A stretch of DNA of 64,000 bases from a virus. The notes beneath the pieces were generated by a model. That model saw only the letters and a program-made list of their open reading frames with translations, ran no database searches and was not told where the DNA came from. Positions within the stretch are counted from its first letter, which is position 1, and each line of letters begins with the position of its first letter. Positions 1-64,000 of this stretch are shown piece after piece. The position numbers and the translations under genes are program-made. Location: positions 61,115 through 125,114 of IMG/VR virus record IMGVR_UViG_3300042691_032880; one strand, written 5' to 3'.

Positions 1-783
1 TAGATTCTTCGACTGTTTTCCAGCAGATCCCAACATACCCAATGTGGTCTGGACACCTTTACCCAACAAGTGAGGATACATCAAAGGATCAGTAAGTAAA
101 TCAATAGTTAAATCAGTAGCAGTATTGTTGACGTTACCTAAACCTCTTGTAGGTGATACCTCACTTGGTCTAGCATACTCTCCTGTTAAACCGTATACTA
201 TTGATTTTTGAGGAATAGCTAAAGCTTCCAATCCACCTGAAAGCAATGAAGTAGTCATTGCCAACTGCGGAGACATTGGATTATAAAACATACTTGTTGT
301 TGGATTGAGTGCTTCACCCATTTCATTTCCAACAGATTCTACATATCCTGGTGCATCAGTTGAAATATTAATTACAGGAAGAGTTACACCTTCCTGTTTT
401 TCTAAATCAGTATATCCTTTTTGTTGTTTAAGCCAGTCTTGATAACTAAGTGCTTTAGCAAGATTTCTTGAACCTCCTGAGTAAGTACCTGTCCAATAGT
501 TTGCAGGTACTGAACCTTCTGACCAGTCTGTTCCTTCAACGTATGGAGTATTGCTTACATAATATCCTTTACCAGTCTGACTCTGCTCTGTTCCTTGGTA
601 TTGATCAAGAGGTCCGCCATCCTGTTTCCTACCACCAGCTATCCAACCAAAGTATCTCTTCTGCTTATCTGTAAGAGGATGACCATGGACTGAACCATCA
701 CGAAGCATCTCCTTCGCTTTAGCGGTAGTAGGACCACCTGCGACATATTTATCCAGAAATGCAGATAAACTATCCTTCTTCAT
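1..783 (-). CDS. Large virion protein, N-terminal part (runs off window)
   Basis: An open frame begins with ATG at 783 and stays open to base 1, so 261 residues are visible and the C-terminus lies outside. The start overlaps the stop of the upstream gene (ATGA), as in many gene pairs here. Residues about 37-51 carry the motif LTDKQKRYFGWIAGG, a Lys/Arg/aromatic box often seen near the N-terminus of very large internal virion proteins of Bacteroidota phages. The following region is rich in Gly, Ser and Thr with no recognised fold. Position at the end of the tail operon suggests an ejected cargo or tail protein; that is inference. Confidence 0.7.
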   Translation of the reverse strand, partial: MKKDSLSAFLDKYVAGGPTTAKAKEMLRDGSVHGHPLTDKQKRYFGWIAGGRKQDGGPLDQYQGTEQSQTGKGYYVSNTPYVEGTDWSEGSVPANYWTGTYSGGSRNLAKALSYQDWLKQQKGYTDLEKQEGVTLPVINISTDAPGYVESVGNEMGEALNPTTSMFYNPMSPQLAMTTSLLSGGLEALAIPQKSIVYGLTGEYARPSEVSPTRGLGNVNNTATDLTIDLLTDPLMYPHLLGKGVQTTLGMLGSAGKQSKNL

Positions 784-3700
784 CGTGGACTCAGTGTTTC
801 TTTTACCGCTGTAACTTTCAAGTTATACTTTAGATTATCAGAGACAGTTTTCCCTAAAATTAACCTATTTCCGTAATGCCTGAATTTTTTTCTTTCTAGC
901 GGCGATTTGTTATAATCTATGTATGTGGGATTCAATACTTTACGATATCCGTTCTGTTCGGTATTAAACATACGATATTGAATACCAGAGAACTCACCCC
1001 TGTCCTTGGTAGCATCCCAGAACTGGTTGAAGCGATACTTGTTCTCTTCTTTTGAAAACATGATCTCTATTCCATTTGGTGTAATCTTGGGATAGTTCAA
1101 CATCTCAGATGGACTATACGGCTTTAGATTCAGCTTCAGAAGACCTGAGTTTTGCTCCGTATTATAAACCATGGCATAGTCAAAGTTAGCGTCCAGCACA
1201 TGATATGGATCTATACAATCTTGGGAGTAGTTCAGTACCTCTAGATAATATTCCACACTCTTGATGGTATTTATATTCACTCCTGTATTGACAGGCATCT
1301 CCACTTCAAAAGCATAGTTTCTTCCATAGAAGTTGCAGAAACTGTTACATGTATCGTTATGCTTCCAGAAGGTATTTCCGTTTACGGTATAGAAATGGTC
1401 GTTAGTTCCCAATACATGGTTAGGATGCCAGTCGTGGAAACTGATCCACATCTTCGTTTTTGGATCGTAACTGATTGTCCAAGAGCAGTCTTCGAAGTAT
1501 TCTGGATCACCCAGTTCAATTCTTAGTAATCCCGACTGGCGATTCACATAAAAATAATCTTGCTGCTCATCATACTTTACTGCCGTAGACTTTGCCTTAA
1601 AATCCCTTTTACAGAAATACACAATCTCATATTGGGTATCATATACCGTCTGACATCCAATTCCCACAACGGTATTTTCAACGTGAGGGAAGTTCGGATA
1701 CTGAGTGGTCAATACGTTAGGAAGATGCTGAATAAACCAGTAACGCATACCGTTCATTGCAATATCGGAAATTGATCCGCCATAGTACCACAACACCTTT
1801 CCGCTATTTCGACTCATCCAGAATGTTCCATAAGGTGTGTTTACTACCGACTTGGTATCCTGGCAGGAAGCATATTCAAATTCATCATCAGCATTTACCA
1901 ATGACTGGAATGGTTGAGCAAACAGACCACCATCTCCAATGGTAATCTTGGTACCAGCTCCTGTTTGCAATTGATCAACTCCAGTAAAACTGGTTGGCTC
2001 AGCGTCTTCAAACAGAATCAATCCACCAGTTCGATTAATTGGTTTTATGGAAGATATGGTATTTTCAAAGTCCTTGTAGTTGTTGGGTAGGTATATCCTC
2101 CAGGAATCCCTAGCCTGTTCCGATATCTGAGGAAGACTATAATAAACCTTGCTCCTATTATAGGTAAAACAAGTCTCGGCAACATTGGGGTCATATGACC
2201 TAGGAAGGATTTTTCCAAATCCTACATAGTTGCTGAGAAGTTTGCTGACGGACAAGGAAAAGTCATACTTATAATAATTTCCTGTCTTTATAATATCGGT
2301 TCTGAAAAGACGCGATGTATCTGTAAAATCGGTGCGATCGTAGTGTCTTTGACTATCAAGTTCCCCGTAATCCCTGAATGCCAGATTGATTTCGGATTCA
2401 ACAAAGAAGTCACGAACACCATTGTAGAACAAATAAAACCATGCACTTGTGATCTGAAAACTGTTTGTTGCAGAAGTATTCCTATCCAAGTGATGGTATG
2501 CACTGGCTGCAGTAATAAATCCTAGAAGATTCCCAGAGGTAAGGGATGACCAACTTAACGGTGTCTGTATCGCAGAACCATCCATCTTATCGAAGTTCGC
2601 CCAGTATCTAGGATACAAAACGTTGGCATACTGCTTATAATCTATTTCGGTTCCATCAGGAACATCAAATAACCAAGTATTGAAAAACATGAACGGGTTT
2701 TTCTCAGTGTACCTGTTGATATAGATATCACCTCCGAACATTGTTCCTGAGTTATACAACTTGTTTTTTATTCTAGAACTGGTCAGGAAATAACATGTGT
2801 TCATGGGTATCTGGGTAATACTCTCCAACTGCCCATATTGATTTTGCAAATCAACTTTAAGACCTACGTAATAAGCTGAAGTCTTTGTTGTAATGCTTTT
2901 GTTTACAGGATCATTCAGTCCTATCGTAGTATCACTTACTCTTTTTCTAGATTGGTCTTCTATGCTGCTGTCATTAGCAGACACTGCAGGAAATGTTCCG
3001 AATATCTTGGTAGCAACATAATTATTCCTGTACAGGTTATTGATCACATAATCAACATCAAACGACTGTACTTGGTCGCGGATGTAAATACTGTTATCAT
3101 GTTTTCTTCTAGTTGATCCCAAATCGGTGTCAGGACATACCTTCTTGTACTTGGAATAGAACCCATGCGAATTATATTGAAGAGCATACTGTTTGTACGG
3201 AAGCAATGCATATATGATACGCAAGGCTTCTTCTGTACCTTTACCTGCAAAGTAATCAATGGTACTGATCAAAAGCAGATACATCGCAGCATCCGCTATG
3301 GCTTGACCAACCTTGGTCTGGTATCCTGGAACAAGGGTTCTAAAATCAAGACCTGACAGTTCACCGCCAGCATTCACAATAGTAGGGAAACTCATACCTG
3401 TCCATGCACCAGAGTGATATCCTGTTGATGTACCTCCAACAAAACCACCATATGCACCGTTTGAAAACGCAAGAGGCATATTACCGACACCTGCAAGAAG
3501 TGCAGCACTTGCATTTGCATTTACAGGTGGAAGACCCAATCCAAAGTTCGTAGCTATAGCTGTTGCAGCAACTGCTTGTGTAACATCATCCGCAGTTTTA
3601 GTAATAGATCCACGACCTCCAATACCGTTTTTGATTGCAAGACTCGTACCTACGGTCAAAGCAATCAGATAAGAAGCATTGGTAATAAGCTTGTGTTTGG

Positions 3701-5600
3701 GGTGACCGTACGGATATTCAAACTTTCCTGTGGCATCTCCGTATTCCCTGGTATAAATCTTTACTTCATCGTATCCCAGGAAAGGATTTGCAAAGTTGGT
3801 TTCTGGACTATGGAAACTGAAATAATCGTTTTTATATTCACTAAGTCCGCTTCCCTCATTATCAGGTGATTCACCCTGGTTCAATGCAAAAGAAGTCCTT
3901 AGGAACTTATCAATCCTCAAATCATTATAAGGATAATTCTGATACAATACCTTACGATTATCAGTATTGCTATACTGACGCATGTTATTCAACAGACCTT
4001 TTGCAATGACAGTTCTATTACCTTCGCGCGTACCCCTGAGGATTTCATATCCTATGATGTTCTCAATTGGATTACCATTATTATCAAGAGGGTGTTTTAT
4101 GTTGTCAAACCTTACACCTAACATATAAATCTTGTCTCCTCCTTGATTGTGGATGTGGGATGTACAACTATCTGGAAACTTGTGGTGACGTATAGGAATA
4201 CCGCACAGTTCACCCCATACTTCAGGTCTATTAATTGGATACTTTTCAGTTGACTCCCAATAACCCATTAAACCTTCCTTGGTTACAATACCACCATCTG
4301 GAAGAACTTGATTGAGATTGTTTGATGTTATTGTTGCCGTGTTGTAAACCTGCCAATAATAATCCTGATCAGGATACAATGTATCAGGATTACCAGGTAA
4401 TCTAAAAAGATCGGTAGGGAAAGAAGCCCTTCCTGGTATGTGGTAACTTGCGGACTTGTCACCGTCATTGTATAGCCACCTGATGAAGAAAGCATACTGC
4501 TCATCCCTCATATAGGATGTGTTGGTACCTCCTTTGTAGTAGTAATCCGAAGGATATTCGATCTCTTGCCAGTACGTTGTTATCTGATTGGCTAAAGGTT
4601 GATAGTTGAATTCAAACTTGCTGTATATCCCAGACCTCATCAAATATCCGTTCAGTGAAAACATCTTGTCACACTTTTCAAATATTGGATTGACCTGTGG
4701 TATTAGATTGAGAGGTATTACTGGTAATGCCTCCGAATAGTTATCAATGTATACAGTAGTTTGATTGGTACTGTAGTTTCCAATCTTTGTAGCGACCGTC
4801 TGTGCAGCAACCGTACTTATTATGACCAGTTCATATTCTTCAAAACGGGTATCTATCGATGATATGTCAACCTGAATTCCTCCAGCAATACCGATGTGTT
4901 CCCACATGCTCATGATATTGCTTGGAGTAAAATAGTTGGTAACCCTCTGACCGTTTATGGAATAAGCAATCGTTGCTTGGTATGAACCATTCAACAATGA
5001 ACCTGCTCCAGTAGATTTAGTCAATGTAAAACACGGTGGATCAACAAGATAACTCAACCTGGTTTGCTCACAGTCTAGACAATCACTGAATATTTGAGTG
5101 GGACAATCAGGGTTTGTTCTATCCCATGTATATTGGTAAGGGGGATTATCAAGGTTGATAGTCCTATCAGGATTCAATCCATCAGCAAAAAATACAGACC
5201 ATGTACAATCAAAATTGTATTGGGCGTATCCTGTTATCAAATGACTCCTGTCAAATCCAAGACAAGCGTCTTGTATGACTTTCTTATATCCGCAGGTCGA
5301 CTCGGTAAATATACCTATTTCAGAAAGAACGTCATTCGTAGAAAAAACAATCCAATTGTCCGAATCCCTACGAACAATTCCTATGACTGTATACGGAGCC
5401 TCGAAACAAAAGTAATTTGAAGGTTCGTTACCCACAGTTCCAGAATCCCCTTTATGAGAATTGGTAACAGCATTTATCGCATTTATCCATATACCATCGG
5501 GAATATAACTATCGTTATAGTCCTTTATCATACCCTTGGTATGAGTGATGCTCTTGGTAGAGTTAAGATCGACGCCGCTGGAAGTGGTGCTCTTTGCCAT
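780..5600 (-). CDS. Very large tail/muzzle-type structural protein
   Basis: A 1606-residue protein starting with ATG at 5600. Residues about 20-75 contain a D..IPDGIW.NAINAV segment followed by short beta strands of the type found in the packaged-DNA stabilisation/tail 'muzzle' proteins of crAss-like phages, where the protein forms the distal part of a short tail. Around residues 640-760 there is an Ala/Gly-rich hydrophobic stretch that could contact membrane or line a channel. The C-terminal third is Tyr/Trp/Asn-rich and beta-like. It lies directly after the two ring/adaptor genes, which fits a portal-distal tail component. Assignment is by length, N-terminal pattern and context. Confidence 0.7.
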   Translation of the reverse strand: MAKSTTSSGVDLNSTKSITHTKGMIKDYNDSYIPDGIWINAINAVTNSHKGDSGTVGNEPSNYFCFEAPYTVIGIVRRDSDNWIVFSTNDVLSEIGIFTESTCGYKKVIQDACLGFDRSHLITGYAQYNFDCTWSVFFADGLNPDRTINLDNPPYQYTWDRTNPDCPTQIFSDCLDCEQTRLSYLVDPPCFTLTKSTGAGSLLNGSYQATIAYSINGQRVTNYFTPSNIMSMWEHIGIAGGIQVDISSIDTRFEEYELVIISTVAAQTVATKIGNYSTNQTTVYIDNYSEALPVIPLNLIPQVNPIFEKCDKMFSLNGYLMRSGIYSKFEFNYQPLANQITTYWQEIEYPSDYYYKGGTNTSYMRDEQYAFFIRWLYNDGDKSASYHIPGRASFPTDLFRLPGNPDTLYPDQDYYWQVYNTATITSNNLNQVLPDGGIVTKEGLMGYWESTEKYPINRPEVWGELCGIPIRHHKFPDSCTSHIHNQGGDKIYMLGVRFDNIKHPLDNNGNPIENIIGYEILRGTREGNRTVIAKGLLNNMRQYSNTDNRKVLYQNYPYNDLRIDKFLRTSFALNQGESPDNEGSGLSEYKNDYFSFHSPETNFANPFLGYDEVKIYTREYGDATGKFEYPYGHPKHKLITNASYLIALTVGTSLAIKNGIGGRGSITKTADDVTQAVAATAIATNFGLGLPPVNANASAALLAGVGNMPLAFSNGAYGGFVGGTSTGYHSGAWTGMSFPTIVNAGGELSGLDFRTLVPGYQTKVGQAIADAAMYLLLISTIDYFAGKGTEEALRIIYALLPYKQYALQYNSHGFYSKYKKVCPDTDLGSTRRKHDNSIYIRDQVQSFDVDYVINNLYRNNYVATKIFGTFPAVSANDSSIEDQSRKRVSDTTIGLNDPVNKSITTKTSAYYVGLKVDLQNQYGQLESITQIPMNTCYFLTSSRIKNKLYNSGTMFGGDIYINRYTEKNPFMFFNTWLFDVPDGTEIDYKQYANVLYPRYWANFDKMDGSAIQTPLSWSSLTSGNLLGFITAASAYHHLDRNTSATNSFQITSAWFYLFYNGVRDFFVESEINLAFRDYGELDSQRHYDRTDFTDTSRLFRTDIIKTGNYYKYDFSLSVSKLLSNYVGFGKILPRSYDPNVAETCFTYNRSKVYYSLPQISEQARDSWRIYLPNNYKDFENTISSIKPINRTGGLILFEDAEPTSFTGVDQLQTGAGTKITIGDGGLFAQPFQSLVNADDEFEYASCQDTKSVVNTPYGTFWMSRNSGKVLWYYGGSISDIAMNGMRYWFIQHLPNVLTTQYPNFPHVENTVVGIGCQTVYDTQYEIVYFCKRDFKAKSTAVKYDEQQDYFYVNRQSGLLRIELGDPEYFEDCSWTISYDPKTKMWISFHDWHPNHVLGTNDHFYTVNGNTFWKHNDTCNSFCNFYGRNYAFEVEMPVNTGVNINTIKSVEYYLEVLNYSQDCIDPYHVLDANFDYAMVYNTEQNSGLLKLNLKPYSPSEMLNYPKITPNGIEIMFSKEENKYRFNQFWDATKDRGEFSGIQYRMFNTEQNGYRKVLNPTYIDYNKSPLERKKFRHYGNRLILGKTVSDNLKYNLKVTAVKETLSPR

Positions 5601-5606
5601 AATTCA

Positions 5607-6734
5607 TCAATAGTGGAATGGATGTGAAGGATACGGACCCCTCACATTTTTGAATCCTCCATACCAAGCATAGCTGTTAAACATGTTATAGTACTTTGCA
5701 TACATCGCCTTGCGGTTCTTCTCCCACATGCGTTTCATCTCTCCATAGTCTGGAGTATTGATGAAGCTGAGTGCATTGGTACGGGTAATCATCAATTTGG
5801 ATTGAACCAATTGAAGTTTTTGTGCAACCGTAGGTTCCCCGTTCATGAACAGGTTTTCCAGAATACGCTCTTTCAATGCATACTCATAATATTCATTTAC
5901 GGTAGGATGATCCAAGACAAGCAAGTTGCCTTCATCATCTTCCATCAAGGATTCATAGTTTATGTAAACCCGTCCTTCTTTGAAATTAATTGTATGAATA
6001 AATCCGTCCTTGATTTTCATTCGGTAGTTGTATCCACCTACGTTTGCAAGATTGCACTCGGGTTCTCCATAGTTGTATGGAATGATTTCAATAGGAACAG
6101 GTCTTGGAAACTCCCTTATGAGTCCGGGTCTATTTTCAACAATTTTGCAACCATCAGGACAATTATCAAGACTGATGCTGCAGTTACCAACAATATTTGC
6201 TGCGGCAATAATAGTAATGCGCGCAGCATTCCAGGTTTCAAAAACCTTGACTTTGATTTGGTTTTCGTTGAGGATGACGTATTCAAAGTTGACATAATCT
6301 TTTTCCGAGTTTTGAACCTTGATTACCAAATCTGTGGAACCAAGATTATGGGTTACGATATTCCATCCTTCACCCAAGTCTGCAACCTGGATCAAAGGAC
6401 GTGCGTTTACAATCTCAGCAAGTTTGACCATTTGATCATACATGGTCTCCATCTGCGATTGTGTACATGAAGTATACGTCTCGTTAGCAACTCCGCATAG
6501 CATTGCAAAGTTCATGACATAAAAATCAGCAGGCAGTTTTCCTTTTCCGTTGTGTACATCTATCAGTTTACCCCTGCTTGGATTTATCTTCAAACCGAGT
6601 TCATAATTGACTCTGATAGCAACTTTCAACAATTCCTGAGGATTCAGAAAGTTGTCTTGGTCAAATGTGTAAAGGTCGCTTCTGACCGAGTTCATCAGGT
6701 CATCGAAGGTCCTGTATTGGAGTTCGGTCTTCAT
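5607..6734 (-). CDS. Tail adaptor/ring-type structural protein with HNLG domain
   Basis: A 375-residue protein whose helical N-terminus and C-terminus resemble portal-ring/adaptor (tail tubular) proteins of short-tailed phages. Residues about 120-175 form a separate small module: W.I.THNLGSTDLVIKV, then an NEN.IKV.F strand and an RITIIAAAN strand. This HNLG beta-sandwich module is known from tail fibre and tail proteins of other phages and is here inserted into an adaptor-like protein. The gene overlaps its upstream neighbour by four bases and is six bases from the muzzle-type gene, so the three are probably co-translated tail parts. Confidence 0.6.
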   Translation of the reverse strand: MKTELQYRTFDDLMNSVRSDLYTFDQDNFLNPQELLKVAIRVNYELGLKINPSRGKLIDVHNGKGKLPADFYVMNFAMLCGVANETYTSCTQSQMETMYDQMVKLAEIVNARPLIQVADLGEGWNIVTHNLGSTDLVIKVQNSEKDYVNFEYVILNENQIKVKVFETWNAARITIIAAANIVGNCSISLDNCPDGCKIVENRPGLIREFPRPVPIEIIPYNYGEPECNLANVGGYNYRMKIKDGFIHTINFKEGRVYINYESLMEDDEGNLLVLDHPTVNEYYEYALKERILENLFMNGEPTVAQKLQLVQSKLMITRTNALSFINTPDYGEMKRMWEKNRKAMYAKYYNMFNSYAWYGGFKNVRGPYPSHPFHY

Positions 6735-7405
6735 TTGGTATTGCTTACAAAGTCTTGTTTGACATCACCTGGTATGCTAATACTTGTAGCCAGGTCTTTC
6801 ATCACGTTCTGCTCCATCTCCCCATACAGGTACATTGGAACAGAGAATGGTTCATCCTGCATATAAATGCAGTCATGTTCAGTATCGCAATTGTAGTTTC
6901 CTATACCTGACCTGAATAGTCCTTCCACCCTGATGGCTGGCCAGTCAACACTGGGGACATAGATGTAGTCGTTGACTATGTAATAGTAAGGAGTCTTGTT
7001 GTATCTAAAGGTCTTCTGCCTCACCATCGCCTGATAGGTCGAGGGATAAGTCATGGTAAGAGGAGTGGTTCCATCAATGCTAGTTATGGACCTGATGATT
7101 GGACCATAGCTGCCATCGTATGTGGGTGGAATCTTATGCTGACTACGCTTGATTGTACAACCCGAAGTAATGCAGAAACATCCTACATCAGCCTTATCCA
7201 CGTCAATAAGAGGGAAGTAATCCAGCGTGTGAAATATGTTATTGTACTTACGAAGAATGCCTTTGTCATCCTCACGCTTGATTAGCCAGGATATATGTTT
7301 AAGAATCAAGGAGTAGATATACCTATCCGTTACAAATGCATCCACCGTAACGGATTTAATCTGGTTCCTGACCCTGCTTATTGCTTCTGATACTTTTGTT
7401 ACCAT
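6731..7405 (-). CDS. Ring/adaptor-type structural protein
   Basis: A 224-residue protein beginning with ATG at 7405. The N-terminus (about 1-60) is helical with charged heptads. The rest is beta-rich with the segment YYYIVNDYIYVPSVDWPAIRVEGLF near residues 140-165, a layout seen in the crAss-like ring (tail tubular A/gp4-like) proteins that stack below the portal. It overlaps the 375-residue adaptor gene by four bases. Two Cys pairs (about 76-83, 174-179) are visible. The role is inferred from fold pattern and neighbours, not from a catalytic motif. Confidence 0.55.
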   Translation of the reverse strand: MVTKVSEAISRVRNQIKSVTVDAFVTDRYIYSLILKHISWLIKREDDKGILRKYNNIFHTLDYFPLIDVDKADVGCFCITSGCTIKRSQHKIPPTYDGSYGPIIRSITSIDGTTPLTMTYPSTYQAMVRQKTFRYNKTPYYYIVNDYIYVPSVDWPAIRVEGLFRSGIGNYNCDTEHDCIYMQDEPFSVPMYLYGEMEQNVMKDLATSISIPGDVKQDFVSNTK

Positions 7406-7407
7406 GG

Positions 7408-7938
7408 TCAGCAGTTTTGTTTAAAGTAAAAGTTAGCCTCTTCCTTGCGTCTTTTTACAAGACCTGGAAATACTTTTCCACCCGCTTTTACCCACTTGGC
7501 AAACTCGTTTCGGATTTCAGGATTTTCAGGATCGGTATTGACTTTCCGAAGAAGAGTGCTCCTTCGGAAAGCACCAATACCTACGTTATATGTAAAGGAC
7601 ACAAGCGCACCAAACTGGCAATCAGTAAGTTGCACTCGTATCTCGTCTGTTACCTTCTTTGCAAAATCTTCTACTATCTTCCTTAAAAGCTTTTCAGCTT
7701 CTACAGCATCAATTTTATCACCTTCTTTGACCTTCGTACCATCTGGATAGAATGTATTTCCATACCCTATGGTCCATACGCCTACAACATCCTGATACGC
7801 TTTAGAACGAAAACCCTCATATTTTTTTATCATATCGAGGGTTTCCTGCGTAACAGTGTATCCTTTAGGAGCAGATTCAACAACCTTTACTGCGGCTGTC
7901 CTAAAGGATTTCAGAAATCGCATTAATGATTTAAACAT
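7408..7938 (-). CDS. T4-type lysozyme endolysin (GH24)
   Basis: A 176-residue muramidase that would cleave peptidoglycan at lysis. The core is clear: Glu41 in KKYEGFR, Asp50 in AYQD and Thr56 in WTIGYGNT correspond to the E-D-T active site of the GH24 family; LVSFTYNVGIGAF (about 110-125) and GLVKRRKEEANFY (about 157-170) are the usual family landmarks. The first 25 residues are basic and amphipathic without a clear signal peptide, so release by a holin is expected; the holin-like gene is about 4 kb upstream in the late region. ATG at 7938 overlaps the preceding stop (TAATG). Confidence 0.93.
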   Translation of the reverse strand: MFKSLMRFLKSFRTAAVKVVESAPKGYTVTQETLDMIKKYEGFRSKAYQDVVGVWTIGYGNTFYPDGTKVKEGDKIDAVEAEKLLRKIVEDFAKKVTDEIRVQLTDCQFGALVSFTYNVGIGAFRRSTLLRKVNTDPENPEIRNEFAKWVKAGGKVFPGLVKRRKEEANFYFKQNC

Positions 7939-8519
7939 TAGTCAAGTTCTAAGGGATTGTAATCTATAAGTCTTTCTTTATTAACCTCATCCATGCGAAC
8001 ATCCCTCATGTATCTCCTGTATAGTTTAGAGACTTTAAGGGTATGATCCACTTGGATGTACTTTTTCCAGTTCTCAGGATATACCTCTCCAACCTTCTTT
8101 GTGAATCCTCTACATCCTTTGAACGCCCAAACATCATGGAACTTGAACTTGTATTTGGTTCCATAATTCGTGTAGAAGATCTTTGCTAGGTAATTGTCGC
8201 TTTCCCAGTTCCTATGCTGAATCACCTTCAAATATTCCATGCTGGTCTTGAAGTCTACGTTCTTACGAACCTTGGGTTGACAGGTCCCTAGGAACAGGTG
8301 TCCTAACTGATCAGGAAGTTCAATACCATCCCTAAAATCAAGAACGGTGTCCACAATTGCTTTGTTGGCAGCAATAATGATTTCCCTGATTTTCTTGGGG
8401 TCTTTTACCAAACACTCTTCCTTTTTGGAAAGTTGTTTGACCATGGTAGGAGACAACATGTTAAACCTCGGTGCTTTATACCGCGGACCCTTCTTGTTAA
8501 CCTTTATTGTATCCTTCAT
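7938..8519 (-). CDS. Conserved phage protein of unknown function
   Basis: A 193-residue basic protein that heads the operon containing endolysin, ring proteins and muzzle-type protein. Its middle has FRDGIELPDQLGHLFLGTC (about 62-80) and a basic C-terminal half with many Tyr/Trp and Arg/Lys (WAFKGCRGFTKK, KLYRRYMRDVR). Proteins with a similar LP..LG.L.IGTC pattern occur in structural regions of Bacteroidota phages, but no function is known to me. A TATATTATA promoter-like nonamer lies 12 bases before its ATG. Confidence 0.65.
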   Translation of the reverse strand: MKDTIKVNKKGPRYKAPRFNMLSPTMVKQLSKKEECLVKDPKKIREIIIAANKAIVDTVLDFRDGIELPDQLGHLFLGTCQPKVRKNVDFKTSMEYLKVIQHRNWESDNYLAKIFYTNYGTKYKFKFHDVWAFKGCRGFTKKVGEVYPENWKKYIQVDHTLKVSKLYRRYMRDVRMDEVNKERLIDYNPLELD

Positions 8520-8531
8520 AACTCCCTCTAA

Positions 8532-8540
8532 TATAATATA
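8532..8540 (-). promoter_or_regulatory. Late promoter-like nonamer TATATTATA
   Basis: Exact TATATTATA on the minus strand, 12 bases upstream of the ATG at 8519 and just after the hairpin at 8561-8590. It is one of five exact copies before late genes. Confidence 0.55.
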
Positions 8541-8560
8541 ATGATTTTTTATTTTATAGT

Positions 8561-8590
8561 GAAGTCCCCTGCCATCAACAGGGGAGCTTC
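8561..8590 (-). terminator. Intergenic hairpin, terminator-like
   Basis: On the minus strand a stem GAAG-TCCCCTG pairs with CAGGGGA-TTC, with one mismatch, around a seven-base loop. It follows the stop of the 355-residue gene and precedes the next promoter-like site. The downstream tract is A-rich, not U-rich, so it may stabilise or process the mRNA instead of terminating. Confidence 0.5.
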
Positions 8591-8624
8591 ACCTCAAATC
8601 AGGTGTACCAACCAACCTGATATT

Positions 8625-9692
8625 TTAACATTGAACCGATGTAAAACTTATACCTTGACCTCCTTGACTTGTAGGAACACTCAGATTTGCATAGGAATAC
8701 TGAAGACCATCGCACCCAGGTCCAGGAGGAAACTCGACAACAGCACCTTGTTTTATTGTAGTAACAGGAGTCCAACCTGAAGACACATATCCTCCAATAG
8801 GATGTATCACCGTACCGTTTATATACTTAGGTGGTTCTGCCTGGGTAACACCTGCAACACCTGTGGGAACGCAAGCATATCCTTTTGGAACTTGTCTAGC
8901 ACATATGTAAAAGACACGACCAGCAGGAGTCTTATTTCCTATTTTGTGTACAAATCCATTACAGTCTTCCCATTCAAGCGACCAGTTTTCTCCAGTATAG
9001 ATTGCATAAGTATCGCACTCGCCTACAATAATATCAGATACGGGTGGACAACTGAATGTTTCGGTTCCTGTAGATGTTGCAATCTCTAATGACATTACAA
9101 TCTGATATTCCACTGGAACTTGTCCTGGATTCTGATAGTCTACAAGATCTGCAGACGTTATTGGAAATGTGTAATTTGTAAGAGGAAGTGCGGCTTGTAT
9201 ATCCGTATATGGTACCACATACGTTCCCAAATATGTAGGACCGCCTGTAATCTGATAAACTGCAAAAGAGTAGTTTATAATACTGTATTCACCTGGATCC
9301 AGAAATGAAGTTCCACTAAAGTCATACAGACTTACAATAAAATCATATGAGCTAGTGTCAGGATTCCATTGCACTGATACTGTATAATACGGACATTGTT
9401 CAACCCATATGTCTCCGCTGATAGGTGAGTCCACCGTTACCTCATCACTGCAAGTCTGTCTTATGAAAAACTGGTAAGTAGTTGCAGGAAAAAACTCAGG
9501 AGGATTTCCATATACGTCATTGATCAACTGATTCGTTACTGTACCACCTGCCGTATTGATTGAGAAAGTACCCACTGTAGTATTAAATACCCAAGGTGAA
9601 TACGTTCCATCAGGCAGTACATGGCGATAGTAAAGTTCTCCCAGTACGGCTAACGGACTGCATATATAATTGATATCAAATTTTATAGCCAT
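8625..9692 (-). CDS. Fibronectin-like structural/fibre protein
   Basis: A 355-residue beta-rich protein of the adhesin/fibre cluster. The N-terminus (about 1-85) is a short domain built around YRHVLPDG.YSPW and TYQFFIRQTC, typical of fibronectin-III-like modules in Bacteroidota phage structural proteins; a second module follows near 90-210. Several isolated Cys residues occur. Start ATG 9692 overlaps the upstream stop. The last gene before an intergenic hairpin. Receptor interaction is inferred from context. Confidence 0.6.
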   Translation of the reverse strand: MAIKFDINYICSPLAVLGELYYRHVLPDGTYSPWVFNTTVGTFSINTAGGTVTNQLINDVYGNPPEFFPATTYQFFIRQTCSDEVTVDSPISGDIWVEQCPYYTVSVQWNPDTSSYDFIVSLYDFSGTSFLDPGEYSIINYSFAVYQITGGPTYLGTYVVPYTDIQAALPLTNYTFPITSADLVDYQNPGQVPVEYQIVMSLEIATSTGTETFSCPPVSDIIVGECDTYAIYTGENWSLEWEDCNGFVHKIGNKTPAGRVFYICARQVPKGYACVPTGVAGVTQAEPPKYINGTVIHPIGGYVSSGWTPVTTIKQGAVVEFPPGPGCDGLQYSYANLSVPTSQGGQGISFTSVQC

Positions 9693-11473
9693 TAGAAGTT
9701 TATTGTTACAGTATTTACAAATGGAAGTGCTGTGGCAAACGGATTAGTGAACCTGAACTCAAGCACATCTCCGTTGGTAAGATTCACACTATCACACTTT
9801 ATTGAAAAAACAGTTACACTATTGATATCAGTAAAGGTAGGTAATGTGTTCAGATTGAGATTGTTAGTAAGATCATAGACCGTTGAAGTTGTGACATTCT
9901 CAACCTCATAAAGTTCAACGTCAGTATCAAACATGACAAACTCAAGAGTATCGTTGGCATTGACAGTTATATTCAAACCGCCAGGTATTGACTGCCATGT
10001 GTCATCGGTAAGAACCTTGTACTGACCAATCGTATATCCATTAACAGTACTTGCAGTGACATCATCGTTTGTAATCCATGGAGCTGAATTCAAAGAAGTG
10101 TTAAGAAGACCGTAAACATTATTGTTGTAAGATGCAAATACGGGAGCAGGACCTGTGACTTCAATTTGTGCACCTGTGAATATCGGATCAGGAAGACCGA
10201 ATCTTATGTAATTCTGTCCGCCATATACTACATGATCTGACGGATACCCTGCAGCTGTAAGCTGGTTTGCAATGCTTATGCAGAAGTTTGCAACAGAGAC
10301 CCCTGCATAATTTGCACCTGTAACATTTAATACAATCGAAGGAGCTGGATTCAAGGTCCTACAGATTATGTCCATACCTGCAGTAAGTTGAGCAGGTAAT
10401 ATGCTGACCAAGATTGGAGCATGTCTAGTATAGCTGATTGAAGGTGTTGTTACAGCAGTACCATTGGAATTCAAAAGAGGAAAAGTATTTGAGAATGCAT
10501 CCTCTACTGTATATGAAAACTGGTAATGATTGATTGAACCATTGATGGCTGTTTGATTAGTTCCATCAATGATGACCTGCCTTACTAGACCAGTAACGGT
10601 ATTGTAATCTTGCACTCCACTGAGTCGGCTTGAATCAAAAACAAAAGGTGCAATTGTAATGGAAGGTTTACCTATTGTGTTTGAGTAACATTCAGCTGTA
10701 TCAAATAAAACATTTGATCCACTCCCTGGAAAAGTATATGGAGGACTTGGAATAATTCCAACATTAGGTTGGAACAACCCAAAGCGATATTCATTTCCAT
10801 AACCTAATAGTATGGGTTGTCCAGATACTCCAGAACCAGCAGGACAATATTGGGAAAGGTTATTGTTGTTTGGACTTGGTGCTAGTCCAAGATACCCTAC
10901 AGCTGAAACAAGATTGCTTGGATAATTGAATTTTAACCAGTCTAATCCACATATAAAAGAAGTTGATTCGCCTGGAGGATTGCAGTTTGGACAAAACCTG
11001 TCAACACGCACACCTCTACCTATTGGAAAGGATATGTTTGCACAGGGATTGACAACCTGATTACAACCAGGTATAAAGTTATAATCTACGTTAGAGATAT
11101 CATATAACAACGACCCTATACTCTGAACATTATTGGAGTCTGGGTAGGATACGCTATAAAACAAGGTAGGGTAGCCATTAATGAATGGACCCTGGTAGTA
11201 AGAATAAATTGGACATCCTGCGTGCGTGACACTGTATTCCTGTACAAACACTGATGGTGAACCCACGCAAGTCTTTTCTACTGCAACCCTGTATACAGTA
11301 TTAGGAGTTAATCCTGTAATTGTGTATGAGGTAGCAGTACTTGGAAGCGGTGTAAGATTTGCTAAAATCCAAGTATTTAGATTCAATGGATCAGCTTCCT
11401 TGTAATAAACATTAAAAGTATCGGTTGGAAGCAGAGATGCTATATCAGGTGCCCAAGTTACTAATAGATTCAT
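9692..11473 (-). CDS. Fibronectin-type III-like fibre protein
   Basis: A 593-residue protein, start taken at ATG 11473 (a TTG six bases upstream is less likely). Residues about 1-80 form a fibronectin-III-like domain: VTWAPD, FNVYYKEAD, SYTITGLTPNTVYRVAVEK. The remainder is Asn/Thr/Pro-rich beta structure without a recognised family. It sits between the holin-like gene and another fibronectin-like gene and is preceded by two hairpins, so it starts its own transcription unit. Likely part of the tail or head fibre apparatus. Confidence 0.6.
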   Translation of the reverse strand: MNLLVTWAPDIASLLPTDTFNVYYKEADPLNLNTWILANLTPLPSTATSYTITGLTPNTVYRVAVEKTCVGSPSVFVQEYSVTHAGCPIYSYYQGPFINGYPTLFYSVSYPDSNNVQSIGSLLYDISNVDYNFIPGCNQVVNPCANISFPIGRGVRVDRFCPNCNPPGESTSFICGLDWLKFNYPSNLVSAVGYLGLAPSPNNNNLSQYCPAGSGVSGQPILLGYGNEYRFGLFQPNVGIIPSPPYTFPGSGSNVLFDTAECYSNTIGKPSITIAPFVFDSSRLSGVQDYNTVTGLVRQVIIDGTNQTAINGSINHYQFSYTVEDAFSNTFPLLNSNGTAVTTPSISYTRHAPILVSILPAQLTAGMDIICRTLNPAPSIVLNVTGANYAGVSVANFCISIANQLTAAGYPSDHVVYGGQNYIRFGLPDPIFTGAQIEVTGPAPVFASYNNNVYGLLNTSLNSAPWITNDDVTASTVNGYTIGQYKVLTDDTWQSIPGGLNITVNANDTLEFVMFDTDVELYEVENVTTSTVYDLTNNLNLNTLPTFTDINSVTVFSIKCDSVNLTNGDVLEFRFTNPFATALPFVNTVTINF

Positions 11474-11492
11474 TGTCAATTAGATATATAGT

Positions 11493-11528
11493 ATTGCGGA
11501 CAGCTACACTGAAGTAACTGCCCGCAAT
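11493..11528 (-). other. Long hairpin in 5' region of fibre gene
   Basis: ATTGCGG pairs with CCGCAAT, extended by an inner GCAG/CTGT helix, giving an about eleven-pair stem between the holin-like gene and the downstream fibre gene. Could be a second terminator or a leader structure. Confidence 0.5.
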
Positions 11529-11540
11529 TATTGATTTTCA

Positions 11541-11576
11541 ACAAAATAAACTATCCCTTGCCGATTTACCAAGGGA
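11541..11576 (-). terminator. Terminator after holin-like gene
   Basis: On the minus strand TCCCTTG pairs with CAAGGGA around a short loop, followed by a T-rich stretch (TAGTTTATTTTG). It lies directly after the stop of the holin-like gene. Confidence 0.65.
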
Positions 11577-11582
11577 AAGTTA

Positions 11583-11972
11583 TTATTTATCAGCGTTATA
11601 TACTTCCTCAGAAGGCTGATTTGTAAAGTAAGTACGAAGAACTAGGTTAATGGTAATCATGAACATTCCAATCATGTTGGCATTTACTCCACATGCCTGG
11701 AATACTTGGTTCTCCAGGAAGTAATCAGTGATCATCAAACCTGCAGCCACCACGTTTGTCCAGAACATAGTCTTGTCTTGGGACATGCGGGTAACAGTAA
11801 TAGGTTGTGATGACGCAAACTTCTGGAGGATTGCTGTCAACGCAAAGCTGATGAACATGGCAATCTGAGGATTCATGAATCCAAACTGACCATACTGAGC
11901 GACAAGAATTGACAATGCTGCCAAGATCTGTACCCATACGATCTTTGATTTGAGAAATGGTACTGCGTTCAT
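11583..11972 (-). CDS. Holin-like membrane protein
   Basis: A 129-residue protein with three or so hydrophobic segments (about 10-30, 35-52, 72-110) separated by short charged turns and a hydrophilic tail ending EEVYNADK. Size and topology fit a phage holin that permeabilises the inner membrane to release the GH24 endolysin encoded at 7408-7938. No family signature was recognised. It directly follows two exported-protein genes and ends at a terminator. Confidence 0.6.
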   Translation of the reverse strand: MNAVPFLKSKIVWVQILAALSILVAQYGQFGFMNPQIAMFISFALTAILQKFASSQPITVTRMSQDKTMFWTNVVAAGLMITDYFLENQVFQACGVNANMIGMFMITINLVLRTYFTNQPSEEVYNADK

Positions 11973-11988
11973 TTTTAAGTCTTTATGA

Positions 11989-12597
11989 TTAATTACAATT
12001 GTTGAGCCACGGCGCTCTCTTTCCTGCCGTGAATTCTACTGTCTTGGATGATCTTACAAAGGTGGTCTGCAACTCATTGTTCCTTTCATAGTAGGTAATC
12101 CCCATGATGTACTTGAATCCTGGCCAGATGGAGCATCCAGCACCAAGGGTATAGTAATATGAGTTTGTACCACTTATGGAACCGCCGCCAGTACAACCAT
12201 TGGTGTGACCTACAGGAGCAAATCCTATGTAGTAGTACCTGGCTATTGTAAAGCAGGTGTCAGTCACAGGATTGAATCCAGGCTGCGCATCCCATTTGAA
12301 GATCACCATACCGCAGATTGTAGTATCAACCTTGATATTCCAATCAGTGGGTTCTTCCGTTACAATAGGATATACAGGATAATTGGCACAAGGATCAGTA
12401 ATTTGGTTATTGTTACCTTGACCATTGCCATTTCCATTCCCTCCTCTTCTTTCTCCACTAGGCTGATCTTCAGCTGTTTCCTGTGACAAATCTGTTTTTA
12501 CATCATTTGCTTTTGAAGATGTCTCTTTGACATCCTCCTTCTCACAGCCCATGATGAACAAGGCTGCGAGAAGAATAAGAAGTCTAGTGGCTTTCAT
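11989..12597 (-). CDS. Phage-encoded surface lipoprotein candidate
   Basis: A 202-residue protein with a lipoprotein signal peptide: basic MKATR start, hydrophobic LLILLAALFIMG and lipobox Cys18. The mature end reads CEKED, close to the K-(D/E)2 lipoprotein export signal known from Bacteroidota, which would place it on the outer face of the outer membrane. A low-complexity linker with GERRGGNGNGNGQGNNN follows (about 48-66), then a Cys-containing folded domain. The gene lies between the secreted protein and holin-like genes in the late region. A role in receptor masking or superinfection exclusion is an inference by analogy with T5 Llp-type lipoproteins. Confidence 0.7.
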   Translation of the reverse strand: MKATRLLILLAALFIMGCEKEDVKETSSKANDVKTDLSQETAEDQPSGERRGGNGNGNGQGNNNQITDPCANYPVYPIVTEEPTDWNIKVDTTICGMVIFKWDAQPGFNPVTDTCFTIARYYYIGFAPVGHTNGCTGGGSISGTNSYYYTLGAGCSIWPGFKYIMGITYYERNNELQTTFVRSSKTVEFTAGKRAPWLNNCN

Positions 12598-12607
12598 GAC
12601 CTATGGT

Positions 12608-13468
12608 TTAGGGAAGCGTTGGATAATTCACTGTAGAAGGTACTGAAGTACTGATGGTAAATGGTAAACTCATAAATCCACCACTTGCACTTGTACCACC
12701 AATACGGAAAGTTCGAGGTGGAGTGCTAGGAGATGCGAAGTACAAACTCCATCCATAAGCTACAGTAAAGGGAAGGGTTGGATCAGGAGTCTGACGAATC
12801 TGCTGATACCAACCATCAGAGAACCAAACTGCAAAGTTGCTAGAACAAGAACAGGTAGGACACTTTACATACATTACAAGGTTTGTATAAGGACCAGTTT
12901 CACCAGAGATACTATCCAAATCAAAACTCATCTCATAAGTACCATGGATAACATCAGCATTAATAACAGTGCGTCCAGTATCAATAACTGCAGGAGCTAC
13001 ATATGGGAATTCGCCTGTACCAGCATCACAAGTAAGATTGATGGTACGACCATTCATCTCTTGCCATACTCCACAAGAGTCTTTGTAGTAGCAGCTCAGA
13101 TAACCACCACGAGTTTTGTAGCTTACAGCAATAGTAGTCTGAGTAGTATAAAGATAACCGCCTGAGCTTGAACTTACTGTGGTAATACCATCAGTAGCAG
13201 TAGTCATGGAAGGAAGAGTCCAGCGATATTCAGTAGGTACAAAACCAGCAGAAACGTTCTGACCAACTTGTCCGCGACACCAGGTCCATTGCATCGGAAG
13301 CGCAGGATTGCGATTGGCAATTGTGTAAGTAACGTTCTTTTGATTTCTACATGGTGTAAAGTCCCCATAGATAATGGGTTTCTCAACAGCAGTAGGACAA
13401 GTTTGCGCTGATACTGAAAGAGTTACGATGGTCATCAGCACTACCATCAATCCAATGAATTTTTTCAT
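12608..13468 (-). CDS. Secreted Cys-containing protein of unknown function
   Basis: A 286-residue protein with a clear Sec signal peptide (MKKFIGLMVVLMTIVTLSVSAQ, cleavage expected after VSA). The mature part is beta-rich with Cys residues in pairs (for example CPTCSCSS near 205) consistent with disulfides outside the cytoplasm. Signal peptides are unusual in phage virion proteins, so it probably acts in the host envelope. It is ten bases upstream of the lipoprotein gene and preceded by a TATATTATA site, so the pair is probably expressed late. No family recognised. Confidence 0.65.
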   Translation of the reverse strand: MKKFIGLMVVLMTIVTLSVSAQTCPTAVEKPIIYGDFTPCRNQKNVTYTIANRNPALPMQWTWCRGQVGQNVSAGFVPTEYRWTLPSMTTATDGITTVSSSSGGYLYTTQTTIAVSYKTRGGYLSCYYKDSCGVWQEMNGRTINLTCDAGTGEFPYVAPAVIDTGRTVINADVIHGTYEMSFDLDSISGETGPYTNLVMYVKCPTCSCSSNFAVWFSDGWYQQIRQTPDPTLPFTVAYGWSLYFASPSTPPRTFRIGGTSASGGFMSLPFTISTSVPSTVNYPTLP

Positions 13469-13494
13469 TTTTATATATGTTTTAGGTTACACAT

Positions 13495-13503
13495 ATAATA
13501 TAC
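13495..13503 (-). promoter_or_regulatory. Late promoter-like nonamer TATATTATA
   Basis: Exact TATATTATA on the minus strand, 26 bases upstream of the ATG of the secreted protein. It is followed by TGTGTAAC; a similar A/TTTATATGTATAAC block lies before the gene at 29606. Confidence 0.5.
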
Positions 13504-13519
13504 GAAAAATTCAGGACTT

Positions 13520-14233
13520 TTAGATCCCAAATATCCCCATCATACCAAAAGGATCTACTGGAGTAAAAGCAGATGTTTCATAGAATGTTATTCTACGCCA
13601 GCAGGTTGCATCATTTCCCAAAGTCAACTGTGTCTGTGACACGTTGTTTGTAGGAGCGGCAACTGCCTGTATCTGATAAGCATAGGTTGATGACATATCG
13701 TTACCAGCGGTATTACGATACTGAGCTGAAAGTCCAGTCTTTACCCAGTTAGTCCCTGTAAGAGTACCCCATGTGTTGTCATCAGCTGTCATCCAAGATG
13801 CCACTGTTACATTTGGTGCGTTTGCTGGTGTAACCCCTGTTACTGTAATTGTGGCTGCCGCCGCAGCATTGATTACGGTATCACTTTCTTTCTGCCACAC
13901 ATTTGCTGAACTATCAGGTCTGAACACAATCATTACGGCATTGGTGTTTGTACCTGCTGAAAAATCAAACCTTGGGTTTGCAGCCCATGTTCCATTATAA
14001 GTAGCCCAATATACAGTATTGGCTACGTTGGCTGTACCTACGTTTCTTCCAATATCTGTCCAGGTCTGACCACCAGTTACACCAACACTGAAAGTAGCAG
14101 TACCCCTTTGATACAAGTAAACAACCACAAGATCACCAACCACCATTGATGCTGGTGGAGTCAATGTTATCTGTGTAGCAGTCTGTGAACCGTTATCTAC
14201 AGGAGATGATGTTACACCAAAGAAGCTAGGCAT
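13520..14233 (-). CDS. Beta-rich fibre/structural protein
   Basis: A 237-residue protein with the layout FFGVTSSPVDNG, ITLTPPASMVVGDLVVVYL, GGQTWTDIG and YWATYNGTW that recurs in phage and prophage tail-associated proteins with a jelly-roll-like domain. It ends in a Gly/Met/Phe-rich tail. The start overlaps the upstream 64-residue gene by eight bases, and it closes the fibre sub-operon that begins further upstream. Function inferred as receptor-binding or decoration. Confidence 0.55.
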   Translation of the reverse strand: MPSFFGVTSSPVDNGSQTATQITLTPPASMVVGDLVVVYLYQRGTATFSVGVTGGQTWTDIGRNVGTANVANTVYWATYNGTWAANPRFDFSAGTNTNAVMIVFRPDSSANVWQKESDTVINAAAAATITVTGVTPANAPNVTVASWMTADDNTWGTLTGTNWVKTGLSAQYRNTAGNDMSSTYAYQIQAVAAPTNNVSQTQLTLGNDATCWRRITFYETSAFTPVDPFGMMGIFGI

Positions 14234-14420
14234 AGATACTGTATTCGTTTTCCCAAAGGGAATCTATGATTTCCTGATCCGTCAATTCATTTGAAAAGAC
14301 AAAAGGACTCCTTGAAAACTGTATGACTCTCACGCCATTTTCATAGCCGTTGCACTCAGCTATAAAAGACCATGTGGTTCCAGTGTCAACCTTGTCTATA
14401 AGTTCAATTAGCTTATCCAT
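14226..14420 (-). CDS. Small hypothetical protein (64 aa)
   Basis: ATG at 14420 overlaps the stop of the 1177-residue gene (TAATG), and the gene ends in TAG. The acidic protein contains GTTWSFIAECNGYENGVRVI and ends in SLWENEYSIYA; nothing in it identifies a function. Possibly a chaperone or cap for the preceding repeat protein, from position only. Confidence 0.5.
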   Translation of the reverse strand: MDKLIELIDKVDTGTTWSFIAECNGYENGVRVIQFSRSPFVFSNELTDQEIIDSLWENEYSIYA

Positions 14421-17400
14421 TAGAATTCATATCCGTAAACTGAAACATCAAGTGATATCCCCGCATCCGTTGTTACACGCAGAACATAGTCCGCGTTTGC
14501 AGAGAATATTGGGGTATTGAAAGTAAGTATCGCACCAGGTTTGCTGTTTGCTGTTGGAGCAAACGATCCTGCCCAAACAAGCTGGTCAGTACCTGCAGTA
14601 TAAGTAGTATCAGCAGCCGCACCAAACCAAACGATGACACGTCCTGCCGTGGTAGCATATGAACTGACTGCAAGATATGTGACTGCAACAGTCTTGCCTG
14701 CTGTAGGAGTCCACAATGCAACACCTGTCTGCGTGGTTGTATAGTTACCTGATTTCCAGGTTTGCATACCTGGAGATATATGCGTAACAAGCTGCCTTCC
14801 AAACTGATCAGCCGTTCCATTGACTCTGTCTCCATTGGTGACAGCTGTAGGTAATGCTGTTTCAGCTTGGTATCCAATCTTCACAGGATTACCAGAATCA
14901 GGAGAGTCATGAGCCACATCACCTGCGGCAACCACGTTCCAAGTACCTGACTGTGTAGCCGCCACTGTTCCATCTACTGTAATGCTATTACCTCCATCTT
15001 GGATATTGACCGCGGATGCTCCACCAGCATTGTTCACTGTAACATCCCCTATGTCTACCCCGCTATTGGCACCAAGCACCCATGTACCAGATTGCGTTGC
15101 TGCCACTGTACCTGATACAGTAACAGTACCTGATACTCCTACTGTTCCATCTACTGTAATTGAGTTACCCCCATCATTGATTGCTACAGCTCCATTAGCA
15201 TTGACAGCAATCGGGGAGTAATCCCCATTGGCAGATGTCATTGAACTATTGGAGTCATTTCTTACTCCTAATATGAAACTTCCAGTGTCACCTGATGTAT
15301 GTGCATTATCTTCTTGCTTGTTCTCCGCCCCGTATAGTTTACCATACTCATCCACTGACACGGATGCATAGGTATTGTTAGACGTAGCTGCTTGTAAAAG
15401 TGCATTGTCATTACGAATAGCAAGTACAAATGTTCCTATGTCAGATGCTGTATGAAGCGTATTGTGGACACGCTCTGATACACTGAACTGCTTACCAAAC
15501 TGATCTGTGGCAATTGGGGTATAGTCTCCATTGGATCCTGAGAGAATGTTGCCAGCATTGTCATTCCTGACACCCAGGGTCATTACTCCCACATCACCTG
15601 ATGTATGAACTGAGTCCTCTGCTTTTCCAAGGTTTGTAGCTCCAGTTCCTGGGATAACACTGGTGACATCCACATCTCCAATATCCACCCCAGAGTTCGC
15701 ACCTAATACCCAAGTTCCTGATTGTGTGGCAGCTACAGTACCTGTTACAGTAGCAGCTACAGTTCCTGAAACAGTGACTGTTCCAGATACACCAACAGTA
15801 CCATCCACAGTGATTGAGTTACCTCCGTCTTGGATAGCAATAGCTCCTTTGTCATTGACTGATATCTGGGAGTAGTCACCATCAGTTGAAGTAACAACCG
15901 CATTTGCATCGTTCCTTACCGCAAGTACGAAGTTTCCATAGTCGCCTGTTGTATGAGGATCATCTTCCTTACGATGCGTTTCAATCAGCTTTTCTGCTCC
16001 AATAAGATCTCCGTTCTTGTCAGCAAGACCTACCGCAAGAGCATTGCCATTTGCAAGAACATATATGCTATCAACCTCTGCATTACCTGTATTGCCATCA
16101 ACTCCACCTATGGTTGAAACGCCACGTAAATAAGGAGTGCCTGTTTCTTGTGAAGCATAGTCAAATATCCTTCCAGCTCTATCTGTAGCAATTGGAGAAT
16201 AATCTCCATTAGTACTTGTAAAACCTGTAGCTGCACCATCATTTCTTACACCTAGTATGAATGCACCATTGTCTCCTGAGGTATGAGCTTGATCTTCTTT
16301 ATATGAAAAATCTACATTTGCTGTAACTGTTCCTGATACTGATGCAGTCACAGTTCCAGAAATGGGAACAGCTGATTGATCAGATGCAATAGCCACAGAT
16401 ATACTGTTAGCCATTGTCTGCTGTCCCTCATTAGGAAGAGAATTTACATTGACATTCAGTGCATTACCTGATGCTGTATTTACAAATACCTGACCCCTGG
16501 AATCAACAGCAATACCTGAATAGTCTCCATTGGTACCAGTTAATGCAGTACCTGCATCATCATTCCTGATAGCAAGTGAAAGAGTTCCTGTGTCACCTGT
16601 GGTATGAGGAGTGTCTTCTTGATACTGAACTCCGCCGCCAAAGGATGTAATCTGCGTACCTGTACCATCCACAATAGCAACAGCAAGTGCATCACTTCCC
16701 ACTAAAGGAAGCACATCCGCAGTATCTGTACCATCACCTATTTGGACATTGACAGGAGTACCTACAGGAGCATCTACTGTAACACTGTTGCCACCATCAT
16801 TTATGGCTACCGCACCATTTGCATTAACAGCTATGGGACTGTAATCACCATTAGTGGATGTCATTGCTGTATTAGCATCATTCCTGACTGCCATCACAAA
16901 CGCTCCTGTGTCCCCGCTCGCGTGCGCGGAATCCTCAGGAAATGCAAAGTCAGCTGTAGTAACAAGCGATCCTGAAGGATTCACCTTCACATTGTAATAG
17001 GTACCACCACCAGTGCTTGAACGTCCAGTGATTACAGACCTTGTCATGTTTGCCAAGGTATTGTCATTGATAGTGCTTGATATCTTGGTATAAGGAGAGG
17101 TGGTACCTGCAGCCCAACAAGCGGTGTTCATGGTTAGAACAGTAGCACCAGCCGCAGTTTTCTGGATATCCAGAGTCATTGGAAGATCTGGATTGTTGAT
17201 GGTTGTACCACCTGTGGTATTGGGATGTCTGTATATGTCAAACAATACCCACTCTCCATCAGGACTAAGAACCTCCCAATAGATTGGAGCAGCTCCCAAC
17301 CATCCATATCTTACCCTGAAGAGGTTGTCCTTTGTAAAGTCAATCGCCTCAGGTACTCCATTGCGTGTATACTTGGAACCAACAGCTCCAGTAAGAGTAT

Positions 17401-17953
17401 CCACATTCCATGATGCTTGTGCAGTAAACGTATCAACTGTAGCCTTACGCAAGGTTATACCAAACGCAGTACCCTCATAACCTATGAAGAATCCATTGTT
17501 TGCATCATAGACACCTATGCGTTGATATGAATTGGCAAGACCTCCTGAGGGCCATATCGCTGTGAAAGCCGCATATGTTTCAGAGTTTGGTCTATACGTA
17601 GTACTGAGGTTTGTAACAGCTTTTACCCCACCATTGGTGTTGGCGTTGGATGTGAATACAGCCTGACCGTTCAGATTGGATGCATCACCCCCACTTGTCT
17701 TGGTAACCGTGATATCAGATATGGAATCAGGATCTGTTGAATCATAGTTGATCTCAAACTGGTTGTACCTATTTGCAATAACAAGCTGTCCAAAGACATC
17801 CTGCTGCAGATCCACTGACGCTGTTACAGAACCCGCTACTATGTTGACTGGTTGGGTGACAGCTGAGCCATCTACCTTGAGTGCATTAGCTGCGGTTACA
17901 TCAGCTTCTGTACCTCCAGTATCCCTGATTATGACTGATTCGATGTATGCCAT
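14420..17953 (-). CDS. Long repeat-bearing fibre protein (1177 aa)
   Basis: The middle of the protein (about residues 330-1000) holds seven copies of a module about 45 residues long, with the skeleton ED..HTSGD.G...L.VRND......NGDYSPI. Between the modules run threonine/valine-rich strands of the type TVSGTVAATQSGTW and GNSITVDGTV. Such modules occur in phage virion proteins and probably form an elongated fibre or decorate the capsid. The N-terminal 300 residues look like a jelly-roll (galectin/laminin-like) domain, and the last 120 residues form a separate beta domain. Start 17953 overlaps the upstream stop. Near-identical DNA between repeats invites recombination. Confidence 0.7.
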   Translation of the reverse strand: MAYIESVIIRDTGGTEADVTAANALKVDGSAVTQPVNIVAGSVTASVDLQQDVFGQLVIANRYNQFEINYDSTDPDSISDITVTKTSGGDASNLNGQAVFTSNANTNGGVKAVTNLSTTYRPNSETYAAFTAIWPSGGLANSYQRIGVYDANNGFFIGYEGTAFGITLRKATVDTFTAQASWNVDTLTGAVGSKYTRNGVPEAIDFTKDNLFRVRYGWLGAAPIYWEVLSPDGEWVLFDIYRHPNTTGGTTINNPDLPMTLDIQKTAAGATVLTMNTACWAAGTTSPYTKISSTINDNTLANMTRSVITGRSSTGGGTYYNVKVNPSGSLVTTADFAFPEDSAHASGDTGAFVMAVRNDANTAMTSTNGDYSPIAVNANGAVAINDGGNSVTVDAPVGTPVNVQIGDGTDTADVLPLVGSDALAVAIVDGTGTQITSFGGGVQYQEDTPHTTGDTGTLSLAIRNDDAGTALTGTNGDYSGIAVDSRGQVFVNTASGNALNVNVNSLPNEGQQTMANSISVAIASDQSAVPISGTVTASVSGTVTANVDFSYKEDQAHTSGDNGAFILGVRNDGAATGFTSTNGDYSPIATDRAGRIFDYASQETGTPYLRGVSTIGGVDGNTGNAEVDSIYVLANGNALAVGLADKNGDLIGAEKLIETHRKEDDPHTTGDYGNFVLAVRNDANAVVTSTDGDYSQISVNDKGAIAIQDGGNSITVDGTVGVSGTVTVSGTVAATVTGTVAATQSGTWVLGANSGVDIGDVDVTSVIPGTGATNLGKAEDSVHTSGDVGVMTLGVRNDNAGNILSGSNGDYTPIATDQFGKQFSVSERVHNTLHTASDIGTFVLAIRNDNALLQAATSNNTYASVSVDEYGKLYGAENKQEDNAHTSGDTGSFILGVRNDSNSSMTSANGDYSPIAVNANGAVAINDGGNSITVDGTVGVSGTVTVSGTVAATQSGTWVLGANSGVDIGDVTVNNAGGASAVNIQDGGNSITVDGTVAATQSGTWNVVAAGDVAHDSPDSGNPVKIGYQAETALPTAVTNGDRVNGTADQFGRQLVTHISPGMQTWKSGNYTTTQTGVALWTPTAGKTVAVTYLAVSSYATTAGRVIVWFGAAADTTYTAGTDQLVWAGSFAPTANSKPGAILTFNTPIFSANADYVLRVTTDAGISLDVSVYGYEF

Positions 17954-18759
17954 TACATGATGTATAAGTTAGCATTGTCGCTGTATACGTCAACGCTGGT
18001 GTTTTGGAATCTGATTGTCTGTGTTGCCAGTCCATCTATGGTCTCTGCACCATTGGGGGTAAGGATCACAGTATTGGCTGAAGCATCCACTTTCTTTACT
18101 GTATATACCGCATTGTTACCAACAGCAGTAGGAAAGTTGATTGTGATGTTCCCTGCTGTCGCATCCACAAGATACATATACCATCCTGTAATTGGAACTA
18201 CTGCATAAGGAGTTGTATTGACTGCGACTGGGGTATAAGAGAATCCTCCGCCTCCACCAGCTGCAGCAATTGTTACATCTGTCCTATCGTTGATAGTATC
18301 ATTTGATGTTGTAATAGTAATATTAGCACCTTCTATCAGGTTGACTACTCCCATAGGATCTAGAGGAATACCACCATTTTTTGATATGGCTACTCCTGTA
18401 TATGCTAGATATCCGTTTATTACATTGAATAACTCCTCTAATGAAGTGCACGCAGGGATTTGTACATTTCGATAATCGAAAATAAACTCATCCCCTGTTC
18501 CATTCGGGGGTACAAGTGCAACTGTAGTATACTGTGAAGGATCTATATTCTGAACCCCGTTTACTTGGAAATCATAAGGCTGCAAAGCTTGCTTTAAAAC
18601 AAACTTTGTATTCTTTTTCTCTAAAAGATAATCTCCTAAAGGACCTGCAGAATCATAAATAACAATTCGAATATGGGTCCTAGAATGGTTATAAATTTCA
18701 ATTAACCCATTTAATATCCTAGGAGTCGATATGAAATTTAAAGATACTTCCGAAGACAT
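17953..18759 (-). CDS. Fibre protein with beta C-terminal knob
   Basis: A 268-residue protein. Residues about 1-130 are a mixed domain of unknown type. A Gly-rich hinge (AAAGGGGGFSY, about 165-175) leads to a C-terminal domain with the pattern NITINFPTAVGNN..YTVKKVDAS and TIDGLATQTI, which recurs at the C-terminus of many phage tail fibres and appendages. It is nine bases from the upstream propeller gene. Confidence 0.6.
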   Translation of the reverse strand: MSSEVSLNFISTPRILNGLIEIYNHSRTHIRIVIYDSAGPLGDYLLEKKNTKFVLKQALQPYDFQVNGVQNIDPSQYTTVALVPPNGTGDEFIFDYRNVQIPACTSLEELFNVINGYLAYTGVAISKNGGIPLDPMGVVNLIEGANITITTSNDTINDRTDVTIAAAGGGGGFSYTPVAVNTTPYAVVPITGWYMYLVDATAGNITINFPTAVGNNAVYTVKKVDASANTVILTPNGAETIDGLATQTIRFQNTSVDVYSDNANLYIM

Positions 18760-18768
18760 GATCTAAGT

Positions 18769-20946
18769 TTAGATAACTACCCCTTTAAGTGTACAAGTCG
18801 AAGTTGTAAAACTTACTCTTACATTGAATGGCACGCCAGGATCATTATAATTCCGTCCTAAATTCCATTGTCCAGGAACGTCATACAAATCTCCAGATTG
18901 GTCTTCATATAGCGCCCATGTCGTACCACCATCTGTAGATATTTCAAGAGCTGCTTTTAGTACTGCGGGTGCAGGAACAGCTGCAGGAAAAGTAGCTGTA
19001 ACCGTAAATGCACCTGCAACTGGACCAACCAGTATAGTATTGCACAATGAATTCCAGGTCAATGCCGATGCATCCCAGAAATAAGGACCATCTGCTCCAA
19101 CATATAATTCAACAATACCTTCATCACAAGGTTCTGCAAAGTCCACATCAAGACCTACCCAAAGTACATTATCACCAGGACAAGATGCAAAACTGTGGTA
19201 TACCACCTGATTGGTGTCAGGATCGACCACTGGTCTACAAGGATTGAGTGAGGTAAGTGTTACATTGGCAAACTCAGTGGTTCCATCTGTAGGGGCAAAT
19301 GCACGAACTACATTGTCAACGGTATACATCAACTTGTTGAACATAGGGATGTATATGATGTTGACAGGAGCACCTACCCAAGGATATGTTGTAAATACCG
19401 AATCAGTATATGGACCAGAAGTAAGATACTCTAAAAGATAGAAATTAGTATTGCCTACATCTTGATATGTGGCAAACATCCTATCTGATCCTGGTGTACC
19501 ATCTCCTGGATAATAAGCAATTGAAAACTGACTACCATTGGCACTACCTACCTTAGGAATATATCCAAAGCTGTTGGCAATCGTAGCTACCAAAAGATGC
19601 GTGGTTCCATTGTATACCCGAATATCATCAGGTGCTTGATTGATAACCCACATTTCATCATTGGCTGTATTAAAGGCGGCAGACGAAAACGAGTATCCTA
19701 GGAGACCTACCTGCGTATCAGTATTCAAGTCCACTATGTAGGAATCCCCTAGGTTATTGGGTATATACGCAATATTGGTAACAGGATGTATGAATATGTC
19801 CCTGACAAATGTGGTAAACGCACCAATAGGTCCTAAGTCCCCGCATATGTTATAGGTGATGGTATAAGTCAATGGATCCAACCTATGCACCCTTCTCCAT
19901 GTGGATACTCCTGGATTACTGAGATTACTTGTAAAATATATGTAACCATCTACTGGAGAATACGCTATTCCTGTAGGTTCTATGGTTATGTTTAATGCAG
20001 GATTTGCATTATAAGGAAGGGTGATTGTTGTTAAAACAGCGTATGTGGTATTGTCAAATACGGTGATTGTAGAAGCAAGTCCTGGAGGATTATCGTAAAC
20101 AAATGTTTTTGCAGAAGCTACAATCATACCCCTGTCTATGATTGATCCTCCTGGAACACTTGATGGGGAACATGCCGCGGCTTCCTGTTCAAATATGCTT
20201 CCAATCACACCGCCAGTGATCCTTACCAATAGATTGCTTGTGTCATCCACATACCATCCATCTGCTCCAGGATTGCTTACAAAGTCAACTACGTCAACCA
20301 AATCACAGGTTTCGCAAAGAACTCCTTCTAACAGTGTAGAACAAGGACTACTGGAATTTATGGTTACTTGTACGGGTGTAGGTGTACCCGATGGTCCATA
20401 AAAATTATACTCAATGACTGTATAGTGGTTAATTTCATATGTGATTCCAGGCAGTATTGCAGGCGATACTATACTATGAGTATACATTGGATACGTACCA
20501 GGATTTGCTCCCCAATATGTTGTAATAGTAGCAATAGGTATTGTTATAGAGGAATAAGGACTTGTTGATCCCTGCTCCCTATACTCAATCCTATATTCCT
20601 TTACAGAATCACCACTTGTCTGCGGAACATAACACTCCCATTCAACATCTATATTACTTCCATCAAATGCAGCAGTAAAAGGACTACATACGAAGTTGCA
20701 CAAATACCTGATACCTCCAAATTCAAATGTAGCGTCTTCACATACTGTTTCCAGTATGACAGTGTACATCCGATGTGTCTCCAGAGGTGGCATAGTGTAA
20801 GTATGCGTCACCCCTGGAGCAAGATTCGGAAGTGTTGCCAGCACTGTATAAGTGGTTGCATTGTTGGCTTTGTATTTTATCCGTATGGTTTCCGATGAGA
20901 TTCCACCGATTACAAAGCTTATGGTATATGTTGTTGTTGCTGACAT
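18769..20946 (-). CDS. Structural protein with fibronectin-like and beta-propeller domains
   Basis: A 725-residue protein. The N-terminal 200 residues contain two fibronectin-III-like modules (SSETIRIKYKA, HTYTMPPLETHRMYTVILETVC; VEWECYVPQT, EYRIEYREQG). Residues about 250-600 show repeated blades with patterns such as VFDNTTYAVLTTITLP, GIAYSPVDGYIYFTS and DIFIHPVTNIAYIPN, typical of a YVTN/NHL-type beta-propeller. The C-terminal 100 residues form another beta module. Propellers in phage fibres usually mediate ligand or protein contacts; the ligand here is unknown. Confidence 0.6.
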   Translation of the reverse strand: MSATTTYTISFVIGGISSETIRIKYKANNATTYTVLATLPNLAPGVTHTYTMPPLETHRMYTVILETVCEDATFEFGGIRYLCNFVCSPFTAAFDGSNIDVEWECYVPQTSGDSVKEYRIEYREQGSTSPYSSITIPIATITTYWGANPGTYPMYTHSIVSPAILPGITYEINHYTVIEYNFYGPSGTPTPVQVTINSSSPCSTLLEGVLCETCDLVDVVDFVSNPGADGWYVDDTSNLLVRITGGVIGSIFEQEAAACSPSSVPGGSIIDRGMIVASAKTFVYDNPPGLASTITVFDNTTYAVLTTITLPYNANPALNITIEPTGIAYSPVDGYIYFTSNLSNPGVSTWRRVHRLDPLTYTITYNICGDLGPIGAFTTFVRDIFIHPVTNIAYIPNNLGDSYIVDLNTDTQVGLLGYSFSSAAFNTANDEMWVINQAPDDIRVYNGTTHLLVATIANSFGYIPKVGSANGSQFSIAYYPGDGTPGSDRMFATYQDVGNTNFYLLEYLTSGPYTDSVFTTYPWVGAPVNIIYIPMFNKLMYTVDNVVRAFAPTDGTTEFANVTLTSLNPCRPVVDPDTNQVVYHSFASCPGDNVLWVGLDVDFAEPCDEGIVELYVGADGPYFWDASALTWNSLCNTILVGPVAGAFTVTATFPAAVPAPAVLKAALEISTDGGTTWALYEDQSGDLYDVPGQWNLGRNYNDPGVPFNVRVSFTTSTCTLKGVVI

Positions 20947-20952
20947 CGTATG

Positions 20953-22062
20953 TTATGCTACTGATACACCTGTAATTGTTGGAGGATCGCAAACTACTAC
21001 ACCTGTAATTTCAAAGGTTTCAGAAATTTCCACACCAATACATGGAGGCAATTGAGTACATACAGGCTCTACATATACTGTATAAGTGTCATTTACTACT
21101 CCACCTGTACATCCATAGCTAAATGGGGTGGCATTTCCAGGCGTAGCGATTGGTATGAATGTAGGACCATAGATTGTCAATGGAGATGTTGTTCCTTGTG
21201 TAATTGTCACATTGTAACCTTGTGGTGCAGGTTGTCCAGGAGCAATTGTGTATACAATATCAAAATCAATACAATCATTTACACCAGGTTCAAAAACAAG
21301 ATTGATCAAAACTTCATCACAATCACAAGAAGGAGATGTGTTTGTACGGAAAAACCATGATCCGTTTGGACATGATTCGCCTTCATCGGTATAAGCATTG
21401 ATGAACAGTTGATACCTTGAGTCAGAAATCAAAGGACCAAACCCTGGTAAGGTATTGGTATTGATTGTAACATTTTGGTTACCAACAGGAGCTACGTACC
21501 CAGTATATGTAGTAGTCGTTGGAGGCAAAACACTTGTATTTACAAACGTGAAATCATATGTAACACCCGCTTCAGCATAAAATGTAAAAGATACATTAGT
21601 CAAGCCTATCGGATTAAATACTACCTGATCCACTGTAAGATTAGGATCACATGGTACATCGCAAACGCAACTGCATACGAGATTACAGAAAATCTGACTT
21701 ACAGGATGATTTGGATTTGCCTGGATTACCTGCAACATTCCTGCGATAAAATCTGGATTGAATGCGCAATTCTGCGGACTCATCATATTTGTAAGAATCG
21801 TATGCAGCGACTGTCCTTGTGTTATGGTAAGTCCAAGAGGCACTGCTGGATTCTGCGGAACAGGTTGACCGTTGTCTAAAACAAGTGAGCCATCAACACC
21901 ATACTCGTAGAACTGAGAAGTACACTCTTCATTCAGTAGATTATTAGTGACACATTCCGTAGGAACCAACTCCTCGCAAGCTGGTACAGGACATGTAGGT
22001 GGCGGAGCGACAGGAGTAGTCGCCGTTATGTTGCAAGGTTCGCAATTGGTGTTGTTTGCCAT
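20953..22062 (-). CDS. Cys-rich fibre/structural protein
   Basis: A 369-residue protein with many Cys (CEPC, CPVPACEE, CNLVCSCVCDVPC). Its N-terminal 130 residues include ECVTNNLLNEECTSQF and GLTITQGQSLHTILTNMM; the G.TI.QGQSL..IL core is related in layout to the C.G.SI element at the N-termini of the two larger upstream proteins, so it may share their attachment mode. The rest consists of two or three fibronectin-like modules. Confidence 0.55.
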   Translation of the reverse strand: MANNTNCEPCNITATTPVAPPPTCPVPACEELVPTECVTNNLLNEECTSQFYEYGVDGSLVLDNGQPVPQNPAVPLGLTITQGQSLHTILTNMMSPQNCAFNPDFIAGMLQVIQANPNHPVSQIFCNLVCSCVCDVPCDPNLTVDQVVFNPIGLTNVSFTFYAEAGVTYDFTFVNTSVLPPTTTTYTGYVAPVGNQNVTINTNTLPGFGPLISDSRYQLFINAYTDEGESCPNGSWFFRTNTSPSCDCDEVLINLVFEPGVNDCIDFDIVYTIAPGQPAPQGYNVTITQGTTSPLTIYGPTFIPIATPGNATPFSYGCTGGVVNDTYTVYVEPVCTQLPPCIGVEISETFEITGVVVCDPPTITGVSVA

Positions 22063-22087
22063 GGTAGTTATTATTCGTAAATATTAA

Positions 22088-25000
22088 TTAGAAATCTATG
22101 ATAATTGTTGAGTTTGGAATTGTACATACATAGTCTTCGGTAACCAATGCATTTTTACCTATGTACTTTGTATTTGTAGCAAGCCATGGTGCAGTTAAAA
22201 AGTTTGTACCTGAACTACCCACACTTGTTATATTGGTTATGGTATTGGGTACGTTACAGGAATAAGTTGAAGCCAATGCTGGAGTATAACCTAGTATTTG
22301 ACCAGCAGCTCTTGCATTTATTGCTCCACCTGCAACTTTTTTAATTGTCAAATACTGGAATACAGCTGCACCATAATCAGCATCACATGTAGTACCAGGA
22401 TTGACAATGTAATCAGCACTTGTAGCACCTACTATAAGAGCAGCAGCTGGCAATATAAAAGTGTAACTCATAATGTAGGTACCTCCAACATTCAAATATT
22501 GATTTGCTGAATTATCCCATGGTTTTACAGCACAATGCCATGTAAATTCATAATCTGAAGTATTTATATTTCCAGACGTACTGTTGTTAATACGAATTTT
22601 AAGGTCTCCCAAAGTCATTTGATGAAACTTCGGACTTAAGTCGACTTTGTAATTGTTAGGATTATACCTGATTATGAAAGGATATGTACTGTATGGATAT
22701 GTTGTTCCGATAGGAGTTATTCCAGGATTTGGATTTGTAGTCTGGGTATTAAATGGACTACCCACAGGAACATTTGTACTGAAAGTCAAACTTGGATCAA
22801 CCAATGTATCCGTAAAGTATGGATTTCCAAGAGAATCCAATATAGGACTAACTGCTTGAGTAGAAGGATTCTTGTAAAGATATTCCACACTATATCCCCT
22901 ATACTCACCTAATGTGTATTCTCTTCCTGTAAGACTTTGACCACCAACAGGGTAACTTCCATATGGATCAATTGCTATACCGCAATAACAGAACTTCTTA
23001 GGTACTACTGGAGAACTCTGGGTATTTGCCCATACCGCTTGGACAGGAGCAAATTCAAACTGAGTAAGATTTGCACCTACTGGAAGATCCACTGCAAAGG
23101 TGGCAGGACCTCCAGGACCAGTTGTAGTTGATGGTCTATTCGGTGCGAGAGCATTTGATATTATATTGTAAACTGAAATAGACCATGTAGCTGCAAATAC
23201 CGCAGAAGCTGGACTAGTTGTAGTTCCTTGTTGTAAACTTACAGTTACAAGAATTGGAGAATCGTAATTCAAAATAGTGTAATCGGATTGACCGCAAGGA
23301 TAATTAGCATATAGCACCACCGCATATTCCTTATTATTTTCCAAATAGAACTCAGGAACCTGATAACCCTGGTTTATAATGTCAGTTATGCTGACATTTA
23401 AGTTCTGGGTAGCTACCGTCCAAGTATTAGGATCGTTTGGGTTGAACGTAGAATTCACCTCCACTACTTTTGCAGTAAAGTTTTGCAAAGCATCAACGCA
23501 AGCATTACCAGTACTACCGCCTGTTGTTAAAGGTGTTATATCCACATATTGATTCTCAATGACATAAGAAACAACTGCAGGAAGAGGTGCAGGAACGGTA
23601 CTCCATGCTGCATTTACCGTAACCACGTCATTTGGACCAACTGCTACTATATTGGTTATGTACCTACATTGAGTCTGACCACCTCCAGAAACGGTAATAA
23701 TATAATCCTGTAATGCTGGCCAACCACCTACACTTGTAAATGGATTACCTGCCATTGTAAGCGTACTTGCACCTACTGCCGTAGTATTTCCTGTTGAAAT
23801 AACACCTACGGGTACACTTGCTGGAAAAGATACACCTGTAATTACAGCATCAAGTCCTGTACCGCTATCACCAGTTGTTGTCACAATTGCATCACAACTA
23901 TATGGAGTTGGTGCACAACATTCGTAAACAAAACCATCTGTTTGGTTGAATTCACAATCGGTGTATGCAAGATTATAGAATACCCTATACGTAAATAAGA
24001 TATTTATTGTCTGGTTAGGAGAAGTCTTATCATAACCTGCAAATATCGGATTGGTAAAATCTATTCGATATCCATTGCTTGTTGCATTTGATATAAGTGC
24101 CCAGTAATTGATAGGTTGACCCGTATCAATGGTTACAGTAACCGTTCCGTCATTCAATACCAATAATACATTGCTTTGGTTTAAAGCTCCTCCTGGAAAT
24201 ACAGTAGTAACCCAAGCTGGAAATACACCTCCTGGAATTGATACAAATGGCGATGTAGGATCAGGTGGTACATTCGGATCAGAATAAACAACTGGACTTG
24301 ATGGATTATTAAAAGTCAAATCGACATAATCACCAAGAGGATCCCAAACCAGATCATAACCTACTTTCATATAGTTACATAAGGAGAAACAACATCCATT
24401 AAGAATGTCGGAAACAGCTTCCCTCATATCACATATAGTCAACCATGCATTATTAAGACTATCTGCAAGAGTAATCGGACTACCTATCCATCCAGATATG
24501 CCAGACATAACTCCACCTGATGAAAGACGTTCTTGATTGTCAAGATCAGGACACTGTTTTGCAACAGCGTTTTCTATATCATCAGGAGTCCCTATTGCAT
24601 TCTTGAGCTTACAATAGTCTTTTTCCAACCAACTATACGCCAACTGGACACTAACAGGCTCACCTTCATTCAGAGTATAATCATAAGTACAGGTAGGCAA
24701 TACCAGCGAATTACAATTATTGGCACAGTTATCCAATGCAAACCACAGATCTTCAATTTGTTGATTTATATTGGCAACTGAACTTTGTAAAGTCGTTATG
24801 TCAATAAGCATCGAACATACTATTGTAGCCACAAACTCTGCAAATGGAACAACAGGAATCGTATTGGTTGCAGAGTCCCATTCAGGAAGAAGAGTGACAT
24901 CATAGGTTGGATTTATAGTTCCTCTAAGACAACTTGATTCGGGAACTGTAACTGTCAGAATAGGACACTCCTCACCTTCCAATTCAACCACACGGTCATT

Positions 25001-25306
25001 CAATGCACATACTTTTGAGATTATCGCTGAAAAGACCTCCTGCAATGTAGGACTTGTTCCCAAACCGACATTAGGACCTCCTGGTACCTGGTTTATACAG
25101 GTGTTGATTCCTTCTAGACCCAATTCATCAATGATCTGACAAAGCTTAGTAGCAATCGCATATAGCGTTACTTCAATGCTCTGACCTTTACAAAGGACTG
25201 TTCCATCAAGACATGTGAGTTCTGGACCATCCCAGGTCACACACTTTGTGGTAACAGGATTCAGACATTTGTTATTGGGTTTTATGTTTGAGCTTACTGG
25301 TTTCAT
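22088..25306 (-). CDS. Large Cys-rich fibre/baseplate-type protein (1072 aa)
   Basis: The N-terminus has CVTWDGPELTCLDGTVLCKGQSIE (about 22-45), matching the CVIWDGPN...CLGIQICQGDSI element of its upstream neighbour; the motif C(V/I).W.GP..C....C.G.S recurs at the N-termini of Bacteroidota phage structural proteins. Residues about 1-330 are homologous between the two proteins (compare GISGWIGSPITLADSLNN with DIYGWIENPINVGQSLNN), and the remainder is specific beta-rich sequence. The pair looks like a duplicated trunk with different distal domains. Virion attachment via the shared N-terminus is inferred. Confidence 0.6.
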   Translation of the reverse strand: MKPVSSNIKPNNKCLNPVTTKCVTWDGPELTCLDGTVLCKGQSIEVTLYAIATKLCQIIDELGLEGINTCINQVPGGPNVGLGTSPTLQEVFSAIISKVCALNDRVVELEGEECPILTVTVPESSCLRGTINPTYDVTLLPEWDSATNTIPVVPFAEFVATIVCSMLIDITTLQSSVANINQQIEDLWFALDNCANNCNSLVLPTCTYDYTLNEGEPVSVQLAYSWLEKDYCKLKNAIGTPDDIENAVAKQCPDLDNQERLSSGGVMSGISGWIGSPITLADSLNNAWLTICDMREAVSDILNGCCFSLCNYMKVGYDLVWDPLGDYVDLTFNNPSSPVVYSDPNVPPDPTSPFVSIPGGVFPAWVTTVFPGGALNQSNVLLVLNDGTVTVTIDTGQPINYWALISNATSNGYRIDFTNPIFAGYDKTSPNQTINILFTYRVFYNLAYTDCEFNQTDGFVYECCAPTPYSCDAIVTTTGDSGTGLDAVITGVSFPASVPVGVISTGNTTAVGASTLTMAGNPFTSVGGWPALQDYIITVSGGGQTQCRYITNIVAVGPNDVVTVNAAWSTVPAPLPAVVSYVIENQYVDITPLTTGGSTGNACVDALQNFTAKVVEVNSTFNPNDPNTWTVATQNLNVSITDIINQGYQVPEFYLENNKEYAVVLYANYPCGQSDYTILNYDSPILVTVSLQQGTTTSPASAVFAATWSISVYNIISNALAPNRPSTTTGPGGPATFAVDLPVGANLTQFEFAPVQAVWANTQSSPVVPKKFCYCGIAIDPYGSYPVGGQSLTGREYTLGEYRGYSVEYLYKNPSTQAVSPILDSLGNPYFTDTLVDPSLTFSTNVPVGSPFNTQTTNPNPGITPIGTTYPYSTYPFIIRYNPNNYKVDLSPKFHQMTLGDLKIRINNSTSGNINTSDYEFTWHCAVKPWDNSANQYLNVGGTYIMSYTFILPAAALIVGATSADYIVNPGTTCDADYGAAVFQYLTIKKVAGGAINARAAGQILGYTPALASTYSCNVPNTITNITSVGSSGTNFLTAPWLATNTKYIGKNALVTEDYVCTIPNSTIIIDF

Positions 25307-25307
25307 A

Positions 25308-27110
25308 TTAATATATTCCGTTTGTCAATGAGAATGTACAACAGCATTTGCCACGTTCGCAATCCCTTTCACTGGTTCCTGGTTTGTAAGACAATATCAC
25401 TCCTCCATCTGATACATAAGCTACTCCAAAAAACGGACTAACAATTGTTACCTGATTGCTGGCTGGAATACCTACAACCAATGCATTTGTAAGATTGTAT
25501 CCTGCAGGTATTACTCCATAGATATCAACTCTATCATTTACTTGGAAAAAGTGATCTTTTGCAAGAGTGTAAGTTACCTGATTACCTACCGATGTAACAT
25601 TGGTAACCAAATTTGTATAACTGTAGTCAAAAGAAGCAGTTACTGATTTGATTGGAGCAGTAGTGTCAAAACCAGCAGGATAGTTTAAAACATATCCTGT
25701 TCCCAAAGGAAGAGACATCAACTGCATCGGGGTAAGATTGGTATCCTCAATGAAAGTATTTGTTCCGTCACTTAAAGTAAGAGTTACAGTAGTGATATCT
25801 GGATAATTGTAGGAAAACCAAGACGGCAATGCACCACTTGCATACAATGGTTGCAATCTTGACAAATCAAATATGTTTGAAAGATTGTAAGGCAGATATG
25901 GAAACGGAGGTGTGTATGCCTGTTGAAATACCAACTCTACAGAAGTAGATGAAGGATTTACATAAAAACCTACATCGAATGAAAAACATGGTGAGTTAAA
26001 ACAACAATTGCGAAGTATGTTCCTTATTGCAGAACGCATATCACATAATACCAACCAGAGATTGTTCAGACTCTGTCCTACATTTATAGGGTTTTCAATC
26101 CAACCGTATATATCTTTCATCAATCCAGTATTGGAAAGAGAAGGAAGATTGCTGAGATTGGGACAATCTCTTGCTATCGCATTCTGTAACTCCTGAGGAG
26201 TGCCTGTAAAGTTTTTGAATGAACAGAATGCTTTTTCTAGTTTTTCATAAGCTTCTTCAATCGGTATGGAGTTTGCTTCTACAGCAAACGCTCCAAATGG
26301 TCCAGGATTACCAACTGGACCTGGAAATATCGCACTAAGATTGGAAATGACAAAACTGTTTGCACTGATTGAAATGATTTCCTGAAGTGTTACATTGTAC
26401 AAATCAGGAGTCATCCCTGTTACATTAACCAAGTCACCTATTGCAAAATCGTGCGGGATACTTGTAAAATACTGAACAACTCCGTTAACTGGAATAATAC
26501 CAGCGGTAACTTGAAACTGGGTATTTGGAGAAAGACAAAACTGTGTAACAGGTGCAACAACTTGAGCACACTGGTTATTTATAGCTACAGTTAAATCTTC
26601 AATATTCGTCAGCAAGGGACTACCTGCTACAAATTCATCTTTTAAAGGTTCGATCTGCTGTATCTCTTCACATAGCTTCAAAGAAAGCACCTCCATATAC
26701 TCATCCAATGGAAGCTTTGTAACAGTAATGGTATCTGAAGCAATCTGTAAACAGTAAGGTAGATTGGCGGAATACGCTAATTCAGCCTTGTTTTCAAGAG
26801 TATTGATCCTGATGTTCTGATCACAGACCTTGGAAATGATAAGGTTTATCAGTTCAGGTATGGTATCGGGTGGACTTGCAAGCTCAAAAATACAGGAGGA
26901 GTCTATCCCCTTTATATTGGAAGCTTCTAGAAAGTTACAGAAGTTCTTAAAAGTATTGTAGATAATAGGGGTTATACTATCCCCTTGGCAAATCTGTATA
27001 CCAAGACACTCCGCTGAAATATTAGGACCATCCCATATTACACAGGATGAGTTTATTTCAGCATCACATTCTTTATGCTGGTTATTTACAGGTTTACCTA
27101 ACGGTTTCAT
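25308..27110 (-). CDS. Cys-rich fibre/baseplate-type protein, paralogue of next gene
   Basis: Start taken at ATG 27110 because it overlaps the stop of the preceding gene (ATGA), giving 600 residues. It contains the CVIWDGPN motif near residue 22 and a second conserved stretch around residues 330-375 (LKDIYGWIENPINVGQSLNNLW, split by few changes from the downstream protein). The C-terminal domain ends with a Cys cluster, CERGKCCC. It is two bases from the 1072-residue paralogue. Confidence 0.6.
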   Translation of the reverse strand: MKPLGKPVNNQHKECDAEINSSCVIWDGPNISAECLGIQICQGDSITPIIYNTFKNFCNFLEASNIKGIDSSCIFELASPPDTIPELINLIISKVCDQNIRINTLENKAELAYSANLPYCLQIASDTITVTKLPLDEYMEVLSLKLCEEIQQIEPLKDEFVAGSPLLTNIEDLTVAINNQCAQVVAPVTQFCLSPNTQFQVTAGIIPVNGVVQYFTSIPHDFAIGDLVNVTGMTPDLYNVTLQEIISISANSFVISNLSAIFPGPVGNPGPFGAFAVEANSIPIEEAYEKLEKAFCSFKNFTGTPQELQNAIARDCPNLSNLPSLSNTGLMKDIYGWIENPINVGQSLNNLWLVLCDMRSAIRNILRNCCFNSPCFSFDVGFYVNPSSTSVELVFQQAYTPPFPYLPYNLSNIFDLSRLQPLYASGALPSWFSYNYPDITTVTLTLSDGTNTFIEDTNLTPMQLMSLPLGTGYVLNYPAGFDTTAPIKSVTASFDYSYTNLVTNVTSVGNQVTYTLAKDHFFQVNDRVDIYGVIPAGYNLTNALVVGIPASNQVTIVSPFFGVAYVSDGGVILSYKPGTSERDCERGKCCCTFSLTNGIY

Positions 27111-27352
27111 AGTGTGTTTATCCGCTCCTTGACCTTGGTATAAGAACAATTACAATAGCACTGACAAGCATCCTCAGAACATGAAGTCATTTGCAGAAGG
27201 AACTTAAGATCAGCTAGATACATATAATCGTATCCTATACGGCATGTATTCATTCCGTAATGGTCATTTCGGTATCTATTGAGTGCTTCGTTACCCATCA
27301 GAATCATAATCTTATCTTCTGTGGATGTTGCCTGTGTTATTGTACAACTCAT
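27107..27352 (-). CDS. Small Cys-rich protein (81 aa)
   Basis: An 81-residue protein with a helical core (MILMGNEALNRYRNDHYGMNTC, split at a conserved YG) and a Cys-rich C-terminal stretch CSEDACQCYCNC. It overlaps both neighbours by four bases, indicating tight coexpression with the zinc-ribbon protein and the fibre paralogues. Function unknown; small proteins of this type accompany structural genes in Bacteroidota phages. Confidence 0.6.
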   Translation of the reverse strand: MSCTITQATSTEDKIMILMGNEALNRYRNDHYGMNTCRIGYDYMYLADLKFLLQMTSCSEDACQCYCNCSYTKVKERINTL

Positions 27353-27504
27353 TGCTTAGGTCTTAATGCTTTTGCTTTTATTTCCGCTTCCACCCTAGGA
27401 AGACATTTGGTACAACATTTTCTTCCATCAGAAGCTGTTGTAATTCTGGCACCCGCACATCCAGTACAAGGGATACCACAGTTGGGACATGATACTTTAG
27501 CCAT
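27349..27504 (-). CDS. Mini zinc-ribbon protein (51 aa)
   Basis: This 51-residue frame starts with ATG at 27504 and ends TGA at 27349, overlapping the next ATG. It encodes CPNCGIPCTGC near residues 6-16 and CCTKC near 30-34, four or more Cys in zinc-ribbon spacing, with a basic helical tail. The spacing and overlap make it more credible than the longer frame on the same strand here. A structural zinc site is inferred; the role is unknown. Confidence 0.65.
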   Translation of the reverse strand: MAKVSCPNCGIPCTGCAGARITTASDGRKCCTKCLPRVEAEIKAKALRPKQ

Positions 27505-27529
27505 ATTGTTGTTGGTTTTACGTTGATTA

Positions 27530-28162
27530 TCAGCAGGTTGAGCAACAGGTTCTTTCCCAATTTGCCATTAATTTCAGCGCGTATTCATATAGTTTAATAC
27601 CTTCATTAGGAGCATGACATACTTCTACACGCGCTTTTGCAGAATCCAAATACATCTTGATGACATGTAATTGGTCAATCATCTCCTGGGTTTCTTTAGT
27701 AGGTAAACAGTCTGTTAAACGCAATTTGCATAGAAGGGATGCATATTGGTTCATCGCAACCGTGGTCCTAAGATAGTAGTATTCTACCTTAAGTTTATCA
27801 CAAGGTGCTACACAATAAGTAATTGTGTACAATCCATCAGATAACGAGTTCAAAGTTTCCCCTGAATTTTGTACATGGAGAAATACATTATCAATTGTTA
27901 AATTGAACTTAGGAGTTCCACTATAAGGGGTAGGTGGGTAATTGTAGGTCGGAAGGATGTAATATTCATCATTCGGATCCAAGTTCGGATTAGGATTTGT
28001 TCCTTGACTAAAATAAACAGGTCCTGCGGTTCCAGGAACAGTTATAGCAAGCGTCGGACATGTGATAGGCATGTTCGCGTACAAACTTGTGTCAATAATG
28101 CTAAAGTTAGTAGGATTACACCCATCTACTATGTTCAGGGAAAGTTGATGCTTGATTGCCAT
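27530..28162 (-). CDS. Conserved structural-region protein
   Basis: A 210-residue protein with a beta-rich first half and the signature LSDGLYTITYCVAPCDKL (about 107-124) followed by YYYLRT and a helical C-terminus rich in Cys (LLCKLRLTDCL, TCCSTC). The S.DG.YT..Y.V.PC..L pattern occurs in neighbour proteins of Bacteroidota phage tails. It heads the fibre operon after a strong terminator, which suggests an adaptor carrying the fibre proteins. That role is inferred. Confidence 0.55.
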   Translation of the reverse strand: MAIKHQLSLNIVDGCNPTNFSIIDTSLYANMPITCPTLAITVPGTAGPVYFSQGTNPNPNLDPNDEYYILPTYNYPPTPYSGTPKFNLTIDNVFLHVQNSGETLNSLSDGLYTITYCVAPCDKLKVEYYYLRTTVAMNQYASLLCKLRLTDCLPTKETQEMIDQLHVIKMYLDSAKARVEVCHAPNEGIKLYEYALKLMANWERTCCSTC

Positions 28163-28198
28163 AACTGACTGGTATTAATATAATTTAATCAATTTTTC

Positions 28199-28245
28199 AA
28201 AAATATGAAAGGGGAAGGAGAGTATAAACTCTCACTCCCCCTTTC
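28199..28245 (-). terminator. Strong intrinsic terminator
   Basis: On the minus strand GAAAGGGG and GAGAG arms pair with CTCTC and CCCCTTTC around a six-base loop, followed by ATATTTTTG. It separates the 445-residue virion protein from the fibre operon. Confidence 0.8.
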
Positions 28246-28268
28246 GATACTAGGTTTAACTCTTATCC

Positions 28269-29606
28269 TTACAGGATTGGCGGAGTAGGACAAGCGCAGC
28301 TCAAGCCATTGATTGACTCCAAGGTCACACCGTTTCCACCAAGATCAATATACTCTTGCATGAACTCTTCGAACGCAGTGTTTTCACATGGGAACACAAT
28401 GGTAATCAGATACTGGTCATTGTCAAACACGCCTGTTGGGTTGTTGAAGCGAGGAACACTGTGGAGGATGTTGTACTCAGTGTATTGGTTGGTAGGCACC
28501 AATCCAGAGTTGGTAATAACATCCTGGTCCATAACTTCACGCAGACGTGGATCGTATACGTAGTTTTCTTGCATATAGCGACGGAATAGGATCAGGTCGC
28601 GGATGTAGCGATGTCCATATCCAGAACCCTGTTGAGCAAGATCAGTCTTCTCAATGCAGAAGATTTGGTCTACACAAGGATCGCCAAGTTGGTCAGTGAT
28701 AGAAGCATAGATCTTCACAGGCTCCAACTCATAGTGATCTTGTGGGTGGAAGGAACAGGTTCCAAACTGAGTATCTACATATGCACCATAAAGAGTGATA
28801 CAAGCACCAGTAAGGGTTGCAGGACTACCTCCTACTACACTAATATATTCAGCATACAAATCAGCTTTAGAAGGCTTGTCAGCAAGATTCACACTGTTTC
28901 CACCATTATCTGCCCACCATGTTTGGATATTGGTGTATGACCAAAGACCAGCATCACTGTTCAACTCAGGAGCAATGAACTGACTCATCCATGGATCAAA
29001 CAGGATCTGCCATGTCCAATCTACAAGAATACCAAATGAATCTGCAACACTCAGTGCTGTAGGAGCCAAAGGATCAGCAGGACAGCAATAGTTCTCAGAT
29101 GCAAATGTCTTGTAAGCATTGTGACTCAAGAAACGAAGAAGAGGAGAACCTTTGAGGTCAATACGCAAGTAGTAAGAAGTACCGCACTGAGGCTCAGCAC
29201 CTTCGCAGATACATACGTCTACTACTTCATTTTGAGGCTCGAAAGGACACTGCTTCCAGAACTTGGTCACATAGCGTGGGTTGATACCTTTGGTCTTTAC
29301 AGACTCTTGGTAACCACCAGCGAAAGGACCCAGCCTGTCTTTAGTATTGATTGAACCTTGTGCAAGATAGATCTGAGGAGCAGCAGCAATTGTAGGAGCT
29401 GCAGCATCTCCTTTAAGAACCACGTTTGCACCAATTGTACCATCACCAGGAGTAGCAGTGACAGCAGCAAGAGTACCAGGAGCAATTGCACCTGTACCAA
29501 TTGCACCTTGAAGACCAGTATACCAACCATTGGTGTAGTTGAGTGATACGGCTGTAGGATTCGTTCCTAGAAGAAGCTTCTGGAACGCATGATTAAAATA
29601 AGCCAT
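28269..29606 (-). CDS. Probable abundant virion protein (auxiliary capsid or tail), function unassigned
   Basis: A 445-residue protein in its own transcription unit, with a promoter-like site upstream and a strong terminator downstream, as for the major capsid gene. After a Gly/Ala/Thr-rich stretch (about 35-85) come several conserved-looking blocks: DRLGPFAGGYQESVKTKGINPRYVTKFW, FEEFMQEYIDLGGNGV and a Cys-containing C-terminus CACPTPPIL (quoted in parts). Codon use is regular and the intergenic signals suggest high expression. It could be an auxiliary capsid protein or a tube-type protein; I cannot decide from sequence. Confidence 0.5.
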   Translation of the reverse strand: MAYFNHAFQKLLLGTNPTAVSLNYTNGWYTGLQGAIGTGAIAPGTLAAVTATPGDGTIGANVVLKGDAAAPTIAAAPQIYLAQGSINTKDRLGPFAGGYQESVKTKGINPRYVTKFWKQCPFEPQNEVVDVCICEGAEPQCGTSYYLRIDLKGSPLLRFLSHNAYKTFASENYCCPADPLAPTALSVADSFGILVDWTWQILFDPWMSQFIAPELNSDAGLWSYTNIQTWWADNGGNSVNLADKPSKADLYAEYISVVGGSPATLTGACITLYGAYVDTQFGTCSFHPQDHYELEPVKIYASITDQLGDPCVDQIFCIEKTDLAQQGSGYGHRYIRDLILFRRYMQENYVYDPRLREVMDQDVITNSGLVPTNQYTEYNILHSVPRFNNPTGVFDNDQYLITIVFPCENTAFEEFMQEYIDLGGNGVTLESINGLSCACPTPPIL

Positions 29607-29643
29607 TGTTTTGTTAGATTAAGTTATACATATAATTTACACT

Positions 29644-29652
29644 TATAATATA
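29644..29652 (-). promoter_or_regulatory. Late promoter-like nonamer TATATTATA
   Basis: Exact TATATTATA on the minus strand 38 bases before the ATG at 29606, directly following a small hairpin (AGGCAGAAATGCCT) after the ferritin gene. Confidence 0.55.
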
Positions 29653-29680
29653 AGGCATTTCTGCCTGATATCCAAATTTT

Positions 29681-30265
29681 TTAGAGGTAATCTTTCATTT
29701 CGTGGTCCAAAAGACGCATCGCAATCTTGTCCTCACCAAATGATTCCAACTGGTCTAACCAGTTCTGAAGCTTGCTGAGTTCTTCCACTTGTTCCTTAAC
29801 ATACTGTAAACCAAGCTGATAAAGCATGTGGTCAGACATCTCCAAAGCATGGGAAGATAAGTCCTTGGTCTGGTTGGTAATATCCACTTCATGAGCATGT
29901 GAATCCTTGATAATCTGGGGAAGTCCGCTGAAATCCTGTGGAGGTTCTTTCAATGCGGGTGTTTTTGGTTGAATACCAAGACTAAGAAGGTACTCGCGCG
30001 CCCAGTCCGCGTGCGCGTGTTCCTCCGTAGAATACTTCTTCCAGAGTTTGGCAGCATTCACATATCCCTTATCCTCCAACCACATGGACATGGCAAGGTA
30101 GATACGAGAACTGTATTCCTCCTGCTCAATCCTGTAGTTCAAATACTCAACGCACTTATCTGTGATAAGAGGATTCTTCTTAGACGCAGGTTTCGATTCC
30201 GCCTTTTCAGAAGATTCAGATTCCCCTCTTTTCAGGGTTCTTTTCAAGTTTACTTCTTCAGCCAT
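29681..30265 (-). CDS. Ferritin (non-haem, FtnA-like)
   Basis: A 194-residue protein whose residues 33-185 form a four-helix ferritin. Helix A has QEEYSSRIYLAMSMWLEDKG; ferroxidase ligands are visible as Glu49, Glu82 and His85 (EEHAH), Glu126 and Gln159 (YVKEQVEE), and Glu162 could serve the third site. The resemblance is to bacterial FtnA-type ferritins, not Dps. It should oxidise and store iron. The first 30 residues are an extra charged tail (Lys/Glu/Ser-rich) absent from ordinary ferritins. The gene sits inside the virion operon, overlapping the stop of the ring-like protein gene, so late expression and possibly packaging are inferred. Confidence 0.9.
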   Translation of the reverse strand: MAEEVNLKRTLKRGESESSEKAESKPASKKNPLITDKCVEYLNYRIEQEEYSSRIYLAMSMWLEDKGYVNAAKLWKKYSTEEHAHADWAREYLLSLGIQPKTPALKEPPQDFSGLPQIIKDSHAHEVDITNQTKDLSSHALEMSDHMLYQLGLQYVKEQVEELSKLQNWLDQLESFGEDKIAMRLLDHEMKDYL

Positions 30266-30975
30266 TATGTATTGGTTTGTACTGAGCTAGTCGCTCTAGT
30301 GTATTGATTTGATGATTCAATGTCCGCTGCCAATATCATTACAGCATTGTCAACCAGTATTTCGGCTACGTCATCTTTGAACTCACAAGGAACATCTGGA
30401 GTGGCAGCACCCGTAGTAATATCCACGCATCCTGCAAATGACACAGGAACAGGTTTCCTATAATAAGTCAGGTTTATTGATGTGATATCAAATTCACCTC
30501 CTGTATAAATAGTAAACTTGTTATCTGCAACAACCGCTACAGTTTCTCCCCAGTCAAAACTTGGCTTTTTGTTATCATCCCTAAGGATTACATATAAGTC
30601 AGCCTTGTCGACAATATATATATTTATATTCCTTTCAGGACAACAATCACTTTTTGCCATAACGTACATCGAGCTATAGTATAAGTAATCCGATGGAATG
30701 ACGTCTGTTTCAAATGATTGTGGAAAACTGGTTGGATAATTAGTTCCTGAAATGGGAACCGTCTTAATTAGTTTCTGGGTGTCATCGTAATTGACTTTGG
30801 TTGAACCATCACCCGACTGAAGCTGATTAATGCCATTAATTTGACGGCGGAACCATTCGAGTTGCGCCTTATTAAATGCTTCAGCAATCTGCCAGCACTC
30901 AAAGTTATCATAGTCAAGAGAGGCTAGTTTATTCAGCCTCTCTTTGACTTTTATTTGCAACTCGGCGTTTGTCAT
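30265..30975 (-). CDS. Ring/adaptor-like structural protein
   Basis: A 236-residue protein. The N-terminal helical part (MTNAELQIKVKERLNKLASLD, Trp28 in ECWQIAEAFNKAQLEWFRRQI) and later beta strands (TSINLTYYRKPVPVSF) are typical of crAss-like ring proteins that bind below the portal; the C-terminus EFKDDVAEILVDNAVMILAADIES matches the usual final helix of head-tail connector proteins. It is joined to both neighbours by overlaps. Confidence 0.6.
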   Translation of the reverse strand: MTNAELQIKVKERLNKLASLDYDNFECWQIAEAFNKAQLEWFRRQINGINQLQSGDGSTKVNYDDTQKLIKTVPISGTNYPTSFPQSFETDVIPSDYLYYSSMYVMAKSDCCPERNINIYIVDKADLYVILRDDNKKPSFDWGETVAVVADNKFTIYTGGEFDITSINLTYYRKPVPVSFAGCVDITTGAATPDVPCEFKDDVAEILVDNAVMILAADIESSNQYTRATSSVQTNT

Positions 30976-31991
30976 CAGTTATTCCAGTATTTCTCCACAC
31001 CCTTTGTAAGACTTGTAAGGATATCTTCATGGAGAGGGTTCTTAAGATATTCTGTGATTTCAGAAGGATTCTTACCAACCATTGTGTTAGACTCACCATG
31101 GTAGATGAATCCATCCCCGCGCAGGATAAGAAGTTTGTAATAGGTGGCATCCTTGATAATGGAACGAATCTTCAATGTCTCCATATCCAGATTTGCAATG
31201 TCAAGGAATCGCTGGGCAGTCTTACGCTTGTCCGTATCCACAGTCTCTCCATTGATGTACTTGTCCATGTTATCATACATGACATCTGTAGGAGTAGTCT
31301 TCTTGTACTGAGGAGAGTTGGGATCAACCACCTTGCATACGTACATTAGCTTATTGACGTTCTTGTTAGCCAACTTCTCAAGTTCAGCTAAAGCCTTGTT
31401 ACGCAGCTTTTTAACCTCAGTCTTGATGGAAGCAGTCTCCTCAAACTTATCCAGATAGAACTTGTAAGAAGGGTTGCTCTTACGAGCTACATCCAAGGTC
31501 TTGGCAATAAGACTGAATCCACCCGCCTCAATGGCTTTAAGTTTGATCAAGTCATGAGGATCCGTAGGATTCAACCATACAGGTTCATTACCCATCCTGA
31601 TTGTAATACGGCTCCAGAACTCATCATTGTCAGGACGCAGAAGCTTGATCTTGTTCCAGAAATCCTTGTCATCAGGATCTACGAAGTTGGCTGCAAGTTC
31701 AGCTTCAAGCTGTGCAACCAGTCTGCGTATCTCCTTGATGGCGGCTTCCCGCTCTTCAGTGGGTAGACGCTTGATCTCAGGAGCAAATTCATTCAGTCCT
31801 GTCAAGTAACGCTTGATGCCATTTACTTCAAGACATGCCAGTTGCTCTTCATGGAAGATTCCATCGAACAAAGCTTGGTCATACTTCTCCAAACCCATGT
31901 TGTTCTTAGTGGTATCAACATAGGGTCTGATGGCAATGGTACTGTTGTACCTCTTGCTTACGGGGTTGGTTTCAACGATTGTTACGCTCAT
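30975..31991 (-). CDS. Conserved virion-region protein
   Basis: A 338-residue protein if translation starts at ATG 31991 (upstream in-frame start is non-ATG). It is alpha-rich, with SVTIVETNPVSKRYN at the N-terminus, a charged coiled segment (RLPTEEREAAIKEIRRLVAQLEAEL, about 80-105) and a C-terminal domain with LLILRGDGFIYHGESNTMVG. Proteins of this kind are conserved between capsid and ring genes in crAss-like phages but I know no assigned role. It begins a unit after the hairpin at 32039-32067. Confidence 0.6.
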   Translation of the reverse strand: MSVTIVETNPVSKRYNSTIAIRPYVDTTKNNMGLEKYDQALFDGIFHEEQLACLEVNGIKRYLTGLNEFAPEIKRLPTEEREAAIKEIRRLVAQLEAELAANFVDPDDKDFWNKIKLLRPDNDEFWSRITIRMGNEPVWLNPTDPHDLIKLKAIEAGGFSLIAKTLDVARKSNPSYKFYLDKFEETASIKTEVKKLRNKALAELEKLANKNVNKLMYVCKVVDPNSPQYKKTTPTDVMYDNMDKYINGETVDTDKRKTAQRFLDIANLDMETLKIRSIIKDATYYKLLILRGDGFIYHGESNTMVGKNPSEITEYLKNPLHEDILTSLTKGVEKYWNN

Positions 31992-32038
31992 ATTGCTGAT
32001 TTTGTTGGTTTTACGTCGCAATATTAATAATAAATATA

Positions 32039-32067
32039 ATCAAAACCCACTATTAAAGGGTTTTGAT
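32039..32067 (-). terminator. Terminator-like hairpin
   Basis: ATCAAAACCC pairs perfectly with GGGTTTTGAT on either side of the stop codon of the upstream gene, followed on the minus strand by TATATTTATT. The stop codon lies in the loop. Confidence 0.65.
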
Positions 32068-32544
32068 CTCATAGTAGATGTAGAATGCACCTGTCCATTG
32101 ACCAGCTCCTGCAGGTGTTGAAGATGCATTGTACACTGCAAGATTCAATCCAGTAGGACCACCACCGATTGGCATTACATATGGAATAGCCCAATCGTCG
32201 ACTGCAGGACTGTAATAAGGGGTGATCTGTACATAGGTATTGTCAACGCCTGCAGCAACAATAGCTGGATTTACCAAGGTCAACAATACATAGTTTCCAA
32301 ATGTAACGTCTGGATCAGGTAGAAAGTTGTCAGCATTTGTAATGTCAATGATGCCTTTCCAACTGGTAATTTCTACAGATGTGGATAGAGCCATATCAAG
32401 CTCATAATGCTTGATGTCATTCATCTCAGCAACAAGTCTGTTGACATGTGCTATCCTTGCTGGAGTTGCTTCTGATTCTCTTCCAGTTGCGATTATTGGA
32501 TCAGGAGATGCTGGATAAATCTTCGGAGTCAGTTTGAGTCCCAT
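32053..32544 (-). CDS. Hypothetical virion-region protein
   Basis: Start assigned to ATG 32544 (a TTG six bases earlier is possible), giving 163 residues. The N-terminal third is helical (RIAHVNRLVAEMNDI), the rest beta-rich, ending FYIYYEIKTL. It overlaps the upstream 63-residue gene by 44 bases in another frame, yet both frames look genuine. Its beta domain and place among fibre genes suggest a virion protein; no family recognised. Confidence 0.55.
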   Translation of the reverse strand: MGLKLTPKIYPASPDPIIATGRESEATPARIAHVNRLVAEMNDIKHYELDMALSTSVEITSWKGIIDITNADNFLPDPDVTFGNYVLLTLVNPAIVAAGVDNTYVQITPYYSPAVDDWAIPYVMPIGGGPTGLNLAVYNASSTPAGAGQWTGAFYIYYEIKTL

Positions 32545-32692
32545 TTTCAACGTAAGGTTTAGGTTGTAATTGTTCAGTTGCTTCGTCTTGGATCCTTTGG
32601 ATAAGGTTCATAGACAGTTTTGCTGGGATCTCTCCCAGGCCTTGGATGATCAGATTGACCTCCTCCACACTAAATTCAAGTTTTATTTTCAT
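32501..32692 (-). CDS. Small conserved phage protein (63 aa)
   Basis: The sequence LEFSVEEVNLIIQGLGEIPA followed by NLIQRIQDEA matches a short helical protein widespread in phages (pattern S.EEVN.IL..L..LP....LI..I). Function unknown. The C-terminal 15 codons overlap the next gene in another frame. It lies 12 bases after the collagen-like fibre gene. Confidence 0.7.
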   Translation of the reverse strand: MKIKLEFSVEEVNLIIQGLGEIPAKLSMNLIQRIQDEATEQLQPKPYVENGTQTDSEDLSSIS

Positions 32693-32704
32693 ATAGTTTT
32701 ATTG

Positions 32705-34786
32705 TTATACCATCTTCAATACATTTCCTGCAGATGTGTCCACCCAGATATCACCTGCGGTAAGACCTACTGGAGCAGAACCAGCACCTTGTGGAAGGTT
32801 TTTGAACTTGATTGTTCCATCCACATACATTGCACGCGTGTCATTCCATGCAGGATAAGCTGAACCTGTTATTGTTAATGGAGTACCTACACTTGCAAAA
32901 GTCTGTGGGGTCGCCACACCATTCACCAACAAGTCGTATTCACCTACAACATCAGTTATACAAGGATTTCCAGGAGCAGGAGTCACACCAGGATCCCATG
33001 GAGTTACTATGTTACTGATTGTTGTTCCTTCAAGAATACCACCAGAAGGATTGGTAAATGTCCTACCTGACAGACTATGTCCTACTTGCAACCAACCTGC
33101 TGGAAGAGTGCCAGTAGCAGTACAGCCAGTAACATAGAGCTTTGTACCTACGATATAACCTGTAACATTGTAGGAAACAGTTCCATTCAAAGGCTGATAT
33201 ACACAAAGTGAATATCCTGCCCTTGCTCCTCCGTTTACAGTTCCAGAATAGTCTGCTCCGCCAAATGCAGAAGGAAGCGGTCCAAATATATCTGAGGAAG
33301 ATGATACTGCAGTAGGTCCAGTAAACCTATGACGCGATGCATGGTAATTTAAATCATAGCTTGGAGTTGTACCACCTACGGCAACTATGCTGGTTATCTG
33401 ACTAAATCCACTTCTATTAAATTGGATCAGACCTCCATTGTATATCCCAGTAAAATTGCCTCCACCTAAGTGAACGTCTGTCAGAATAGTAGCTCTTTCA
33501 GCACATACTGCATTACTGGTGAGGTTAGCATATTCACTAAGGGGATCTGATGTATTTGCCGTACGAGATACTGCAAGCGTATTGGTGTTTGCCCTGTAGA
33601 TAATTGCTTTTTCAGGTGAAAAATTCAGAGTAAAAGTTCCAGCTGCAGAAAGCACCCTGCTAGGACTACCTGTAATTCTTAAACTTCCATCGTACCAACT
33701 TTCAAGTACGTTTCCTGCGCCAGTTGCTTTTTCAACCTTTAATCCTAACGGTACTGTATTAAGGACTATTTGATTTGGAGTAAACAATCCAGCATTTGAT
33801 GTTACTTGACCAGTGGCTGTAATAGTACCTGTAACAGCTTGATTAAGACTGTACACACCAGGGGAAGGATTTCCTGTTATATAAGTACCCCAAGGAATAC
33901 CAGATGCTCCATAAGCAAATAAGTAGTCACCTATGTTGATGGTACCAATGTAGTTTGATCCATATGTCAATGGGTTAGTCACAGTAAGGGTTGTTCCTGT
34001 GACAGTACCTGTGATTCCAAATGCACCTGCGTTTGTACGCACTTGGCTTTTTGCAGTACCAGCAGCAGCAGTCATATCAAGACCAACACCAAACTTACCT
34101 GTACCACTTACTGAAAGACTGTATCCAGCAGCATTGGTGGGTATCTCAGTATTGGCAAGAAGTGGATTCTGACCAAGTCGCAATATTGGATTGGCAAGGT
34201 CACCTATGTTTCTCAAACCACTCTCTACAGTAAGACTGCTTACAGCGCCTGCAGGACCTGCGGGACCTTGGATACCTTGCAGACCTTGAGGACCTTGTAA
34301 TCCTTGAGGACCTTGAAGACCTGTTGCTCCTGTCGCACCTGTGGCTCCTGTAGCACCAGTAGGTCCTTGTGGACCAGTAGCACCTTGAGCAGCCAAAAGC
34401 GCCCAGTTGGCAGTATCCACATCAGGAGGAATCGCAGATGGTCCTACATTATTGATTGCAAAATAAGATGCACCATTGTAAGCAACCGCATCATCTGGAA
34501 CATATGTACCAGAAGCAGACCATGTTCCTTGCCAGTTCAAACCAGCAGGACCTACTGGACCTGCAGCTCCTTGGATACCTTGAGGACCAGGTGCACCAGT
34601 AGCACCTGTTGTACCAGCAACTCCTTGGAAACCTTGTATACCTTGAGCTCCTTGCACACCTTGAGGTCCAGGAGGTCCAGGAGGACCTGGAACACTAGAA
34701 CCACCTGTTGCACATGAATCACCTTCAAGCGGAGCGTTCCAACACTGCCATCCACGAGTCTTTTTTGGTTTTGAATATATTCCCAT
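32705..34786 (-). CDS. Collagen-like fibre protein with shared N-terminal anchor
   Basis: A 693-residue protein. The N-terminus [10 protein letters not shown] (about 11-20) matches the GWQYWNAKV segment of the other fibre encoded at 35057-37570. Two collagen-like Gly-X-Y tracts follow (about 33-82 and 133-182), with many GPQ, GIQ and GAT triplets, separated by a small carbohydrate-binding-like domain with [20 protein letters not shown]. The distal part is a beta-rich head with Thr/Asn/Gly-rich sequence. The collagen tracts should trimerise as a rod; the N-terminus probably plugs into the capsid. Confidence 0.75.
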
Positions 34787-34789
34787 AAC

Positions 34790-35044
34790 TTATTGTGCAA
34801 TATTAGTTAATATATAGTCTTTTACACCCTGCTCATCAAGATCAGCAGGTACATCAATCTTTTTTGAAAGAGTGGTTATTTGTCCATTTTCTTCTACATC
34901 ATACCATACACGAATGGGTTGTCCAGACTTTCTTGATAGATTGTAATAGATTGGTTTTTTACTCATGTTATCAGCATCAAACAAAGTCCTTGCATTGACA
35001 CTTACTCCTGAGAATTCCAATGATGTTTCTATAATTGTCTTCAT
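34790..35044 (-). CDS. Small hypothetical protein (84 aa)
   Basis: An 84-residue protein between the two anchored fibres, three bases from the collagen-like gene. It contains PIYYNLSRKSGQPIRVWYDVEENGQ and ends with an acidic helix DLDEQGVKDYILTNIAQ (shown in part). No function is evident. It may help attach or fold the flanking fibres, from position only. Confidence 0.5.
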   Translation of the reverse strand: MKTIIETSLEFSGVSVNARTLFDADNMSKKPIYYNLSRKSGQPIRVWYDVEENGQITTLSKKIDVPADLDEQGVKDYILTNIAQ

Positions 35045-35056
35045 GATCTTATTATG

Positions 35057-37570
35057 TTAGAATGGAGATGTTGTATAATTCAGAGATGTGCCGTCAAATT
35101 CTTCTATATAAATAGTAGCATCTGATCCCATAATCATTCTTTTTGATGATGAATTACCTAGTAAAGTAGACGCAGTTACATCACCTCCTAACGAAGTACC
35201 ATTATGCAGTTGAAAATCAATGTTAAACATAATCGAAGCTTTTAGATTACCAAAGTATGCTGTACCCCTACAGTTAGCAAGACCAACACAATCCGTATCG
35301 TATGAAGTCATTAACAACATGTTTTCCGCCATTGCAAATGAATTTCTATAAAAATACGATCCAAAGATGTCATTGTTTCCTATACCGTTAAATGTTGAAC
35401 TAGACATGTAATCAATATTAAAATGATTATTAAAACCATAACTTCGTACTACAATATTTTCAACTGTACCATTCCAAAACCAATATCCAGTAGTTCCACC
35501 TCTACCCACAAAAACAGTACCGTGTATATCTTTTGGTAGAGGATTAAAGTCTTGATAATTGCCTGTGGTTCCATTATCATTTGTAACTATATAGTCATTA
35601 CTGCCAGTATCACTTTGCCATCTCCTATGTACGATATTCCTCCAATCCAAAGGCATATCAACCTTATTTGAAACATCAATCCTGCGAGTCATATACCCAT
35701 AAGCAGGAGCCATTGAAAATACGGCATCCACATAAAGACTATCAGGAATATAATTCAAAACCATTTGCTCAGTAACTCCTACCAGGATAACTTTCATACC
35801 ATCGGCGCTTACATCAATGTAAGCATTAGGATAACCTTGATCTTCTGAGTTTATATTATTCAATCCTGGAAGAACAGGATCAGTGAAGAATTCCCAATCA
35901 TTAGAACCTGCTATTGCAAAATCTACGTAGAACAAGTGTCCAAAGTTCACAGGATTGTTTGCAGGCATCATGAAATATGCATTGGTACCATCCCATTGAA
36001 CATCAAATCCACTGACTACTGTTGAGTCAGGGAGAGTTACCCCATTGTTAATTCCATTTGGATATGGAAGTCCATAAGTATTGCAATAAGGTAAGAACTC
36101 CACAATGTCACCATAGGTCTCTGAATAACCTTCTATCTCAAATCTGTTTTCACTCAATGCGGTCATTATAATGACCTCCTCCTTTGGAGAAGTATATATC
36201 TCCAAAGGATTGTAGTTTAGTGTAGGAGTATTAGCACTTGCCAATGCTGTTATGTAGTTTGTAGTAGCAATATCGTAACTAGTAAAACTTCCACCTGTTA
36301 CAATAATTGTACTAGCAGGATCATAAAAAAGCTCTACTACATCAAGATTAAATCCTGGAGCAATGAATAAATCAGGAACCCCATTAGCAGTTAATCTTAC
36401 AATACTCTCAGAAGGATTTCCATTCACAGTGGTGAAATTTCCACCAACCATAATCTTACCATCATTTTGAACAGTAATAGCGTTTAGAAGACCATTAAAA
36501 ACAGCACCTCCTACCCATCCTGAAGCAATGGTTCCATCAGCATTAATTCTGATAATCTTTGGATTAGCTACTCCGTTATAAGTAGTAAAATTACCAGTTA
36601 TAACATATGAGTTTGTAGGAGCGTGATATCTAATTTTTACAACATTAGCATCAAATCCTGTTCCAGCATTTGTATTAAATGCCGTATTCAATGTGCCATC
36701 TGGATTAAGCTTTACGATTCTTCCAACAGCAGTACCATTAAAAGAACTGAAGTTTCCTACTATGATCATGCTGTCATCAGGTAGAATCATTATATCAACA
36801 ACATCCCCAGCACATCCTGTTCCAATGTTAGTCAAAAAGACAGTATCCTCAGATCCATTAGGAAACAATCTAACAAGTGCATTTCTCGGTTGTCCATTTT
36901 TAACAGCAAAAGCGCCTCCAACCAGTAGTTTTCCATCACTCTGCAATGCTAATGCTTGCACAGCTTTATTATAAGTGGAGGTGGTAAAAGAAGTATCCAA
37001 AGCACCTGTAGGTAGAATTTTTCTTACATTAATAATACCAGGTAAATCACCACCTACAAAGATGGTTCCATCTGCATTTTCGACAATATCATAAGCTAGT
37101 CCAGATGGCAAATAGCTATTGTTAAAGGTAAGATCTTTTGTTCCATCTGCATTTACTCTTGTGAATCCCCAATTAGTATATCCATTATAACTTGAAAAAT
37201 TTCCACCGATGTAGTATTTACCAGTAGAACTTTTCTTAATCACATAGGGAGGACCATCAAATCCACCAGACAAATTGGAATTATACTGAAAAGGATTGAT
37301 CACTGAAGCAGTAGGAGTAATGATAGATCCCGTAGTGCTTGGATAAGAACCATCCGCACCACTAAATCCATTTAACCAGTTTACAGACTTATAGTCTGTG
37401 ATCCTGTATTTGGCTCCAGGAGTCAACTGACTGTTGACTGTAAGATCATAAAGTTCTGAAGATGTGACATTTATAGGAGTGTTTCCACCGCTACCAATGT
37501 TTAACTGATCAACTTTTGCATTCCAGTATTGCCAACCGAAAGTGCGAGTAGGAGGAGGATAGATTGCCAT
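35057..37570 (-). CDS. Fibre/spike with delta-60 beta-propeller repeats
   Basis: An 837-residue protein. The N-terminal FGWQYWNAKVD segment is shared with the collagen-like fibre. Residues about 100-430 consist of tandem delta-60 repeats (pattern DG.I.VGG.F....G.....R.N.DG..D..F), giving a six- or seven-bladed propeller. A middle domain (about 450-640) follows and the last 170 residues resemble a right-handed parallel beta-helix or pentapeptide-like stalk rich in Asn, Tyr and Phe. Located directly downstream of the capsid gene with its own promoter-like site, it is probably a head-associated fibre. Head or tail placement is inferred. Confidence 0.7.
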   Translation of the reverse strand: MAIYPPPTRTFGWQYWNAKVDQLNIGSGGNTPINVTSSELYDLTVNSQLTPGAKYRITDYKSVNWLNGFSGADGSYPSTTGSIITPTASVINPFQYNSNLSGGFDGPPYVIKKSSTGKYYIGGNFSSYNGYTNWGFTRVNADGTKDLTFNNSYLPSGLAYDIVENADGTIFVGGDLPGIINVRKILPTGALDTSFTTSTYNKAVQALALQSDGKLLVGGAFAVKNGQPRNALVRLFPNGSEDTVFLTNIGTGCAGDVVDIMILPDDSMIIVGNFSSFNGTAVGRIVKLNPDGTLNTAFNTNAGTGFDANVVKIRYHAPTNSYVITGNFTTYNGVANPKIIRINADGTIASGWVGGAVFNGLLNAITVQNDGKIMVGGNFTTVNGNPSESIVRLTANGVPDLFIAPGFNLDVVELFYDPASTIIVTGGSFTSYDIATTNYITALASANTPTLNYNPLEIYTSPKEEVIIMTALSENRFEIEGYSETYGDIVEFLPYCNTYGLPYPNGINNGVTLPDSTVVSGFDVQWDGTNAYFMMPANNPVNFGHLFYVDFAIAGSNDWEFFTDPVLPGLNNINSEDQGYPNAYIDVSADGMKVILVGVTEQMVLNYIPDSLYVDAVFSMAPAYGYMTRRIDVSNKVDMPLDWRNIVHRRWQSDTGSNDYIVTNDNGTTGNYQDFNPLPKDIHGTVFVGRGGTTGYWFWNGTVENIVVRSYGFNNHFNIDYMSSSTFNGIGNNDIFGSYFYRNSFAMAENMLLMTSYDTDCVGLANCRGTAYFGNLKASIMFNIDFQLHNGTSLGGDVTASTLLGNSSSKRMIMGSDATIYIEEFDGTSLNYTTSPF

Positions 37571-37588
37571 GAGTATAAGTGCTTATAC

Positions 37589-37597
37589 TATAATATA
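37589..37597 (-). promoter_or_regulatory. Late promoter-like nonamer TATATTATA
   Basis: Exact TATATTATA on the minus strand starting three bases after the T-run of the capsid terminator and 18 bases before the fibre ATG. Confidence 0.6.
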
Positions 37598-37599
37598 CT

Positions 37600-37630
37600 A
37601 AAAAAAGGGGAGAGTTTTGACGCTCTCCCC
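37600..37630 (-). terminator. Intrinsic terminator of capsid gene
   Basis: GGGGAGAG pairs with CTCTCCCC around an eight-base loop and is followed by seven T residues on the minus strand. Confidence 0.9.
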
Positions 37631-37649
37631 TGTTTTTTCATTTCCTCGA

Positions 37650-39278
37650 TTAGAAGGATCCGCCAGTGATGGGGTTCCTCTGAACAATCTTGAGGACTTT
37701 GGTTGGGTCTTTTACCCAGATCGCAGGCATGGTCTGAGTCATGTAGACGCGATATCCATTGAACTGTCCATTTGACTGGAAGCCTTGGGTACGTCCCATG
37801 TAGTCCATAGTACCATTCTGGTAGAACCACTTCAATTGATTGTCCCAAGACAACTTCAACAAGAAGATGTTGTCATTGGTGTTGTCAGTGATGTCGAAGA
37901 TGATGAAGTTGTACGAAGACAATGGGTAACCATCGATCATTGGGTTTTCAATGTCATTGGTGTGTACGTTGTCAAACGCAGGATTCAACACAAACTTCAC
38001 GTTAGCAAGGAATGGGATGGTGTAGCTGGTGAAAGCGAATCCGAAGTTCAGATCCATGCCTTGTCCAGTGATTGCACCAATACCATTACCAGAAGGACCA
38101 GCGTTGATCACAAGACCAGCGGCGATTGCTTCCTTCTTAATTGCTTCGTTTACAAGCTTCATACCACCCATACCAGTCTGAACGATCAGCTGACGCTTAG
38201 GATCTGGACCTTTGAACTCAACCTTACCATTGTAGAAGTTGAAGATCTCAGCGCGGAACAGCTCAAGAGAGAACTGGCCTTTGTTGTAGATACGCTTGTA
38301 AGAGTTGTCAAGCTGCTTCCAAAGACCCACTGAGAGGCGGATATCATCTGGACCATCTTGCTTAATGCGACCACCTTGTCCCCACATCAAGTAAGTCTCG
38401 ATGTCAGTAGCGATCTTGGTGAGGTGTGCAGCTTCCAGAGCGGTTACAAATGAACGAGTCAATGTACCGTTGTCATAAGCACGCTTCACATATTCCTTAC
38501 CCATTTTGGACACCATGGTCTCAAGGGAAGTGATCGAAGGATCAGCTTGCTTGTCGAACATGCGCCAGATTTCAGTAACAGGAAGTGTACCATCAGCGTT
38601 CAAACCACCTTTCATCATCAACTCAGCGCGAGAAGAGATGCTGTAGTGTACGTGAGCTTCAGCGCCACCTACGAAGTTGTAGTACTCGCGGAAACCTGTT
38701 TGAACCATGATGTCAGAGAAACGCTCACCATATTCTCCACGAGCAGAACCTTTACGGAAGTATTTGGTTCCAGGAGCCATATAGTCCTGCTTGAAGATAG
38801 CGGTGTTGTCATTGTTCACCATCTGCACAGTGTAGACGAAACCATCGCCAGCAGGGATGATGTCATCAGCAGTGATGTACAATTCAGCGCCGTTGTATTT
38901 GTCGTAGGTGATGATGTCACCATGACCGAAGATGCGCTTGTTCAACTTGATGCGGAAGGTTGTTCCATCAGCACCTGTAGTTGTGTTGCCATCTTCCAAG
39001 TTCTCTACGATGTAGGGAAGGTCTTGTACGACAGGAGTTTGCCACTTGTATTCACCACGAGGGTTGTCTACAAGGATAGTGTTCTTACCACCAAATGAAG
39101 CCATCTGGTACAAAGGCATTTCTACCTTTTGCGCCATCGCCCAAAGGTCTACAGGACCCATATCCATAGGTTCAGTTCCTCTAAGCATGTTCACTAAGTG
39201 GTATGAGTCTACGTGGGACGAAGCTTTGTACTGCGTGTCACGTAGAAATAGACCATTGTTTAAAACTGGTGTTGCCAT
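37650..39278 (-). CDS. Major capsid protein
   Basis: A 542-residue protein two genes downstream of the portal, after the scaffold-like gene, with a strong terminator. The segment REYYNFVGGAEAHVHYSISSRAELM (about 192-216), a long spine-like helix region around 230-310 and the final beta strands are in line with HK97-fold capsid proteins of Bacteroidota phages. Residues about 1-30 (FLRDTQYKASSHVDSYHLVNM) would be the N-arm. Codon use is regular. It should form the icosahedral shell; direct proof would need virion proteomics. Confidence 0.8.
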   Translation of the reverse strand: MATPVLNNGLFLRDTQYKASSHVDSYHLVNMLRGTEPMDMGPVDLWAMAQKVEMPLYQMASFGGKNTILVDNPRGEYKWQTPVVQDLPYIVENLEDGNTTTGADGTTFRIKLNKRIFGHGDIITYDKYNGAELYITADDIIPAGDGFVYTVQMVNNDNTAIFKQDYMAPGTKYFRKGSARGEYGERFSDIMVQTGFREYYNFVGGAEAHVHYSISSRAELMMKGGLNADGTLPVTEIWRMFDKQADPSITSLETMVSKMGKEYVKRAYDNGTLTRSFVTALEAAHLTKIATDIETYLMWGQGGRIKQDGPDDIRLSVGLWKQLDNSYKRIYNKGQFSLELFRAEIFNFYNGKVEFKGPDPKRQLIVQTGMGGMKLVNEAIKKEAIAAGLVINAGPSGNGIGAITGQGMDLNFGFAFTSYTIPFLANVKFVLNPAFDNVHTNDIENPMIDGYPLSSYNFIIFDITDNTNDNIFLLKLSWDNQLKWFYQNGTMDYMGRTQGFQSNGQFNGYRVYMTQTMPAIWVKDPTKVLKIVQRNPITGGSF

Positions 39279-39308
39279 TTCTTTTTTAATAAATTAGTTA
39301 GTAATAGG

Positions 39309-40538
39309 TTAACGTTTAAATATGTTTTGTTGTCTTGGAAGTTTCCTTTTTGCTGGTTGTTGCTCCTCAGGTTCATCCTGCACAGACGTTGAAATCTTAC
39401 GGGACTCCTCGGTCTTTAGTTTGCGGACAGTTTCCTGTGTAGCTTCATTTTTTCCCATTGATTTGATACGTTGTTTGTATCCGTCAGGATCCGCAAGCAA
39501 CCACATGGCTTCAGCCACTAGATCGTAACGCGGTTCTACGAACTGATAATGTTCGAGAAGATATCCCAACAGATTTGTCTTTGCACCATTGGAATGACTT
39601 ACATACTTTGGATTTGTTAGTTCTTCGTAGAGGAACTGCTGAATCCTAGGTTCAAGCTTTATGCCGTTCAAGTCACCTTTATTTATGGTGTTGTATACAT
39701 TACCCATGTATTGAATCTCCATTTGCTCGCGCTGCTTTACAAACTCTTCTTGCTTTTTGAGCTGGTATTCAACTACTTGTTGTTGCATTTCATCAAGACG
39801 TGGTTTGAACTGGTTCGCTTTTTTCTGAAGCGACCCTACATCTTTCCACTCTTCAATCTGTGCGGATATCTCATCCTCAGTACCAAATTTGGTAGCACGT
39901 AAGTATTGTCTTGCGATAACCTCCTGATCCCTGTCAGAAGAAGGATTGAGTTCCCTCACCTCTTCCACATGAGATAGAGCTTTAAACAGTCCTTTTAAGT
40001 CCTGTCCTCCGTCCGCAATATACTTATATGCGTACTTCAACTCATCAGGCAAGGATTCAAAGAACGATTGTGGTACCTCTTGCCTTACTTTATTCTCCCT
40101 GTCCTCGAAGTTGGCTTGTAACAACTCCTTCCAATCCTTCATGGAATACTGATCCATGGGTTTGTCATCATCGAAGGGGACAAGTAATCCTTCGTCAATA
40201 AGTTTAGAGAAGGTGTCGACAAGACCTGATTTGTCAACTTTAGGTCTACCTGGTCCTTTGACTGGCTCCTCTTCTATGTTGGTGATCTCATCAACAAGAC
40301 TTTTAGCAGCTTCAAAGTCAACCTCATTCTCGACCTTCTCACCCTCTTCTGTATTTTCCTCTTCCTTTACCTTAGTTTCTTGTTTATCAAGAAAATCGGT
40401 ACTGAAAGCCGATGGTTTGGAAAATACCGAATTAGGTTTTTCGGAATCTTCTGGACCAGTCAGAATATCTGCTGCTCCTGGCATTGGTAAGAACTCATCC
40501 AGATTAATGTCTGGGGCATTGTTTTCATTGGAAGTCAT
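39309..40538 (-). CDS. Probable scaffolding protein
   Basis: A 409-residue acidic protein between portal and capsid genes, the standard place for a scaffold. It is predicted to be mostly helical with a Glu/Lys-rich disordered N-terminus (about 40-90) and a Gln-rich coiled coil (LDEMQQQVVEYQLKKQEEFVKQREQ, about 245-270). The basic C-terminus (KRKLPRQQNIFKR) would suit capsid binding during assembly. No protease motif seen. Confidence 0.7.
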   Translation of the reverse strand: MTSNENNAPDINLDEFLPMPGAADILTGPEDSEKPNSVFSKPSAFSTDFLDKQETKVKEEENTEEGEKVENEVDFEAAKSLVDEITNIEEEPVKGPGRPKVDKSGLVDTFSKLIDEGLLVPFDDDKPMDQYSMKDWKELLQANFEDRENKVRQEVPQSFFESLPDELKYAYKYIADGGQDLKGLFKALSHVEEVRELNPSSDRDQEVIARQYLRATKFGTEDEISAQIEEWKDVGSLQKKANQFKPRLDEMQQQVVEYQLKKQEEFVKQREQMEIQYMGNVYNTINKGDLNGIKLEPRIQQFLYEELTNPKYVSHSNGAKTNLLGYLLEHYQFVEPRYDLVAEAMWLLADPDGYKQRIKSMGKNEATQETVRKLKTEESRKISTSVQDEPEEQQPAKRKLPRQQNIFKR

Positions 40539-40566
40539 ATATGGTTGGTTTTGATTGTCTTCCTAC

Positions 40567-40575
40567 TATAATATA
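40567..40575 (-). promoter_or_regulatory. Late promoter-like nonamer TATATTATA
   Basis: Exact TATATTATA on the minus strand, 28 bases before the scaffold ATG and just after the hairpin at 40589-40622. Confidence 0.55.
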
Positions 40576-40588
40576 TGCAATTTTAAAC

Positions 40589-40622
40589 TTTTGAAAGTTA
40601 TTTTTTGGGAGTACTTTCAAAA
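40589..40622 (-). other. Hairpin after portal gene
   Basis: TTTTGAAAG pairs with CTTTCAAAA around a sixteen-base loop, between the portal stop and the scaffold promoter-like site. It may end or attenuate the terminase-portal transcript. Confidence 0.55.
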
Positions 40623-40642
40623 ATAAATGCATTATATCACTA

Positions 40643-43369
40643 TTATTTTTTTCCCTTCTTATCGTACTTGTTCTTATTCTCTTTAGCAACCGCTAATTGC
40701 TTGTCAGCTATCTCTTTTCGAGTATTTAATTCCTCTCTTTTTAAGTTCAAAGCTTGAGATTCACGGTTGTTTTTATTGATCTCTTGCTCCCGTTTCAAGC
40801 TGATATTCTCATCAGCCTGACGCTTCTTTTCAAGATATTGTAGAGAATCCAAGTAATCACTTTGTTGATTGGCGTTGAGATCTTGAACCTGATAACCAGC
40901 ACCTTTGATCTCCGCAACTTGAATCTGTGTCTCTCTATCCAATTGCTTTTGTTCAGCCTCAAAACGTTGTTGAGCCTCTTGCATTTGTTGCGCAGACTCA
41001 AGCTGTTGCTGTTGCATCTGCTGTTGCTGCTGCATATCTTCTTGACGCTGTTGCTGAGTCTTCTGTTCAATCTTCTTAAGGACGTGGGTCACCTCACTCA
41101 TAGAGTCAGCCTTCACAATTTCAGCTAAGTCATAGATGCTGGCACCTGCTGTATTGTTCTGAATAGCAAGCTGTTTGATCTGCTCCATTATCTGTTTATG
41201 GTTGACCTTGGTGGTCACAAAAACATTTAACTCACGAGATAACAAGTCGGTACCATTCATTTCAAAGTTTACCTTCTCATCCTGCGATGTCATATATGAA
41301 AGACGCAAACTTGGACGACGAGAATGATAATATTGAGCTAGGTCTGTACGCATCTGATGCACTCTAGGCATCAGATACTCAGAGTGTTGTACAAAGTACA
41401 TCTCAGTCTGTGAGAAGGATGCATTGATGGACTGCTCAATACCTGTGGCTGTCTCCTGACCTGTCTGTTGTCCAAGACGTTGAGGTGTAATACCAATCAC
41501 CTCAAATGCCTGTTGCTTGAAGTAATTAGCTAGCTGAATCCTGGTCATCAGACGCTGGGTCTGCTCCAAGTTCAACATCTGGTAGTGATTGAATCCTACC
41601 GCATTACCTGTGTTTGCAATGCTTGTATCCAAAGGAAGGATCTGGAAGTTCTTCATTGCAACATATGCCTTGGCATAGTTGTTCTCACCCCAGTCCTCAC
41701 CTGCGGAATGTTTTGGAAGAGCATTGTGATCCAACAAAATCACAGTACCCAACTCATCTATAAGAATGTCCGATATCTGGTTATTCACCAAATTGTAACC
41801 CACCTGGAAAGGCTTCATCTTGTCCACAAGCGATACGCTTCTGGAGTTGCGATCTGAGAATACCGCTCCCTCTACAGGAAGCTTGCATCCATATATAGTA
41901 AAGTCACCTTTAAACTGGAACTTTACTGGTTTGATATTCAGATAAATAGGTTGGATACCCATGTAATCCGCATTACCATAGAAGCTAGGTCTGTTAGGAC
42001 CAATCTTCAATCCACCCCAAACCTGGTTGATCCATATCCACTTAATATGCTCTCCTTGGGTCAAAGTGTTCTCATCTTTGTTCTTATTAATAGTGGTGTC
42101 GTATACAGGAGGTACCGTAACCTTATAGTCTTCGGTAACAACCTCTTGATATTTCATACCGTTTTCAGGATCAATCTTGGTAAGATAGCCTACCATTCTT
42201 TGGGACTTCCAATAGCATGTGGTGACCCTGAGCAATTGGTAGGTTCCGAAGTCTTGGAGGTCTTCCGATTCATTGAGGATGCGAGTGATGATGTCATCCC
42301 CCGCAGCCAAGAAGTAATCGTTAACAGAGGTAAACTGACGGAAGCCCAAAGAAGGAGAGCTAACATTCCACTGATGACTGCGAGTACCGTCGTAGTAAGT
42401 TCCATCGTTCTGATAACCTTGGATAGGATAACCAGCAGCTTTTTTAGGATATATGTTTTCAAGGGACCTGAGTTGTTCATCGTTCATCAAATATCCATAC
42501 TTGTCGATGATATCCGACACAGTATGCAGTTCAATCTTACCTACGAAGTTTCCTTGTGATATGTACCTAATGTCAGGGGATTTGTGATAAAAAGTAAGGA
42601 CTGGGTTCCATAACTCCACCTCATAATCATCCTCATCCATCCTAAAATGCCAGAACTCACGGTCGGTTGTAAGCATGTCGCGAAACGCACGATTTTCAAG
42701 TTCCTTCATACGGAACTTTTCAGTGTCAGCTTCATGTTGATGATTTGCCCACTGTTCAACTAATGACCGATAATCCTTTTTAAAGAACTGTTCTATTTCG
42801 GGAAGTGTCTTAATGTTCTCTGGAGCAAGCGCCTGTTTGAATTCTTCAGACTCAGGATCAGCACCCATTTCAATCATCTTCATTGCAATCTGAGTCTCCG
42901 CCTTTTTTACAAGGTATTGCTCAATCATGGAACGCTTATATTCCATGGCTTCATTGAAACTGGTAGGATCAGTGGTGATATATTGTACTTTATCCGTACG
43001 CTTAGCAAATTCCCCACACATGACGTTGATCACATTGGGGATAATAGGATAGAACTTCAACTCGAGCGCAGATGCGTCCTCGCGCGTGAGCGTGTCTATC
43101 AAATCAGCATACTCGTTGTCCTCCTCGACTATGTAGTCGGTCCTGTCAATGATACCATTGGCAAGTTTATAATTCTTAAGCAACTTACGAGCATTGCGAC
43201 GAATCTGTCTAAGACCTTCCATCTCAAACCAGTCCATATTCCAAGCACCCCATTCACCATCCTTCTGTGTCTTTGGAAGGAACTGAATAGGTTGGGTCAA
43301 TGTACCCATACGGGTATGGTCAGTCTTGACCCCCGCTTTCGCTTGCATTGCGTTAATAACTAATGCCAT
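40643..43369 (-). CDS. Portal protein
   Basis: A 908-residue protein directly downstream of the large terminase. The core (about 60-700) shows the layout of crAss-like portals, including a long alpha/beta clip-wing section with EFWHFRMDEDDYEVELWNP (about 236-254) and the loop region ANTGNAVGFNHYQMLNLEQTQR near 590-610. The C-terminal 170 residues are a Gln/Glu/Lys coiled coil with a run of Met-Gln repeats (QQQQQMQQQQLESAQQ), a barrel-like extension frequent in this lineage. It would form the dodecameric DNA gate and the motor docking site. Confidence 0.85.
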   Translation of the reverse strand: MALVINAMQAKAGVKTDHTRMGTLTQPIQFLPKTQKDGEWGAWNMDWFEMEGLRQIRRNARKLLKNYKLANGIIDRTDYIVEEDNEYADLIDTLTREDASALELKFYPIIPNVINVMCGEFAKRTDKVQYITTDPTSFNEAMEYKRSMIEQYLVKKAETQIAMKMIEMGADPESEEFKQALAPENIKTLPEIEQFFKKDYRSLVEQWANHQHEADTEKFRMKELENRAFRDMLTTDREFWHFRMDEDDYEVELWNPVLTFYHKSPDIRYISQGNFVGKIELHTVSDIIDKYGYLMNDEQLRSLENIYPKKAAGYPIQGYQNDGTYYDGTRSHQWNVSSPSLGFRQFTSVNDYFLAAGDDIITRILNESEDLQDFGTYQLLRVTTCYWKSQRMVGYLTKIDPENGMKYQEVVTEDYKVTVPPVYDTTINKNKDENTLTQGEHIKWIWINQVWGGLKIGPNRPSFYGNADYMGIQPIYLNIKPVKFQFKGDFTIYGCKLPVEGAVFSDRNSRSVSLVDKMKPFQVGYNLVNNQISDILIDELGTVILLDHNALPKHSAGEDWGENNYAKAYVAMKNFQILPLDTSIANTGNAVGFNHYQMLNLEQTQRLMTRIQLANYFKQQAFEVIGITPQRLGQQTGQETATGIEQSINASFSQTEMYFVQHSEYLMPRVHQMRTDLAQYYHSRRPSLRLSYMTSQDEKVNFEMNGTDLLSRELNVFVTTKVNHKQIMEQIKQLAIQNNTAGASIYDLAEIVKADSMSEVTHVLKKIEQKTQQQRQEDMQQQQQMQQQQLESAQQMQEAQQRFEAEQKQLDRETQIQVAEIKGAGYQVQDLNANQQSDYLDSLQYLEKKRQADENISLKREQEINKNNRESQALNLKREELNTRKEIADKQLAVAKENKNKYDKKGKK

Positions 43370-43376
43370 AGCTATA

Positions 43377-45590
43377 TCATTTTATGTTTCGGAACGCCTG
43401 TCGTTTGAAGCCATTACCTGATTTAGGTACAGGTTTCCCCAAATTACGAAAGGGGTTCATATTTAATTTAGTCAAATTTGATGACTTTTGCTCATGTCTG
43501 CGTGGATTTGTTTCAGTTTCAATCTTATGAGGATATCCCCTGTTGGACTGTTGAACCTTGGCAAAAGCAACCAACGCACAGAAAGCAACCAGTCTATCCA
43601 CGTTCAATCCTTCTCTGTACTGTTGCATTTCCTTTAAAAGAACTGGGTCTTTCACCCGTTCTATACCATAGGTGGTCTTGACAATGGTTCCATCATCCAT
43701 GGTTTCCACGTCAACCTCTTCGGTAAGAAAGTTAACTCCATAGGATATAAGATGTGACTTAAACAGGGTACCTGTGTTCTTCCAACCATACTCCTGGAAC
43801 ACGTTATTGTTTGATCCCAAGTCCTTGAGAAACAGGATCTGAGACTTGGGAACCAGGTACTTCTGCTTCTTTTTGAATATCATATGCTGGATAAACAAAG
43901 AGATGTTGTTCTCCACAATGGTCCAGGCACCATAATATTCTATAAGCATCTCCAAACGCTCATGCGTTTTGGTTATGTCATCAAACCTACCGCACCAGGA
44001 CGCTACAATCTGGTCCTTTTCTATATAGTTCTCTACGCTACCATCATACTTTTTACGAGTAACCTGGAGCGGACTCTTATATACGAATATGCTACACAAG
44101 GAGTCAGAGGTTGTTGTCTTACCCTCACCGACAGGGTCAATGGATGCATAGTATGTCATAAAGGGAGCGTCCTTAACAGGATGTTCCCATATCAATACCG
44201 CACCCTCTTTGTCTTGTGTCTTGGGTGACAATGGAAACTCCATGATCGGTAGCTTCTTTGTAGTCTTGTAATCAATACCACCTTTGTCATCTCGGAACAA
44301 TTCCACCGCTTCACAGTAGTATTCCTTATCCTCGATCTTTCGAAGCTGACTTGTTATAAGATGCAACGGCCACACGGATGACTTCCGATACGCAAACGCC
44401 TCTTCTATATTGATAGGTTTCTGGGATATCCTTAGCTGGTAATCGTTTGCTTTCAGGTCCTTCTTCCAACGCTTGCGTTCCTCCTGAATCATGTCCACGG
44501 CATTCTCAACAAGCGAGTTTCCCCACTCATCTATACATGGAATCATACTCCACTGCTCAGGAATAAACAGTCCACAGTCTCCATAATCACCGTTTTCATT
44601 CATCAGGTTTGTACCTACAGCCAAAACATCCTTGGAATCTGGATTGAATATCAAGTCACGCAAGGGTTCACACTGGTCCAAGTCACCGACTGAACCTGCT
44701 GCCACAAACATTCCTGTATAAATCATACCTGATTTGAGTGCAGGAAGCAGATACTCCAAGGTCTCATTCATCCTAGGTGCAATACCAGCCTCCTCATGGA
44801 AAAAGAAATTACATGGACCACCTACGCCTGCTGTTGGATCCTTTTCCAAGGTAATCCCAATCATCACAGACTTCAGACCTACGTCACGCTTACGACCTCC
44901 TTGTACAGTCTCGATCTTCTGTTCCCAGTTAAAAGTCTTATCTGGCTGACATGGACGGTACCATGCAGTATGGGTATTGAGGAAGTTCCTATACTCATCC
45001 AAAAAACGCCAGGTTCCTTTCTCGTTAATATAGTCTTTCAATGACGCAGCTATCTTATTTACCCATCCTTCTTCGAACCAAAATCCATTAATCATCTTGG
45101 CAGCATGGAAGTAAGAGGATGCAATCTGACGTTTCTTCAGAATAGCTACATGCTTGTAACTGAGCTTTGCAATCTCCTCATACAGAGCCATGTGATACTG
45201 AGCATCACGAACATCGGCAAACGTAAACTTACCTACCTCTTTATTATATATAGGTAGGAAGTTCAACCACATATAGTAGTCCCTGGTAATGTACCAGGTC
45301 TTGCCTTTTGATTTATAAATAACACCATTACGACACTTCTCCTTCTCCGTATCCCAGTATAAAACGTAGTCTTTGGACCTAGGAGGTGCCGCACAATAAA
45401 ACTTATTTCTGTTGAAGGATCTGGCCTGTTCGTTAAACAAAAGTGATGTCTCATCAAACCCGTATTGACCAGGTTCTTTGAATATACCTTTTACAAAAGC
45501 AAGCAAATCCTCCCTAGTTGTGAACTCCATGTGGCTCCACAATCCGCTATCAGCGTCGTAGGTAGGTATGCGGATGAAGTATTCTATCAT
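43377..45590 (-). CDS. terL: Large terminase subunit
   Basis: A 737-residue packaging motor. The ATPase domain has a divergent Walker-A region (AILKKRQIASSYFHAAKMI, about 148-166) and a Walker-B-like NFFFHEEAG near residue 266. The nuclease domain shows YYASIDPVGEG (about 480), a second acidic block IVENNISLFIQHMIFKKKQ, and a late Asp in LNVDRLVAFCALVAFAK (about 690), the usual three acidic positions of the RNase-H-like fold. The sequence style is that of crAss-like terminases. It overlaps the small upstream gene by four bases and is seven bases from the portal. Confidence 0.9.
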   Translation of the reverse strand: MIEYFIRIPTYDADSGLWSHMEFTTREDLLAFVKGIFKEPGQYGFDETSLLFNEQARSFNRNKFYCAAPPRSKDYVLYWDTEKEKCRNGVIYKSKGKTWYITRDYYMWLNFLPIYNKEVGKFTFADVRDAQYHMALYEEIAKLSYKHVAILKKRQIASSYFHAAKMINGFWFEEGWVNKIAASLKDYINEKGTWRFLDEYRNFLNTHTAWYRPCQPDKTFNWEQKIETVQGGRKRDVGLKSVMIGITLEKDPTAGVGGPCNFFFHEEAGIAPRMNETLEYLLPALKSGMIYTGMFVAAGSVGDLDQCEPLRDLIFNPDSKDVLAVGTNLMNENGDYGDCGLFIPEQWSMIPCIDEWGNSLVENAVDMIQEERKRWKKDLKANDYQLRISQKPINIEEAFAYRKSSVWPLHLITSQLRKIEDKEYYCEAVELFRDDKGGIDYKTTKKLPIMEFPLSPKTQDKEGAVLIWEHPVKDAPFMTYYASIDPVGEGKTTTSDSLCSIFVYKSPLQVTRKKYDGSVENYIEKDQIVASWCGRFDDITKTHERLEMLIEYYGAWTIVENNISLFIQHMIFKKKQKYLVPKSQILFLKDLGSNNNVFQEYGWKNTGTLFKSHLISYGVNFLTEEVDVETMDDGTIVKTTYGIERVKDPVLLKEMQQYREGLNVDRLVAFCALVAFAKVQQSNRGYPHKIETETNPRRHEQKSSNLTKLNMNPFRNLGKPVPKSGNGFKRQAFRNIK

Positions 45591-45805
45591 AGTTCACCGA
45601 TACGCTCTGGATCCCCACCTATCTTGCGTATGATTTCAGACAGGGTTTTGACATCCTTGGAGCGTATGACAATCATCTTGGGATCATTAGGATCGTTAAA
45701 GTAATCCAAGTATTTCTCCCTAGGGAATGCATTCCATAGATTGGTCCATGGATTGTAGTGGAATATCCAGTTGAATAAGGACTGGTCGATTTTCTTATTG
45801 GTCAT
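45587..45805 (-). CDS. Small conserved protein upstream of terminase
   Basis: A 72-residue basic protein (NWIFHYNPWTNLWNAFPREKYLDYF) overlapping both neighbours by a few bases. The Trp/Tyr/Phe-rich N-half and IIRKIGGDPERIGEL tail look like a compact helical protein. Function unknown; location suggests a packaging accessory. Confidence 0.55.
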   Translation of the reverse strand: MTNKKIDQSLFNWIFHYNPWTNLWNAFPREKYLDYFNDPNDPKMIVIRSKDVKTLSEIIRKIGGDPERIGEL

Positions 45806-46307
45806 ATGCTAGTTGTTGACCTCCGCGCACCTGTGACTGCTGCTCCTCCATCAAGTCCTTGTACGCACCCTTGAAACTCTGACGGATGTTCTCAAACTTG
45901 GCAGCTGTGTTCACCAGTGCCATGATGTTACCATCCCTTCCTGCTTCAATAGGTGCAGTTTCCATGTACCTTGCGAGTTTGTCCAGCATCTTCTTGATAC
46001 CCATGTATGACCTGAGGGTCGGAGTCTCATAAAGCTGCTGGCATAACTTGACAGCGTTGATCACAACTGGATCCTCCACGGAGAACGAAGAATTCAGCTG
46101 GCGTAATATAAGAGTTTCTTTGTCAGTTTCCACCACATCAAAGAAAGGATTCAGGTCTGGATTGGGACAGGTCATGTAAAACACATAGGCAAACACATCA
46201 ATATGGTGTTCTGGATATGCATCGAATACCGCCTTCAGATCCTTCAGCGTATAACAATGTTCGCTGGGAATCACTGCTCCGTTTGATATGTCAAACAGCC
46301 TTACCAT
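45795..46307 (-). CDS. Conserved protein, candidate packaging accessory
   Basis: A 170-residue mainly helical protein two genes upstream of the large terminase. It contains NPFFDVVETDKETLILRQLN, a central CQQLYETPTLRSYMGIKKMLDKLARYME block and a Gln-rich tail. Position is where a small terminase subunit often lies, but no DNA-binding motif is visible, so the small-terminase idea is only a possibility. Confidence 0.5.
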   Translation of the reverse strand: MVRLFDISNGAVIPSEHCYTLKDLKAVFDAYPEHHIDVFAYVFYMTCPNPDLNPFFDVVETDKETLILRQLNSSFSVEDPVVINAVKLCQQLYETPTLRSYMGIKKMLDKLARYMETAPIEAGRDGNIMALVNTAAKFENIRQSFKGAYKDLMEEQQSQVRGGQQLAYDQ

Positions 46308-46576
46308 ACGATTGCAATGTCAAAATCTGACACCATCAACTTGATTTCACCTTTTACATCCACAATATCCGAACGTTCAATTCCATTCTTGGGGATGTAG
46401 ACCACATCACCTTTAGCAATACCTTCAACGGCATCACCTACGGCAAACACTTCCAAGTGTGTCCACTTCTTCATGTTCTCGCGATCAATGGACTCCTGCA
46501 CCTCAGGGGTCATTTCAATCGGTGACTTCTCAATAACTGGTCTGTTCAACAAGACTCTTTTTCCTTTTAGTTTCAT
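46301..46576 (-). CDS. GroES-like co-chaperonin
   Basis: ATG at 46576 follows the previous stop at once and gives 91 residues, a normal GroES length. The layout matches the GroES barrel: RVLLNRPVIEKSP at the N-terminus, a mobile-loop-like polar stretch (about 18-38), LEVFAVGDAVEGIAKGDVVYI (40-60; compare the AVG and GD.V of GroES) and IKLMVSDFDIAIVW at the end, like VLIM.E.DILAIV. T4 gp31 and similar phage co-chaperonins help host GroEL fold capsid protein; the gene's place close to terminase and capsid genes fits. Divergent, so some doubt remains. Confidence 0.75.
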   Translation of the reverse strand: MKLKGKRVLLNRPVIEKSPIEMTPEVQESIDRENMKKWTHLEVFAVGDAVEGIAKGDVVYIPKNGIERSDIVDVKGEIKLMVSDFDIAIVW

Positions 46577-46577
46577 C

Positions 46578-47390
46578 TTACTTGTTTTCTTTAAAATGTT
46601 CAATTAATGCATGTACCTCGTCCTTCAAATAAGGGACTTTATATGGGATAACTTCTTTTATCTTGAAATTTCCGTCATCATCCTTCAGATATATCGGATA
46701 TCCGTACGGATCACGGTCATAATCTTCTTCAAAAATGATGTGATGCAATGTCAATTCGCCTGGATGATACATTGGATTGTGGCGAAGTATGATATACATG
46801 TATATGCTAAGCTGAACAGTATAGTGATTCAGATTGCAATCATCCAGATGATTCAATGGATAAAGCATCTTTTGACTGATGCCTTCGTAGTTCTTGTAAG
46901 ACTGCGTCTTGATTTCCTTATTGGTCTTGTAGTCCAGGATATCCACCCGTCCGTTGGCTACGGTGACACGGTCACTCTGTCCTGCAATCTTCGCAGACGG
47001 GAGATAAAGGAAAAACTCTGGATACACACCCTCGGATATGCGCTGGTCGGTGGCAACTTTCATACCATCCTCATCATACAAACACTTATGTACGGTAAGG
47101 GTGTTCTCCATGTAACTTATGGTCTTGCATTCCAACAGGTCTCTCTCCCGCTGGTCATGGTACCAGTTACCTAGACGAATGCTACGTTGACTCTCACCGT
47201 TCCATACATCCACAATATCCTGCGGCTGCATTCCGTACCACTTGCTTTTCTTGTTACGGGATGCCTTTAATGCTGCAGATGGAGCGTCAAATGGCTGCTT
47301 GTACCTGGACAACAGCTTTGTGACACTCACATACTCTTCATTCTGGTTTGTCTTGTATGTGTGAGTCTGTGGTTCGAATATCAGTTTCAT
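46578..47390 (-). CDS. PD-(D/E)XK family nuclease
   Basis: A 270-residue protein with the RecB/Cas4-like nuclease core: GNWYHDQRERDL (about 76-87), EFFLYLPSAKIAGQSDRV (about 124-141, catalytic Asp), VDILDYKTNK (about 148-157, the D-x-K pair) and the helical QLSIYMYIIL motif (about 190-200). It probably trims or recombines DNA. It overlaps the Cys-rich gene by 53 bases, and its stop is followed at once by the co-chaperonin ATG. Confidence 0.85.
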   Translation of the reverse strand: MKLIFEPQTHTYKTNQNEEYVSVTKLLSRYKQPFDAPSAALKASRNKKSKWYGMQPQDIVDVWNGESQRSIRLGNWYHDQRERDLLECKTISYMENTLTVHKCLYDEDGMKVATDQRISEGVYPEFFLYLPSAKIAGQSDRVTVANGRVDILDYKTNKEIKTQSYKNYEGISQKMLYPLNHLDDCNLNHYTVQLSIYMYIILRHNPMYHPGELTLHHIIFEEDYDRDPYGYPIYLKDDDGNFKIKEVIPYKVPYLKDEVHALIEHFKENK

Positions 47391-47718
47391 TGGAAGATTG
47401 GTTCATATCCTTGTTAGCCAGATACTGATCCAATGCAGCTTCCTCCTGTTCGGTCAAAACCGCCAACCAACGACCATTGTCACACGCGGATGACAAGGAT
47501 CTGGTCTTAAAAGCAAGTGAACACCCACATACACCGCAACAAGGCGAGGTACCTGGGACCATACACTTACTTCCTTCACGGTCAATTTGAGGACAAGTTT
47601 CGCATATACCCATGCGTTCTGCTGCAATGTGTTCAACATCAGCTTTCTTGAAGATATTGTTATAGATACCTTCGAAGATCTTATCCCTCTCCTTCCAGAT
47701 TTTGATTACGTCTATCAT
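47338..47718 (-). CDS. Cys-rich putative zinc-binding protein
   Basis: Start chosen at ATG 47718 (MIDVIKIWKERDK), preceded by a purine-rich AAAAAGGAAAAAAAG; earlier in-frame starts lie inside the HU-like gene. The protein, 126 residues, has CETCPQ, CMVPG...CCGVCGCSL and SSACDN, about eight Cys in zinc-ribbon-like pairs. It may bind nucleic acid. It sits between the HU-like and nuclease genes, overlapping both. Confidence 0.65.
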   Translation of the reverse strand: MIDVIKIWKERDKIFEGIYNNIFKKADVEHIAAERMGICETCPQIDREGSKCMVPGTSPCCGVCGCSLAFKTRSLSSACDNGRWLAVLTEQEEAALDQYLANKDMNQSSNETDIRTTDSHIQDKPE

Positions 47719-48067
47719 GTTTCTTTTTTTCCTTTTTAACGTTGCTGTCAGACTCCCTGCGTTTGGCAGCTTCAAGCTTCATATTGTCCTTGAACAACTG
47801 ATTCATGATGGTCAAACCACCCGTTGTCGGGTTCTGAGAGTATTTATCTATGACTATGTTGTTTATTTTCAGCTTCTTGTCAATCGACCAAGGCTTGACA
47901 TAGAACGTACCTAGTCCTTTCATGAATATCCTGTTGTGTTCCATCGAACTGAGTGTCTTACGAACGGTGTCCCAATAAACATCCAGTACGCTTTGAACCT
48001 CCTTTTCAGATAGTCCCAACTCCTTGGCTAACTTCGGCAACAGGTCTTTTATCCGTTTGGGTCTCAA
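47681..48067 (-). CDS. HU/IHF-family DNA-binding protein
   Basis: A 128-residue basic protein. RIKDLLPKLAKELGLSEKEVQ, YWDTVRKTLS and IFMKGLGTFYVKPW match the helix-turn-strand layout of HU/IHF proteins, and the phage version carries a Lys-rich C-terminal tail (about 105-128). crAss-like phages usually carry such genes next to late or packaging genes. The start is most simply TTG at 48067, since no ATG lies close before the conserved part. It should bend or coat DNA. Confidence 0.8.
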   Translation of the reverse strand: MRPKRIKDLLPKLAKELGLSEKEVQSVLDVYWDTVRKTLSSMEHNRIFMKGLGTFYVKPWSIDKKLKINNIVIDKYSQNPTTGGLTIMNQLFKDNMKLEAAKRRESDSNVKKEKKKHDRRNQNLEGEG

Positions 48068-48455
48068 TGTATAGAAAGTTATATTCCAACAACACGCTTC
48101 CTTTTGTAACCATGGGAATGGAAGGGGATATGCGAATCACCTTCTTACCCTTTCCTTCCTTGATCACCAATCCTTTTTTCTCCAATGCACCCAGACGGTT
48201 ACGGACAGTCTGTACACGTACAGGATGGCGATCAACATCCGTGGCAATGTCCTCACCAAAGATGTTAATCACCACCTTGCTGCAGAAATCCTTTAATGGA
48301 ATAGGACCCCACTGAGCAAGATACGCCAAGTAGGTTACGTCATTATCCAATAAAGGCATCTTGCGAAGGAAAACCAGTTCGGTTATCAGTTGGTACTTGA
48401 TAGCCGTGTGCATGGAATCCAAACGGATTTTCCTCGTCTGTCTTTTAACATCCAT
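48006..48455 (-). CDS. Winged-helix DNA-binding protein candidate
   Basis: A 149-residue protein with a helical N-half and a winged-helix-like motif: VQTVRNRLGALEKKGLVIKEGKGKKVIRIS (about 78-108), where the recognition helix is followed by a basic wing. It could regulate late transcription or act with the HU-like protein. It overlaps both neighbours (11 and 62 bases). Confidence 0.65.
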   Translation of the reverse strand: MDVKRQTRKIRLDSMHTAIKYQLITELVFLRKMPLLDNDVTYLAYLAQWGPIPLKDFCSKVVINIFGEDIATDVDRHPVRVQTVRNRLGALEKKGLVIKEGKGKKVIRISPSIPMVTKGSVLLEYNFLYIETQTDKRPVAEVSQGVGTI

Positions 48456-48696
48456 CGTCAGGAACTTCTTTTTTTAACGTACGTTTCTTAGGAGCTTCGT
48501 CTTCAGGTTGCTCATCCCCAGGTAGTTGCGTCATCTGAGCAATCATTCCAATAGCCTGGATGCGTTCGGCTTCATAAACCGTAGCATCACGCTGGAGTTT
48601 AGCCAACTCACTACGTAAAGACGCAAGTTCAATTTCGTCCTTGTACCACTTTACCATCTGCTCACGCGATGGCTTTTCTTTTTGTTCTTCGCTCAT
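48445..48696 (-). CDS. Small coiled-coil protein (83 aa)
   Basis: First gene of the leftward transcription unit. Residues about 20-55 form an alpha-helical coiled coil (ELASLRSELAKLQRDATVYEAER, split) and the tail is acidic then basic (DEAPKKRTLKKE). The ATG at 48696 lies 20 bases after a TATATTTG element. No function known. Confidence 0.6.
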   Translation of the reverse strand: MSEEQKEKPSREQMVKWYKDEIELASLRSELAKLQRDATVYEAERIQAIGMIAQMTQLPGDEQPEDEAPKKRTLKKEVPDDGC

Positions 48697-48715
48697 AGGT
48701 TGTTTGATTTTACAG

Positions 48716-48723
48716 CAAATATA
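48716..48723 (-). promoter_or_regulatory. Host-type -7 promoter element TATATTTG
   Basis: TATATTTG on the minus strand fits the Bacteroidota TAnnTTTG -7 consensus and precedes the leftward operon by about 20 bases. A -33 partner is not obvious. Confidence 0.4.
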
Positions 48724-48777
48724 ATCACAAATTTAAATTTTCATAATTTATTGAAATGAAGTTTTTTCTGCAATGGG

Positions 48778-48808
48778 TTGATAATTACCAAGGGAATACC
48801 TATATTTA
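48778..48808 (+). promoter_or_regulatory. Rightward promoter-like -33/-7 pair
   Basis: TTG at 48778-48780 and TATATTTA at 48801-48808 are separated by 20 bases, close to the Bacteroidota TTTG/TAnnTTTG arrangement. The ATG at 48818 follows nine bases later, so a very short leader is expected. Confidence 0.35.
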
Positions 48809-48817
48809 ATTATACAG

Positions 48818-49126
48818 ATGGCTCAGACACCACTTATAAATAAGGACCAATTTGTAAGAAAACTCTACAAATTGTTCAGGGAGAAACCCCGTATATTCCA
48901 TGTCAAAAAACTTAAATCCGCTAGAGGTTATTGCCACACGGATATAGAGCGTATTGAACTGGACTACAGGGATGAAATCATAAGCACCCTGCTTCATGAG
49001 GCGTTGCATTTTCTCCATCCTGAAATGTCTGAGGATCAAGTATTATGGCATGAAACCTATCTTATAAACAAGTTAAGTCCACGCCAAGTAAAAAACATCA
49101 TCAAGCGCTTCAGCGCAATCCTCTAA
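48818..49126 (+). CDS. Mini zinc metalloprotease-like protein (HExxH)
   Basis: A 102-residue protein with HEALH at about residues 59-63, the HExxH zinc motif, followed by FLHPEMSEDQVLWHETYLI in which a later His or Glu could be the third ligand. The layout is that of a minimal SprT/WLM-like peptidase. It is the first gene of the rightward region and is followed three bases later by the phosphoesterase. Substrate unknown. Confidence 0.6.
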   Translation: MAQTPLINKDQFVRKLYKLFREKPRIFHVKKLKSARGYCHTDIERIELDYRDEIISTLLHEALHFLHPEMSEDQVLWHETYLINKLSPRQVKNIIKRFSAIL

Positions 49127-49129
49127 ACC

Positions 49130-50245
49130 ATGGTAAGAAAACAAAAAAGAATCAAGGACTTAATCCACGAATTCATACAGAAAAACGACGCTGAAGGCGT
49201 GACAACCAACATGGTAGCCTTCAAGGCGGCACAGCTTTTCCAGAAGGTGCATCCCCATATAGAACACAGCATATACACCATAGAGAAATACGTGGTCCAC
49301 TCGCGCGCAGGAAAGATCGAAGACTGGGTGGACGAAGACCTGGACCAGATCGCACACCAGATATCCAAGAACGTAGATACAGCAAGGGAAGCCTTCGTAT
49401 CCCCCAAGGTGTACCAGCTTGAACCTGACCTTACTGAAGGACCTGACTTCGAAGATCCTCTAAGTGACAACCTCATAGACTTCCCCCAGTCATGGTCGGA
49501 AATAAACGAACCCTATGTAATACAAGGAGTTACCAACCTAGGAGTATGCAACGATATCCACCTTCCCTACCATGATAAGTTCGCGGTTCAAGCATGTTTC
49601 GCAGAATTCAAACGGCGGAACGTCGACGGGATATACCTCAATGGAGACGTCATGGACATGGAAAACGTCTCACGCTTCGAACACGCGCCCAACGGAAGAT
49701 ACCTCAAAGATGAAATCGACGTTGGGCGTTCCTTTTTAAAGTCCCTGCGTAAGATGTTCCCCAACATTCCAATCTACTGGAAGGACGGTAACCACGAAAA
49801 ACGCCTGGAGTCCTATATAATAAGTAGGTGCGAAGAACTCGCTAACCTCTACGGAATGGACATACCAAGTCTTATGCAACTAAAAGACCTGGACATAATC
49901 CACGTACCTGAACAGAAAGTGGCAAAATTTGGACACCTATGGATAGCACATGGTCATGAACTCGGTCTAAGATCAGGGACGGTAAACATCGCAAGACAGG
50001 TAAGGATGAGGGTAGGAGTAAACATCATGTTCGGTCACTGGCATAAAAATCAAACAGACTCCAGTAGAAACCTCGCTGACGAAGTACATACCGCATGGGC
50101 GGTCGGTAGCCTCTGCTACCTAAAACCAAGATACACAGGTGTACTGAACCAATGGACCCAAGGTGGTGCAACAGTACAACTCCACGATGACAAGAAATCA
50201 TTCACCGTCCACCCCTTCCAAATACAAGACGGAGTCGTCATCTAA
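49130..50245 (+). CDS. Calcineurin-like metallophosphoesterase
   Basis: A 371-residue protein. The C-terminal domain has the family signatures in order: NDIHLPYH (D-x-H, about 140), NGDVMD (about 171), GNHE (about 219-222), AHGHE (about 273-277) and FGHWH (about 301-305). These ligate the two metals of calcineurin-type phosphoesterases acting on nucleotides or DNA. The first 120 residues are a separate helical, possibly DNA-binding domain (RIKDLIHEFIQKNDAEGVTT). The domain order is found in other phages. Confidence 0.85.
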   Translation: MVRKQKRIKDLIHEFIQKNDAEGVTTNMVAFKAAQLFQKVHPHIEHSIYTIEKYVVHSRAGKIEDWVDEDLDQIAHQISKNVDTAREAFVSPKVYQLEPDLTEGPDFEDPLSDNLIDFPQSWSEINEPYVIQGVTNLGVCNDIHLPYHDKFAVQACFAEFKRRNVDGIYLNGDVMDMENVSRFEHAPNGRYLKDEIDVGRSFLKSLRKMFPNIPIYWKDGNHEKRLESYIISRCEELANLYGMDIPSLMQLKDLDIIHVPEQKVAKFGHLWIAHGHELGLRSGTVNIARQVRMRVGVNIMFGHWHKNQTDSSRNLADEVHTAWAVGSLCYLKPRYTGVLNQWTQGGATVQLHDDKKSFTVHPFQIQDGVVI

Positions 50246-50454
50246 TTCCCATATACAGAATCCATTGTATTAGAAGATGTGTGGGGGTCCCTGCAGTTGG
50301 TCCCCCCGCCAGCGGTAATCAGAGGGGTACCCCCCACCTTTCCTAGGAGTCGACTGAAAACCAGCTGACGAAAGAAAAAAAACTCCAGCGAGGAGAAGAC
50401 TCAGTACGCTCGCTGCGCTCGCTACTCTTCCTTCTTCACATCATATCATTTACT
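50246..50454 (+). other. Structured intergenic region with palindromes
   Basis: Non-coding, with a GTGGGGG/CCCCCCAC outer helix (about 50281-50338), an inner GGGGG/CCCCC hairpin, a GGGGTACCCC palindrome and an AGTCGACT palindrome near 50347. It holds repeat copy 1. A terminator for the phosphoesterase operon is possible, but no T-run was seen. Confidence 0.4.
50406..50423 (+). repeat. GC-rich repeat, copy 1
   Basis: ACGCTCGCTGCGCTCGCT, followed by a TTCTTCACATCATATC stretch and an ATG at 50455. Copies at 50645, 51242 and 51389. Confidence 0.7.
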
Positions 50455-50586
50455 ATGAGCTACTCTCAGTACTCTTCAGTCCTGCTAGCGTGTGGTCAAG
50501 TCTTCATTGGACTTGGTCATACCCTATATGCAGCAGAACAAGACGCATACGCAATGTATCGCGCTTGGTTAGCGGAACTCCGCTGA
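50455..50586 (+). CDS. Small ORF (43 aa), uncertain
   Basis: A 43-residue frame (MSYSQYSSVLLACGQVF...) starts at the ATG that ends the repeat-associated leader and ends at TGA 50586. The sequence has no known match. It is listed because its start has the same upstream block as the 150-residue gene at 50694. The frame could equally be chance. Confidence 0.3.
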   Translation: MSYSQYSSVLLACGQVFIGLGHTLYAAEQDAYAMYRAWLAELR

Positions 50587-50644
50587 TATGCCGCATCGGA
50601 CGCCTCACTCCGTCGAAGTATAGTACGCGGAGTCAGGACTGTAC

Positions 50645-50665
50645 ACGCTCGCTGCGCTCGCTGCA
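50645..50665 (+). repeat. GC-rich repeat, copy 2
   Basis: ACGCTCGCTGCGCTCGCTG core followed by CA, then a TTCTTTCTTCACATCACATC block ending 49 bases after the copy start at the ATG 50694. The block resembles the one after copy 1. Confidence 0.7.
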
Positions 50666-50693
50666 GTTCTTTCTTCACATCACATCGTATACT

Positions 50694-51146
50694 ATGGACA
50701 CAATGTTCTCCCTTGAGACGCACCCACGCAAAGCCGTGGCTGTGTACTCCGTGTCGCTGAACGAAATCAGCAAGAACGAAGAACTGTACGATGTCTTCGT
50801 TGAGTGCGTGGAAAACGACGCTGCGAAAAAAGCCGATTGGTTGGCTAAAAATCCCGGTCGCAATCCTCTCAAACCAAACTATTGGATTGACGAGGATACG
50901 CAAAAGGCGTTCATTCGCGTAGACATCATCCCTTCGGACGGTGTTTGGGCGAAAGAAACAATCGGTGAGGTGGAAACCTCCTCTGCAGGTAATCTGTACA
51001 TCCGATTGGAACCTCTCTACACTCCCCAAGAACTTGCTTCTGTTTCAGCAGTTCGTAGGGAACAACGAGACGCCAAACGCGCACTTGCATCACGACCTGC
51101 ATCACCTGCAAAAGCAGTCGTGAATCCCGAAGACGCAAAGTTCTAA
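50694..51146 (+). CDS. Hypothetical protein (150 aa) downstream of repeat leader
   Basis: Start chosen at ATG 50694, right after the repeat-leader block; a longer in-frame frame from 50490 crosses the repeat and is unlikely. The protein has a mixed fold with VAVYSVSLNEISKNEELYDVF near the N-terminus and a Pro/Ala-rich C-terminal tail ending ASPAKAVVNPEDAKF. This tail resembles the end of the 127-residue protein at 51522-51905 (ASRP.P..A..PKF), so the two may share a partner or processing signal. No function known. Confidence 0.55.
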   Translation: MDTMFSLETHPRKAVAVYSVSLNEISKNEELYDVFVECVENDAAKKADWLAKNPGRNPLKPNYWIDEDTQKAFIRVDIIPSDGVWAKETIGEVETSSAGNLYIRLEPLYTPQELASVSAVRREQRDAKRALASRPASPAKAVVNPEDAKF

Positions 51147-51241
51147 TCGGGAACGCATACTCTGCAACTCTCTGCATATCAGGAGAGTTGCGGAGTCATC
51201 GCGTCACCTACCTCGAGGAGACTCGAGGTGAGGTGCAAAGG

Positions 51242-51268
51242 ACGCTCACTGCGTTCGCTGCATTTCCT
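51242..51268 (+). repeat. GC-rich repeat, copy 3 (diverged)
   Basis: ACGCTCACTGCGTTCGCTG core followed by CATTTCCT; two differences from the other copies. Confidence 0.65.
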
Positions 51269-51388
51269 ACTCCACAACGACGTGGACACCAGGTGATTGT
51301 CCCCACCTTTGTCCAAGGTAATTGTCCTCGGGATAGACGGTCAAAAATATATTTCCACCATGGAAAAGGAAAAGGAAAGGACCACATT

Positions 51389-51415
51389 ACGCTCGCTGCG
51401 CTCGCTGCATTTCCT
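51389..51415 (+). repeat. GC-rich repeat, copy 4
   Basis: ACGCTCGCTGCGCTCGCTG core followed by CATTTCCT as in copy 3. Confidence 0.7.
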
Positions 51416-51521
51416 GCTCCGCATCTTACCATTCGCACCTGCACCAAAGGAAAGGTGTAAGTTATCACGGAAGTAATTCACAATCAATTTAATATTAACA
51501 ATTTAAAAAAACCAAAACAAC

Positions 51522-51905
51522 ATGAAAGCAGTATTGATCAATCAGTACACAACAGTATCAAAGACCACAGGTAATCGCGTGGAAATGAGTGTTTACGAAA
51601 TCGTTGAAGGAACTCAACAAGAGTTGGAAGACTATTGCGATTTCGAAACAGCAAGGGGTTATTACAAAGAAACCGATGAAGGTAATCCCATATTCCAAAC
51701 CATCGGTGACCTGGGTAACACCATTGAAGTACGACTTGGTAAAAAGAAAGATGCCAATGGTAACCTGGTAGAGGCTTATCGCGGTATTGCAAGCGAAGAC
51801 TGGCGTTTGAAGAAGTCTATCGTCCGCGAACAGATCTCCGCTCCTGCTCCTAGGGTGATTGCATCACGTCCTGTACCAAAAACAGCAGGTGAACCAAAGT
51901 TTTAA
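51522..51905 (+). CDS. Conserved phage protein (127 aa)
   Basis: A 127-residue protein preceded by an A-rich start region. The pattern KAVLINQYTTVSKTTGNRV.M.VYEIVEGT, GYYKETDEGNPIF and GDLGNTIEVRLGKK recurs in small single-domain proteins of Bacteroidota phages that may bind nucleic acid, but I know no proven role. The Pro-rich tail ends GEPKF. It is followed at once by a strong terminator. Confidence 0.6.
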   Translation: MKAVLINQYTTVSKTTGNRVEMSVYEIVEGTQQELEDYCDFETARGYYKETDEGNPIFQTIGDLGNTIEVRLGKKKDANGNLVEAYRGIASEDWRLKKSIVREQISAPAPRVIASRPVPKTAGEPKF

Positions 51906-51924
51906 TTGAATTATGTAAGTGATT

Positions 51925-51959
51925 GAGTGTGAGGAGCTAAACAACCTCACACTCTTTTT
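51925..51959 (+). terminator. Intrinsic terminator
   Basis: GAGTGTGAGG pairs with CCTCACACTC around a ten-base loop, followed by five T residues. Confidence 0.9.
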
Positions 51960-52027
51960 CTACATTTATTGTTCTCTTACTTTGGAACAAAAAAGCGTGC
52001 CACTAGATAACCATTCTTGGTTGTCAG

Positions 52028-52085
52028 GACTATGATGTCTAATGGTTAGACGTATAGAGTACGGGTTCGATTCCCGTCATAGTCC
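52028..52085 (+). ncRNA. tRNA-like element lacking an anticodon arm
   Basis: A seven-pair acceptor-like stem (GACTATG 52028-52034 with CATAGTC 52078-52084), a D-arm (GTCT/AGAC with loop AATGGTT), and a canonical T-arm (ACGGG/CCCGT with loop TTCGATT, 52061-52077). Only nine bases (52052-52060) lie where an anticodon arm and variable loop should be, so the total is 58 bases. It is directly preceded by a GATAACCA/TGGTTGTC hairpin (52007-52026). It cannot decode, but could be a substrate for tRNA-maturation enzymes or mimic the tRNA acceptor domain. Confidence 0.7.
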
Positions 52086-52316
52086 CTTATTAATTGTTCA
52101 TAGTAGTCACCCGAAATCCATGGGGACAGTTTACAGCCGACCTTGAGTAAGTCGGTCACGTTTACATAAACTACCAACTCATATACTATTTGCTGGGATC
52201 CAGTCCCTGCAAACACAAGGGTCGCAACCTTGGGGGTAAAGCGAGGAGCCGTTTGGATGACAACATTGTTTAGCAATGATAACTCCATATGGATAAAACT
52301 CCTCGCTCAACCTTTG
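52086..52316 (+). promoter_or_regulatory. Folded leader before S10-like gene
   Basis: No gene lies here. Helices seen: CCGAC/GTCGG (about 52129-52147), TTTGC-GGGA/TCCC-GCAAA (about 52188-52213), CAAGG/CCTTG (about 52216-52232), and a nine-pair AGCGAGGAG (52240-52248) with CTCCTCGCT (52299-52307) closing a domain containing CATTG/CAATG and TCCATATGGA hairpins. The domain ends about ten bases before the start codon, a good place for translational control. Confidence 0.6.
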
Positions 52317-52574
52317 ATGATGACTATGAATAACTCTGAATACCTAGAGTTTGTATTGGAGTCTAACTCCAATAAGAAACTCGACGCTCTTTGTGATGCG
52401 ATTATCCGCTGCATTAAAAGTACTGGTGGCGTTAAAAGTGGTCCCATTCCTTTTAAGAACAAGAGGATAATCTATTGCTATGGACCTACTGCTCGTACCA
52501 TTGACTCCATTATGGCTCTTCGTCAACCCGCCAAAGTCAAGGTAGAAGTTAATATCCTGGAGCGTAAATCCTAA
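52317..52574 (+). CDS. S10/NusE-like protein without ribosome-binding loop
   Basis: An 85-residue protein; start among ATGs at 52317, 52320 or 52326. It reads like ribosomal protein S10: LEFVLESNSNKKLDALCDAI, then CIKSTGGVKSGPIPFKNK (compare S10 TAKRTGAQVRGPIPLPTRK) and RTIDSIMALRQPAKVKVEVNIL (compare KTVDALMRL..AAGVDVQISL). Between these blocks only RIIYCYGPTA is present, where S10 has about twenty more residues forming the extended loop that enters the 30S head. This loop is dispensable for the NusB/antitermination role of S10 (NusE). I infer an antitermination or RNA-binding function instead of a ribosomal one. Confidence 0.75.
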   Translation: MMTMNNSEYLEFVLESNSNKKLDALCDAIIRCIKSTGGVKSGPIPFKNKRIIYCYGPTARTIDSIMALRQPAKVKVEVNILERKS

Positions 52575-52834
52575 TGAAAAGGTCAGTCGGTGCTGAAATG
52601 ACTGTGAAGCATCACTTTAACTTTACAACCCAACAAACAAGAAGAATAGAGTAACTCTGAAGCTGTCCAATTAGTAAGAGGTATGGTAAGTCTTCTATCA
52701 AAGGAAATATTGCATTAAAGCCTTTGGTATAATTATCAATTCAGTAGTTGATGCGACAACTAGATTGGATATAGTTCAGGAGATAGAAAAAAGCCTGAAT
52801 TTTCATTTGACTAACCCCTTAAACCCCTTATAAG
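52575..52834 (+). other. Structured intergenic region
   Basis: No credible gene. It contains a CAGTC/GACTG hairpin near 52583 and an AATTCAG...CTGAATT domain (about 52737-52802) enclosing AGTTG/CAACT. It may be the 3' part of the S10-like transcript or a separate small RNA. The TAAACCCCTTATAAG tract precedes the next ATG. Confidence 0.45.
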
Positions 52835-53278
52835 ATGAAGGTACTACTTAACACCTGTTACGGTGGGTTTGGATTCTCTGAAGAATTCTTAACCCACCTC
52901 GAATCTGTCCATCCTGACATGTTCACCAGTCATGGATTGGATAGTAGTTATTGGAATGAACGTGACGACGAACGCATTGTGAATGAAGCAATTGCGTTTG
53001 GTTGTGATCCTGAGGACGCTGGTCGATTGTTAGCCAGTGGTCCACATGCTCGACTGAGTGTAGTCGAAGTACCAGATGGATGTGAGTATTACATCCGCGA
53101 GTATGATGGTACCGAGTATATCAGTCACACCACCTTCACTATCTGTGAGGATATGTTGAAAGCAGGTCTTACTGATGAGCAAATTCAAACTGCTCGTAAA
53201 GTTGACTATCTCAAAGTCGTCTCTTGGAGTGACTATTGGGATGGTGATGCTTCCGCTCAGTTTGCACTTGCTGACTAA
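52835..53278 (+). CDS. Conserved phage protein with NTCYGGFG motif
   Basis: A 147-residue protein starting MKVLLNTCYGGFGFSEEF, a motif found at the N-terminus of a widespread phage and bacterial family of unknown function. The remainder is mixed alpha/beta with SVVEVPDGCEYYIREYDGTEYI and an acidic C-terminus. It lies between the two RNA-rich stretches. Confidence 0.7.
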   Translation: MKVLLNTCYGGFGFSEEFLTHLESVHPDMFTSHGLDSSYWNERDDERIVNEAIAFGCDPEDAGRLLASGPHARLSVVEVPDGCEYYIREYDGTEYISHTTFTICEDMLKAGLTDEQIQTARKVDYLKVVSWSDYWDGDASAQFALAD

Positions 53279-54057
53279 TCCCTAATGCACTTGGTTGTAA
53301 TCACACAGAGCGTCTCCTCACTACCCATAGGTTATGGGTGCTGCATAAAAAGCAGGTAGTAAAGTGGGTAATGCCACAGGATGTCCTGATAGGTAAGATG
53401 TGATGAATATTGATCTTGAGTACAATCAATAACAACTAAGCGCATTTCATTTGACCAAGGTGGTACTTCTCTAACGACAGGTACCAGTATGGATAACCAG
53501 GATAGCACGTCTGCCACTGTATAGCTATTCCTAATAAGAGGTTCGAGTCCTCCCTTGGTCACCAATCCCAATGCACTAACTCACCTCGCAAGGGTGAGCA
53601 GTTGTAATAACTAGAAAACTTTATAGAGTATAAGCGGGTAGACAAATCTATGCTACGCAATTAGCTACCACCTAAACTGCAGTATATTGCAAGATGCAGG
53701 TAATGGACACTGAGGTTGCTCTCGGGGATTTTGTCCTATAAAGATGTTATTACAACTGAGTGCAAAGGGTAATGAAACGTTCTAGGATTGTAACCTGGAT
53801 AGTCCGCCACCAGATGATAAGAAGCGAGGTCACTCTCGTAGGGGTATTTTGCCATTAGATTAAATGAGCCAGGATTGATGTTCCTGCACATCAGTGATCA
53901 GAGGCCTTTCGAGGCATAGTATCCAGTATGAACACATCGCGCTGATACACAAGGTCGTAGTTGAGATAAGGACAGGATGGTAATATCGTATGATGCTCCT
54001 GTTACTACGACCGAGTGTATTGGTATTGCATTGACCACAACTTAAAACCCTTTATAA
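53279..54057 (+). ncRNA. Large ornate structured RNA (GOLLD/ROOL-like candidate)
   Basis: 779 bases without a credible gene, densely foldable. Domain A: AATGCACTTGGTTGT (53284-53298) with ACAACTAAGCGCATT (53432-53446), fifteen positions with one GU and one mismatch, enclosing hairpins such as ACCCATA/TATGGGT, CTGC/GCAG, ATTGAT/ATCAAT and ATCACA/TGTGAT. Then a tRNA-like unit with CCA. Domain C: GCACT + AGTTGTAATAAC (about 53573-53612) with GTTATTACAACT + AGTGC (about 53746-53763). Domain D: GGTCGTAGT/ACTACGACC (about 53953-54012) and a GCCT-TTCG-AGGC hairpin. Size, density and tRNA association recall GOLLD/ROOL RNAs; family membership is unproven. Confidence 0.65.
53453..53564 (+). ncRNA. tRNA-like element with encoded CCA, enlarged middle
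   Basis: GACCAAG (53453-53459) pairs with CTTGGTC (53554-53560), followed by A and an encoded CCA. A T-arm GAGG-TTCGAGT-CCTC (53538-53552) is canonical. The 78 bases between acceptor and T-arm do not fold as D- plus anticodon arm; GGTAC/GTACC and GGATAGC/GCTATTCC helices are seen instead. It lies inside the large structured RNA, so it may be a processing signal or a tRNA carrying an insertion. Confidence 0.55.
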
Positions 54058-54255
54058 ATGAACAATTTAAACAAATCAGTGCTCATTGTAATAAACCTGA
54101 TAGGAGCTATTGCTATGATTATCAGTCTTGTAGTACCGTTCATTGTTCCAGTAGCCAACACAGCAGCGTTGGTATTGGCAATATGGATGATGATCACAGG
54201 ATTCGTCCTGTGGTATATTAGTATCAAGTTCCTTGAAGAAAAGTCTAACCTTTAA
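54058..54255 (+). CDS. Small membrane protein (65 aa)
   Basis: Two hydrophobic segments (about 8-30 and 34-55) with a short basic/acidic C-terminus FLEEKSNL. No family recognised. The ATG follows the large structured RNA directly. Confidence 0.55.
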   Translation: MNNLNKSVLIVINLIGAIAMIISLVVPFIVPVANTAALVLAIWMMITGFVLWYISIKFLEEKSNL

Positions 54256-54267
54256 AAACCCAAGAAA

Positions 54268-54576
54268 ATGGCAAAATTTAGGTATTACATCATCTTTCAT
54301 TCCGCAGGTACCCTTGATGGAACCTGGACTGGAACTATTGAGGAATTCTCCTCTTTGTTTATTACTGCCAATATCAATGAGATCTATTCCTATCAGATAT
54401 GGGAAGATGACTCCAAACCTGATCAGGATCCTGATCCCGATGATTTGTTCTATCAAAAACGGGATATGGACATGTTTGATCAGATGATTGAACAGCACGA
54501 ACAAGAGGAGTTGGAGAATGAAGTCGCCGAACAATGGGCGAAAGAACAATACTTGCGAGATCACTACCGCGAGTAA
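54268..54576 (+). CDS. Hypothetical acidic protein (102 aa)
   Basis: Starts MAKFRYYIIFHSAGTLDGTW with a beta-like N-half, then an Asp/Pro-rich linker and a Glu/Gln-rich helix (EQHEQEELENEVAEQW). No function evident. The gene ends just before a strong terminator. Confidence 0.55.
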   Translation: MAKFRYYIIFHSAGTLDGTWTGTIEEFSSLFITANINEIYSYQIWEDDSKPDQDPDPDDLFYQKRDMDMFDQMIEQHEQEELENEVAEQWAKEQYLRDHYRE

Positions 54577-54596
54577 CAGATTGAGGGTTCATAGTA

Positions 54597-54629
54597 AAGG
54601 GGAGGTCTGATAGCCTCCCCTTCTTTTTT
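54597..54629 (+). terminator. Intrinsic terminator
   Basis: AAGGGGAGG pairs with CCTCCCCTT around a seven-base loop, followed by CTTTTTT. Confidence 0.9.
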
Positions 54630-54781
54630 GCCCTATCTGTATCAGTAAAAAGAAAGTGGGATAAAGAAAAAGAATTATCCCTGAATTCATGTAACTGATG
54701 TATACAGAAGTTACACATTTACTTTGACATTATCAAGTGCCATCATCATAAGTATTTATAAACCAATAAATAAAAATTATC

Positions 54782-54955
54782 GTGGACAAAAACGAACAAA
54801 ATCAATTGTTAGCAGATACCATCAATATGGTAATGCTCTGTCTTGAAAAGTATCAGGATGACGCCGTCAAAAACGCCTGTCGTAATTTCCTCAATGAATT
54901 TGCTTACTCAGAAGATGAGGATGAGGAGATTACAAATGATGATTTACCTTTTTAA
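54782..54955 (+). CDS. Small acidic protein with SSB-like tail (57 aa)
   Basis: GTG at 54782 opens a 57-residue frame ending TAA at 54955. The body is helical (LLADTINMVMLCLEKYQDDA), the tail very acidic and ends NDDLPF, closely resembling the DDxPF tip by which single-strand binding proteins recruit replication partners. It has no OB-fold. A decoy or recruiter for SSB-binding host enzymes is an inference. Confidence 0.5.
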   Translation: MDKNEQNQLLADTINMVMLCLEKYQDDAVKNACRNFLNEFAYSEDEDEEITNDDLPF

Positions 54956-54985
54956 TATTTATGTCTAACTATTTAAACTTCTAAA

Positions 54986-55246
54986 ATGAAGAAACATTCC
55001 ACACTCACAACAGTATTGGGTATATTGATGATTCTATTGGTAACCCTTACGGTAATAGTTTGTATTGCCGTACTTGGCGAAAATCCTAGCCAGGTAGAAC
55101 AGGAGTCCAAGGATTCCAGTAAGGTTGTATTTGTCTATGACGGACCGTACGATCTCCCTGACAGTATCAATCTGATGATTGACACTACTCGTCCTCAAGG
55201 TGACACCGTTTATTTAATCCCTAATCATGAGGCAGCTGGTTATTAA
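54986..55246 (+). CDS. Single-pass membrane protein (86 aa)
   Basis: N-terminal transmembrane segment (about 9-30, LGILMILLVTLTVIVCIAVL) followed by a polar, probably periplasmic domain. It overlaps the lipoprotein gene by 20 bases, suggesting a linked envelope role. Confidence 0.55.
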   Translation: MKKHSTLTTVLGILMILLVTLTVIVCIAVLGENPSQVEQESKDSSKVVFVYDGPYDLPDSINLMIDTTRPQGDTVYLIPNHEAAGY

Positions 55247-55595
55247 TACCTTAGGGTTAATCGTATTGCCGTTGTTATTGTCTTCGTGTGAGAAGGAGCA
55301 GGATATCGCTCCTTCCACACCTTCACAGCATCCAAAGTTGACCGTAGACCTACCCACTTGTAATTGGACTAGCGGTTTAATGGTTGCTGTTGAATCCTAC
55401 GAAATTGAAGGAGGTATGCGTTACAGATACGCAATCGACAACTTCAGTGCAGTGATCGATGTGAGTAATCGTCAAATAAACCAGTTCACAGGTAGTATCA
55501 GCTTTTATACTTACTATGTGGATTTGGGAACTTCCACAATGCATCTGTGCAACAGTGGAGGTACTTATCCAGTGACTTATAAACTTAATTATTAA
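55227..55595 (+). CDS. Second phage lipoprotein (122 aa)
   Basis: Signal peptide with lipobox LLSSC (Cys21); the mature protein starts CEKEQ, nearly the same as the late lipoprotein at 11989-12597. The rest is beta-rich, including AIDNFSAVIDVSNRQ and ending TYKLNY. Envelope location, possibly at the surface through the Lys-acidic export signal, is inferred; host-surface modification is possible. Confidence 0.65.
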   Translation: MRQLVINTLGLIVLPLLLSSCEKEQDIAPSTPSQHPKLTVDLPTCNWTSGLMVAVESYEIEGGMRYRYAIDNFSAVIDVSNRQINQFTGSISFYTYYVDLGTSTMHLCNSGGTYPVTYKLNY

Positions 55596-55617
55596 CTATT
55601 TAACCCATATTACAAGT

Positions 55618-55956
55618 ATGAACTCATTAACGTTAAGTTTTACAAAAAAAGAGTTGATTGAAATTATCGGTATTACAAAATGCAGGGAGTTGTTCCCTGA
55701 ACAGTTCAAAGCGGAGAAGATGCATGATATCGTACCGTTTACCGTGGAAACTGACGATGAATCGGCACTGATATCCATTGCTGATAACACTGCTTTCAAT
55801 GAAAAGCATTGTTCGAAGGTTTTCCTGTTGAATGATGAGTACGTCTGGCGCGTTGTAAAGCGTTATGATACCAATGGTGAATACAGGACATATTTGGTAC
55901 CTGTTCTCCGTTCAGAGTACAAGCAACGTAGACGCCGTAAGACAACAAAGGAATAG
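55618..55956 (+). CDS. Hypothetical protein (112 aa)
   Basis: Starts MNSLTLSFTKKELIEIIGIT and ends with a very basic tail KQRRRRKTTKE, which could bind nucleic acid. The core has no recognised family. Ends in TAG; a UUCG-capped terminator follows. Confidence 0.55.
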   Translation: MNSLTLSFTKKELIEIIGITKCRELFPEQFKAEKMHDIVPFTVETDDESALISIADNTAFNEKHCSKVFLLNDEYVWRVVKRYDTNGEYRTYLVPVLRSEYKQRRRRKTTKE

Positions 55957-55978
55957 TGTGGTTTGTGTACGTAAAACA

Positions 55979-56009
55979 GGGATCGTATCTTCGGATGCGG
56001 TCCCTTTTT
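55979..56009 (+). terminator. Intrinsic terminator with UUCG loop
   Basis: GGGATCGTATC pairs with GATGCGGTCCC (two GU pairs) around a TTCG tetraloop and is followed by five T residues. Confidence 0.9.
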
Positions 56010-56044
56010 ACAATAAGTGTCATTTAACTTAAAATCAAAAAACC

Positions 56045-56257
56045 GTGAAAGCATTCACAGCTATTGCCTGTTCGATAATAGGCACATTTACAATATTGAT
56101 TTTGTTTGGATTCGGACTATCCTTACTTTTGGGTATTCCGTTTACATCCACCACTCAAAACGCACCCTTTCTTGTGGTAGCATTTATAGCATCATGTTGT
56201 CTTTTACCAATGATTGGTCAAGAGATTTACGAAAAACTCGATAACACAAATGCATAA
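56045..56257 (+). CDS. Small membrane protein (70 aa)
   Basis: GTG start. Two hydrophobic segments (about 4-30 and 42-58) joined by a short polar loop, then EIYEKLDNTNA. No function known. Its end overlaps the next gene. Confidence 0.5.
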   Translation: MKAFTAIACSIIGTFTILILFGFGLSLLLGIPFTSTTQNAPFLVVAFIASCCLLPMIGQEIYEKLDNTNA

Positions 56258-56618
56258 ACAGAAAATCATGGAGGTATTGTTATCGGCGAATAACAACCTC
56301 ACCAAGGAAGACATTGCGTGGGCTGCACAGAATCTTAATTCTACAAATGAGAATCAGGAGGTACTAGGTTTTGATCACGATAAGAATAGTGTGTTCGAAG
56401 CCTGTGGTCTTGATGAGTCAATGGAGACAGAGGTTATGCGGGAGTACGCCAGACTTAAAAAATCGGATATTGATAAGAAAAGTCAGCTTATCGAAAAGGT
56501 TGTAAACGAAGGTTCCCCCAAATTGATCCGTAGTTTCCTCATTAGAGGTATTATGGAATATGAGGCTGGAAAAGAAAAAATATTTGATGACCTTAAAAAA
56601 TTCCTCGATAAACTATGA
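56250..56618 (+). CDS. Hypothetical helical protein (122 aa)
   Basis: Start chosen at ATG 56250, eight bases before the end of the preceding gene; the longer frame uses TTG. Helical, with IMEVLLSANNNLTKEDIAW and a basic C-half KEKIFDDLKKFLDKL. No family recognised. Confidence 0.5.
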   Translation: MHKQKIMEVLLSANNNLTKEDIAWAAQNLNSTNENQEVLGFDHDKNSVFEACGLDESMETEVMREYARLKKSDIDKKSQLIEKVVNEGSPKLIRSFLIRGIMEYEAGKEKIFDDLKKFLDKL

Positions 56619-56992
56619 TCAAAAAACTCTTATTAACCGCCACTGTATCCCTGTTATGTATGTCATCATATGGACAGGACACTTTAACCTATAACCGTCA
56701 GAATCTGGCACCGATGGGTAAAGTCGCATTAACTAAAATCTACATTCAGCAGATGGATCACCTGTTTGCTACTGTAGTGAGCCTCCCTTTGTCAAATGCG
56801 AAGGGAAACGTACCTGATAATAGGTATGTACAAGGTTTGTGGAAGAACATCAACAAGTCTACTTACGTGAGTTCCAAGGGATTACGTGAGAATGCTGGTG
56901 ATTTGCTACCATACGCCGACAAGGACCGCCTCATTGATTCAATCCTGTTTATGCAGGACATGCTGAACTCAATGGACAAGATGAGAAAGTAA
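56615..56992 (+). CDS. Secreted protein (125 aa)
   Basis: Signal peptide MIKKLLLTATVSLLCMSSYGQ, likely cleaved near residue 20, then a helical mature part. The ATG overlaps the preceding stop. It is followed by a strong terminator. Function unknown; periplasmic or secreted location is expected. Confidence 0.6.
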   Translation: MIKKLLLTATVSLLCMSSYGQDTLTYNRQNLAPMGKVALTKIYIQQMDHLFATVVSLPLSNAKGNVPDNRYVQGLWKNINKSTYVSSKGLRENAGDLLPYADKDRLIDSILFMQDMLNSMDKMRK

Positions 56993-57001
56993 ATCGGAAA
57001 T

Positions 57002-57029
57002 AAGGGGAATACAAAATATTCCCCTTTTT
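57002..57029 (+). terminator. Intrinsic terminator
   Basis: GGGGAATA pairs with TATTCCCC around a five-base loop and is followed by five T residues. Confidence 0.9.
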
Positions 57030-57045
57030 CCTAACTTTCCGAACC

Positions 57046-57381
57046 ATGAAAGAACAGTTCAACACATATCTGAAAATGATGCTTGCTGTAAGTGCTTCGT
57101 TCCCTGAAATGAAGGATACCTTGCGACAGACATGGTCTAGGATAACCGCTCCCGAAATGCTACCTACGGTGGAGTATTACCACAGGATAGTGGATGGAAA
57201 CACAAGACAGTCTGTCGAGGTAAAGTATCAAAGTATGAAGGAAATCGTCGAGAACGTATACTACAATATTGTTCCCAACGATAATATCGAACACTATCTG
57301 GTCAAAAAGTCCGACACGGTGGTAAATGTAATCCGCCTCAAATGCAGAGGCATAATTGTAACCTACAATGGGGAGAATTAA
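57046..57381 (+). CDS. Hypothetical protein (111 aa)
   Basis: First gene of a run of small overlapping genes. Contains SRITAPEMLPTVEYYHRIVDG and a beta-rich C-half (NVIRLKCRGIIVTYNGEN). No family recognised. Confidence 0.55.
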   Translation: MKEQFNTYLKMMLAVSASFPEMKDTLRQTWSRITAPEMLPTVEYYHRIVDGNTRQSVEVKYQSMKEIVENVYYNIVPNDNIEHYLVKKSDTVVNVIRLKCRGIIVTYNGEN

Positions 57382-57646
57382 GGAATATTATCACGATCAA
57401 ATCAACGAAGGTTCACAATACATACCTGAACCTTACATCTTCAAGTATTTCGTCCATTTCAATTACATGGGCGAGACATTCAACATTTTTGCAGATACAC
57501 ATCAAAGAATCCTGGAACTTGCCAAGCAAGCAATACCTGAGATAAACGGTGTAAGAATGAGCGAAAAGCCGTACGATTTCGCTTTTACAATTCCCCATAT
57601 GGACATCCCTTTTCAGATGTTCGAATGCGGGAACGCGATTTACTAA
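57368..57646 (+). CDS. Hypothetical protein (92 aa)
   Basis: Overlaps the preceding gene by 14 bases and touches the next (TAATG). Aromatic-rich, with FKYFVHFNYMGETFNIFA and a C-terminal YDFAFTIPHMDIPFQMF. Function unknown. Confidence 0.5.
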   Translation: MGRIKEYYHDQINEGSQYIPEPYIFKYFVHFNYMGETFNIFADTHQRILELAKQAIPEINGVRMSEKPYDFAFTIPHMDIPFQMFECGNAIY

Positions 57647-57834
57647 TGCTTATTACATATGTGGTGTTAAGTTACCTAGTGATGGGTGGCTTTGCATTTC
57701 TTGCACATAGCATTGAACCTGAAAAGGTTACGTATAAGGATTGGTTGATATGGATTACGGCTCCAGTCACTGTTCCACTATTTATAATACACGTTATTTC
57801 ATCAAAAATCAATCAAAAAACCAAAAATCATTGA
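57646..57834 (+). CDS. Small membrane protein (62 aa)
   Basis: Start taken at ATG 57646 because it overlaps the upstream stop (TAATG). Two hydrophobic segments (about 2-20, 32-52) and a basic tail. Function unknown. Confidence 0.5.
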   Translation: MLITYVVLSYLVMGGFAFLAHSIEPEKVTYKDWLIWITAPVTVPLFIIHVISSKINQKTKNH

Positions 57835-57835
57835 T

Positions 57836-58327
57836 ATGAAAACAATCACTGCCACACCAAAAGGAATTGCAATTAATTACGAACGCACCGAGAAATCAAG
57901 TTTCATCCCTTATGAGACTATGGAGCGTTCCACACAAAACAGGGTAAACCGTTTTGGACATTATCAAATGAACACGATCCAGTATGGACTGTACCAGCAA
58001 CTGATGCACGGCATGAAGGCCTATGATCAGGATCAGATCAACACGATGTCTGAATCAGCCAAGTTTACCATTCGCAACAAACACATGCGTGCAACCGAAG
58101 TCATTAACAAGATGAAATATGAGAAGACTTACGGTTACATCAACAAGCTGTTTGACGTGATCTTTCCCCAGATAAAACTGGATTATTACAAGGATGGACG
58201 GTTTGCTGACCTTCCAACCCTGCGTGAACTCAAAATCAGCACGGTAGATATCATTGATGCATGGATAAGCGAGAAATTGCTACCTTTAGACTTCTACAGT
58301 CTAAATGAGCAATCGCTGAAACTATGA
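57836..58327 (+). CDS. Hypothetical protein (163 aa)
   Basis: A Met/Lys/Tyr-rich, mostly helical protein containing MKAYDQDQINTMSESAKFTI and IFPQIKLDYYKDGRFADLP. No catalytic or binding motif seen. Overlaps the next gene by four bases. Confidence 0.55.
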   Translation: MKTITATPKGIAINYERTEKSSFIPYETMERSTQNRVNRFGHYQMNTIQYGLYQQLMHGMKAYDQDQINTMSESAKFTIRNKHMRATEVINKMKYEKTYGYINKLFDVIFPQIKLDYYKDGRFADLPTLRELKISTVDIIDAWISEKLLPLDFYSLNEQSLKL

Positions 58328-58623
58328 TAATCAAGAATCTCGATAATAATGAAATATCCTGTGTATACTACAGGTTTGAAAGTTACCTGAAGGATCTCGA
58401 TAAGAGGTTGGATTCAGGATACCGTACCGAAAGTATAGACCTTGGTGACAACGACATGCGTGTACAAGGAATATCCATAGTTTATATGTCCGAGGAGGAA
58501 GTGGCTGAAGTCAAAAAAAGCCACTTCTACCTCACGGTACGTTCCATAGTGGAGAAACTCCGCCCCGTTGTGGAACTGATTGAAGAAGCGGAACCTGATA
58601 TTAAAATCAAATTGGATGAGTGA
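58324..58623 (+). CDS. Hypothetical protein (99 aa)
   Basis: Acidic/basic mixed protein with a helical C-half (SIVEKLRPVVELIEEAEPDI). Overlaps both neighbours by a few bases. Function unknown. Confidence 0.5.
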   Translation: MIIKNLDNNEISCVYYRFESYLKDLDKRLDSGYRTESIDLGDNDMRVQGISIVYMSEEEVAEVKKSHFYLTVRSIVEKLRPVVELIEEAEPDIKIKLDE

Positions 58624-59014
58624 ATACAAATCCCTATTAAAAGAAGCTTTCGATTCGTTCGACAGCATTATCGAAAAGTCTGGAGAAGACAATTACAAAA
58701 TGTTGGTTGTAGGTGTTGAATTTGACAAAGATGGTATGCCTACATCTAGAGGTATGCGTTGCAACGGTAGTCCTGCAGTTGTATTGGCAGGAGTCACTCT
58801 TCTTATAGAAATGCTTGATGAACTTGAAGGTGAAACATTACAAAAGATCAAAAATCTTGGTGAAATGTCCGATAAGTTGTCAAGCTTGCTTTCCAAACTG
58901 GGTATAACCGATCCTTCAGATTCTGAAAAGTTGGATAGTTTACTTGATTCGCTTCCAGATGATGATAAAATCAAACGGTTGTTAAAAGAGTTTAAACGCA
59001 AATTCGGTAAGTAA
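58616..59014 (+). CDS. Hypothetical protein (132 aa)
   Basis: Start assigned to ATG 58616 inside the preceding gene's end. N-half resembles an alpha/beta domain with YKMLVVGVEFDKDGMPTSRG; C-half is a Lys/Asp/Leu-rich helical tail (SEKLDSLLDSLPDDDKIK). No family recognised. Confidence 0.5.
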   Translation: MSEYKSLLKEAFDSFDSIIEKSGEDNYKMLVVGVEFDKDGMPTSRGMRCNGSPAVVLAGVTLLIEMLDELEGETLQKIKNLGEMSDKLSSLLSKLGITDPSDSEKLDSLLDSLPDDDKIKRLLKEFKRKFGK

Positions 59015-59625
59015 TGGGAATGGATTTAAGCGGTCTCAACCCTGTACGCAGAGGTGAAGAGCCAACTATTGACTGGGATAACTCCACCAAGGAGGAACAA
59101 GACAAATACTGGGAGTTGACACAGGAATATCGTAACAACAACCCAGGAGTATACTTCAGAGCCAATCTATGGTCCTGGAGACCTATTGCAGAGTTGATTA
59201 CTACAGTGAATGAAACCTATGGACTTGGATATGATGATAAGTTCATACGCAGCCTTCACTACAATGATGGTACTGGTCTGAAGACACAGGAAGACTGCAA
59301 TAGACTTGCAGATTTCCTGGAATCCTATGTGCAGAACAACTTTGAGGGATGGGATAGCATCGGTGTATTCTACAACCATCTTACCTACAGTACCGTAAAT
59401 GACGAAGGTCATTTGGTTGAGAAGTGGTTGGATGAGAAGGATGCCATATCATTGATCATGGATACTCAGAACGCTGAAGCATTGATTTCCACTGTGTTGT
59501 ATGTAAAGAATGGTGAGATTGACCATGATGGTGTGAGTTACCATACTACGCATAGTACAAGTATTAGTCATTTGCAGGAGTTTATCTCTTTCCTGCGTGA
59601 ATGTGGTGGATTTGCAATCTGGTGA
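59014..59625 (+). CDS. Conserved phage protein with MGMDL start
   Basis: A 203-residue protein beginning MGMDLSGLNPVRR and containing YFRANLWSWRPI near residues 48-59 and YNDGTGLKTQEDC near 86-98, a pattern shared by a broad family of phage proteins of unknown function. Start overlaps the upstream stop. Confidence 0.7.
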   Translation: MGMDLSGLNPVRRGEEPTIDWDNSTKEEQDKYWELTQEYRNNNPGVYFRANLWSWRPIAELITTVNETYGLGYDDKFIRSLHYNDGTGLKTQEDCNRLADFLESYVQNNFEGWDSIGVFYNHLTYSTVNDEGHLVEKWLDEKDAISLIMDTQNAEALISTVLYVKNGEIDHDGVSYHTTHSTSISHLQEFISFLRECGGFAIW

Positions 59626-59626
59626 T

Positions 59627-59911
59627 ATGAGAATACGAGAACTTGACTTGATTACACTTGGGTTCGAAAAGGTCGTGGTTACCCCTGAGGAATCAGGGGA
59701 ACCCCACGGCTGGTATTACTATGAACTCGAGTTAAGTAGTGTAAATGAAAACTTCTCACTGATATCCCAAGAGTCAGACCGCGTGAAGGACGATATATGG
59801 AGGGTCAAGCTGTTTGAGGTGGCAGACTATGAGTTTGAAGACAGGGTTGAACTGCAAGAATTTATATCGTGTTTGTTGAAATTCAAAAAAGATGTAGATT
59901 TACAGCCATGA
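59627..59911 (+). CDS. Hypothetical protein (94 aa)
   Basis: ATG 59627 follows the preceding stop closely; the upstream in-frame frame is unlikely. Contains GEPHGWYYYELELSSV, a beta-rich core, and a helical tail. Function unknown. Confidence 0.5.
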   Translation: MRIRELDLITLGFEKVVVTPEESGEPHGWYYYELELSSVNENFSLISQESDRVKDDIWRVKLFEVADYEFEDRVELQEFISCLLKFKKDVDLQP

Positions 59912-60039
59912 TCGAGTTACTGCTTATAGGAATACCACTCATCGCATTGATATGTGTATTATGGGTGCGTGGAATTGACAGAATGAACAAAAAATACCCT
60001 AAATATAGGGGTGAGGATTATTTAGACGAGGATTTTTAA
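59908..60039 (+). CDS. Single-pass membrane microprotein (43 aa)
   Basis: ATG at 59908 overlaps the previous stop; one hydrophobic helix (LLLIGIPLIALICVLW, 4-19) is followed by a basic then acidic tail DYLDEDF. Overlap and spacing support translation. Confidence 0.5.
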   Translation: MIELLLIGIPLIALICVLWVRGIDRMNKKYPKYRGEDYLDEDF

Positions 60040-60040
60040 T

Positions 60041-60304
60041 ATGGAAAAGACAGCTATGACCGTATTCATCGACTTTCTGGAGAAGTCGAAAGACACTGGT
60101 AAGGACTTTAATTATGATTTGCTGATAGCGTTCGCCACAGAGTTGCGCGATACCGTCGAGAAACATGATCTATTGCGTGCATATATGCGCAATTATGACA
60201 TCAAGATGTCCGACGATGATTTCAGGAAATTGTTCGTAGATGCGAAAGAGTACTACCGTGAGAAATACGGTGATAATGTCGACCATGAAAAGAAACCCAA
60301 ATGA
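60041..60304 (+). CDS. Hypothetical protein (87 aa)
   Basis: Helical, charged protein (VFIDFLEKSKDTGKDFNYDL, KLFVDAKEYYREKY). Overlaps the next gene by four bases. Function unknown. Confidence 0.5.
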   Translation: MEKTAMTVFIDFLEKSKDTGKDFNYDLLIAFATELRDTVEKHDLLRAYMRNYDIKMSDDDFRKLFVDAKEYYREKYGDNVDHEKKPK

Positions 60305-60588
60305 AAGTATTGAACATTATCAAAATTAAAGATGGAAAGCCTCAGATACTTGAGGCTTTTGTCTTTTACAAGGATATGAGTGATTCTGTTTCCCAGGAGA
60401 TAATCGAACGTGCGGAATACAGATATTGCAAATTGTTAGTAGGACTAGGATATGAAATCCAGTCCATGGATAAAAAGGTGTATCAACTTGCGGTCATGGA
60501 AGGTTACAATAATGGTGTAATCATGGCCAGTACTGCCAATGAACCCGAATATTCATTACACCTTGTATGGTCTAATATAGAAGACTAA
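60301..60588 (+). CDS. Hypothetical protein (95 aa)
   Basis: Small alpha/beta protein with VLNIIKIKDGKPQILEAFVF at the N-terminus. Ends by overlapping the next ATG (TAATG). Function unknown. Confidence 0.5.
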   Translation: MKVLNIIKIKDGKPQILEAFVFYKDMSDSVSQEIIERAEYRYCKLLVGLGYEIQSMDKKVYQLAVMEGYNNGVIMASTANEPEYSLHLVWSNIED

Positions 60589-60761
60589 TGGAAGAACAAG
60601 AGTTCATCGACGCCAATGAGATAAAAAGTCTCAAAGTGGCATATCAGAAAGCAGTGGAGGAGAATCGTGAAGAGTTCACATACAAAGGGCATACTCTGTT
60701 GACAGGATATGCGAAGTATCTAATTGAATATCTTGAGTTGAACAATAAAAAACAAGACTGA
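60588..60761 (+). CDS. Hypothetical helical protein (57 aa)
   Basis: Highly charged helical protein (SLKVAYQKAVEENREEF, GYAKYLIEYLEL). ATG overlaps the upstream stop; one base before the ATPase gene. Confidence 0.5.
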   Translation: MEEQEFIDANEIKSLKVAYQKAVEENREEFTYKGHTLLTGYAKYLIEYLELNNKKQD

Positions 60762-60762
60762 T

Positions 60763-62028
60763 ATGTACTTGATCAAAACCGCCTTGGAAGGCACCCAGTT
60801 TACTGTAAAATTCGTTGCTAATCAAAAGAACCAGATGCCTGTAAGCATCAGTGAAAGTACCAGAATCCTAGGTGATGCCAAAATATTGACCAAGTTCCCC
60901 ATAGGTACGCACTTCATTGTGTCTGATATCTCATGGGGTGAGATTGATTCCAAAATCGTAGGTACTGTACGTCCTATGTTCTACGATGATATGATATATG
61001 CGGGTAGTCTTGCCAGTGACAATACCCCTACCAATGCGGATGTGGAGTATCTGATGGACTGGATGATTTCCAATTCTGATTATCGCTGCGAGGGTGCACG
61101 CAAGTATGCTGCTAAGTTCGTTGAACTGGGATACAGCGTGGATGTGGAAGGTAAATGCAAGGATTATGTGGAGGATTCCACAGGTTCTTTGCGTGAGCAG
61201 ATCATCCGTAAGTTCCCTTGTCCAAAGGAGTCTGAGATAGGATTCCACGTGGATGAGGATGTATGGTATCTGCTTATCCGCAATATCATGCGTGGTGAGA
61301 ACACGATGCTGATAGGTCCCACAGGTTCAGGTAAGACAGAATTGGTTACGCATATCACCAAAGCGATGGACAAACATCTGTCTATCCAGGATATGGGTAC
61401 CGTTCAGGATGCCCAGTCAGCACTCTTAGGTGTACACCGTTTGAACAAAGAGGGTCATTCTGAGTTCGATTATGCTCCATTCGTAGGTCACGTACAACGT
61501 GAAGGTATCGTTCTTCTTGACGAGTTGAATCGTGCGCCATTGTCTGCTGCGAATATCCTGTTCCCTTGTCTTGACAGACGTAGGTATCTACCTATCGACA
61601 TCGCTGTCGGTGAGGGTGTGAGGACTGTACCTGTACATGACAAGTGTGTATTCTTTGCCACTGCTAACTTAGGTGCAGAGTATACAGGTACTACGCAGAT
61701 CGACCGTGCGTTGTTGGATCGTTTCATGCCTGTGGAGTTGACATATCCTACAGACACTGCTGAGACCAAGATCCTGATGATCCGCACAGGTATCGATGAG
61801 AAGACTGCCAAAGCGATTGTCAAGGTATCCAAGACCATCCGCGAGCAGTTCAAGGAGCAGGAGTTGTCCAATGTGGTGTCAGTACGACATACCTTGTTGG
61901 CTGCCAGTCTTATCAAGGACGGCTTTGACACTGTAGGTGCATTGATGAAGGTGATTATGCCTTTGTTCGATGACTCTATGGGTGTATCTGAGCGTACCAA
62001 AGTGAAATCCATTATCGCTGCGAACTGA
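60763..62028 (+). CDS. MoxR/CobS-type AAA+ ATPase
   Basis: A 421-residue protein. Residues 1-165 are a phage-specific N-domain. The AAA+ core has Walker A GPTGSGKTE (about 185-193), Walker B IVLLDELNRAPLSAANIL (about 247-264), and the sensor-1/arginine-finger region FFATANLGAEYTGTTQIDRALLDRF (about 295-319, quoted in halves by function). The DELNRA motif is typical of the MoxR/CbbQ/NorQ/CobS group that acts with VWA partners. It is followed by a 58-residue gene and a VWA gene, forming a classic pair. Substrate unknown. Confidence 0.85.
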   Translation: MYLIKTALEGTQFTVKFVANQKNQMPVSISESTRILGDAKILTKFPIGTHFIVSDISWGEIDSKIVGTVRPMFYDDMIYAGSLASDNTPTNADVEYLMDWMISNSDYRCEGARKYAAKFVELGYSVDVEGKCKDYVEDSTGSLREQIIRKFPCPKESEIGFHVDEDVWYLLIRNIMRGENTMLIGPTGSGKTELVTHITKAMDKHLSIQDMGTVQDAQSALLGVHRLNKEGHSEFDYAPFVGHVQREGIVLLDELNRAPLSAANILFPCLDRRRYLPIDIAVGEGVRTVPVHDKCVFFATANLGAEYTGTTQIDRALLDRFMPVELTYPTDTAETKILMIRTGIDEKTAKAIVKVSKTIREQFKEQELSNVVSVRHTLLAASLIKDGFDTVGALMKVIMPLFDDSMGVSERTKVKSIIAAN

Positions 62029-62204
62029 TGAAAGAGGAATTTGATGACAGCGAGTATGGTGTAATCACCGTAGGTACTTACTTTCATATCAACGACCATG
62101 GCCTCAAGGTATACGACCTTGAGGAAATGGTCTGCGAGTTTGAACAAAGATTACGGGAGTTAGACCCTTCTGTAAGATTGATAATAACATTTGATACCAA
62201 ATAA
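62028..62204 (+). CDS. Hypothetical protein between ATPase and VWA genes (58 aa)
   Basis: ATG at 62028 overlaps the ATPase stop (TGATG). Acidic protein with VGTYFHINDHGLKVYDLEEM and a basic helix-strand end (RLIITFDTK). Its position suggests it belongs to the same chaperone-like unit. Confidence 0.5.
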   Translation: MKEEFDDSEYGVITVGTYFHINDHGLKVYDLEEMVCEFEQRLRELDPSVRLIITFDTK

Positions 62205-62205
62205 A

Positions 62206-64000
62206 ATGGGTAAAGCAGGATTCAAGTTCTATGACTGGTTCAGCAGGGATGCTGATGAAGGTTACACATATTATGATCCTACAAAACGTTCTATCAGCTG
62301 GGATAAAGGTCTGAAGAATTACAGTGATTTCTTCTTTGGTAATGGTTATTCAACCAAATCCAGTACAAGAGTGACTGAAGCCGCAGGTCTGTTGTCCACC
62401 ATGGCTCGCGTAATGGGAGTAGGTATTGATGAGTTTTCAGGTAAACGCAAGTATACAGGTAAAGCCCATCTTCCAACTGACCTGTTGAAAGACTATGATC
62501 TTCCCATGGATGTGTTCCTGGGTGCTGCACTTCAGAATATGGCTCGTTATGTACATCAAACTGCAGAGGAGATTTCGTATGACCATCGTCTGGATAGCAG
62601 CGTATCCCTTGAGAAGTTTGTACAAAAGGTTCTAAACGAGGAGCGTGTTAGCAAACTGATGGCTGAAGACACTCCAGGTTATCTGCGATTTGTAAAGAAA
62701 TACAAGGAGCATAAGTACAAGGAGCGTCCTGAGCATGAGGGAGACAAGTCCAAGCATCTATTGGATCTGTTTGACCGCATCATTCGCTATCCTGAGGATA
62801 TCACACAGGAGGAGATTGATGAGTTTGCCAAGCCAATTGATGCGATCAAGGATTTGATTCGCAAAAGCGATGGTATTCCTGATGAAGCGACCAAATGTCG
62901 CAAGCTTGCCAAGAAGATTGCTGGTGTGTTGAAGGAGTATATTGAGATTCCTCCTGAGCCAGTCTGCAAGAAAACTCCTGAAGGAGAAGGTGGTGATGAT
63001 GGTTCTTCTGAAGAAAGTGATCCTAAGAAATCAAAGGCAAGTATCCCTGCTGAGCTTGTGGACCACATGAAGAAAATCATGAAATCCATGGCTGAAGAGG
63101 ATAATGAAGATCCTGAGTCTTTGAAGGAGATGGTCAATGAGATGAAGAACATGCGTGAGACCAGTAGTGCAAGTGAAATCAATGGCAAGGTTGACTATAT
63201 CACACCTGAAACTGATTCATATGTCACTAAGAAATACAAACAGATACTCTCTCGCATAGATCTCACCAAGGCATCTGTCATTGGCACATTGCTCAAACGT
63301 AAGAACCGTGATTATCAGTTCTCTCTCAAGTCCATGCGTAGTGGTAGGTTGGATACAGGTAAGCTTGCGGAAGCAAAGCAGCATGTACCCACGATCTATG
63401 AGCGTATGGGTGAGGTGAAGACCAACAAGCTTTGCGTAGGTGTACTTATCGATGAGTCAGGTAGCATGGGTGGTAGCAAAGAAGAAGTCGCTAGACAAGC
63501 TGCGATCATGCTCAATGAATGCCTCAAGGGTGTACCTGATGTCGAACTGTTCATCTATGGTCATACTGCTGACTGGTATGCTAGTGGTTGCAGTGGTAGT
63601 GGTTCTACCCAGTTGTTCATATATCGTGAACCTGGAACCAACAACGAAGCAGCCATGGGTAGCATATCCGCAAAGTATGAGAACCGCGATGGTGTTGCAA
63701 TGATTGCAGCTGCAAAGCGTATGCGTCAACGTACACAGAACCAAGGTGTATTCGTCATACTCAGTGATGGTTCTCCACATGCCAGTTCTTACCATGGACA
63801 AGGTGCCAAAGACCATGTACGCAGGACTGCAACCAAGATTGAACAGATGGGATTCCAAGTCATCCAGGTAACCATTGGAGGATACAGGAGTACTGACATG
63901 TTCAAGAATGTGGTCAATATCGACAACATCGAGGAGTTTCCTATGAAGTTTGTAGGATTCCTCAAGAGTAAGATCAACGATCTGATAAAACAGAAAGTGA
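62206..64000 (+). CDS. VWA-domain protein, CobT-like partner (open at window end)
   Basis: ATG at 62206 opens a frame that reaches base 64000 without a stop; 598 complete codons are visible. Residues about 1-370 are a helical substrate- or ATPase-binding region with an acidic, Ser/Gly-rich linker near 255-290. The C-terminal VWA domain has the metal-dependent adhesion motif DESGSM at about 416-421 and ILSDGSPHASS near 517-527. CobT/CobN-related, NorD and CoxE proteins with this layout work with MoxR-type ATPases like the one just upstream. Confidence 0.85.
   Translation, partial: MGKAGFKFYDWFSRDADEGYTYYDPTKRSISWDKGLKNYSDFFFGNGYSTKSSTRVTEAAGLLSTMARVMGVGIDEFSGKRKYTGKAHLPTDLLKDYDLPMDVFLGAALQNMARYVHQTAEEISYDHRLDSSVSLEKFVQKVLNEERVSKLMAEDTPGYLRFVKKYKEHKYKERPEHEGDKSKHLLDLFDRIIRYPEDITQEEIDEFAKPIDAIKDLIRKSDGIPDEATKCRKLAKKIAGVLKEYIEIPPEPVCKKTPEGEGGDDGSSEESDPKKSKASIPAELVDHMKKIMKSMAEEDNEDPESLKEMVNEMKNMRETSSASEINGKVDYITPETDSYVTKKYKQILSRIDLTKASVIGTLLKRKNRDYQFSLKSMRSGRLDTGKLAEAKQHVPTIYERMGEVKTNKLCVGVLIDESGSMGGSKEEVARQAAIMLNECLKGVPDVELFIYGHTADWYASGCSGSGSTQLFIYREPGTNNEAAMGSISAKYENRDGVAMIAAAKRMRQRTQNQGVFVILSDGSPHASSYHGQGAKDHVRRTATKIEQMGFQVIQVTIGGYRSTDMFKNVVNIDNIEEFPMKFVGFLKSKINDLIKQKV

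Follow-up and report, generated by a model that had tools for sequence, protein, structure and literature searches.

Phage GroES genes are common, and co-chaperonins without a roof are known from T4; the question raised by the present locus is whether a small gene in the head and packaging operon of an environmental phage encodes a further lid of this kind and, if so, which proteins such a lid would help to fold. The stretch of DNA analysed, here called the window, comprises 64,000 nt and comes from an IMG/VR virus record of 125,114 bases. An initial annotation, made from the letters alone, had described a 91-residue GroES-like protein next to the terminase and nuclease genes. The genes on which the argument depends are the following.

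46301-46576, minus strand: GroES-like co-chaperonin gene, 91 aa (open reading frame, family alignment, dN/dS, profile match, AlphaFold models)
46578-47390, minus strand: PD-(D/E)XK nuclease or exonuclease-like gene, directly upstream (PF12705, 1.1e-5; phrog_298 exonuclease, 1.6e-22)
47681-48067, minus strand: IHF/HU-like protein of the same operon (PF00216, 5e-6)
45795-46307, minus strand: p170, a conserved 170-aa protein that lies near TerL in relatives too
43377-45590, minus strand: TerL, terminase large subunit (phrog_6681, 3.4e-64; about 25-27% identity to crAss-like TerLs)
40643-43369, minus strand: portal protein (phrog_6547, 4.4e-101)
37650-39278, minus strand: major capsid protein, 542 aa, 60.9 kDa, candidate client (phrog_11589 major head protein, 1.2e-31)

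The open reading frame at 46301-46576, in which the stop codon is counted, begins on the minus strand with an ATG at 46576 and encodes a 91-aa product, MKLKGKRVLLNRPVIEKSPIEMTPEVQESIDRENMKKWTHLEVFAVGDAVEGIAKGDVVYIPKNGIERSDIVDVKGEIKLMVSDFDIAIVW. The program-made list of reading frames places its start at 46603, a TTG; the relatives begin at or near the ATG instead. Relatives with 69-81% identity are present on 14 viral contigs and more distant clades share 38-51%; together with 27 distinct relatives from IMG/VR, the window protein forms a family alignment of 28 members. Comparison with four close relatives yields a dN/dS of about 0.08-0.15 and changes mostly at third codon positions, which, together with the conservation among relatives, means that the reading frame is not a product of chance; it is a genuine gene under purifying selection. 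A single scan of a collection of bacterial and archaeal genomes yielded no homologue of the co-chaperonin. Every motif initially named for the protein (RVLL, AVG...GD.V.I and LMVSDFDIAIV) is found in the translation.

The nuclease gene and the co-chaperonin gene are 1 nt apart, and p170, which has no family match in Pfam or PHROGs, starts inside the last bases of the co-chaperonin gene. On the same strand follow p72, TerL, the portal gene, a gene for a 409-aa protein and the major capsid gene. The proposed position beside the nuclease is therefore exact, whereas the position beside the terminase is approximate, as TerL lies three genes downstream. Within the nuclease-TerL-portal-capsid operon, the co-chaperonin gene is found at any of three positions depending on the relative, which implies that it has been kept through rearrangement; in most clades it stays within this block, and for a few (L034/L035/L040 and L065-L070) no nearby packaging genes were detected.

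Several other features of the region were recorded. A strand switch at 48696-48818 separates the leftward (minus-strand) head and packaging genes from rightward reading frames, among them 48818-49126 and the metallophosphoesterase gene at 49130-50245. Beside the IHF-like gene lies p145 (47338-47775), a cysteine-rich, probably zinc-binding protein that is present in most relatives and weakly in Leptolyngbya phage Lbo-JY46. Between 50406 and 51440, a 52-nt GC-rich repeat occurs four times (core ACGCTCGCTGCGCTCGCTGC; the other three copies are 63-87% like the first) and is possibly a regulatory or mobile repeat, and at 60763-62028 there is a gene for a MoxR/CbbQ-type AAA ATPase (PF07728, PF08406).

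The likeness of TerL, the presence of an IHF-like gene and the portal and capsid families suggest that the window phage belongs to a crAss-related lineage. In the phage collection searched, the closest capsid protein is that of Lbo-JY46 (28.8%), whose portal is 33.6% identical to that of the window. Given this likeness of capsid and portal, either a cyanobacterium or a member of the Bacteroidota could be the host. Lbo-JY46 (L246, PP438436.1 95099-124730), which was recorded from a cyanobacterium, has a crAss-like head module with related capsid, portal, TerL and IHF-like genes, and carries many tRNA genes upstream of TerL.

Significant sequence similarity to GroES/Cpn10 is reached only at the level of the family, as the window protein alone falls below all cut-offs. 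Taken singly, it failed to match any Cpn10 model of Pfam, PHROGs or NCBIfam, and searches with it against Pfam, PHROGs, PDB sequences and the phage collection (tblastn) returned nothing usable; profile searches of PDB sequences missed GroES too. A match to 4p99 (4.6e-5 for the whole repeat protein) was rejected as it consists of four repeats of a 7-bit match. By contrast, an hhalign comparison of the family profile with a GroES profile, built from 77 Bacteroidales GroES, E. coli GroES and two phage GroES, gave an alignment of near full length (E 8.7e-7, prob 91.5, score 39.1) that places IEM of the window protein on IVL. The score of 39.1 compares with a peak of 22.8 among 300 column shuffles and with 14.7 for the reversed family. 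Individual members also match phrog_3188, the co-chaperonin GroES family (14 of 28, best 2.6e-4), phrog_931, mostly over the central part (17 of 28, best 5.1e-4), and an NCBIfam GroES model (nine members, best 0.004). T4 gp31 itself belongs to phrog_931 (3.7e-50).

Structure prediction points to the same fold. AlphaFold gave pLDDT values of 85.0 for the window protein and 88.9 for a 44%-identical member, and for both models every Foldseek match against the PDB at E<=1e-3 is a GroES/Cpn10; with the window model, the first 28 ranks are all of this kind. The top matches in BFVD, a library of viral structures, are phage GroES. VIA-align superposes the two models on GroES with Z 8.8 (82 aligned, 4.7 Å) and 9.3 (82 aligned, 5.4 Å) and on gp31 in 2cgt with Z 7.2 and 7.9, whereas barrels of the alcohol dehydrogenase type score lower, with Z 5.3 and 6.7 and below. 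The TM-scores of the models are about 0.65 with an rmsd near 5 Å, and certainty is lowest for the loop and arm (residues 11-40). As modelled, the window protein is thus a Cpn10 β-barrel with the GroES/Cpn10 fold, which bears out the barrel that had been expected from the sequence.

Three regions of the protein set out how it resembles GroES and how it departs from it.

46511-46519, minus strand: residues 20-22, IEM, the equivalent of the GroEL-contact tripeptide I25-V26-L27 of GroES (hhalign register, column counts)
46460-46507, minus strand: residues 24-39, a lengthened arm, probably helical, that follows the tripeptide and contains invariant K37-W38 (spacing, model)
46409-46438, minus strand: residues 47-56, a short turn that replaces the roof hairpin of GroES (spacing, model)

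In GroES, the mutations I25D, L27D, I25A and L27A abolish binding to GroEL while V26D does not (PMC5575113). The family follows the same rule: the outer positions of the tripeptide are I or L (26 and 2 members) and L, M or I (17, 8 and 3) in 28 of 28 members, and the middle position varies (E in 14, V in 7, H and I in 3 each, Q in 1). Constant outer and variable middle positions are what would be expected of a family selected to bind GroEL. The acidic middle residue of the window protein (E21) was counted against a GroES-type lid. The hydrophobic tripeptide that had been sought in the mobile loop is therefore present, as I-E-M here and as [IL]-x-[LMI] across the family, and it agrees with the family profile, the PHROG matches of the relatives and the AlphaFold and Foldseek results in upholding the GroES-like reading.

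Beyond the tripeptide the family has an architecture of its own. Residues 24-39 form a helix in the AlphaFold model at moderate confidence, and the distance from the tripeptide to VG is 27 residues in all 28 members, which is 8 more than in canonical GroES. It is 19 in E. coli GroES and always 19 in 138 further canonical sequences (61 viral and 77 cellular), although the viral part of this survey is skewed, its scan pattern having demanded a canonical loop; gp31 has 20 and the protein of Flavobacterium phage FpV4 has 22. The distance from VG to GD is 9 in 28 of 28 members, compared with 18 in E. coli, 13 in Bacteroidales and 11 in gp31, and no strands are predicted between residues 47 and 57 of the window model. 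The roof β-hairpin, a feature of GroES, is thus absent from the family. This hairpin is not strictly defining for GroES/Cpn10, as E. coli GroES has it and gp31 does not. In gp31 the roof loops are missing and the mobile loop is longer, and the larger cage admits the 56 kDa gp23 (PMC6318259).

The choice of T4 gp31 as a precedent therefore fits in architecture, with a missing roof and a lengthened loop (loop/roof spacing of 27/9 in the window family, 20/11 in gp31 and 19/18 in E. coli GroES). By comparison of structures and models, both are small, phage-encoded Cpn10 folds found in the context of head assembly, and gp31 uses the GroEL of the host, as the window protein presumably does. The extra residues of the window family, on the other hand, sit after the tripeptide (27 vs 20), and T4 gene 31 has rIII and 31.1 as neighbours while the window gene is part of a packaging operon. 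Aligned with gp31 alone, the family profile gives a match that is not significant (hhalign E 0.041, 18 columns, out of register). With cellular GroES/Cpn10 (PF00166) the family shares the fold, the N- and C-terminal strand motifs, the position of the tripeptide and the VG...GD core, but it falls below the Pfam cut-off, lacks the roof hairpin, has eight more residues after the tripeptide, contains the invariant KW and often has an acidic residue in the middle of the tripeptide.

Canonical phage GroES (phrog_3188; Bacteroides phage SJC03 and Flavobacterium phage immuto) are likewise phage-encoded co-chaperonins, and that of SJC03 is also roofless (spacing 9); they differ from the window family in their 19-residue spacing, where measured, and their good scores with GroES models, and immuto encodes its own GroEL too. 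Different types of GroES-like gene occur in other crAss-related phages. FpV4 ALN97151.1 (94 aa; L247:1456-1740, KT876724.1 54075-54359), annotated as hypothetical, looks like a roofless GroES and resembles the window family in its start (MKVIGRRVLV), an IIL tripeptide, a roof spacing of 11 and an in-register match to the family profile (E 4.5e-4, prob 33); its loop spacing of 22 and its location, adjoining thymidylate synthase and far from TerL, set it apart. QOR58013.1 of the uncultured crAss-like phage cr50_1, annotated as 'chaperonin', is GroES-like by profile (E 5.1e-6, prob 86) and its gene lies about 6 kb upstream of TerL, but it has 129 aa with a long insertion and no direct match to the window family profile. 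No convincing GroES homologue was found in Lbo-JY46 (capsid CDS of about 558 codons) or crAss001 (about 504 codons), so the role is not universal in the wider group. A weak match in crAss001 over 22 positions was judged to be chance, and a 91-aa ORF directly before TerL of Lbo-JY46, considered as a counterpart, does not look GroES-like. The main text of three papers on crAss-like phages (PMC10136315, PMC10172136, PMC7886860) does not mention chaperonins.

Taken together, these results argue that the window protein, a strongly diverged phage co-chaperonin, works as a GroES-type lid on the GroEL of its host, a reading to which we give a probability of roughly 0.83. Neither GroEL/Cpn60 (PF00118) nor a match to PF00166 was found in the window record or in ten related and reference records, so the partner would be host GroEL. 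The protein would cap it as a heptameric ring, and I20 and M22 of each mobile loop would fit into the groove of a GroEL apical domain in the manner of I25 and L27 in GroES. Without a roof hairpin, and with eight additional residues in the arm that follows the tripeptide, the lid would leave the cage open above or give it slightly more room, much as T4 gp31 does. It would probably retarget host GroEL to late proteins of the phage, given that its gene sits among those for head and packaging and that a search for a phage GroEL found none.

Which protein benefits most is less settled. The 60.9 kDa capsid protein, gp23-sized or larger and encoded in the same operon as the co-chaperonin, is a suggestive candidate only; a role as lid is likely, while the chance that the capsid protein is the main client, of which it is the likeliest single one, comes close to even but stays just short of it, because no convincing counterpart was found in Lbo-JY46 and crAss001 and other GroES types occur in crAss-related phages. 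Alternatively, a GroES-type lid could serve mainly other proteins (tail, ejected, portal or very large virion proteins) or provide extra co-chaperonin capacity, with no special place for the capsid; this is a serious contender, although we hold it to be somewhat less than evenly probable. It would accommodate the changes of operon slot and the clades without packaging genes detected nearby, the position of the FpV4 gene outside the head block and the capsid gene of Lbo-JY46 (about 558 codons; GroES not detected there), but sits less well with the retention of the gene within the nuclease-TerL-portal-capsid block in most clades and with a capsid protein whose size stresses a normal cage.

A different proposal keeps only the Cpn10-like barrel, as in the GroES-like domain of alcohol dehydrogenase, and assigns the protein another role, for example as a virion or regulatory component. 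The barrel is indeed shared, with Z up to 5.3 and 6.7 for reductases and weak ADH_N matches in 10 of 28 members; this proposal is nevertheless improbable, as GroES/Cpn10 comes clearly first in Foldseek and VIA-align, the GroES profile matches near full length and the tripeptide is conserved exactly at the positions that the mutants require. Least probable of all is a competitor or inhibitor that keeps the GroES fold and the grip on GroEL to stop host folding, since, even if the conserved contact residues would permit binding and the longer arm with its invariant KW could lock the complex, the gene sits with late structural genes and not with host-takeover genes, and the protein of similar architecture that has been characterised, gp31, works as an active co-chaperonin (PMC6318259).

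With a GroES-type lid as the preferred reading, it can be proposed, tentatively and at less than even odds, that a large environmental clade of crAss-related phages arrived at its own gp31-style lid independently of T4, by losing the roof and gaining a conserved helical arm behind the tripeptide, with a wider or open cage to suit a 61 kDa capsid protein, and that the 27/9 spacing together with KW defines a new co-chaperonin subfamily. Phage co-chaperonins as such are already known, but the window family escapes standard annotation and offers, beside gp31, a compact further case of a roofless phage lid. As the natural variation of its tripeptide agrees with the published mutants, the family can help to test which features of the lid determine the size of the cage and the range of clients. 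A further suggestion is that some crAss-related phages may be limited by host GroEL in the folding of their late proteins.

Follow-up and report, generated by a model that had tools for sequence, protein, structure and literature searches.

The ribosomal protein S10 is a textbook case of moonlighting, and its two jobs have so far been separated by artificial deletion of the loop that is inserted into the ribosome. In its role as the transcription helper NusE it belongs to the antitermination complex of phage lambda, and the NusB-S10 pair acts on boxA and also in translational control in the suhB 5′ leader (PMC10931766). Loop-less NusE complexed with NusB binds RNA polymerase (RNAP) through a surface that lies opposite the NusB interface and overlaps the NusG-CTD site (PMC4642336). 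Also, RNAP can be modified directly by a phage RNA made up of two stem-loops (PMC9378689). The surveys of viral ribosomal proteins that were searched, PMC6375957 and PMC7162821 among them, make no mention of uS10 in their main texts. A literature search for phage-encoded uS10 likewise found no paper. To our knowledge, no leader that is autoregulated by S10 itself has been described.

The locus presented here lies in a 125,114-bp virus record of IMG/VR, the last 64 kb of which (64,000 nucleotides) is the stretch of DNA that was analysed, called the window below. The phage origin claimed in the initial annotation is borne out by this record, in which PHROG phage families could be assigned to a terminase, a portal and a major head protein, the last being similar to that of Cellulophaga phages phi17:2/phi4:1 and Leptolyngbya phage Lbo-JY46. 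In the remaining half of this record are DNA polymerase, DnaB-like helicase, Sak4-like and helicase genes and, on its minus strand, ORFs of 2,293 and 3,987 aa. We read the source as a crAss-like phage, and from the Cellulophaga relatives its host would be a member of the Bacteroidota. The S10-like gene is in a plus-strand arm that starts after the minus-strand structural genes. It may be noted that inside the structural gene block (29681-30265, minus strand) a putative ferritin-like protein, EEYSSRIYLAMSMWLEDKG...EEHAHADWAREYL, was picked out by eye.

A phage uS10/NusE homolog without the ribosome loop

52326..52574, plus strand: loop-less uS10/NusE-like ORF, 82 aa plus stop, identified by PF00338 and by AlphaFold2 with Foldseek (3d3b), its start chosen by alignment and spacing

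The open frame at 52317-52574 that had been annotated initially was confirmed in the window, but its start codon is probably the ATG at 52326 (82 aa) rather than the one at 52317 (85 aa), since the former agrees with the N-termini of the relatives in the alignment and stands 18 nt from the foot of the RNA stem in front of it, in line with the 9-18 nt seen in the relatives. Against Pfam PF00338 (Ribosomal_S10) the ORF scores 29.8 bits (E=7.6e-7), above the gathering score of 21.2, as do two of the relatives with 25.6 and 23.7 bits. The scores of the window ORF against the NCBIfam equivalogs fall below their cut-offs (33.6 against 85 bits for NF001861 and 28.1 against 72.75 for TIGR01049). The homology to uS10 is far above what chance would give: a profile of the seven members described below matched S10 chains of the PDB with E down to 2.6e-12, and phmmer aligned dozens of solved S10 chains, in a single stretch in the case of loop-deleted NusE (2mew, 3r2c/d, 2kvq/3d3b). 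Both S10 core blocks are kept (GPIPFKNKR and TIDSIMALR...VKVEV). This confirms the product as a basic uS10/NusE homolog of about 82 residues, and the identity and core blocks first read from the letters hold.

On aligning the protein with bacterial S10, the ribosome-inserted loop is seen as a clean 26-residue gap between GPIPFK and NKRII, which removes exactly the loop cut out in laboratory NusE-delta constructs. The initial annotation was thus right about the loss of the loop, but the replacement by about ten residues that it described is not there. The AlphaFold2 model of the window protein (pLDDT 84.5, pTM 0.74) has the elements E-H-E-E-H-E, and its top Foldseek match in the PDB is 3d3b_J (E 1.5e-6, TM 0.83/0.81, rmsd 0.9 over 78 columns), an E. 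coli S10 engineered to lack the loop and solved in complex with NusB; the second match is the NusE:NusG-CTD structure and the fourth the NusB-NusE-boxA structure. The divergent member L019 was modelled as well (pLDDT 80); it has the same order of elements, and its best matches include S10 and NusE-delta chains. The S10 core fold is predicted in both, and a fold unlike S10, which the annotation had named as refuting its reading, was not obtained. Among the viral proteins of BFVD no structural match to the window protein was found at E<=0.001.

The loop-less S10 is carried by seven distinct phages, window included. Three relatives came from protein searches of IMG/VR (L001/L005/L014, 3300042295_000443; L006, 3300033067_001736; L008, 3300009158_000214) and three more, which these searches had not seen, from a scan with an 18-mer RNA hairpin motif (L053, 3300012348_000111; L043, 3300042691_016389; and L019/L049). 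The members are about 78-88 aa long and basic (pI 9.5-10.3), with F, K, L, GP, K, R and Y invariant in the alignment of the seven, and no ORF other than the S10-like one is common to all seven neighbourhoods. A further candidate found by the seed ESNSNKK (L007, IMGVR 3300037515_000041) was rejected as it has no S10 similarity by Pfam. The full-length bacterial-type S10 of MT835564/MT836236 in the phage collection was set aside as contamination; that of MT835564 sits in an S10-L3-L4 operon. Weak matches were seen to crAssphage cr118_1 and an Erwinia jumbo phage (E 4 and 0.2). Pattern scans of limited sensitivity found no loop-less S10 in bacterial genomes.

A small, diverged gene that has lost its loop may be thought of as a decaying, functionless S10 fragment. 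Yet identity among the seven falls to 22-31% with frame and core intact in all, dN is less than dS wherever an estimate of dS was possible (pairs that include the window are saturated), and the RNA leader described below is kept as well, so decay is hardly credible. It could also be argued that the phage protein substitutes host S10 in the 30S subunit and gives altered ribosomes, as has been proposed for phage bS21 and bL12, given that viruses encode ribosomal proteins and that E. coli ribosomes take up these two (PMC6375957). However, uS10 counts among the tertiary assembly proteins (PMC10931766) and not among the exchangeable ones of PMC6375957, and the loop is absent in 7/7 members, which are therefore not ribosomal uS10 orthologs by this feature. 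The loss of the loop argues against a ribosomal role, the remaining core being what bacterial NusE uses, and we regard such a replacement as very unlikely.

A leader RNA linked to the S10-like gene

52215..52307, plus strand: leader RNA element R1 (H1 and H2), present before 7/7 S10-like ORFs, from covariation, covariance model and pattern scan
52216-52220 (CAAGG) with 52228-52232 (CCTTG), plus strand: hairpin H1 of R1, loop GTCGCAA
52240-52248 (AGCGAGGAG) with 52299-52307 (CTCCTCGCT), plus strand: outer arms of the long stem H2 of R1, with an inner stem and a terminal hairpin inside

R1 was first seen upstream of the ORFs of the relatives as ACAAGGRTCRYAACCTTG followed by a long stem, the arms of which vary by phage yet stay complementary. 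It is about 100 nt long and consists of a hairpin, CAAGG-RTCRYAA-CCTTG, abutting the long covarying stem, whose foot is 9-18 nt from the S10 ATG in the seven loci (18 nt in the window, counted to 52326). Among the five closest sequences 92.6% of the cells are paired, as opposed to 30-55% when the partner is slid by 1-3 columns, and double-sided changes occur at 16/29 pairs as compared to 6.5 in shuffles. A covariance model recovers R1 in all the S10 loci, once per locus, including two that were outside the model building (E 2.8e-5 and 1.9e-4), though these two came via the hairpin sequence, which adds to their covariance scores. In 98 other loci the best matches of the model are weak, and those at E<=0.0064 are in loci fetched by the same hairpin pattern.

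The scan of IMG/VR with the 18-mer hairpin motif alone gave 58 stretches, from which 43 distinct hits, window included, were tabulated. In 6/6 of the hits whose second stem has at least 7 Watson-Crick bp an S10-like ORF follows, as against 0/37 of those where the stem is absent. Therefore, the RNA sequence pointed to the protein in genomes in which searching by protein had missed it. Most of the 58 hits are chance or other repeats, having neither the second stem nor the ORF. The RNA-rich character of the locus noted in the initial annotation is correct, and the link of the gene to RNA is stronger than a reading of the sequence alone could have given. As R1 is present in a single copy per locus and at the start codon, a regulatory leader is a better fit than an operon-wide antitermination site.

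Neither ARAGORN nor Rfam, at its gathering thresholds, calls any of the RNAs of the locus, and no Rfam 15 family matches R1, or the 3′ element described below, at E<=1. A group I intron, a riboswitch or another known RNA is unsupported, since at E<=1 Rfam reports no more than a fragment of a T arm and, at other places, two weak sRNA matches. Also, the GenBank phage collection has no match to the S10-R1 cassette.

Other RNAs around the gene

52567..52618, plus strand: 3′ element across the stop codon, a short hairpin and an H-type pseudoknot-like fold, in five of the seven loci
52584-52588 with 52600-52604 (S1) and 52589-52594 with 52608-52613 (S2), plus strand: pseudoknot-like stems of the 3′ element
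53567-53769: TGCACC RNA of the window, also at about 11800-11929 and 12530-12639 in L019, at about 5760-5876 in L001, and in most of L076-L154

In the five loci that have the 3′ element every cell is paired and 5/11 pairs are double-changed, with slid controls pairing at 27-56%. A scan of the whole collection found it in one further genome (L197, reverse strand, match start 9104), where it stands behind an unrelated ORF of about 112 aa. A specific tie to S10 is rejected on this ground; the element is therefore part of the shared RNA toolbox of these phages and not S10's own. Read-through of the stop codon at the pseudoknot was also rejected, the reading frames downstream not being conserved. 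L053 appears by eye to have a terminator-like hairpin in its place.

The TGCACC RNA is structured and very common, with the layout ATGCACCATTCTCACTTCCCAAGGGTGAGCAGTTGTAA, a variable insert and then TTACAACTGAGTGCAGAGGG. It was found in at least 120 stretches on scanning IMG/VR; the matches listed contain 93 distinct RNAs with 90 different inserts of 22-220 nt. The arms of its stem P2 covary (CTCAC/GTGAG, CCTGA/TCAGG, TCTAC/GTAGA, CTATC/GATAG), and neither Rfam nor the GenBank phage collection holds a match, so that it may represent a new class of RNA with exchangeable inserts. Dependence on S10 is rejected for this RNA, since large phage contigs without S10-like genes also carry it. In L076 (IMGVR 3300032116_000067) a Hatchet ribozyme at 5635-5767, above the Rfam gathering score, is about 1 kb from it.

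Several other structures were seen in the window. A 60-nt tRNA-like element at 52027-52086 combines an acceptor-like stem of 8 bp (GGACTATG/CATAGTCC) with a hairpin like a D arm and a perfect T arm (CGGGTTCGATTCCCG) and lacks an anticodon arm; ARAGORN does not call it and Rfam sees the T arm only. A second tRNA-like element of about 113 nt (53452-53564), also not called by ARAGORN, has an acceptor-like stem (TGACCAAGG/CCTTGGTCA), an encoded CCA, a T arm (GAGGTTCGAGTCCTC) and an unusual middle. Downstream of the S10-like gene the non-coding regions show, by eye, a diverged TGCACC-like copy (53284-53421) and a long hairpin, GGTCGTAGT/ACTACGACC (about 53950-54020). Between small ORFs at 50400-51420 the motif GCTCGCTGCGCTCGCTGC and near copies of it are repeated, and the ORFs 50490-51146 and 51522-51905 share an ASRP...KF ending, which suggests duplicated genes.

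A proposed off-ribosome role and comparison with known systems

Homology, fold, loop loss, conservation and a strict physical linkage to a covarying RNA are what we observe; antitermination, autoregulation, RNA binding and the binding of NusB, NusG or RNAP by the phage S10 are what we infer. The trimmed loop and the constant folded RNA in front suggest a phage-owned version of the transcription-helper job of S10. Our tentative reading, which we favour over the others and hold to be quite possible, is of a phage-borne uS10 paralog without the ribosome loop that acts only off the ribosome as NusE, with the R1 leader as its dedicated cis partner. The protein would be made from an mRNA with the R1 leader of about 100 nt ending 9-18 nt before the start codon, and it retains the S10 core, the part that contacts NusB, NusG-CTD and RNA polymerase in bacteria. 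During infection it may enter the Nus-type complexes that form on RNA polymerase, beside host S10 or in its place, which would favour read-through of the RNA-rich transcripts of the phage, and R1 could be a loading site, an autoregulatory leader, or both.

A narrower version, in which the phage supplies its own NusE and R1 is a new cis RNA recruiting it for antitermination or RNA processing, with host S10 dispensable, the RNA being the address and S10 the part that the phage owns, is unlikely in our estimate. Some points speak against the off-ribosome NusE reading as a whole. No recognisable NusB is encoded in the phage record, and boxA-like sites in the window are at chance level with no excess, though the motif sought may not be the boxA of the host; both go against a simple scheme of the lambda type. 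Of the E. coli S10 residues presumed to contact NusB, H15 is not kept, being N or T in the phage members, and R16 and D19 align to K and mostly D/E.

The same two null results favour an RNA-binding S10 that works on its own, making an RNP with R1 in trans or only regulating its own synthesis, its job being unrelated to NusB and termination, for example chaperoning the structured RNAs of the phage. The strict R1 linkage, the closeness of the R1 foot to the ATG, the basic charge and the RNA-rich neighbourhoods would also be accounted for. But the core that is conserved has the NusE fold and no extra part for RNA binding, and the abundant TGCACC RNA is present in many phages without an S10-like gene, which makes this alternative somewhat unlikely. 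A decoy that titrates host NusB, NusG or RNAP, and thereby blocks rRNA antitermination or transcription-translation coupling without any help to phage transcription, would use the same surfaces as the off-ribosome NusE, and NusE-delta does compete in vitro for RNAP and NusG-CTD (PMC4642336). However, it leaves the obligatory R1 leader unexplained, except as simple regulation, and we find it quite improbable.

Viruses are known to encode homologs of ribosomal proteins (bS21, bL12, bL9 and others; PMC6375957, PMC7162821), and the phage S10 is alike in this respect, except that it has no ribosome-binding part and its incorporation into ribosomes is unlikely. R1 resembles the phage RNA hairpins at the transcript of the lambda N/nut and HK022 put systems, and its two adjacent hairpins may be likened, by architecture alone, to the put RNA of about 70 nt with two stem-loops (PMC9378689). 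In contrast to these systems, no N-like protein or enriched boxA was found, and R1 is tied to the S10-like gene, at its start codon. The position and conservation of R1 also fit the autoregulatory leaders of ribosomal proteins (S15, L4, L1), which are structured and end at the start region, whereas R1 has no Rfam match and its binding by the S10-like protein is putative. R1 and its strict linkage to the protein thus offer a concrete candidate binding partner.

The closest system remains uS10/NusE itself (PF00338; loop-less NusE 3d3b, 2kvq, 3r2c), shared features being homology above the Pfam cut-off, the fold (TM 0.83, rmsd 0.9) and the missing loop. As opposed to bacterial uS10, the phage proteins have a specific SNK-x-LD motif where helix 1 begins, and the window protein scores below the NCBIfam equivalog cut-offs. 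What is new here is a naturally loop-less NusE/uS10 owned by phages, which would provide an off-ribosome NusE open to testing and a way into the transcription control of crAss-like phages. In the engineered loop-less NusE the deletion was made by hand, whereas in the phages it is natural, the gene is phage-borne and it has a dedicated RNA leader; evolution appears to have made the laboratory cut itself and to have kept it in several phages, paired with an RNA of its own.

Follow-up and report, generated by a model that had tools for sequence, protein, structure and literature searches.

GOLLD and ROOL are the nearest described kinds, by habitat and look, to the RNA region analyzed here. GOLLD has a conserved 3' region and a less conserved 5' region, sometimes with tRNAs in the linker, and ROOL is often located near tRNA islands (PMC12286853). 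For tRNA-shaped RNAs without an anticodon arm, the relevant precedent is E. coli tRNA-Leu: its identity elements are A73, A15-U48, G18G19, and A20a, and variants lacking the anticodon arm stay active and are still charged (PMC9976931). A search of the open-access literature, with few subscription journals covered, found no earlier description of a crAss-like structured RNA family or of an anticodon-less phage tRNA-like RNA. We analyzed a 64,000-nt stretch (the window), bases 61115-125114 of a 125,114-base IMG/VR virus record, whose phage is called G000 in the comparisons below. A first-pass annotation made from the letters alone had placed it in a crAss-like phage. This holds: the capsid, portal, and terminase match crAss-like families, and the portal relatives in GenBank include gut crAss-like phages, Cellulophaga phi17:2, and Flavobacterium and Bacteroides phages. 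In GenBank, the top-listed match of the portal (window 40643-43369), with 35% identity, belongs to Leptolyngbya phage Lbo-JY46; cyanobacterial hosts are unusual for crAss-like relatives.

The block under study, 53279-54057, occupies the gap between a 147-aa and a 65-aa ORF on the same strand (Table 1). When all frames were inspected, none was convincing: the longest open stretch, 82 codons, is antisense and the plus-strand frames have 40 codons or fewer, and a coding block was therefore rejected. For the entire block the folding energy is -231 kcal/mol (z = -3.3), a value that none of 20 shuffled sequences equalled, and module B folded alone reaches z = -4.0 (0 of 200 shuffles). Its description as non-coding and densely structured was thus correct. 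We observed four separable elements of ~110-270 nt each, in the order module A, tRNA-like unit, module B, and a 3' domain (dom3). As an antisense guide to the phage's own genome the block was discarded, the longest exact match lying within the shuffled range. Two other features were noted in the surroundings: a strong terminator-like hairpin with a T run (AAGGGGAGG..CCTCCCCTT, window 54597-54622) after a 102-aa ORF downstream of the block, and an intergenic recurring motif, CCTAAT.AAAAGGT..TGCTG.AAT.AC...AAGCAT, seen by eye only at window 52575-52834 and in L163 near the second module.

Table 1. Positions in the window of the four RNA elements, their parts, and the flanking ORFs.
Feature	Positions	Strand	Details
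Upstream ORF, 147 aa	52835..53278	+	phrog_16527, function unknown
Module A	53284..53446	+	Chassis TGCAC 53286-53290 / GCGCA 53440-53444, with GGTTGTAAT / AATAACAACT closing the variable arm; divergent form without P1a hairpin
tRNA-like unit	53453..53564	+	Acceptor GACCAAG 53453-53459 / CTTGGTC 53554-53560; T-arm 53537-53553; encoded ACCA 53561-53564
D-arm-region hairpin	53462..53485	+	7 bp, 10-base loop CTCTAACGAC; loop identical in G001
Arm replacing anticodon arm	53500..53531	+	GGATAGC..GCTATTCC; shorter and changed in G001
Module B	53570..53769	+	P1 TGCAC 53572-53576 / GTGCA 53760-53764; P1a hairpin 53580-53598
Module B, P2 and 3' element	within 53570..53769	+	P2 AGTTGTAATAAC 53600-53611 / GTTATTACAACT 53746-53757; 3' element GTGCAAAGGG
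Module B variable arm	53612..53745	+	No relative among 185 extracted arms
dom3	53775..54042	+	Conserved core with arms that vary; one of these, 53961-54004, is closed by GGTCGTAG 53953-53960 / CTACGACC 54005-54012
Downstream ORF, 65 aa	54058..54255	+	

The first-pass annotation had read the block as one RNA with two domains, a member or new relative of the GOLLD and ROOL class. The Rfam GOLLD and ROOL models gave no match at gathering score in the window or at E <=10 in 52300-54900; no family of Rfam 15 matches the block, and no homologue of the window was found among GenBank phages. In the close relative G001, whose capsid protein shares 99.6% identity with that of the window, dom3 comes directly after the tRNA-like unit (L002 7346-7715) and modules A and B are both absent at that spot, which shows that the block is a set of separable elements and not a single RNA. 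G001 does carry a module elsewhere, upstream in the same gene series (L002 5497-5640). What stands of the earlier assignment is that a crAss-like phage carries a stretch of structured RNA here and that this stretch includes a tRNA-like unit; GOLLD/ROOL membership is unsupported, since the models are unmatched and the block consists of several independent elements instead of one 600-800-nt RNA. A free-standing large RNA that assembles into a complex as GOLLD or ROOL does, with the tRNA-like unit embedded in it, would fit the block's size, density of structure, internal tRNA-like unit, and phage origin, as well as the layout of GOLLD (PMC12286853), but the unmatched Rfam models, the separate occurrence of the parts, and the lack of both modules here in G001 make it improbable.

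The two paralogous domains with shared 5' and 3' elements that had been proposed are modules A and B. Both share the form TGCACT..GTTGTAAT..ACAACT.AG[TC]GCA, and independent copies in other phages confirm it. Module B has the P1, P1a, and P2 helices together with the conserved ends, and is the first row of the simple-form covariation alignment. Module A shows no P1a hairpin between TGCACT and GGTTGT and only its arm and closing ends link it to the family. Over 151 nt, this arm shares 95% identity with arm 3 of a three-arm module in G009; one A-U pair has become G-C in ATTGAT/ATCAAT, a compensatory change. An exact scan with the 20-base 3' element TTACAACTGAGTGCARAGGG located the family in at least 120 IMG/VR viral stretches, and an 18-base form, scanned against 257 Gb of bacterial and archaeal genomes, matched 3 stretches. 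These MAG contigs (L290-L292) are labelled Bacteroidales, Rickettsiella, and Neisseriaceae; the Rickettsiella and Neisseriaceae ones may be of phage origin and wrongly binned. Among 50,697 GenBank phages only chance-level matches were found (canonical modules at E >=3). A crAss-like capsid family was detected in 18 out of 19 module-bearing records tested. The module strand is opposite to the capsid gene in 18 of 18, at a distance of ~9.5-23 kb in 17 and ~38 kb in G056, circular genomes being assumed for G001, G056, and G057. Modules are intergenic, only 2 out of 133 lying inside a same-strand ORF.

The chassis deduced from the flanks consists of P1 (TGCAC/GTGCA), the P1a hairpin, and P2 (AGTTGTAATA/TATTACAACT) closing an arm, and the module cores including P2 are mostly 50-140 nt. 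Across 43 copies of the simple form, all five P1a pairs are compensatory, with both sides changed in some copies. The whole structure gives 83 compensatory cells, a number that none of 500 shuffles reached, in a control that leaves shared ancestry in; sliding the pairing partners destroys the signal. A longer form carries three arms; in an alignment of 14 sequences, 15 pairs of this chassis are compensatory, which no shuffle out of 500 reached under the same control. That P1 and outer P2 look constant is in part owed to the way the copies were picked, most of them via the 3' element and all joined across removed arms; P1a and the arm-2 helix are unaffected by this bias. When 18 loci were run against Rfam 15 (cmscan), only tRNAs and two hatchet ribozymes were reported and no module family. 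The hatchet ribozymes (RF02678, 81.5 and 78.1 bits) are at L168 7902-8038 (-) and L170 5635-5767 (+) in related phage contigs, the latter ~1 kb from a module. We concluded that the module family of environmental crAss-like phages is a covarying RNA family without an Rfam entry: its chassis are real RNA structures, found at a similar genomic position in many phages with very different arms.

The arms themselves are hypervariable, 141 out of 185 extracted ones having no relative in the set, in which some long extracts span more than one element. Some arms are common to a simple and a three-arm chassis (L186/L195), others to two different slots (L182 arm 2, L240 arm 3), and shared arms show internal compensatory changes (CCGTAGGCATACGG vs CCACAGGCATGTGG). 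Arms fold only modestly better than shuffled sequences, with a mean z of -0.85 for arm 3 and -1.3 for arm 1. From the G001 layout and the module A arm match in G009, it follows that the elements come and go independently. Could the modules then be mobile cassettes, spread by recombination at their conserved ends and of no function for the phage? The 95% identity of the module A arm to its G009 counterpart, at a capsid identity of 82%, the presence or absence of modules between close relatives, and the arms common to different chassis forms and slots are all in line with such spreading, yet most genomes carry one or two canonical copies (several more divergent copies occur in G009) at a conserved position, the compensatory changes point to selection on the RNA, and no mobility gene is tied to the modules, so that functionless cassettes seem quite unlikely. 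The usual copy number also led us to drop high-copy mobile elements or multi-copy module arrays. In L162 5134-5340 (-), of G008, two modules seem to be joined head to tail (..CTATTACAACC|AGTTGTAACAAG..), and the second arm has a counterpart in G009.

Between the two modules lies the tRNA-like unit with an encoded CCA, as first proposed, and its acceptor stem is compensated in G001, where it reads GACTGAG/CTCAGTC. The unit has the T-loop TTCGAGT and one T-stem mismatch (49-65 pair A-C), and it lacks an anticodon arm. The stem of the D-arm-region hairpin is changed on both sides in G001 (GGTATTG/CAATGCC); among the loci compared, this 7-bp type occurs only in G000 and G001. Neither ARAGORN nor the Rfam tRNA model called the unit a tRNA, and ARAGORN found no tmRNA in the window or close relatives; without an ARAGORN call, an ordinary tRNA or tmRNA was rejected as its identity. 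A recurring motif, TTGTTCCCTTGAGAAAGGA .. GAGGACTTCTCATCCTC, possibly a further RNA element, was seen beside tRNA-like units and modules at L161 9159-9240, L237 12811-12889, and L251 831-987.

A finder for acceptor, D-arm, and T-arm returned 34 tRNA-like units longer than 96 nt in module-bearing loci; a few are false matches, nearly all the rest have tRNA-Leu D-arms, and two look Ser-like. A scan for the Leu-type acceptor and D-arm matched at least 120 viral stretches. Among the matches listed, the T-arm follows after a 26-119-nt insert in 118 out of 128 Leu-type copies, and a canonical anticodon arm (5-bp stem, 7-base loop, U33) is present in 5 of 100 distinct inserts vs 5.0 expected from shuffles. 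Among the matches listed, T(U) stands at base 48 in 97 out of 100 and A at base 73 in 70 out of 83, with G18G19 and A15 fixed by the search pattern. The Leu-type units thus carry the A73 and U48 of E. coli leucine identity: these frames lost the anticodon arm and kept leucine-identity features. The kept set predicts that they are charged with leucine though unable to decode, and they are perhaps recognised by leucyl-tRNA synthetase. This argument concerns the relatives, because the window's phage has no Leu-type copy, its own unit being not Leu-type and unusual in its D-arm. The nearest ORFs on both sides of such units are on the same strand in 62 out of 80 cases. Anticodon-less tRNA-Leu-like units with variable inserts are common between genes of viral contigs up to ~411 kb (L293-L411; L252 10700-12700). 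A tRNA-Leu chassis query matched 350 phage records, many annotated tRNA-Leu; the four matches of this query that were examined (two phage and two plasmid-collection records) were all genuine tRNA-Leu genes and were set aside.

A profile search recovered the full dom3 only from G000 and G001, with differing arms, plus one weak match in L308 (E = 0.25). This match lies directly 3' of a tRNA-like unit, which pointed to further relatives: the first 70 nt of dom3 resemble elements directly 3' of tRNA-like units in G009, L308, L331, and L378. This first part has two helices, and in an alignment of six sequences, from which one extra G001 arm was cut out, 7 of their 9 pairs are compensatory. Pairwise scores beat all 100 shuffles only for L308 and G009, and the kinship of L331 and L378 therefore rests on position and pairing. 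Lack of covariation in homologues had been named in advance as grounds for giving up the structured-RNA reading; covariation is present in the simple form, the three-arm form, and dom3.

Our preferred reading, to which we give a probability of roughly 45%, takes the block as four structured RNA elements that follow one another between the genes of a same-strand series, each a conserved chassis closing variable arms, with the following role. The elements would be transcribed together with the flanking genes, each folding on its own. On the tRNA-like unit, the acceptor and T-arm would probably be what tRNA-processing enzymes (RNase P, 3' endonuclease) recognise; the unit would in this way punctuate the transcript and be released as a stable RNA. 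The modules would probably be similar self-contained stable units at mRNA ends, to which the processing argument extends only by analogy because neither is tRNA-like. The arms, as the diversifying part, would set the binding target of each RNA. The two halves of the reading differ in strength: we are highly confident that the elements are conserved structured chassis with variable arms, while transcription with the neighbours, recognition by tRNA enzymes, and arms as specificity parts form a tentative proposal built on sequence comparison. RNase P and Z do not require long arms that persist, which counts against the preferred reading, as do the unusual D-arm, the A-C pair at 49-65, and the non-Leu type of the window's own tRNA-like unit. 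Also against it, no arm is common to tRNA-like and module chassis (no exchange between them was convincing among 122 inserts and 185 arms), and arm folding is only modestly above that of shuffles. The diversity of arms and tRNA-like inserts would suit decoy or counter-defence RNAs that absorb host nucleases or other RNA-targeting defences, and a frame without an anticodon offers anticodon nucleases nothing to cut; with no defence partner identified, however, we doubt this function. Cis-regulatory, riboswitch-like leaders of the next gene are the least probable alternative: half of the modules (62 out of 125) are within 100 nt of the next ORF's start codon, but sensing would fall to the variable arm, which lacks conservation, the module family has no terminator associated with it, and an unsystematic look noticed no single gene family among the downstream ORFs.

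If the chassis-and-arm reading holds, phages carry a modular RNA display system. A broader generalization, that many large phages share a few chassis, including an anticodon-less, leucine-chargeable tRNA frame, to display structured variable arms between genes, strikes us as rather unlikely at present; if true, it would be a natural counterpart of the engineered tRNA scaffold, with each phage having its own set of RNA-based binders. The anticodon-less tRNA-Leu-like units are also relevant to the question of why tRNA-like genes are so numerous in large phages. Compared with known systems, the block is like GOLLD in its large size, dense folding, phage origin, and association with tRNAs, and in having a conserved and a variable part, and like ROOL in being a multi-helix phage RNA; it differs from GOLLD in that its several short elements are found separately, from ROOL in having no single 600-nt unit, and from both in being without an Rfam match. 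In layout, the tRNA-like frames resemble the tRNA-like end of tmRNA and the engineered tRNA scaffold. Like the former, they have an acceptor and T-arm with other RNA in place of the anticodon arm, and would be served by a synthetase that ignores the anticodon; unlike it, they receive no ARAGORN tmRNA call, carry 26-119-nt inserts, and have relatives that are Leu- and not Ala-type. Punctuation of polycistronic transcripts by tRNAs in mitochondria likewise involves tRNA-shaped elements between same-strand genes, whereas the phage frames have no anticodon arm. In the engineered tRNA scaffold (PMC3753655 group), an RNA of interest takes the place of the tRNA anticodon arm; the phage frames, by way of analogy only, are natural and hold ~100 different inserts.
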